Both the position numbers and the translations under genes were made by a program. A stretch of 23,159 bases of DNA from a virus, in IMG/VR virus record IMGVR_UViG_3300041410_000005, positions 1-23,159 of that record. One strand, written 5' to 3'. Shown here one piece after another: positions 1-23,159 of the stretch. Under the pieces are notes generated by a model. That model worked only from the letters and a program-made list of their open reading frames with translations, searched no databases and had not been told where the DNA came from. The number at the start of each line of letters is the position of its first letter. Position 1 is the first letter of the stretch.

Positions 1-40
1 AAACGCTGACATGGAAGCCCGTCCCCCAGCCCGTTCCCGA

Positions 41-56
41 GAAGGAGCAAGCATGA
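41..56 (+). repeat. Translation-initiation module, copy 1
   Basis: The 16-mer GAAGGAGCAAGCATGA carries a Shine-Dalgarno sequence and the start codon of the gene at 53. It recurs exactly at 265-280, and its last 13 bases plus CC recur at 3020-3034. Confidence 0.6.
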
Positions 57-280
57 CCACCAAGATCGCGCAGGCGAAAGAACGCCAGCAGTACACCGAC
101 AAGCTGATCCCCAGCACGTGCAGCAACTGCGCGCACTTCCAGAGCAAGGTCGAAGAGAGGAAGAGCACCTGGGGCAACTACACGTGGACCCACGAATCGC
201 AGCTTCGCTGCGGCATCGGCGGCTTCAAGGTCAAGAAGCTCGGCTCGTGCTCGGAATGGGCGGGGAAGGAGCAAGCATGA
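53..280 (+). CDS. Small four-cysteine phage protein
   Basis: A 75-residue protein of unknown function. The frame is open from an ATG at 11, but the ATG at 53 follows GAAGGAG with good spacing, so that start is chosen. Cysteines C23, C26, C53 and C66 form a CxxC plus two single Cys pattern, which suggests one zinc or other metal site. The surrounding layout (Cys-x-x-Cys-x-x-Phe, then Gly-Phe-x-Val, then a final Cys) is familiar from small uncharacterised prophage proteins in the early region. No catalytic motif is visible. Its C-terminal Glu-Gln-Ala-stop is encoded by the ribosome-binding module of the next start at 277 (ATGA overlap), so it probably belongs to a coupled early operon. The first six bases of the window and the stop at 7-9 may be the end of an upstream gene. 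Confidence 0.7.
   Translation: MTTKIAQAKERQQYTDKLIPSTCSNCAHFQSKVEERKSTWGNYTWTHESQLRCGIGGFKVKKLGSCSEWAGKEQA
265..280 (+). repeat. Translation-initiation module, copy 2
   Basis: An exact 16-base copy of 41-56. Here it encodes the last residues and stop of the gene at 53-280 and provides the ribosome-binding site and ATG at 277. Confidence 0.6.
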
Positions 281-324
281 AGACCCAAGCCCAACGCATC
301 GTCTGCGAGCTGCGCCGCGGCTGA
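277..324 (+). CDS. Possible 15-residue leader-type ORF
   Basis: An ORF of 15 codons that begins at an ATG overlapping the previous stop (ATGA). It has the same strong GAAGGAG ribosome-binding site as the gene at 53. The peptide MKTQAQRIVCELRRG is too short to assign. It could be a real microprotein, a coupling peptide that carries ribosomes toward the next gene, or the broken remains of a longer gene. The excellent initiation signal is the only support. Confidence 0.25.
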   Translation: MKTQAQRIVCELRRG

Positions 325-341
325 AAGAAAGCGTGGCCGGC

Positions 342-503
342 ATGACACCAACACGCATCTTCAAGCCCCTGTCTCACACGTTCAGTTGCCTGCGCTGCTG
401 CAAAGGTAAGCCGATGCTCGGCCGCAAGGCCCGGTTCGTGCTTGGCTGCAAAGGCTTCATCTGCGCAGACTGTGCGAAGAAAGAAGGAGCGCGGTCGAAG
501 TGA
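342..503 (+). CDS. Small zinc-ribbon-like protein
   Basis: A 53-residue protein of unknown function. Two CxxC pairs, C16/C19 and C41/C44, with further Cys at 20 and 36, are typical of a small zinc ribbon. The rest is basic, so nucleic-acid or protein binding is plausible but unproven. The ATG at 342 has only a weak A/G-rich upstream sequence, and an in-frame GTG at 333 is an alternative start. The stop (501-503) overlaps the start of the primase-helicase gene, so the two are translationally coupled. Confidence 0.55.
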   Translation: MTPTRIFKPLSHTFSCLRCCKGKPMLGRKARFVLGCKGFICADCAKKEGARSK

Positions 504-2428
504 TGCCGGCCGCCAACCTGTCCACGCCGCTGGCGTTCGCACTCGAATACGCCAGGCTGGGCTGGTGCGTCCTGCCGCTTGAACCGAACGCCAAGCAGCC
601 GTTGGGAAGGCTTGTGCCGCGTGGAATGCACGACGCCTCTACCGATACGGCCACGATTCAGTCGTGGTGGAAGTCCTCCCCACAAGCCGGCATCGGCATC
701 GCGCTCGCGCAATCGGGCCTGGTCGCCATCGACGTAGACCCGCGCAACGGCGGCGCCGAGACGTTCGAGCAGCTGCAGGCCGCTCACGGCAGTCTCAGAA
801 GCGACGTGATGGCCTTCACTGGCGGCGGGGGCGAACACCATGTCTTCCTCGTGCCCAGCGGTGCCGCGCTCAGCCTGCCCGGCACGCTTGGGCCAGGCGT
901 CGACCTGAAGGCCAACGGCTACATCGTCGTGGAACCCAGCGTCCACCCGAGTGGCAAGCAATACGGCTGGGAGGCCAGCTCAAGCCCCTTGGACGGCGTG
1001 GTGCCGTCCCCGCTGCCTGACTGGCTGAGAAGTCTCAGGATCGAACTGCAGCGCCCCGCTCAGAAGCCAAACGATCAGCCCGTCGACCCGCAGCAGTCCA
1101 AGGACGTGCGGGAAGCCCTCTACCTGCTCGACGCCGACAACTATGACCAGTGGGTCAAGGCCGGCATGGCACTGCATTCCACGCGCTGGGGCTATCCAGC
1201 CTACGCGCTGTGGTGCGGCTGGGCTCAGCAGTCCGACAAGTTCGACTCCACCGACAGCCGTCGCAAGTGGGAAAGCTTCCATAGCGATGCGGAGCGCGGC
1301 CAGCTCGGCCTGACAATCACTTGGATCTTTGCCGAAGCTCAGCGCGCGGGGTGGAGGAACCCGGCGGCAAAGTTGGAAGAAGCACAGCGGCAACCAGCAG
1401 TTGACCCCGCCGGCCTGGTGCTGACGATCGAAGAACTGCACCAGCGCGCAGCCGCTGTCCGCTGGGCTGTGAAGGGGCTGGTGCCGGAGCAGGGCGTCGG
1501 CTTCATGTACGGCGCCAGCCAGACCTTCAAAAGCTTCATCATGCTCGACTACGCCCTGCACCGCGCCTATGGCATGCGCTGGATGGGCCGCAAGACGAAG
1601 CAGGCAACTCCCGTCTACCTGGCCGCTGAGGGCGGCGCCGGCCTCATGCGACGCATTGAGGCTTGGCACCAGGCACGCGGCATGGACTGGCGCAAGTGCC
1701 CCATGCGCGTTGTCGTGGTGGCGCTCACGCTGCGCACGCAGGCCAGCACGCTGCGCAAGGCGATCGAGCAGACCGGCGTCAAGCCAGGCGACGTGATCGT
1801 CGACACGATGAGCCAGACGTTCACCGGCAACGAGAACAGCAACGACGAAGTGGCTGACTTCCTGCGCGTGCTGGGGGCCGAATTGCGCGACGGCTTGGGT
1901 TGCACGGTCACTGTCGTTCACCACAGCGGGCACAGCGCCACCGAACGGCCACGGGGGGCCAGCGCCATCATCGCCAATGTCGACTACGCCTTTGGCGTCT
2001 TCCGCGATGAGAAAGCCATGCTGGCCCATTTCGAGGTCGCCAAGGTCAAGGATGCAGAACGGACAGAACCGCAGGTCTTCGATGTGACCGTGCAGGAGCT
2101 TGGCCGCGACGAAGACGGCGACCCCATCACAAGCCTTGTCGCCAAGCACGTCAACAACGCCGAAGCACTCCTTGGCGTTCATCAGCGAGAGATGCACGCC
2201 GGCCGCGGTGGACGAGAAGCCGTCCTGCTCAGCTTGGCAGAGCTTGGCATGAGCGAAAAAAGCCTACGCAAGGCCTTCTATGAGGCCCTGCAGAACCTCG
2301 ATGCAGAAGCCAAGAAGAAGGCCTTCTACCGCGCCCGCGATGCCGCAATCGCTGCTGGCTTTCTGCATTTTGGCTTCGACGAAGTCGACAAGGAACGCCG
2401 TATCACCTTCAAGAAGGAGGTTCAGTAA
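500..2428 (+). CDS. Primase-helicase: prim-pol domain plus RepA-type AAA ATPase
   Basis: A replication initiation protein of 642 residues that should prime DNA synthesis and unwind or remodel DNA at the phage origin. Residues about 8-180 form a bifunctional primase/polymerase domain: the catalytic Asp pair is D78/D80 (IDVDPRNGG), followed by Gly-rich GGGGEHH with H113/H114. Residues about 200-275 resemble a PriCT-2 domain. Residues about 310-520 are a RepA/AAA_25-type ATPase with Walker A GASQTFKS (338-345, K344), in which the usual second Gly is Phe, Walker B VIVDT (D435) and sensor-like VVHHSGHS (H474/H475). The start may be GTG 500 or ATG 503; AAGGAG at 484-489 fits GTG 500 slightly better. 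The gene ends exactly where the GTCCCG repeat cluster begins, which suggests that it acts at that site (inference by analogy with satellite phage P4 alpha protein). Confidence 0.92.
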   Translation: MMPAANLSTPLAFALEYARLGWCVLPLEPNAKQPLGRLVPRGMHDASTDTATIQSWWKSSPQAGIGIALAQSGLVAIDVDPRNGGAETFEQLQAAHGSLRSDVMAFTGGGGEHHVFLVPSGAALSLPGTLGPGVDLKANGYIVVEPSVHPSGKQYGWEASSSPLDGVVPSPLPDWLRSLRIELQRPAQKPNDQPVDPQQSKDVREALYLLDADNYDQWVKAGMALHSTRWGYPAYALWCGWAQQSDKFDSTDSRRKWESFHSDAERGQLGLTITWIFAEAQRAGWRNPAAKLEEAQRQPAVDPAGLVLTIEELHQRAAAVRWAVKGLVPEQGVGFMYGASQTFKSFIMLDYALHRAYGMRWMGRKTKQATPVYLAAEGGAGLMRRIEAWHQARGMDWRKCPMRVVVVALTLRTQASTLRKAIEQTGVKPGDVIVDTMSQTFTGNENSNDEVADFLRVLGAELRDGLGCTVTVVHHSGHSATERPRGASAIIANVDYAFGVFRDEKAMLAHFEVAKVKDAERTEPQVFDVTVQELGRDEDGDPITSLVAKHVNNAEALLGVHQREMHAGRGGREAVLLSLAELGMSEKSLRKAFYEALQNLDAEAKKKAFYRARDAAIAAGFLHFGFDEVDKERRITFKKEVQ

Positions 2429-2658
2429 TGTCCCGTTTTTTCTTCAAAAGTGTCCCGAAAAACGGGACAAACAACCGGGACGGGACTCGCGCGCGCATAA
2501 GGGAATCGGGACATTGTCCCGTCCCGTTTCCCGTCCCGTTTTGCCCCTGGCCTGTCCCGTTTCGCTTCCCGCTTCACCTACTGCGGCTGAGGTCGATTGC
2601 GCTGGCCAGGTGGGTGATGGCGTATGAGTCCGAAGAAGGGAAGGGCGTCGCGTGCTGA
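2428..2658 (+). CDS. Doubtful ORF laid over the repeat cluster
   Basis: A 76-residue ORF whose ATG overlaps the primase stop (TAATG). It has a perfect AAGGAGG ribosome-binding site at 2414-2420, seven bases upstream. Its middle section is mostly a translation of the DNA repeats (Val-Pro-Phe units around residues 32-48). The repeats fall in different frames and orientations, so selection appears to act on the DNA and not on the peptide. No domain is recognisable. It ends inside the start of the RusA-like gene (GTG 2652), so one role could be to carry ribosomes across the array to the resolvase gene. It may be a real small protein, a coupling ORF or an accident. Confidence 0.3.
   Translation: MSRFFFKSVPKNGTNNRDGTRARIRESGHCPVPFPVPFCPWPVPFRFPLHLLRLRSIALARWVMAYESEEGKGVAC
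2429..2559. repeat. Iteron-like cluster of ten GTCCCG/CGGGAC hexamers
   Basis: Ten copies of GTCCCG or its complement CGGGAC occur in about 130 bases. Forward copies start at 2430, 2452, 2516, 2521, 2533 and 2554; inverted copies start at 2463, 2476, 2481 and 2507. Two pairs form perfect palindromes: TGTCCCG-N5-CGGGACA at 2451-2469, and CGGGACA-N1-TGTCCCG at 2507-2521. The first copy overlaps the ATG at 2428. Dense direct and inverted copies directly behind a primase-helicase gene suggest a replication origin or a cooperative operator. No AT-rich unwinding segment is obvious beyond the short A/T runs at 2436-2449 and 2458-2462. Confidence 0.8.
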
Positions 2659-3032
2659 TCCTCACCATGCCCTGGCCGATCCTGAAGCCGCTGAGCCCCA
2701 ACTGGCGCGGCCACTGGGCGCAGAAGGCCAAGGCCAAGCGTCAGCTTCGGGAGGCGTGGTTCTACCAAGCCCTCGAACAGGGTGCTCAGAAGATCAAAGC
2801 CGATGCGCTGACGGTGAGTCTGGAGTTCCACATGCCCGACAAGCGCGCCCGCGACCTAGACAACCTGCTTGCCTCATGCAAGGCAGGGCTTGACGGCCTG
2901 GCCGATGCATTGGGCGTGGACGACAGCAAGTGGAGCCTGTCGATCTGCAAGGCGCCAACGCACGGCGGGTTCGTCAGGGTGACTGTTGTCGAGGGCGCGG
3001 TTCGGGTTCTGAAATCACTGGAGCAAGCATGA
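2652..3032 (+). CDS. rusA: RusA-like Holliday junction resolvase
   Basis: A 126-residue endonuclease of the RusA family, which cuts four-way DNA junctions so that branched replicative DNA can be resolved before packaging. The N-terminal half has the family look of a short beta strand followed by PLSPNWRGHW and a basic segment. The metal-binding acidic residues are recognisable: D68 and D70 in ARDLDNLL, and D90/D91 in GVDDSKW, corresponding to the RusA Asp triad. Length matches the family (about 120 residues). GTG 2652 follows the purine-rich GAAGGGAAGGG; an in-frame ATG at 2667 is the alternative. The gene overlaps the next one by ATGA. Confidence 0.88.
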   Translation: MLILTMPWPILKPLSPNWRGHWAQKAKAKRQLREAWFYQALEQGAQKIKADALTVSLEFHMPDKRARDLDNLLASCKAGLDGLADALGVDDSKWSLSICKAPTHGGFVRVTVVEGAVRVLKSLEQA

Positions 3033-3034
3033 CC
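3020..3034 (+). repeat. Translation-initiation module, copy 3
   Basis: GGAGCAAGCATGACC is identical over 15 bases to 44-58. It ends the RusA-like gene as Glu-Gln-Ala-stop and starts the gene at 3029. The preceding AATCACTGGAG (3013-3023) is itself repeated at 3232-3242 before the gene at 3248. Confidence 0.6.
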
Positions 3035-3232
3035 GTAGCTGAATTGATTGCCTACCTGCAAACGCAGCCGCAGGACTTGCAGGTTGCGTACCGCTGCTAC
3101 AGCGAGCAGAGCCGGCTTGAGGCCTATGAGATCGAGATTGCTGAATTGTGTGAGCCGCGCCCGGACGGGTGGATTCAGAACAGGCGGCCCGACATGCCGA
3201 CGCAGCGATACCTGCTGCTGCCCGGCAACTGA
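3029..3232 (+). CDS. Conserved small phage protein, function unknown
   Basis: A 67-residue acidic protein. It starts with a helical MTVAELIAYLQTQPQD segment, a pattern seen in short phage proteins in which one helix is followed by a small beta sheet (here DLQVAYRCY and RYLLLPGN). The ATG at 3029 overlaps the RusA-like stop and has the GGAG module at 3020. The middle motif LCEPRPDGWIQN is distinctive and recalls uncharacterised Burkholderiales prophage proteins, but I cannot assign a function. The compact fold and operon position between a resolvase and regulatory-type genes suggest an accessory early protein. Confidence 0.7.
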   Translation: MTVAELIAYLQTQPQDLQVAYRCYSEQSRLEAYEIEIAELCEPRPDGWIQNRRPDMPTQRYLLLPGN

Positions 3233-3247
3233 ATCACTGGAGGCGAC

Positions 3248-3508
3248 ATGCGCCGCGCCACCAACCGCCGCCCCATCGAGCCCGTGCTGAGCGAGACGCG
3301 CGGCCTGATCTCGTGCAGTGGCAAGCGCTGCTACGAAAGCCAGCCTGTGGCCGCCAAGCTCGCCAAGCGCGTTCGCCGCAGCCGGGACCATGAGCGGGTG
3401 GAGGCGTATCACTGTGGCCATTGCAAAAGCTGGCACATCGGCAGCGTCCAGCCCAAACAGAAGATCCTCACCGAAGCCCGTCGCCGCAAGCAGGAGATCG
3501 CCGAATGA
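3248..3508 (+). CDS. Small basic zinc-binding-type protein
   Basis: An 86-residue, strongly basic protein with two cysteine pairs: SCSGKRCYES near residues 22-31 and YHCGHCKSWHIG near residues 54-65. The spacing suggests a small zinc-binding fold, likely to contact nucleic acid given the many Arg and Lys residues at both ends. Function is unknown. The ATG at 3248 follows CTGGAGG with good spacing and comes 15 bases after the previous stop, within the repeated AATCACTGGAG context. The stop overlaps the ATG of the next gene (ATGA). Confidence 0.7.
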   Translation: MRRATNRRPIEPVLSETRGLISCSGKRCYESQPVAAKLAKRVRRSRDHERVEAYHCGHCKSWHIGSVQPKQKILTEARRRKQEIAE

Positions 3509-3819
3509 AGCTGGTCGCCATCAACGAACGCGGTCGCCGGATCGGGGAGGGCCACAACATGGCCAAGCTCTCGGATCACGACGTGGAGCTGATCTTCGGC
3601 TTGCTGGACGAGCGCGAGAAGATCATCAAGCGCTTGACCGAATACGGCCTGTGCTGGCGCGAGATCGAGCGGGCGCTGTTTGCCTCGCAACTGAGCTACG
3701 CCGGGATCGGGGAGAAGTTCGAGGTGACCAAGGGCTGCATCTGGCGAATCAGCGTCGGCCACCGGCGAGGGCAGTACCCGGCGAAGTGGAAGCGGCTGAA
3801 AGAGCCGGTGACGGCATGA
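3505..3819 (+). CDS. Helix-turn-helix DNA-binding protein, possible late regulator
   Basis: A 104-residue protein with a C-terminal helix-turn-helix at about residues 64-83 (SYAGIGEKFEVTKGCIWRIS), then a basic GHRRGQ tail. The N-terminal KLVAINERGRRIGEGHN stretch followed by AKLSDHDVELI resembles small prophage proteins that pair this leader with a homeodomain-like helix-turn-helix. The start at 3505 overlaps the preceding stop. A second ATG at 3559 has a stronger ribosome site, GGGGAGG at 3544-3550, so a shorter 86-residue form is possible. The gene sits just before the packaging genes and the sigma54-like site at 3844, a position that suits a regulator of late transcription; a role as an extra packaging protein cannot be excluded. 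Confidence 0.7.
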   Translation: MKLVAINERGRRIGEGHNMAKLSDHDVELIFGLLDEREKIIKRLTEYGLCWREIERALFASQLSYAGIGEKFEVTKGCIWRISVGHRRGQYPAKWKRLKEPVTA

Positions 3820-3843
3820 TGGGCGTTGACTTGATCGTCTGAG

Positions 3844-3860
3844 TTGGCACAAGGATTGCA
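3844..3860 (+). promoter_or_regulatory. Sigma54-type promoter-like sequence (-24/-12)
   Basis: The site reads TTGGCAC, then A, then AGGA, then TTGCA. Against the published consensus YTGGCACG-N4-TTGCW only one core position differs (G to A at 3851), and GG and GC are exactly ten bases apart as required. It lies between the early genes and the packaging genes. The predicted transcript start, about 12 bases after the GC, would be near 3871, slightly inside the small terminase gene, which argues for caution. The AGGA of the spacer is also part of that gene's ribosome-binding site (AAGGA, 3851-3855). Confidence 0.45.
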
Positions 3861-3862
3861 CT

Positions 3863-4270
3863 GTGAAAGTAACGCCTGAAAAGAAAGCCGCCTTTTGCGC
3901 CGCGCTTGCAGCGAGCGGCGGCAACGTCACGAGGGCGTGTGAAGCGATCGATGTTGCACGGCTCACCGCCTACCGCTGGCGGGCTGACGACGAGACTTTC
4001 GCTGCCGACTGGGATGAGGCTAAGGCGATTGGCCTGGAGGCTCTGGAAGACGAGGCTACCCGCCGCGCATTTGAGGGCACGCAGAAGCCGGTGTACTACC
4101 TCGGCGCCCAGGTCGGGACGATTCAGGAGTACAGCGACACGCTCGCCATCTTTCTGCTCAAGGGCGGGAAGCCGGACAAGTACCGCGACAACGCAAAGAT
4201 CGAGCACAGCGGCACCCTGACGCTTGAGCAGGCGCTCGCACAGAGCTACGACAAGGCCGATGGCGGGTGA
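3863..4270 (+). CDS. terS: Terminase small subunit
   Basis: A 135-residue DNA-recognition subunit of the packaging motor. Residues about 8-40 form a helix-turn-helix of the small-terminase type (SGGNVTRACEAIDVARLTAYRW), followed by an acidic helical segment (residues 41-75) likely to oligomerise. The tail contains GGKPDKYRDN, a pattern shared by many phage small terminases. The start is GTG 3863 with AAGGA at 3851-3855; no ATG is available near the N-terminus. It overlaps the large subunit by 11 bases, which supports the pairing. Assignment rests on fold-type features and position, since small subunits diverge strongly. Confidence 0.82.
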   Translation: MKVTPEKKAAFCAALAASGGNVTRACEAIDVARLTAYRWRADDETFAADWDEAKAIGLEALEDEATRRAFEGTQKPVYYLGAQVGTIQEYSDTLAIFLLKGGKPDKYRDNAKIEHSGTLTLEQALAQSYDKADGG

Positions 4271-5720
4271 GTCCGATCTGCTGAGGCGGTGGCGGATGGA
4301 CCCGCGGGCATTCGTCCGCGAGTGCTTCGGCGTAACCCCTGATGCTTGGCAGGACGATGCGCTCCTGGCGATGGGCGGGCCATCCAACCCGAAGCGCAAA
4401 CTGTGCATGAAGGCCTGCACCGGCCCGGGGAAGTCGACGGTCCTGGCCTGGCTCGGCTGGCACCGGCTGGCCTGCCACGGCATCGCGGGCGAGCATCCCA
4501 AGGGCGCTGCGCTGTCCATCACAGCCGACAACCTCAAGGACAACCTGTGGTCCGAACTGGCCAAGTGGCAGGGCCGATCGCAGTTCCTCTCGCGCTACTT
4601 CAAGTGGACGAAGGAGAAGATTGCCGCCGTCGAGCACCCCGAGACATGGTTCCTGTCGGCGCGTTCCTTCGCCAAGGACGCCGACGCCGACGCCATCGGA
4701 CGGGCGCTGTCGGGCCTGCACAGCCAGTTTCCCTTCGTGCTGCTGGACGAGACTGGAGACATGCCGACCGCGGTTGGCAAGGCGGCGCAGCAGATCTTCA
4801 CCGGCAACCCGGTGGACGCGGCGGTGATCCAGGCTGGCAACCCCACGAGTTCAGACGGCCTGCTGTACGAGTCATGCAACACGGGCGCAGCCTCGTGGGT
4901 GATCATCACCATCACCGCCGACCCGGACGACCCTAAGCGCACCCCGCGGGTTTCCGTCGAGCATGCGCGGGAGATGATCGACACCTACGGGCGTGAGAAC
5001 CCCTGGGTCATGGCGACGATCCTCGGCCTGTTCCCGCCGGCCGGCTTCCGCTCGCTGCTGGGCATCGAGGATGTTCAGGCGGCCATGAATCGGCACTACC
5101 GGGAGGCCGACTACCAAGCTGCGGCGCGCGTGATCGGCGTGGACGTGGCGCGCGAGGGTGATGACGCCAGCGTGATTCGTAGGCGCCAGGGGGTCGTGGC
5201 GCTGCCTCTGCGAACTGGTGACATCCTTCGCAACGCCAACGGGATCGACGGCGCTGGCCGGGTGTCCACCCTGTGGAAGGAGTGGGAGGCCGACGCCTGC
5301 TTTGTGGACAACACGGGCGGCTTCGGTGGTTCGTGGATTGACCAGCTCCAGGCCATCGGCCGTAGCCCGATCGGCATTCACTTCGCAGGCAAGGCGAACA
5401 GCCCGCGCTTTGCCAACCGGCGCGCCGAGATGTGGTGGCTCATGGCCGAGTGGGTGAAGAAGGGCGGGGCGCTACCTAACGAGCCCGAACTGGTCGCGGA
5501 ACTGACCACGCCAACCTACTCATTCAAGGGCGACGCCATCCTGATCGAGCCGAAGGAGGAGATCAAGAAGCGCTTGGGCCGCTCTCCTGACCGTGCCGAT
5601 GCCCTGGCGCTCACCTTCGCCATGCCGGTGACGCCGGCCCGGGGGGAGGAGTTCGAGCGGCGTGGACTTGACCGCGGAGCCCGTAAATACGATCCCTTCG
5701 ATCGAAACAGACTGAGGTAG
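4260..5720 (+). CDS. terL: Terminase large subunit
   Basis: A 486-residue packaging ATPase and nuclease, which cuts concatemeric DNA and pumps it through the portal. The ATPase domain has Walker A ACTGPGKS (residues 52-59, K58) and Walker B VLLDE (D163, catalytic E164). The C-terminal RNase H-like nuclease shows three acidic positions: D295 in GVDVAREGDD, D350 in CFVDNTGG, and D444/D447 in RSPDRADALAL. The ATG at 4260 overlaps the small-subunit gene; the frame is open from an upstream ATG at 4224, but that would extend 47 bases into the upstream gene. Length and motif order are complete, so the gene looks intact. Confidence 0.93.
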   Translation: MAGESDLLRRWRMDPRAFVRECFGVTPDAWQDDALLAMGGPSNPKRKLCMKACTGPGKSTVLAWLGWHRLACHGIAGEHPKGAALSITADNLKDNLWSELAKWQGRSQFLSRYFKWTKEKIAAVEHPETWFLSARSFAKDADADAIGRALSGLHSQFPFVLLDETGDMPTAVGKAAQQIFTGNPVDAAVIQAGNPTSSDGLLYESCNTGAASWVIITITADPDDPKRTPRVSVEHAREMIDTYGRENPWVMATILGLFPPAGFRSLLGIEDVQAAMNRHYREADYQAAARVIGVDVAREGDDASVIRRRQGVVALPLRTGDILRNANGIDGAGRVSTLWKEWEADACFVDNTGGFGGSWIDQLQAIGRSPIGIHFAGKANSPRFANRRAEMWWLMAEWVKKGGALPNEPELVAELTTPTYSFKGDAILIEPKEEIKKRLGRSPDRADALALTFAMPVTPARGEEFERRGLDRGARKYDPFDRNRLR

Positions 5721-5726
5721 CTCGCC

Positions 5727-5939
5727 ATGTGCTTCGGCGGCAGCTCTCCCAATCCACCGCCGCCGCCCCCGCCTCCTCAAGCAGCGAAGGCGCCTGACAC
5801 CACGCCGCTGACCCGCCGCAATTCGGGCGGTGGTGGGCTTGCTACCCCGGCTGGCTCCACGATGCTGACCGGCCCGTCTGGCATCGCTGCGTCACAACTG
5901 AACCTCGGTGGCGTCACCCTGCTGGGTGGTGGCGGCTGA
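5727..5939 (+). CDS. Small proline/glycine-rich virion-region protein
   Basis: A 70-residue protein that starts MCFGGSSPN followed by a run of eight prolines, then a low-complexity region rich in Gly, Ala, Thr and Leu that ends LLGGGG. No fold or motif can be assigned. GAGG at 5714-5717 precedes the ATG, and the stop overlaps the portal start (TGATG), so it is made together with the portal. Short proteins of this composition commonly sit beside podoviral portal genes. A minor structural or assembly role is the simplest guess. Confidence 0.65.
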   Translation: MCFGGSSPNPPPPPPPPQAAKAPDTTPLTRRNSGGGGLATPAGSTMLTGPSGIAASQLNLGGVTLLGGGG

Positions 5940-7642
5940 TGGACGCACGCACCGAACAGCAGAAGATCCAGGCACGCAAGCAGGCGCTGTGGAACGAGCG
6001 CTCAAGCTGGGACACGCACTGCCAGGACATCGCCGACTTCCTGCTGCCCCGGGCGGCGCGGTTCAGCGACGGCGACAAGAACAAGGGCGGGGCGAGCCAC
6101 TACAACTCAATCATTGACGAGACCGGCACGCAGGCCCATGGGGTTCTGGAAGCTGGTCTGATGGCCGGCATGACCAGCCCGGCCAGGCCGTGGGTGAAGC
6201 TGGCAACTCCCGACCGCGACCTGATGGAGTTCGCCCCGGTCAAGGTGTGGCTGTCCAAGGTGACGGCCAAGATGCTGGCCATCTTCGCCCGCTCGAACAC
6301 CTACCGCGCCTATCGCTCGATGTATGGCCAGCTTGGTGCGTTCGGCACTGCGGCCAACTTCGTGGTGGACAACTATCAGACCGTCCTGCACAACTACCCG
6401 CAGGTGTTCGGTCAGTACGCGATCGGCCTGAACAGCCTGGGCAAGGCTGACACGCTGTACCGCACGATGACCATGAGCGTGGGGCAGGTGGTCGACATGT
6501 TCGGCCTGGAGGCCTGCTCGCAGACGGTGAAGAACCAGTACGAGAAGGCGAACTACGACGCTGATGTGCAGGTGCTGCATGCCGTAGAGCCGCGCCGGGA
6601 CCGCAACCACGCCACGGCGGACAACCGCAACATGCGGTTCAAGTCCTGCTATCTCGAACTCGGCCGCGACGGTGAGCAGCAGTACCTGCGCGAGTCGGGG
6701 TTCAACTACTTCCCGGCTGTCTGCCCGCGCTGGCTGGTGGATGGGGATGACACCTATTCCTCGCGCTGGCCAGGGGCGATTGCCCTCGGCTCGGTGAAGC
6801 AGCTCCAGCAGGAGCAGCTGCGCAAGTCGACGGCCATCGACTACATGGTGGAGCCACCGATCCAGGTGCCCATGATGTACAAGAACCAAGCCCTGGACAG
6901 GTTCCCTGGCGGGGTGATGTACGTCGACATGGCGAACCCGCAGGCGACCATCAAGACCGCCTTCGACGTTCGGCTGGAACTGAATCATCTGCTGGCCGAC
7001 ATCCAGGACGTGCGCGGACGGATCGATCGCTCGTTCTTCGTGCAGCTCTTCCAGATGCTGCAAAACGACACCCGCTCGAACATCACAGCGCGGGAGATCG
7101 CCGAGCGCCACGAGGAAAAGCTCCTCATGCTCGGCCCGGTGCTGGAGAGCCTGCACAACGAGATGCTGCAACCGCACATCGAGATCACCTTCGCCAAGAT
7201 GGTGGCCGCTGGCTTCTTCGCCCCAGGGCAGGAACTGGAGCCGCCGCCCGAGCTGAACGGCGTGGATCTGAACGTCGAGTTCATCTCCACCCTGGCCCAG
7301 GCGCAACGTGCTGTGGGCACCGCGTCCATTGATCGCTACATCGGGACGCTCGCCTCGCTGTCGACCATCAAGCCCGGGGTGCTGGACAAGCTCGACGAGG
7401 ATCAGGTGGCCGATGTCTACGCCGACCAGCTTGGCATCGATCCGTCCATCGTGGTGAGCGATGACCGTGTGGCGCTGATCCGCAAGCAGCGCGCGCAGCA
7501 GCAGGCAATGGCGCAGGTGGCCGCAATGGCGCCAGCAGCCAAAGACCTGGCGATGGCCGGCAAGGCCGCAAGCGAGACCGACGCGGGCGCGATGAGCAAC
7601 CTGATGTCGGCCTTCTCTGGCTACAGCATTCCCGGGATGTGA
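5939..7642 (+). CDS. Portal (head-tail connecting) protein
   Basis: A 567-residue portal of the podoviral head-to-tail connector family. The twelve-subunit ring at one capsid vertex through which DNA enters and leaves is made by this family. The N-terminal segment (RKQALWNERSSWDTHCQDIA followed by DFLLPR) and the following THGVLEAGLMAGMTSPARPW-like region are hallmark portions. The later stretch around NITAREIAERHEEKLLMLGP (about residues 380-400) and LHNEMLQPHIE matches the stem and wing helices of this family. The C-terminus is Ala/Met/Gln-rich helical. The gene is complete, starts in a TGATG overlap and ends overlapping the next gene. Confidence 0.93.
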   Translation: MDARTEQQKIQARKQALWNERSSWDTHCQDIADFLLPRAARFSDGDKNKGGASHYNSIIDETGTQAHGVLEAGLMAGMTSPARPWVKLATPDRDLMEFAPVKVWLSKVTAKMLAIFARSNTYRAYRSMYGQLGAFGTAANFVVDNYQTVLHNYPQVFGQYAIGLNSLGKADTLYRTMTMSVGQVVDMFGLEACSQTVKNQYEKANYDADVQVLHAVEPRRDRNHATADNRNMRFKSCYLELGRDGEQQYLRESGFNYFPAVCPRWLVDGDDTYSSRWPGAIALGSVKQLQQEQLRKSTAIDYMVEPPIQVPMMYKNQALDRFPGGVMYVDMANPQATIKTAFDVRLELNHLLADIQDVRGRIDRSFFVQLFQMLQNDTRSNITAREIAERHEEKLLMLGPVLESLHNEMLQPHIEITFAKMVAAGFFAPGQELEPPPELNGVDLNVEFISTLAQAQRAVGTASIDRYIGTLASLSTIKPGVLDKLDEDQVADVYADQLGIDPSIVVSDDRVALIRKQRAQQQAMAQVAAMAPAAKDLAMAGKAASETDAGAMSNLMSAFSGYSIPGM

Positions 7643-7980
7643 TGGACGACTACGACCCGTTCCGGCCCGAGCTGGCCCGCGAGGATGTCAAGCGCACCGA
7701 GTTCATCGCATCAGAGCAGCAGCGCGACGATGTGCGCCGCCTGATGGCTGAACCATGGGGCCGGCGCCTCATGTGGTCGTGGCTCGAATTCTCCGGGCTG
7801 CGCCGCACGCCGATGACCGGCAACTCACAGACCTTCTTCAACTGCGGCATGCAGAACTTCGGGATCATGCTGGAGTCGCTGATCCTCGTGCACTGCCCTG
7901 AAAAGTGGTTGGAGATGCAGAAGGAAGCGGCCGAGCTTCTGGAGCGACAAGAGCCCAAGGCGCCCAAGCAGCGGCGTTGA
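7642..7980 (+). CDS. Bbp19-like phage protein
   Basis: A 112-residue protein that matches the small family named after BPP-1 Bbp19. The core is a GRRLMWSWLEFSGLRRTPMT segment (about residues 35-54), then an aromatic FFNCGMQNFGIMLE helix, then CPEKWLEMQKEA. The family lies between portal and scaffold genes in BPP-1-like phages, as here. Its function is not established; the helical build and position suggest a role in head assembly or at the portal. The start may be GTG 7639 or ATG 7642, both overlapping the portal stop (7640-7642). The C-terminus is charged and probably disordered. Confidence 0.8.
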   Translation: MDDYDPFRPELAREDVKRTEFIASEQQRDDVRRLMAEPWGRRLMWSWLEFSGLRRTPMTGNSQTFFNCGMQNFGIMLESLILVHCPEKWLEMQKEAAELLERQEPKAPKQRR

Positions 7981-7992
7981 CTTGACGGGCAA

Positions 7993-8014
7993 GCGGCGCC
8001 GCAAAGTGCGCCGC
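7993..8014 (+). promoter_or_regulatory. Hairpin directly upstream of the scaffold start codon
   Basis: GCGGCGC (7993-7999) and GCGCCGC (8008-8014) are perfect complements with an eight-base loop, and end one base before the ATG at 8016. No Shine-Dalgarno sequence is visible in the usual window, because the stem occupies it. The structure could hold back translation initiation, or mark initiation that depends on coupling. Confidence 0.5.
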
Positions 8015-8015
8015 C

Positions 8016-8681
8016 ATGGACACACCATCCACTGAATCTCTGCTCGGCGGCGCTCAAGCTGACACTGCTGCCACGGGTGGAACTGCCGACGAAGTAACGG
8101 CGCAGCCTGCTGACAAGCCGCAAGGCGAAGCAGCACCGGCCTCTGGTGAAGGCCAAGCGAAAGAAGGCGAAGTTGTCGAGAGCAAGGAAGGCGAAAAGCC
8201 GGCCGGCGCTCCCGAGAAGTACGAAGCCTTCGCAGTGCCCGAGGGCTACACGCTGGACGAGGGCCTTGTGTCCGAGTTCGAGCCCACCCTCCGCGAGCTG
8301 AACCTCACGCAAGAACAGGCGCAAAAGGTCTTCGACTTCGCGCCCAAGTACGCGGAGTTCGTCAGCAAGCAGACCGCAGCCGCAGTGCTGGACCAACTGG
8401 GCATCGCAGACCGCGCGGCCTGGGTGGATCAGACCAAGGCTGACAAGGAAGTCGGCGGCGATTCGCTGCCCGAAAGCCTCGCGGTCGCCAAGAAGGCGCT
8501 GGACAAGTTCGCCTCCCCACAGCTGCGCGATGTGCTGTTCAAGACCGGGTTGACCAATCACCCCGAGATGGTCCGCGCCTGGGCGCGCGTCGGCAAAGCC
8601 ATCAGCGAAGACTCGTTTGTGCCTGGCGGCAAGACCAAGACCCCGCCTCCGTACTACGAGAAATCGAACATGAACCCGTGA
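8016..8681 (+). CDS. Head scaffolding protein (putative)
   Basis: A 221-residue acidic protein. Residues 1-65 are a low-complexity Ala/Glu/Gly/Thr/Lys region. Residues about 68-155 are helical (YTLDEGLVSEFEPTLRELNL and QEQAQKVFDFAPKYAEF). The C-terminal half contains LPESLAVAKKALDKF and the basic end KTKTPPPYYEKSNM. Scaffolds of many phages share this build: disordered acidic start, helical body, basic capsid-binding tail. The location directly before the major capsid gene supports the call. No protease motif was seen. An upstream in-frame stop at 7983-7985 fixes ATG 8016 as the first start. Confidence 0.78.
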   Translation: MDTPSTESLLGGAQADTAATGGTADEVTAQPADKPQGEAAPASGEGQAKEGEVVESKEGEKPAGAPEKYEAFAVPEGYTLDEGLVSEFEPTLRELNLTQEQAQKVFDFAPKYAEFVSKQTAAAVLDQLGIADRAAWVDQTKADKEVGGDSLPESLAVAKKALDKFASPQLRDVLFKTGLTNHPEMVRAWARVGKAISEDSFVPGGKTKTPPPYYEKSNMNP

Positions 8682-8695
8682 CGGAGAACTGAAAC

Positions 8696-9691
8696 ATGGC
8701 AACCCTGACCGCCACCCATCCGACCCTGCTGGATTTCAAGCAGCGTCTGGACCCCAACGACAAAGTCGCCCAAGTCATCGAACTGCTGAACCAGCAGAAC
8801 GAGATCATCCAGGACATCCCGTGGAAGGAGGGCAACCTCATCACCGGCGATGTGACCTCTGTTCGCACCGGACTGCCTGCCCCGACGTGGCGCAAACTGT
8901 ACGGTGGTGTGCAGCCGGGCAAGAGCACCAGCGCTAAGGTGACCGAGGCCTGCGGCATGCTGGAAGCCTACGCCGAAGTGGACAAGGCGCTGGCCGACAT
9001 GAACGGCAACTCGGCCGCGTGGCGCTTCTCAGAAGAGATGGCGCACATCGAAGGCATGAACCAGGAGTTCACCTCCTCGCTGTTCTACGCGGACGAACTG
9101 ACCGAGCCCGAGGCTTTCACCGGCTTCGCCCCGCGCTTCAACAGTCAGTCGGCGGCCAACGGCGGCAACATCCTGACCTCGGCGGCCACTCCCGACAGCA
9201 CCGACAACGCGTCGATCTGGCTGGTGGGCTGGGGCACGTTCGTGCACGGCATCTACCCCAAGGGCTCGAAGGCCGGCATCAGCGTCGAGGACAAGGGCCA
9301 GGTCACGATCGAGAACGTCGACGGCTCGAACGGTCGCATGGAAGCGTACCGCACGCACTACCGCTGGGACTGCGGCCTGGCCGTGCGTGACTGGCGCTAT
9401 GTGGTCCGCATCAACTACGACCTGGAAGACATCGTCAAGTCTGGCGCTACCGGCCCCGTGCTGGCCGACCTGATGGCGAAGGCGATCCGTCGCATCCCCA
9501 GCCTGGGCATGTGCAAGCCGGTCTTCTACGCCAACCGCGACACGCTGGATGCGATCGACCTCCAGACCAACAACATGCCTCTGCTGGCGTTCCGCACCGT
9601 GGACGACGCGCAGGGCAAGCTGGTCACGTCGTTCCGCGGCATCCCGATCCGCCGCTGCGACGCGCTGCTGTCGAACGAGTCGGGCATCTGA
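8696..9691 (+). CDS. Major capsid protein (Bbp17-like)
   Basis: A 331-residue shell protein that should assume the HK97 fold. It resembles the BPP-1 Bbp17-type capsid family: N-terminal TLLDFKQRLDPNDKVAQVIE, then LLNQQNEIIQDIPWKEGN (around residues 30-47), a long spine-like region EAYAEVDKALADMNGNSAAW (about 87-106), and the C-terminal LAFRTVDDAQGKLVTSFRGI and PIRRCDALLSNE. No large N-terminal delta domain is visible, consistent with a separate scaffold gene upstream. GGAG at 8683-8686 precedes the ATG. The gene is intact and is probably among the most highly expressed in the window. Confidence 0.92.
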   Translation: MATLTATHPTLLDFKQRLDPNDKVAQVIELLNQQNEIIQDIPWKEGNLITGDVTSVRTGLPAPTWRKLYGGVQPGKSTSAKVTEACGMLEAYAEVDKALADMNGNSAAWRFSEEMAHIEGMNQEFTSSLFYADELTEPEAFTGFAPRFNSQSAANGGNILTSAATPDSTDNASIWLVGWGTFVHGIYPKGSKAGISVEDKGQVTIENVDGSNGRMEAYRTHYRWDCGLAVRDWRYVVRINYDLEDIVKSGATGPVLADLMAKAIRRIPSLGMCKPVFYANRDTLDAIDLQTNNMPLLAFRTVDDAQGKLVTSFRGIPIRRCDALLSNESGI

Positions 9692-9710
9692 TCGAAAAGG
9701 AACAGACATC

Positions 9711-10181
9711 ATGATCGTCGACACCTTCGCCGAATTCGGCGACAACAAGGCCCTGAACACCGGCGCTGCGGGTTCCTACCTGATCGGCAACGTCATCGAC
9801 ACTCTGCCCAATGCGGGCGGCGTGGGCGGCAACATCACCAGCAACCTCAGCGGCACCCGTCCGCTGTGGCTGGTGATCCAGGTGACCACCACGGCCACCT
9901 CGGGTGGCTCGGCCACCGGCCAGTTCTCGCTGTGCTCGGACGCGCAAGCGGCCATCGCGGTGGACGGCTCGCAGACCACGCACTACACCGGCCCGGCGAT
10001 CGCTGTGGCCACGCTGGTCGCGGGCTACCGCTACTGCGTGGTTCCGCTGCCGGCCGGCACGTATGAGCGCTACCTCGGCATCGTGCAGACCACGGGCACG
10101 GCAGCGTTCACCGCGGGCAAGGTCGACATGTTCCTGACCGAGACGCCGAACATCTACACCAACTACAACGACGCGATCTGA
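9711..10181 (+). CDS. Capsid cement/decoration protein (Bbp16-like)
   Basis: A 156-residue beta-rich protein of the Bbp16 cement family, which in BPP-1 forms a jellyroll on the outside of the capsid and stabilises it. Recognisable parts are the start MIVDTFAEFGDNKALN, the central LWLVIQVTTTATSGG strand region, GYRYCVVPLP, and the C-terminal ERYLGIVQTTGTAAFTAGKV ending in TETPNIYTNY. The position right after the capsid gene agrees. AAGGA lies nine bases upstream of ATG 9711. The frame is open further upstream, but that part overlaps the capsid gene and lacks support. Confidence 0.9.
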   Translation: MIVDTFAEFGDNKALNTGAAGSYLIGNVIDTLPNAGGVGGNITSNLSGTRPLWLVIQVTTTATSGGSATGQFSLCSDAQAAIAVDGSQTTHYTGPAIAVATLVAGYRYCVVPLPAGTYERYLGIVQTTGTAAFTAGKVDMFLTETPNIYTNYNDAI

Positions 10182-10183
10182 AC

Positions 10184-10396
10184 ATGGAACTGATCGCGAC
10201 CGAACCGGCGTTCTACAAGGGCCGCCGCCTCCGTCCTGGGCAGGAGTTCACCTTCGACGGCGACAAGCCGCCGAAGTGGGCTGCACCCAAGGACAAGGCG
10301 GTCCTGAAGCCGCAGCCGATGGCCGCGGACACCCGCCCCCTGGCGACGCAGAAGGCCGTGAAGAAGAAGATCGGCGAGATCAGCGAAGCGGCCTGA
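10184..10396 (+). CDS. Small head-region protein
   Basis: A 70-residue basic protein. Its first 30 residues (MELIATEPAFYKGRRLRPGQ, then EFTFDG) look like a short beta-barrel module found in small phage proteins beside capsid genes; the rest is Lys/Ala/Pro-rich and probably flexible. Function is unknown. The ATG is two bases after the cement gene stop, with no strong ribosome site of its own, so translation is probably coupled. It is the last gene before the terminator at 10418-10442. Confidence 0.75.
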   Translation: MELIATEPAFYKGRRLRPGQEFTFDGDKPPKWAAPKDKAVLKPQPMAADTRPLATQKAVKKKIGEISEAA

Positions 10397-10417
10397 GCAA
10401 TCGGCGCTGAATGAACT

Positions 10418-10442
10418 GGGCCGCCTCTGTGCGGCCCTTTTT
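10418..10442 (+). terminator. Intrinsic (Rho-independent) terminator
   Basis: A perfect seven-base stem, GGGCCGC (10418-10424) with GCGGCCC (10431-10437), a six-base loop, and five T residues directly after. It lies 22 bases after the stop of the gene at 10184 and 14 bases before the ATG at 10457. It should end or attenuate transcription of the head module, with the fibre, sulfatase and tail genes reached by read-through or by another promoter. Confidence 0.85.
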
Positions 10443-10456
10443 GCAGGAATCGAGAG

Positions 10457-11299
10457 ATGGCAAACGCAGAGTTCGCGCGCAGCTTCAAGTGGCTCAAGAG
10501 CGCAGCCGGGGCTTGGCTGGGGTACGTGTCCGGCGATGGCTCCGAAGTGGAGATGTTCAAGAAGGGCGCGCTCGCCTCGCGTCCGGCGGCCTCGGTCTAC
10601 AACGTCGGCATGCGGTACTTCGCCGATGACGAGAACGGCGGAACGGAGTACACGAACTACAACGGCATCGCGTGGACGCAGACCTCGCCGGGGCTGACAG
10701 CCGAGGTGACCTACACCTCCTCGACCTGGGCGCTGCGCGGGACGGGCTCTTTCGTCGGGCAGATCAAGCGCATCACCGACCTCGGCAACAAGACGACCGT
10801 CCTTGCAATTTGGGATGGCACGTATTGGCAGCCCCTCGGCGGCGCTCAGACCATCTACGCCCTGGCCGCGCCGATCACCGGCGCTGCTGGCGCTTCCAGC
10901 GCGTGCACGCTGCCGAGCATCACGGTTCCGGCTGGCCTGCTCGGCATCAATGGTGGTCTCGACATCGAGATCGCAACGCACACGCTCAGCAGCACGGCGT
11001 CGGTTGCAAACACGGTCTCATACACCTTCGGTGGGTTCGAGCTGTTCGGCACCGACCGCACGACCAACCGCCGGATCTGGAACGCACGGCGGATCATGAA
11101 CCGCAACGCCACCAACGTGCAGACGGTGTTCTCCAATGCCTCGGGCACTGGCGCGTATGAGCAGGCGGCCAACGACCCCAAGGAGACCACCAAGGAATCC
11201 GCCGCCGACATCGCAATGGCCGGCTCGGCGACTGCCACCCACGCCAGCAGCATCACGAACCGCGTTGACGAGTTCCGCGTTCGCTGGATCGGGGGCTGA
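10457..11299 (+). CDS. Beta-rich virion protein, fibre- or decoration-like
   Basis: A 280-residue protein without a clear family. Residues about 48-80 (YNVGMRYFADDENGGTEYTN, then NGIAWTQTSPG) follow the pattern of a short beta module common in phage fibre and spike proteins, where a Gly-rich loop is followed by a Trp-Pro turn. A second such stretch, LAIWDGTYWQPLGG, is at about residues 115-128. The C-terminal half is rich in Ser, Thr, Ala and beta-formers and ends DEFRVRWIGG. No signal peptide or membrane segment is seen. The gene lies between head and tail genes, after the terminator, and ends two bases before the sulfatase-like gene, so the two may form an accessory virion pair. A head fibre, a tail fibre base or a cement protein are all possible. 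Confidence 0.65.
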   Translation: MANAEFARSFKWLKSAAGAWLGYVSGDGSEVEMFKKGALASRPAASVYNVGMRYFADDENGGTEYTNYNGIAWTQTSPGLTAEVTYTSSTWALRGTGSFVGQIKRITDLGNKTTVLAIWDGTYWQPLGGAQTIYALAAPITGAAGASSACTLPSITVPAGLLGINGGLDIEIATHTLSSTASVANTVSYTFGGFELFGTDRTTNRRIWNARRIMNRNATNVQTVFSNASGTGAYEQAANDPKETTKESAADIAMAGSATATHASSITNRVDEFRVRWIGG

Positions 11300-11301
11300 A
11301 G

Positions 11302-12666
11302 ATGGCTGCCATCTCGCTGCCCTTCGGCCGCCAGGTCAACATCATCAACTGGCGCGGAGATGACCTCCCGTGGAACTCCGACCTTGGCCTGCTTCAGGTC
11401 GGGCAGGGCCAGTACCTCGGCGGCTGGGTCAAGTTCAACAACGGCGGCGCTGTCACCTCCCTGTGCGGCCCTGGCCGGATGGCTGGCTTCACCGGGCGCA
11501 TGCCGCAGACGCACCGCATGTGGTCGAACGACACCGGCGAGGACGTGGATTGGCTGATCACCTACTTCGCCGACCTCGCGCGTCGCGGCTACACGAATTT
11601 CGTGGGGGGCAAGCTGCTGAACGGCTACGGCGAGCCGCCGCAGAACAACGGCAACTTCACCATCCCGTACTCGTTCCCCGAGATCGGCATCCACAAAGCC
11701 AAGATCATCTACGGCTCGCCGCAGTATGGCCTGGGGGCGCCGAACGACAACAACGGCAACCAATACATAGACGAGGCCGGGAACGTCACCGGCGACAAAG
11801 ACGCCGACGTGGGGGATGCCTTCTACTACCCAGATCTGTGGCTGACCCACGTCACCGACTTCCTCGCTGGCGTTCCTGTTGGCCAGCCGTGGTCGATCTA
11901 CATCGGCGACAAGGCCAGCCACATTCCCATCACGCCGGCCACGCGGTACGAGAACACCTCGATCACCTGGGATGACAACCCGGCCTTCGGGGTTGACCCC
12001 ACGGGCGGCGTCACCCGTCAGCCGCAATTCATCATCGACGACGCTGAGGCCAACTGGGGGCAGAGCAAGCAAGACGAGGTGCGCGCTGACAACCTCGAAC
12101 GACTGCGGACGCTGCGGGCGAGCGATGACTCGCTGAAGGGTTTGATTGACCTGGTGGTTGCTCGCGGTGAGCTGGAGAACACGCTGATCATCATCAGCGG
12201 CGACCAGACCGACTACAGCGGCGAGCTGCGCCAGGCCGGCGGCAAGGGCACGAACCACTGGGCGGCCAATGCCCTGAACCTGCGGGTTCGTCGGCCTGTC
12301 GCTGCAAGCAGTCCGAACACGACGTGCGAAGCGCTGGTGTGCGATGCCGACATCGCCTCCACGATCCGCCACGCCTGCGGGGCTGTTGCCAAGTACGGGG
12401 AGGATGGCATGTCCTTCGTCAACCAGTTGTCCACCCCGACCATGCCGTTTCGGCAGTCGCGGCCGTACTTCAACCTGTTCAAGAACCCCGAGGTGGCTGG
12501 CCTCATCACTGGCGGCCCGGTGACCTACGGCAAGGGTGTTCCAGATGGCGGCTACCCCAACGAGGAGTACACCTGGACCGACCGATATTGCACGGTGAAC
12601 GCTGGCAAGAACGCCGATTACCGGCGCGAGGTTGATGCCTTCCTCGACATCTTTGGGCGGACCTGA
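11302..12666 (+). CDS. Sulfatase-family enzyme in the virion gene block
   Basis: A 454-residue protein with the landmarks of type I (formylglycine) sulfatases of the alkaline phosphatase superfamily: a first strand with metal Asp pair D20/D21 (NIINWRGDDL); CGPGR at 55-59, fitting the CxPxR motif in which Cys becomes formylglycine, followed by FTGR; GYTNFVGGKLLNGYGE with K104, close to the GKYLNxYG form of N-acetylglucosamine-6-sulfatases; ASHIPITP with H207; a DDSLKGLIDLVVARGELENT helix before LIIISGDQ with D301; and K315 in GGKGTNH. Q302 replaces the usual Asn or His, and the His two residues after K104 is missing. No signal peptide is present. The gene is flanked by virion genes and overlaps the adaptor gene (TGATG). 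It could remove sulfate (or a related ester) from host surface polymers, or serve as an inactive binder. Confidence 0.75.
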   Translation: MAAISLPFGRQVNIINWRGDDLPWNSDLGLLQVGQGQYLGGWVKFNNGGAVTSLCGPGRMAGFTGRMPQTHRMWSNDTGEDVDWLITYFADLARRGYTNFVGGKLLNGYGEPPQNNGNFTIPYSFPEIGIHKAKIIYGSPQYGLGAPNDNNGNQYIDEAGNVTGDKDADVGDAFYYPDLWLTHVTDFLAGVPVGQPWSIYIGDKASHIPITPATRYENTSITWDDNPAFGVDPTGGVTRQPQFIIDDAEANWGQSKQDEVRADNLERLRTLRASDDSLKGLIDLVVARGELENTLIIISGDQTDYSGELRQAGGKGTNHWAANALNLRVRRPVAASSPNTTCEALVCDADIASTIRHACGAVAKYGEDGMSFVNQLSTPTMPFRQSRPYFNLFKNPEVAGLITGGPVTYGKGVPDGGYPNEEYTWTDRYCTVNAGKNADYRREVDAFLDIFGRT

Positions 12667-13253
12667 TGGCTTCGGACGTAGACATCTGCAACCTGGCCCT
12701 GAGCCACTTCGGCCAGGACGCCAACGTGACTTCGATCGTCACCCCAGACGGTCCCGATGCGGAGCACTGCAAGCGCTTCTACCCGATCGCACGGGACGAG
12801 ATGTTGGAGGAGTTCGATTGGTCCTTCGCACGTAAGCGAGGCACGCTGGCCGCGGTGACGAACGACCGCGATGACTGGGCTTACAAGTTCGCCCTGCCTT
12901 CGGACTGCCTGAAGGAGCGCCGCGCCCTCCCCGAGGGCTACGCCGACAACCTGGCCGACCTGATCGAGTGCGAGCGCGAGGGGGATTACCTCTACACGAA
13001 CGAGGAAGTCACGACGCTGGTCTACACCAAGCGCCTGACCGACACTACCAAGTTCTCGCCGCTGTTCGTCACGGCGCTTTCGTGGCGGCTCGCGTCCTAC
13101 CTGGTGGGGCCGATCACCAAGGACGTTTCAGGGACCAGCCAGACCCGGCTGCGGCAGACCTCCGAAGCCCTGCGGCTGCGCGCGTCGACCTCTGACGCCA
13201 AGCGCGACCGCAAAGAGCCGGAGTACACGAACACCGCTCAGAGGGCTCGCTGA
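12666..13253 (+). CDS. Tail adaptor (tail tubular protein A-like)
   Basis: A 195-residue protein of the T7 gp11-like adaptor family, which forms the ring below the portal and joins it to the nozzle. The start MASDVDICNLALSHFGQDAN and the helix CKRFYPIARDEMLEEFDWSF (about residues 36-55) are typical, as is WAYKFALPSDCLKERR. The C-terminal helical FVTALSWRLASYLVGPIT fits the helical bundle. Start and stop overlap both neighbours (TGATG-type), consistent with tight coupling. Confidence 0.88.
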   Translation: MASDVDICNLALSHFGQDANVTSIVTPDGPDAEHCKRFYPIARDEMLEEFDWSFARKRGTLAAVTNDRDDWAYKFALPSDCLKERRALPEGYADNLADLIECEREGDYLYTNEEVTTLVYTKRLTDTTKFSPLFVTALSWRLASYLVGPITKDVSGTSQTRLRQTSEALRLRASTSDAKRDRKEPEYTNTAQRAR

Positions 13254-15565
13254 TGGCGGCGGGGAATGTTCACCCGCTGATCCGCTCCTTTGCTGGCGGC
13301 GAGATCACCCCGGAGATGTTCGGGCGGCTGGACCTGGACAAGTTCCAAACCGGGGTGGCAAGGGCCAAGAACATGCGCATCCTGCCGCACGGGCCAGTTC
13401 AGAACCGCGCTGGGCTGAAGTACGTTCTTGAGGTGAAGGACATCTCCCGAGCGGTGCGGGTGATCCCGTTCGCCTACTCGGCCAGCCAGACCATCATGCT
13501 GGAGTTCGGCCACCAGTACGTGAGGTTCCACACCCAGGGTCTGACGCTGCTCGAAACCGGCCTGGCCATCACCGGCATCACTCAGGCGAATCCTGGAGTC
13601 CTGACCTACACCGGCTCAGACCCCGCCAACGGGGATTGGATGTACCTGTCCGGCATCGTCGGCATGACCGAGCTGAACAGTCGGTTTGTGAAGGTGGCGA
13701 ACGTCAACGCTGGCGCCAACACTTTCCAGCTCACCGACATCCACGGCGGCGCCAACATCAACACCACGGACTTCACCGCGTACGCCAGCGGCGGGACGGC
13801 GGCCAGGGTCTATGAGATCGCCTCACCCTTCGTCGAAGCCGACCTGTTCGATTTGCACTACACGCAATCGGCGGATGTGCTCACGATCACGCACCCGAGT
13901 TACGCGCCTCGTGAGCTTCGGCGCACTGGCGCCACGAACTGGGCTTTCACCTCGGCGTCGTTTGCCCCGGCCATCGCAACCCCAGCCGGGCCGACGATGG
14001 CAACGGGCGGGCCAGGAGGCGGCACCCCGATCGTTCACACCTACACCACAACCGCGGTGTCGGCCGACTCATATGAGGAGTCGCTTGCCTCGCCGACCGG
14101 GGGCGCCAACGTCGACCTGACCGTTGCCGGCAACTACGCATCAATCACGCCTGCGGCGGTCGCTGGAGCGGTTCGCTACAACATCTACAAGGAGGCGAAC
14201 GGTGGCCTGGCGGGCTACATCGGCCAGTCGGACGGGACGGCGTTCCTTGACTACAACGTCACCCCCGACATGAGCCAGACGCCGCCGGAAGCGAACACGC
14301 CGTTCGCCTCGTCGGACAACTACCCGTCGACCGTGACCTACATCGAGCAGCGGCGTTGTTTTGCCGGGACGAACAATCGGCCGCAGCACATCTGGATGAC
14401 GAAGTCAGCGACCGAGGGCAACCTGTCGCAATCGGTCCCGTTGCGCGACAACGACGCCATCATCCTGCGCATCGCCGCCAGCCAGCAGAACCGGATTCGC
14501 CACGTCATCGGGCTGGGGGATCTGATCGCGCTGACCGCCGGTGGCGAGTTCCGCCTCTACGCAGCCGGCACCGATGTCCTGACCCCATCCAGCACCACCC
14601 CGAAGCCGCAGAGCTACGTCGGGGCTTCCAACGTCCAGCCGGTTGTGGCTGAGAACGCTGTTCTGTACGAGCAAGCTTCAGGCGGCCACATGCGGGAGTT
14701 CGCCTATGCGGGCGACGGGTTGAACGGGGCGCTCTACAAGACTAACGACATCAGCATCCTCGCGCCGCACTTGTTCGACGACTACACGATGACTGACATC
14801 GCGTTCAGCCGGACGGCATCCTGCCCCTCTCTGATGGTGTCTCGCAGCGATGGAAAGCTGCTGACGATGACCTACGTGCCAGGGCAGAACGTTCGCGCCT
14901 GGTCGTGGTGGGAGACCAATGGCGAGTTCGAGTCGGTTTCGTGCGTGACCGAAGGGGCCGAGGATGTTGCCTACTTCGTGGTCAAGCGCACGATCAACGG
15001 CCGGGAAGTGCGCAACATCGAGTGCGCCCACACCCGCCGGTTCACCGAGAAGGAGGATGCCTTCTTCGTCGATTGCGGACTGACCTATGACGGGGCTGCC
15101 GCAACCACCATCAGCAACCTCTGGCACCTCGAAGGAGAAACGGTGGTGGCCACTGCTGATGGTGCAGTTGTCCGGAACCTGACTGTGGAGGATGGGCAGA
15201 TCACACTTCCAGCCGCCGCGCAGAAGGTGCACATCGGGCTGTCATACACCTCGAACATGAAGACGCTTCCCCTGTCCTGGCAGGCTGACGGCTACGGGCA
15301 AGGCATCGTCAAGAACATCAACCGGGTGGGTGTTCGGGTGTCCAACTCCAGCGGGGTGCGCGTCGGGCCGGCGGACGGCACGCTGTACGAGATCAAGCAG
15401 CGGACCACGGAAGTCTATGGAGCCGCACCTGAAATGCTCCAGGGCTGGCAGCACACCAACATTGCCCCCAAGTGGGACGCCGATGGCGCGGTGGAGATCG
15501 AGCAGACAGACCCGCTGCCGGTGACCATCCTGGCGATGGTGCTGCATGTCTCGGTTGGCGGTTGA
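13253..15565 (+). CDS. Tail nozzle (tail tubular protein B-like)
   Basis: A 770-residue protein that should form the hexameric tail nozzle. The N-terminal GGEITPEMFGRLDLDKFQTG (about residues 15-34), then ARAKNMRILPHGPVQNRAGL, matches the podoviral nozzle pattern of a Gly-Gly-Glu start, a Gly-Arg-x-Asp-Leu segment and a Gly-rich turn before an Arg-x-Gly. The remainder is beta-rich with repeated Tyr/Thr/Gly stretches, as expected for the platform and propeller domains; a Pro/Gly/Thr-rich insertion lies near residues 240-270. A role in receptor contact is possible. Its end overlaps the GNAT-like gene by 20 bases. Confidence 0.87.
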   Translation: MAAGNVHPLIRSFAGGEITPEMFGRLDLDKFQTGVARAKNMRILPHGPVQNRAGLKYVLEVKDISRAVRVIPFAYSASQTIMLEFGHQYVRFHTQGLTLLETGLAITGITQANPGVLTYTGSDPANGDWMYLSGIVGMTELNSRFVKVANVNAGANTFQLTDIHGGANINTTDFTAYASGGTAARVYEIASPFVEADLFDLHYTQSADVLTITHPSYAPRELRRTGATNWAFTSASFAPAIATPAGPTMATGGPGGGTPIVHTYTTTAVSADSYEESLASPTGGANVDLTVAGNYASITPAAVAGAVRYNIYKEANGGLAGYIGQSDGTAFLDYNVTPDMSQTPPEANTPFASSDNYPSTVTYIEQRRCFAGTNNRPQHIWMTKSATEGNLSQSVPLRDNDAIILRIAASQQNRIRHVIGLGDLIALTAGGEFRLYAAGTDVLTPSSTTPKPQSYVGASNVQPVVAENAVLYEQASGGHMREFAYAGDGLNGALYKTNDISILAPHLFDDYTMTDIAFSRTASCPSLMVSRSDGKLLTMTYVPGQNVRAWSWWETNGEFESVSCVTEGAEDVAYFVVKRTINGREVRNIECAHTRRFTEKEDAFFVDCGLTYDGAAATTISNLWHLEGETVVATADGAVVRNLTVEDGQITLPAAAQKVHIGLSYTSNMKTLPLSWQADGYGQGIVKNINRVGVRVSNSSGVRVGPADGTLYEIKQRTTEVYGAAPEMLQGWQHTNIAPKWDADGAVEIEQTDPLPVTILAMVLHVSVGG

Positions 15566-16022
15566 GTTCAGGGCGCCCAGGGCAGGTGATGTAGACGCCC
15601 TCCTGGCGAACCTTCGCCCCGAAGACCAAGCCGAGGTTGACGCCCTCCTAGGCCCGGGCGAGATCGCCAAGAAGCTGCCCGACAGCGTACGGGATTCCAT
15701 CCTGTCCTGGACCGTGGAGGCTGATGGGGAGGTGGTCTGCATGCTCGGACTCACCGCTGTTTCCTTGCTCGGGGATCACGGCGTTCCGTGGATGCTCGGG
15801 ACGCCCCTGGTTGACGTGCATCGGCGTGGACTTGTTCGTATCGCGCCTTCCTACATTGCCCGCATGCTGGCGATCTATCCGACGCTGCTGAACGCTGTCG
15901 ACGCGCGAAACACGAAGGCCATCGGCTGGCTGAGGCGCGTCGGCTTCACCCTTCTTCCGCCCCAGCCACTGGGCGTTGCCGGCTTGCCGTTCCACATCTT
16001 CTTCATGAACCGCCATGTGTGA
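15546..16022 (+). CDS. GNAT-like internal virion protein (T7 gp13-like)
   Basis: A 158-residue protein with an acetyltransferase fold signature: acidic start VEFRAPRAGDVDALLANLRP, a central strand VCMLGLTAVSLLGDHGVPWM, and the C-terminal DARNTKAIGWLRRVGFTLLP (about residues 118-137), which is the GNAT helix-turn-Gly-Phe pattern. T7-type phages carry a GNAT-like protein at this place, before the ejection proteins. The acetyl-CoA binding loop (Q/RxxGxG/A) is not clear, so it may be structural and not catalytic. It overlaps its upstream neighbour by 20 bases and the next gene by 8 bases. Confidence 0.75.
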   Translation: MSRLAVEFRAPRAGDVDALLANLRPEDQAEVDALLGPGEIAKKLPDSVRDSILSWTVEADGEVVCMLGLTAVSLLGDHGVPWMLGTPLVDVHRRGLVRIAPSYIARMLAIYPTLLNAVDARNTKAIGWLRRVGFTLLPPQPLGVAGLPFHIFFMNRHV

Positions 16023-16572
16023 GCCGACCACCATCGCGCTAGTTGCCGCCGTGGCAATCTCGGCGGTGTCTGCCTATTCCTCGGCTGAAGCTCAGAAGAA
16101 CCAGGCCGAGTACCAGTCGAAGGTTGCCAAGAACAACGCCAAGGTTGCGGAGTGGCAAGCGGCTGATGCGAAGGCCAGGGGCGATCAGGAGGCGGCCAAC
16201 GTCAGGCGGAAGTATGCGGCGCTTCAGGGTACGCAGGCGGCCTCACTCGCAGCTCGGGGCCTGGACATCAGCGAGGGATCTGCAAACGCGATCCTGACGG
16301 ACACCGACTTCTTCAGCGCCTACGACCAGAACGTGACGCGCTCGAACGCCGAGCGGGAGGCCTGGGGCCACAAGGTGCGGGCAGGCAACTTCGCCGGGGA
16401 TGCGGCCTACTACGGCTCCGTCGCCGACGCACAGAACCCGCTGCTGTCGGGTGTGCTGGCGGGGGCGCAAACGTACTTCGGCATGGGCGGCTACCGCAGC
16501 AAGGCCCCGGCCGGCCAGGGCACCGACCTGATGGGCTCTGCAACCTCTGTTGACCCGAGCTGGTACGGATGA
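16015..16572 (+). CDS. Internal virion (ejection) protein, T7 gp14-like
   Basis: A 185-residue protein that starts MCEPTTIALVAAVAISAVSA, a hydrophobic helix followed by a long Ala/Lys/Gln helical region (SSAEAQKNQAEYQSKVAKNN onward to about residue 75). This build fits the small ejection protein that inserts into the host envelope and forms a channel for DNA. The C-terminal third is Gly/Ala/Tyr-rich and ends DPSWYG. Order in the genome (GNAT-like, this, helical protein, giant protein) is that of the ejection proteins of T7-like phages. Confidence 0.8.
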   Translation: MCEPTTIALVAAVAISAVSAYSSAEAQKNQAEYQSKVAKNNAKVAEWQAADAKARGDQEAANVRRKYAALQGTQAASLAARGLDISEGSANAILTDTDFFSAYDQNVTRSNAEREAWGHKVRAGNFAGDAAYYGSVADAQNPLLSGVLAGAQTYFGMGGYRSKAPAGQGTDLMGSATSVDPSWYG

Positions 16573-18197
16573 AAGTTCCAACCGTAGACGGCCCGAGCGT
16601 TTCCCAGCAGGCCGCCCCAAACGCCTACCAGACCGCGCCCCAAGGCGGCGGGGCTGCTGCTGTCCGCGCGCAGCAGTTCGGCCAACTGGCGGGGACGGTC
16701 GACGCCTACGCGCAGCACGTCCAGCGCGAGCAGAACAAGGCAGACCTCGATGCGGTGTTCCGCTCAGAAACCGCACTGAAGGACGACTACCTCACGTTTG
16801 AGCGCGAGGAACTGGGCCGCAAGGGCATCGATGCCAAGGGCGCTGCGGAGCGCGCAGAGAAGTGGTGGGGCGAGGCCAGGCTGAAGTATTCGGAGGGCCT
16901 GAGCGAGCGCGCGCAGATGGCGTACCGCCGCAGCTACACCCAGTTGCGGCAATCCAGCGCCAGCACCCTCATGCGCCACGAGCAGGTGCAGACCGATGCG
17001 GCATTGGGCGAGTCCGCTCAAGCCCGGGTGTCCACAGCCGTCCAGATGGCGACCGCCGATCCTTCTCCCGAGCGGCTGGAGAACTCGCGCCGCGAGATCA
17101 CCGAAGCGGTGAACATCGTCGGGAAGATGGCCGGGCTTCCTCCTGAAGCCATCCAGGCGAAGCTGAACGAGTCCATGACCATGATGCACTCTGGCGTGGT
17201 CATGCGCCTGCTTGACTCCGAGAAGACCGACGACGCCAAGGCGTACTACTACACCCACAAGAAAGAGATCGACGGCGGCACCCAGTTGACGATCGAGAAG
17301 GCGCTGGAGCGAGATGGGCGCTTGCAGAAGACGCAAGAGGCCGCGGACGGGATCATGCTCAAGTTCGGGGACCTCGGCTCAGCGATGGAGCACGTCGAGA
17401 AGGCCTATGCCGGGGAAGACGAGAAGCTGATCAAGGCCGAGGTTCAAAGCCGTTTCACCACGCGGCAGGCGGCCAGCAATGCCATGTCGCAGAAGGCCTA
17501 TGAGTCGAGCGTCCTGGCGGTGGCTGAAGGGCGGAAGGTTCCGGCCAGCCTGTGGACGCAGATGGACGACGGGCACAAGGCGGCCATCATCGATCGACAG
17601 CGGGCCGAAGCCAAGCGCCGGGAAACCGAAGCGGCAGGCGGAAGCGTCAAAACCGTCTTCACCGAGTGGGACAAGCTGAACCGCATGGTGACCGACGACC
17701 CGAAGGCGTTCGCCGCCTTGGATCTGGAGCGCTACTCGGACAAGGTGAGCCGGCAGGATCTGATGGAGTTCGCCGGGGTGCAACGCAAGATCAGGTCCGG
17801 CGACGACAAGCCGATCAAGGATGCCGCCACCCTGGCGCAGCAGATCGACGTCGTTCAAGACCAACTCAAGATCAAGCCGAACACCCCGCAGAGCGCCACC
17901 CTTCGCAAGGCCGTCAATGACGCGGTGAACGTCGAGCAGCAGCAGAAAGACAAGGTGCTGACCTACGAGGAGCGCCAGAAGGTGATCGACCGGACGGTGA
18001 TGGAGTTCGCTGTCCCCGGCACCTTGTGGGACAGCACCAAGCGCGCCTACGAGATGACGCCAGAAGAGAAGGCCAAGGCCAAGCCGAAGATCAGCCCTGC
18101 CGACCGCTCGGCGATCGAGGCGAAGCTGCGGGCCGCTGGCCGGCCGGCTGACGAAGCCGCGGTGATGGAGTGGTACCGCCGCTGGAAGGGGCTCTGA
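16569..18197 (+). CDS. Internal virion (ejection) protein, T7 gp15-like
   Basis: A 542-residue, almost wholly helical and highly charged protein. It starts with a flexible Gly/Ala/Gln-rich segment (residues 1-35) and then long predicted helices such as AYAQHVQREQNKADLDAVFR and LMRHEQVQTDAALGE. Charged Glu/Lys/Gln stretches alternate up to the end (EEKAKAKPKISPADRSAIEA). This matches the middle ejection protein of podoviruses, which builds the periplasmic tunnel together with the next gene product. The start overlaps the preceding stop (ATGA) and the stop overlaps the next start (TGATG). No enzymatic motif is visible. Confidence 0.78.
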   Translation: MKVPTVDGPSVSQQAAPNAYQTAPQGGGAAAVRAQQFGQLAGTVDAYAQHVQREQNKADLDAVFRSETALKDDYLTFEREELGRKGIDAKGAAERAEKWWGEARLKYSEGLSERAQMAYRRSYTQLRQSSASTLMRHEQVQTDAALGESAQARVSTAVQMATADPSPERLENSRREITEAVNIVGKMAGLPPEAIQAKLNESMTMMHSGVVMRLLDSEKTDDAKAYYYTHKKEIDGGTQLTIEKALERDGRLQKTQEAADGIMLKFGDLGSAMEHVEKAYAGEDEKLIKAEVQSRFTTRQAASNAMSQKAYESSVLAVAEGRKVPASLWTQMDDGHKAAIIDRQRAEAKRRETEAAGGSVKTVFTEWDKLNRMVTDDPKAFAALDLERYSDKVSRQDLMEFAGVQRKIRSGDDKPIKDAATLAQQIDVVQDQLKIKPNTPQSATLRKAVNDAVNVEQQQKDKVLTYEERQKVIDRTVMEFAVPGTLWDSTKRAYEMTPEEKAKAKPKISPADRSAIEAKLRAAGRPADEAAVMEWYRRWKGL

Positions 18198-21100
18198 TGG
18201 CGTCGTTCGACGAATTCTTCGACGCTGAAGAGAAGCGCGTCAAGCAGGCCGATGCGCAGCGCATGGTGCCTGGAAGCCCAGCCAACGATGCCGGCTTCGA
18301 TTCCTTCTTCGACCAGCAGCAAGGCGTCCAGCGCCGGGCCAACCTGCGGGAGGCGGCTGCAACCAGCCCCGAGCAGGCAGGAGAGGCCGCACGCCTGGCC
18401 AAGCGCTATCCGGCCCCCGAAGATGTCCTGCTGCGCAACCTGCGGGACGTGCAGATTCAGGCAGCGGTCGAAGACGCAGATCAGCGGCTGAAGACCTCCC
18501 CGAAGCTGGCCCAGGCGCTTGGGGACAAGCCATTCCTCTACAAGCAGACGGCGGATGATGTGCCCGTCTTGGCCTCGCTGGAGCAGTTCGCCGCAGACAC
18601 GTGGGGCTCGGTCAAAGCAGGCACGTACAGCGCCAGCCGCGGGGCGGGCGGGTTTTTCCAAGGCGGGTTTGAGCTTGTCGCACCGCTGCTTGACGTTCTG
18701 GAGAACTACCCGGAGGTTGGCGGCAACCCGCTTCGCCGCGTCGCCGAAGGCTTCTCCATGCTCGGGGAGGCCAACAAGCAGAGCGCTGCTGCTGTGCGCC
18801 CGAAGACTGACGGCCCGCTGGAGGGTGGTTTCCAGTCCGGCATCGAGTCGTTCACGCAGAACGCGATTGCGCTGCCGGCTGCGTTCCTGAACCCGTCCGC
18901 CAGCTTGGCGATGATGACCGGCTTCACGGGCGGCAATGCCTACGAAGACGCCCGGGCCAAGGGCCTGCCGATGTCGCAGGCGCTGCCTTACGCCACCAGC
19001 CAGGCGGCTATCGAGTACGCCACCGAGAGGCTGCCCCTCCTGAAGCTGATCGGGGATGTCAAGGCGGGCACGCCGTTCCTGAAGACGCTGGCGACCCAAG
19101 CTGCATTGGAGATCCCCGGCGAGCAGGTGGCTACCGTCCTGCAAGACCTGAACGAGTGGGCCGTCCTGAACCCGGAGAAGCCGTTTGCGGAGTACGTGAA
19201 GGAGCGGCCGAACGCGGCCCTCCAGACCCTCGTGGCGACGGTGGTTGGCACGGGCGGGAACGTCACCCTGACGACGGCGATCGAGAAGGCCGTCAACACG
19301 GTGGCCAAGGCCGGACAGCAGCAGGATCAGGCGCAGCAGTTCTCCGAAGCGCTGGGCAAGATGCTGGAGACGGCCGAGAAGTCGAAGCTACGCGAGCGCA
19401 ACCCGGAAGACTTCCACGACCTGATGGAGAAGGTTGTTGGCGAAGGCGAAATCTACGTAGATGCCGAGGTGCTGAACCAGCTTCCCGTCGAAGATCAGCA
19501 GGCCCTTCCCCCCGCCGTCATCCAGCAGGTGCCTGCGGCCATCGCTTCGGGCGGCAGCATCGCCATGAGCATGGCCGACGTGCTCACCCTGGCCCCGGGG
19601 ACGCCGCTGCAAGACCTACTCCTGAAGAACGCCCGCGCGACCCCTGACGCGCCGAGCATGGCCGACGCCTCCCAAGCCGACGAGCAGGCGAAGGAGTGGA
19701 CGAAGGCCGAGGGCGAGCGAGTGGTGAACGATGCTTTGGCGCAGCAAGAGGCTGTCGCCAGCGCCGAGGCCGTCAAGCAGCAGGTGCTGGAGCAGTTGAA
19801 CACCGCCGGCCGATTCCGCCCTGCCGTGAATGAGCAGTACGCCACCTTCGTGGCTGCGTTCTATTCGGCGATGGCCGGCCGGGCGGGCGTGACGCCGCAG
19901 GAACTGGCGGCGAAGTACCCGCTGCGGGTGGTGTCGACGCTTGCTCAAGAGCAGGCGCTCAACCAGAATGGGGACGATGGACAAGCAGCTGGCGCAACTG
20001 AAGCAGATCTCCCAGGCGAACAGCCAACAGTGGCGGGAGGCGTTCGAGAAGCCGGCGAACGACCCGCAAATCCTGCTGGCGGCCGATCGGCTGATGCGGC
20101 TGCTTCAGTTGAAGACGCCGCGCCTGTTCGACATGAAGCGCTAGCCCAAGGCGCCCGCGGCACCTTCAGCCCGAGCCGGCTGGAGATCGCGCTCGGCTCG
20201 AATGCCGACCTCAGCACCTTCCTGCACGAGACCGGGCATTTCTTCCTGGAGGTGGCCGCCGACATGGCGAGCCAGCCCAATGCCCCGGCAGACCTCCAGA
20301 AGGACATCGCCACGCTGATGCAGTGGTTCGGCGTTCCAGACGTGCAGACGTGGAACGGCATGAGCCTTGACCAGCAGCGGCCGTATCACGAGCGCTTCGC
20401 CGAGTCGGTGGAGCAGTACCTGATGGAGGGCCGCGCGCCGAGCGTGGAACTGCTGCCGGTCTTCCGCCGCTTCCGCACTTGGCTGGCCAGCGTCTACAAG
20501 TCGGTGCAAAACTTCCTTGGCAACAAGAAAGACAGCCCCATCCAGCTCAGCGACGAGGTGCGGCAAGTGCTGGACCGCATGCTCGCCAGCCAGGAGCAGA
20601 TTGCCCAGGCCGAAGAGGTGGCCGGGCTTGTCCCCGACGAAGAGGCCACCCAGCGAGCCGTCGAGAAGCTGACGGCCCGCTCGCTGCGTGACCTGAAGTG
20701 GACGGTGGGGGCGCGCTCCAAGGCAATCAAGGCGCTTCAGGCTGAGGCGAAGTCAACCCGCAAGGCGGTGGAGGCTGAGGTTCGCGCGGAAATCGAGGCG
20801 CTTCCTGCCATGCAGGCGAAGGTGGCGCTCAAGGGCAAGACCCTGGCCGCCGATGATCTCGAACTGGTGGCGGTCACCTTCGGCTTCGATTCGGCCGATG
20901 CGATGCTTCAGGCGATCGACGCCCTTGGCTCGAAAACTGACCTCGTCAAGGCCATGACCGATCAGCGCATGCTGCAAGAGCATGGCGACCTGATCGATCA
21001 GCAGGCCATCGAGCAGGCGGCGAATGAGGCGGTCCACAACCAAGCTCGCGCCCGCGCCCTGGCTTCTGAGCTTCGGACTCAGGCCGAGGCCATGAACCAG

Positions 21101-23159
21101 CGCCAGGACACCGGCCGGACCACAGCTGACGGCCGGCGCATCACTGTCAACGCCATCGTCGCAGCAGCAAAGCAGTTCGGCGCCAACGTGGTCGACGGCA
21201 CGCTGATGAAGGACCTTCGCAGCCGGGCCGCACAGCACACCGCAGCGGAGCGCCGGGCCGCGTCGAAGTGGATGGAGGCCACGAAGGGCGGGAAGACTGC
21301 CGAAGCCATCAAGGCCAAGCAGGATCAGGTGCTCAACAACGCCGCCGCCCGGGCCGCGCTGGAGGCCGCTGGGCGCGCCCGCCGGGATCTGGACTACCTG
21401 CGCAAGTTCGACCGCCAGACGGTGCGTAAGAACCTGCCCGCCGAGTACCTGGAGCAGATCGACCAGCTACTGGAAGGTGTCGACCTCAAGGCTTCCACGA
21501 CGAACAAGGAGCTGGAGCGCCGCAAGTCCCTGCGCGAGTGGGCGCAGAACCAGGAAGACCTGGGCCTGCCGGTCAACGTCCCCGAGGAACTGCTGGACGC
21601 GGCAAACCTCAAGTCGTGGAAGGAGATGACCGGGGCGCAGTTCGCCGACTTGGTGGACGCTGTGAAGAACATCGAGCACCTAGGCCGGCTGAAGAACAAG
21701 CTGCTGACGCTGAAGGACAAGCGCGCCTTCGACAAGCTGGCCGAGGAAGCGGCGGACACCATCATCCAGCACGGCGGCAAGCCGAAGAAGATCGAGCTGG
21801 AGGGCCGCAACCGCGCGGTTGCCCTGGCTTCTGGCTTCGCTGCCAGCCACCGGAAGATGGCGAGCCTTGTGCGCCAGATGATGGGCGGCAAGGATGGCGG
21901 GGCTCTGTGGGATGCCCTGATTCGGCCCATGAACGAGGCCGGCACCCAAGAGGCGGTGATGATCGAGCAGGCCACCATCCGCCTGCAAGAACTCTACAAG
22001 CCGGTGTTGAAGCTCGGGTTGACCGGCGACAAGCAGTTCATTCCCGAGATCGGCGCGAGCCTGTCCCGAGGTGGCCGGCTGGCGGTTGCCCTGAACTGGG
22101 GCAACGCACAGAACCGCCAGCGGGTGATGGGTGGCGACAACTGGACGGCTGAGCAGGTGGGCGCCATTCTGTCGCGCCTAACCCCTGTCGAAGCCCAGTT
22201 CGTGAATGACGTGTGGGCGTACCTGGACAGCTACTGGCCCGAGATCAAGGCCAAGCAGGAGCGCGTCTCCGGGGTGGTGGAAAAGAAGGTGGAGGCCGAG
22301 CCATTCACCCTGACCCTGGCTGACGGGTCTACCGTGCAGATGCGCGGCGGCTACTACCCCATCAAGTACGACACCGAGCGCTCCACCAAGGCAGAAGCCC
22401 AGGAAGCGGCCGAGGTCGCGAAGGACATGATGCGCGGCGCCTTCACCCGGGCGACCACCCGCAGGGGCCACACCAAGGCTCGGACGGAAGAGGTGAACCG
22501 CCCGGTACGCAAAGACCTGGATGTGATCACCCAGCACGTCACCCAGGTGGTGCACGACCTTGCTTGGCACGAATGGGTGATCGACGCCAATCGCATCCTG
22601 TCCGACAAGCGGATTGAAGGCGCGGTGCGCACGTACTACGGCCACGACGTGCTGCGCACCATGAAAGACGACGTGGCCGGCATCGCCACGGCCGATGTCA
22701 AGGCGCAGACCGCGGTGGACAAGGGGCTGCTGTTCGCACGCTCGCAAGTCTCCAGGGCCACCATGGGCCTGTCTTTCACGACGGCGCTGCTGCAACCGTT
22801 CGGCCTGACCCAATCCATGGTTCGCATCGGCACGGCGCACGTCCTGCGTGGCGCTGCGCAGTGGGCCGGCGATGCCGCGCGGATGCGCAACACTATGAAG
22901 CAGATCGGCGAGAAGTCCGACTTCATGCGCCTTCGGTCGAAGACCATGAACCGGGAGATCAGCGAGATCACCCAGCGCGTCAATGGCCGGTCGAAGGTCA
23001 TGACGGTGATCGATTCGGGGCTGTTTGTGCTCACGACGAAGATGCAGCTCGTGGCCGACATCCCCACCTGGCTCGGGGCGTACAACAAGGCGATCTCTGA
23101 AGGATTGGACGAAGACACCTCGGTTGCTCGGGCTGACCAGGCTGTTCTCGATGCCCAGG
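18197..23159 (+). CDS. Giant internal virion protein with HExxH motif (partial, 3' end outside window)
   Basis: The frame is open from ATG 18197 to the window end (at least 1654 residues); I checked it codon by codon through about 21700 and at the end, with no stop seen between. It takes the place of T7 gp16 but shows no recognised lytic transglycosylase domain so far. The N-terminus repeats a short acidic motif, FDEFFD (4-9) and FDSFFD (34-39). Residues about 150-400 are helical and Gly/Ala-rich. A low-complexity linker spans about 594-649, where the coding signal sits in another frame. FLHETGHFFLE carries HETGH at 677-681, a zincin-like HExxH motif, with E732/E736 in HERFAESVEQY as a possible third ligand. 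Long coiled segments follow, and the last 300 residues include YYPIKYDTERSTKAEA, as in large polyvalent phage proteins. Such proteins are ejected into the host with the DNA. Confidence 0.88.
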   Translation, partial: MASFDEFFDAEEKRVKQADAQRMVPGSPANDAGFDSFFDQQQGVQRRANLREAAATSPEQAGEAARLAKRYPAPEDVLLRNLRDVQIQAAVEDADQRLKTSPKLAQALGDKPFLYKQTADDVPVLASLEQFAADTWGSVKAGTYSASRGAGGFFQGGFELVAPLLDVLENYPEVGGNPLRRVAEGFSMLGEANKQSAAAVRPKTDGPLEGGFQSGIESFTQNAIALPAAFLNPSASLAMMTGFTGGNAYEDARAKGLPMSQALPYATSQAAIEYATERLPLLKLIGDVKAGTPFLKTLATQAALEIPGEQVATVLQDLNEWAVLNPEKPFAEYVKERPNAALQTLVATVVGTGGNVTLTTAIEKAVNTVAKAGQQQDQAQQFSEALGKMLETAEKSKLRERNPEDFHDLMEKVVGEGEIYVDAEVLNQLPVEDQQALPPAVIQQVPAAIASGGSIAMSMADVLTLAPGTPLQDLLLKNARATPDAPSMADASQADEQAKEWTKAEGERVVNDALAQQEAVASAEAVKQQVLEQLNTAGRFRPAVNEQYATFVAAFYSAMAGRAGVTPQELAAKYPLRVVSTLAQEQALNQNGDDGQAAGATEADLPGEQPTVAGGVREAGERPANPAGGRSADAAASVEDAAPVRHEALAQGARGTFSPSRLEIALGSNADLSTFLHETGHFFLEVAADMASQPNAPADLQKDIATLMQWFGVPDVQTWNGMSLDQQRPYHERFAESVEQYLMEGRAPSVELLPVFRRFRTWLASVYKSVQNFLGNKKDSPIQLSDEVRQVLDRMLASQEQIAQAEEVAGLVPDEEATQRAVEKLTARSLRDLKWTVGARSKAIKALQAEAKSTRKAVEAEVRAEIEALPAMQAKVALKGKTLAADDLELVAVTFGFDSADAMLQAIDALGSKTDLVKAMTDQRMLQEHGDLIDQQAIEQAANEAVHNQARARALASELRTQAEAMNQRQDTGRTTADGRRITVNAIVAAAKQFGANVVDGTLMKDLRSRAAQHTAAERRAASKWMEATKGGKTAEAIKAKQDQVLNNAAARAALEAAGRARRDLDYLRKFDRQTVRKNLPAEYLEQIDQLLEGVDLKASTTNKELERRKSLREWAQNQEDLGLPVNVPEELLDAANLKSWKEMTGAQFADLVDAVKNIEHLGRLKNKLLTLKDKRAFDKLAEEAADTIIQHGGKPKKIELEGRNRAVALASGFAASHRKMASLVRQMMGGKDGGALWDALIRPMNEAGTQEAVMIEQATIRLQELYKPVLKLGLTGDKQFIPEIGASLSRGGRLAVALNWGNAQNRQRVMGGDNWTAEQVGAILSRLTPVEAQFVNDVWAYLDSYWPEIKAKQERVSGVVEKKVEAEPFTLTLADGSTVQMRGGYYPIKYDTERSTKAEAQEAAEVAKDMMRGAFTRATTRRGHTKARTEEVNRPVRKDLDVITQHVTQVVHDLAWHEWVIDANRILSDKRIEGAVRTYYGHDVLRTMKDDVAGIATADVKAQTAVDKGLLFARSQVSRATMGLSFTTALLQPFGLTQSMVRIGTAHVLRGAAQWAGDAARMRNTMKQIGEKSDFMRLRSKTMNREISEITQRVNGRSKVMTVIDSGLFVLTTKMQLVADIPTWLGAYNKAISEGLDEDTSVARADQAVLDAQ
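19977..20144 (+). CDS. Candidate overlapping gene inside the giant protein gene
   Basis: An ORF of 55 codons in the +1 frame relative to the host gene, ATG 19977 to TAG 20142-20144. By hand count 50 of its 55 sense codons end in G or C, whereas only 18 of 55 host-frame codons do over the same bases. Host-frame values are about 48 of 58 just before (19802-19975) and 33 of 36 just after. The peptide (MDKQLAQLKQISQANSQQWR, then EAFEKPANDP and RLMRLLQLKTPRLF) looks like a normal helical protein, while the host frame here gives only an Ala/Gly/Pro/Glu-rich linker. Only a weak GGGGA is close upstream; in-frame starts at 19968 (ATG) and 19941 (TTG) also exist. It may be a small overlapping gene, a frameshift-made alternative C-terminus, or a past insertion. 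No known family. Confidence 0.45.
   Translation: MDKQLAQLKQISQANSQQWREAFEKPANDPQILLAADRLMRLLQLKTPRLFDMKR

Follow-up and report, generated by a model that had tools for sequence, protein, structure and literature searches.

Gene order at the locus

The window analyzed here is the whole stretch of 23,159 nucleotides that forms positions 1 to 23,159 of the IMG/VR virus record IMGVR_UViG_3300041410_000005. Its virion genes follow the order of Bordetella phage BPP-1, i.e., capsid (Bbp17), Bbp16, Bbp15, Bbp14 and Bbp13, and the genes, hairpin and motifs described for this locus lie on the + strand. The major capsid protein is encoded at 8696-9691 (PF20911, 395 bits) and a small Bbp15-like gene, assigned by its position and by the gene order of BPP-1, at 10184-10396. 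On the tail side are a Bbp14-like gene of the tail tubular A type at 12666-13253 (phrog_394, E = 8e-46) and a gene for a Bbp13-like tail protein at 13253-15565 (phrog_376, E = 3e-189). The slot bordered by the Bbp15-like gene on the left and the Bbp14-like gene on the right holds a two-gene cassette. Its first member, the partner gene (10457-11299), encodes 280 amino acids of no known family. Its second member, which adjoins the first, is a sulfatase gene (11302-12666; start codon ATG at 11302, stop codon TGA at 12664-12666) that encodes 454 amino acids.

The original prediction described the sulfatase gene as lying between head and tail genes with coupled overlaps. Downstream this was borne out, as the stop codon of the sulfatase gene and the start codon of the Bbp14-like gene share one base (TGATG); upstream, however, the end of the partner gene and the start of the sulfatase gene are separated by a gap of two bases. 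An intrinsic terminator-like hairpin followed by a T run was found by a hairpin search at 10418-10437, past the last head gene and ahead of the cassette, and no promoter-like site was found upstream of the sulfatase gene. With the hairpin before it and translational coupling after it, the cassette heads the tail unit. The sulfatase gene is located in the virion structural block, as predicted, and has the same place in a second phage, but its closer association is with the tail unit and less with the head unit.

An equivalent of the hairpin was found in the same gap of this second phage. About half of the other loci tested also have one, immediately ahead of the Bbp14-like gene (the search was a simple one, and some negatives may be misses). 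The hairpin on the Bbp14 side also occurs in loci with an empty slot, and a terminator-like hairpin precedes Bbp14 in vB_BbrP_003, a relative of BPP-1, as in the window. The hairpin at 10418-10437 and those of the relatives suggest a conserved attenuator between the capsid and tail genes of BPP-1-like phages.

Fold and active site of the sulfatase

In a Pfam profile search, residues 45-321 of the protein matched PF00884 with an E-value of 1.3e-13 and 51.4 bits (curated cut-off, 25 bits). Solved sulfatases in the PDB were matched both by sequence and by profile, the nearest profile matches being N-acetylglucosamine-6- and galactose-6-sulfatases. An AlphaFold2 model was calculated from an alignment of 50 sequences (two copies of the window protein, one from another phage and 47 from bacteria) and reached a pTM of 0.85 and a mean pLDDT of 77, with low quality in residues 126-168, 226-228 and 406-417. 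The model has the alkaline phosphatase/sulfatase fold; Foldseek returned hundreds of matches in the PDB, the top ones exclusively sulfatases and phosphonate hydrolases, with E-values down to 1.7e-19 and TM-scores of about 0.65-0.72. As had been proposed, profile and predicted fold assign the product of 11302-12666 to the type I (S1, formylglycine) sulfatases, a kind of enzyme with which bacteria treat sulfated sugars. (Note that the phage-protein profile phrog_19870, which matches this protein and the sulfatases of the two other phages described below, represents a family of unknown function and also gave matches in seven of 14 control genomes.)

The absence of a signal peptide was likewise confirmed: in the 50-sequence alignment the stretch ahead of the first conserved Asn is only 12 residues long, compared with a median of 49 in the bacterial homologues, and no signal peptide is present, unlike in those homologues. 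In the tree, the window sulfatase sits on a long branch of 4.8 changes per site. Judged by its sequence, it is a divergent, unclassified S1 member whose divergence precludes placement in a numbered subfamily, and its substrate is therefore not readable from the sequence.

The residues invariant in all 50 aligned sequences are N13, D20, D21, C55, R59, G96, Y97, G103, K104, P196, H207, D275, T294, D301, K315 and D350, which include every catalytic landmark named in the original prediction except Q302. The predicted metal ligands are D20 and D21 (codons at 11359-11364), equivalent to Asp13 and Asp14 of AtsA (PMC5066984), together with D301 and Q302 (12202-12207, followed by T303), so that the D-D and D-[N/H/Q] pairs are both present. 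The predicted formylglycine site, C55-G-P-G-R59 (11464-11478; LCxPxR type), is intact as L-C-G-P-G-R, and the predicted active-site Lys of a G-K pair, His and distal Lys are found as K104 of GKLLNGYG (11611-11613), H207 (11920-11922) and K315 (12244-12246). The S1 catalytic signature, taken from PMC5066984, fits with one mismatch, at G62; only one of 1000 shuffled versions of the protein fitted it equally well.

The original prediction had read Q302 and the lack of a His after K104 as signs of altered metal or substrate handling. The idea that they make the enzyme unusual was rejected, since both are ordinary in published sulfatases. All 47 bacterial homologues have N or H at position 302, where the window protein has Q; in the published family alignment Asn occupies the equivalent position in only 61% of the sequences, with His and Gln as the commonest replacements (PMC5066984). 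The D-Q pair is present in the PDB sulfatases 5g2v (BT4656), 7p24 (BT3177) and 7ebp; an A. muciniphila enzyme is among the solved sulfatases that have it. The His two residues after K104 is replaced by Leu (L106), which the published signature permits and which occurs in 18 of the 47 bacterial homologues.

The genuine departures lie elsewhere, in T303, in the first strand (NIINWRGDD) and in G62. T303 takes the position of a Gly (Gly319) that is 99% conserved in the family (PMC5066984). The first strand deviates from the published Ca-binding 1 signature at several strand positions with both Asp residues retained, that signature being a search aid and no catalytic requirement. The substitution of the Gly and the unusual first strand leave room for a putative loss or change of activity.

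Among known enzymes, the S1 group of N-acetylglucosamine-6-/galactose-6-sulfatases (5g2v, BT4656; 7p24, BT3177; 7lha, BuS1_11) shares the fold, the order of catalytic motifs and the C/S-x-P-x-R site with the window sulfatase, and 5g2v and 7p24 also share its D-Q metal pair. Identity to this group over the fold alignment is about 15-19%, and the window protein differs from it in the missing signal peptide, in T303, in K-x-L-N instead of K-x-H, and in its location in a phage tail unit.

The cassette and its slot in other phages

The same cassette occupies the same place in L002 (= G001), an environmental phage of 35.9 kb. Its sulfatase is 82% identical to that of the window, the highest amino acid identity between the two phages after that of the terminase. 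NG86 estimates, which are rough at a GC3 of about 0.86, gave dN 0.13 and dS 0.67 for the sulfatase (ratio about 0.20), 0.15 and 0.85 for the partner, 0.60 and 0.97 for the Bbp15-like flank, and 0.43 and 0.83 for the Bbp14-like flank. By these estimates the sulfatase is under purifying selection and is held more tightly than its neighbors at the protein level. Because synonymous divergence is alike in the cassette and its flanks, the cassette was probably present in the common ancestor. Despite this wide synonymous divergence, the core catalytic residues, including the formylglycine Cys and the Arg, are all retained in both phages.

The L002 phage is probably temperate, an integrase-like ORF being present, and it encodes a beta-helix-like tailspike at the usual place. 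The sulfatase would accordingly be an auxiliary to this tailspike and not the main receptor enzyme. That such a phage has no need of another enzyme at its surface is a point against a virion role of the sulfatase. No gene for a formylglycine-generating enzyme (PF03781) was found in the window record or in that of L002, both of which are incomplete, in line with the original prediction for the window. Such an enzyme has been described in Pseudoalteromonas phages (PMC10232697).

The partner gene was found only beside the sulfatase gene, and profile searches detected neither a virion-protein homologue nor a known family. Its N-terminal 84 residues are 43-71% identical to the L002 copy, the remainder 79-96%; its AlphaFold2 model is poor (pLDDT 40). 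This identity pattern would suit an adaptor in which one part faces the virion and the other the enzyme.

In BPP-1, vB_BbrP_003, DC33, ctQRb9, ctEw122, zth2-2, HU1 and Jess A, the stretch from the capsid-side genes to Bbp14 contains only one or two small genes and no enzyme. The slot is empty in BPP-1 and most relatives, DC33, ctQRb9 and ctEw122 among them; BPP-1 itself (Rauchvirus), with the same order of MCP, Bbp16, Bbp15, Bbp14 and Bbp13, has nothing between bbp15 and bbp14. Of 132 loci in which a capsid gene and a Bbp14-like gene were both present (a few contigs being counted twice), 25, about a fifth, have at least 1500 bases between the two. Most slot genes of these longer loci belong to unknown families, and for some (e.g., in L058) the matching family is a virion structural or tail one. 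Two encode carbohydrate-active or glycan-binding proteins. The product of L215:5005-6354 matches a 'lysophospholipase L1-like esterase' family (phrog_8480, E = 9e-44) and has, as read by eye, the SGNH-hydrolase blocks GTS, GFND and DGKH, while the product of L227:5050-6354 exceeds the Pfam cut-off for a ConA-like lectin domain. The strongest, though indirect, argument that the slot gene of the window acts on the coat comes from this esterase and this lectin-like protein, and in BPP-1-like phages the slot may be a place where modules that modify or bind the coat are exchanged. No other sulfatase was found among about 160 further relatives fetched via their capsid and tail genes. (Note that Limnohabitans phage DC33, PQ492659, is classed in the Inoviridae, yet its capsid and tail genes are those of a BPP-1-like podovirus.)

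Deep searches for phages more closely related yielded only L002 and L101 (= G002), a contig of 21.7 kb from an unrelated phage in which terminase-like, portal/connector-like and major-head-like genes are followed by a fibre-like structural protein (phrog_697) and, directly after it, by a sulfatase (6007-7218 of L101; 1-1212 on the minus strand of G002) that is truncated by the contig end. This second sulfatase also has no signal peptide and carries the motifs CGAAR, GKYLNDYD and SDQG. In the tree it groups with sequences from Chloroflexota and Nitrospirota, apart from the window sulfatase. It forms a long branch and its exact place is unsure, but across 200 bootstrap trees the three phage sulfatases never came together as one group. 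From this separation, two phage lineages apparently each acquired a sulfatase gene in the virion gene block, independently of each other, and this second case is further indirect support for a virion role.

Searches of 50,697 phage records gave no convincing tailed-phage sulfatase, the short-peptide searches used being not exhaustive for distant members. The other weak matches were mostly unannotated faecal contigs and Acinetobacter and Salmonella contigs with an arylsulfatase annotation. Campylobacter phage A11a (MG065691) was rejected as a carrier, as its match is flanked by enterobacterial PTS, acetolactate synthase and transporter genes and the record is likely contaminated; Campylobacter phage A18a shows the same sulfatase match. 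In a library of viral structures (BFVD), significant sulfatase matches came only from viruses of eukaryotes and none from a tailed phage; those of giant viruses (Satyrvirus, Yasminevirus and Tetraselmis virus 1) share the fold, but their hosts are eukaryotic. No paper on a virion sulfatase was found in the literature searched. A prophage-based host search of 398 genomes of one phylum returned three distant capsid matches only.

Proposed role of the sulfatase

The reading that we prefer, and to which we give about an even chance, is that of a formylglycine-dependent sulfatase that is translated with its partner and the tail genes and carried by the virion as a probable tail or neck accessory, where it would desulfate the host coat. 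C55 would be converted in the cytoplasm by the formylglycine-generating enzyme of the host. The partner would dock via its divergent N-terminus and grip the sulfatase via its conserved C-terminal part, so that the enzyme would be mounted on the tail or neck. On contact, sulfate (or possibly a related ester) would be removed from a surface polysaccharide of the host, by which a receptor might be exposed, a barrier stripped or the virion released.

The label of an unusual depolymerase, used in the original prediction, is too strong for such an enzyme: with a sulfatase fold it would remove substituents and leave the chain uncut, and this fold does not go with the backbone cleavage and beta-helix trimer of tailspike-type depolymerases; the beta-helix-like tailspike of the L002 phage is a separate protein. 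Hydrolases, lyases and deacetylases directed against host coats are known on phage particles, and the virion-borne SGNH/GDSL deacetylases of phage tailspikes also take substituents off the coat polymer with the chain left intact. The window sulfatase differs from these esterases in fold and chemistry, and its predicted hydrolysis of sulfate esters would need formylglycine made by the host.

A different role, which we regard as somewhat unlikely, is that of a late-expressed non-virion enzyme; produced by the infected cell or lysogen, it would work in the cytoplasm or, after lysis, on the coat, e.g., by clearing a sulfated polymer that traps progeny or by altering the coat of the lysogen. The probably temperate nature of the L002 phage would suit this role, and sulfatases have been listed in one review among the viral auxiliary metabolic genes of deep groundwater (PMC10029852). 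However, no promoter-like site lies ahead of the gene, which shares translational coupling with a tail gene and is kept together with its partner; the product has no signal peptide for export, and esterase or lectin-like genes take the same slot in other relatives.

It is improbable that the protein is an alkaline-phosphatase-superfamily enzyme for another substrate, i.e., that it hydrolyzes a phosphonate or phosphodiester and has a phosphorylated coat group as its target. This superfamily is established as promiscuous, and the phosphonate monoester hydrolases 4upk, 4uph and 2w8s were matched by Foldseek at similar scores; but with D21 and K104 the protein follows the sulfatases and not the phosphonate hydrolases, which have Gln and Thr/Tyr at these positions, and the nearest PDB profile matches are the 6-sulfatases named above. 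That the fold has lost catalysis and is now used for binding or as a structural domain is very unlikely, for although the very long branch, T303 in place of Gly and the unusual first strand point that way, the core catalytic set including C55 and R59 has been retained in two widely diverged phages.

In its fuller form, the virion sulfatase reading comprises a particle-borne desulfating enzyme with a dedicated adaptor, an exchangeable slot, maturation by host formylglycine chemistry and a second, independent invention in another phage lineage; taken as a whole, this falls just short of an even chance. If true, it would add a new chemistry to the repertoire by which phages attack host coats, imply hosts with sulfated surface polymers, and make phage infectivity dependent on a protein-modifying enzyme of the host. 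The interval between Bbp15 and Bbp14 would then be a place to seek unknown receptor-modifying enzymes.

Two further features were observed downstream of the cassette. The Bbp13-like protein (13253-15565) contains an E1_FCCH-like inserted domain, which in Pfam (E = 5e-6) is below the cut-off. A giant virion-type ORF of more than 1660 amino acids (18170-23158) extends past the end of the window and carries a zinc-peptidase-like HETGH motif, with HEFGH at the counterpart place in a relative.
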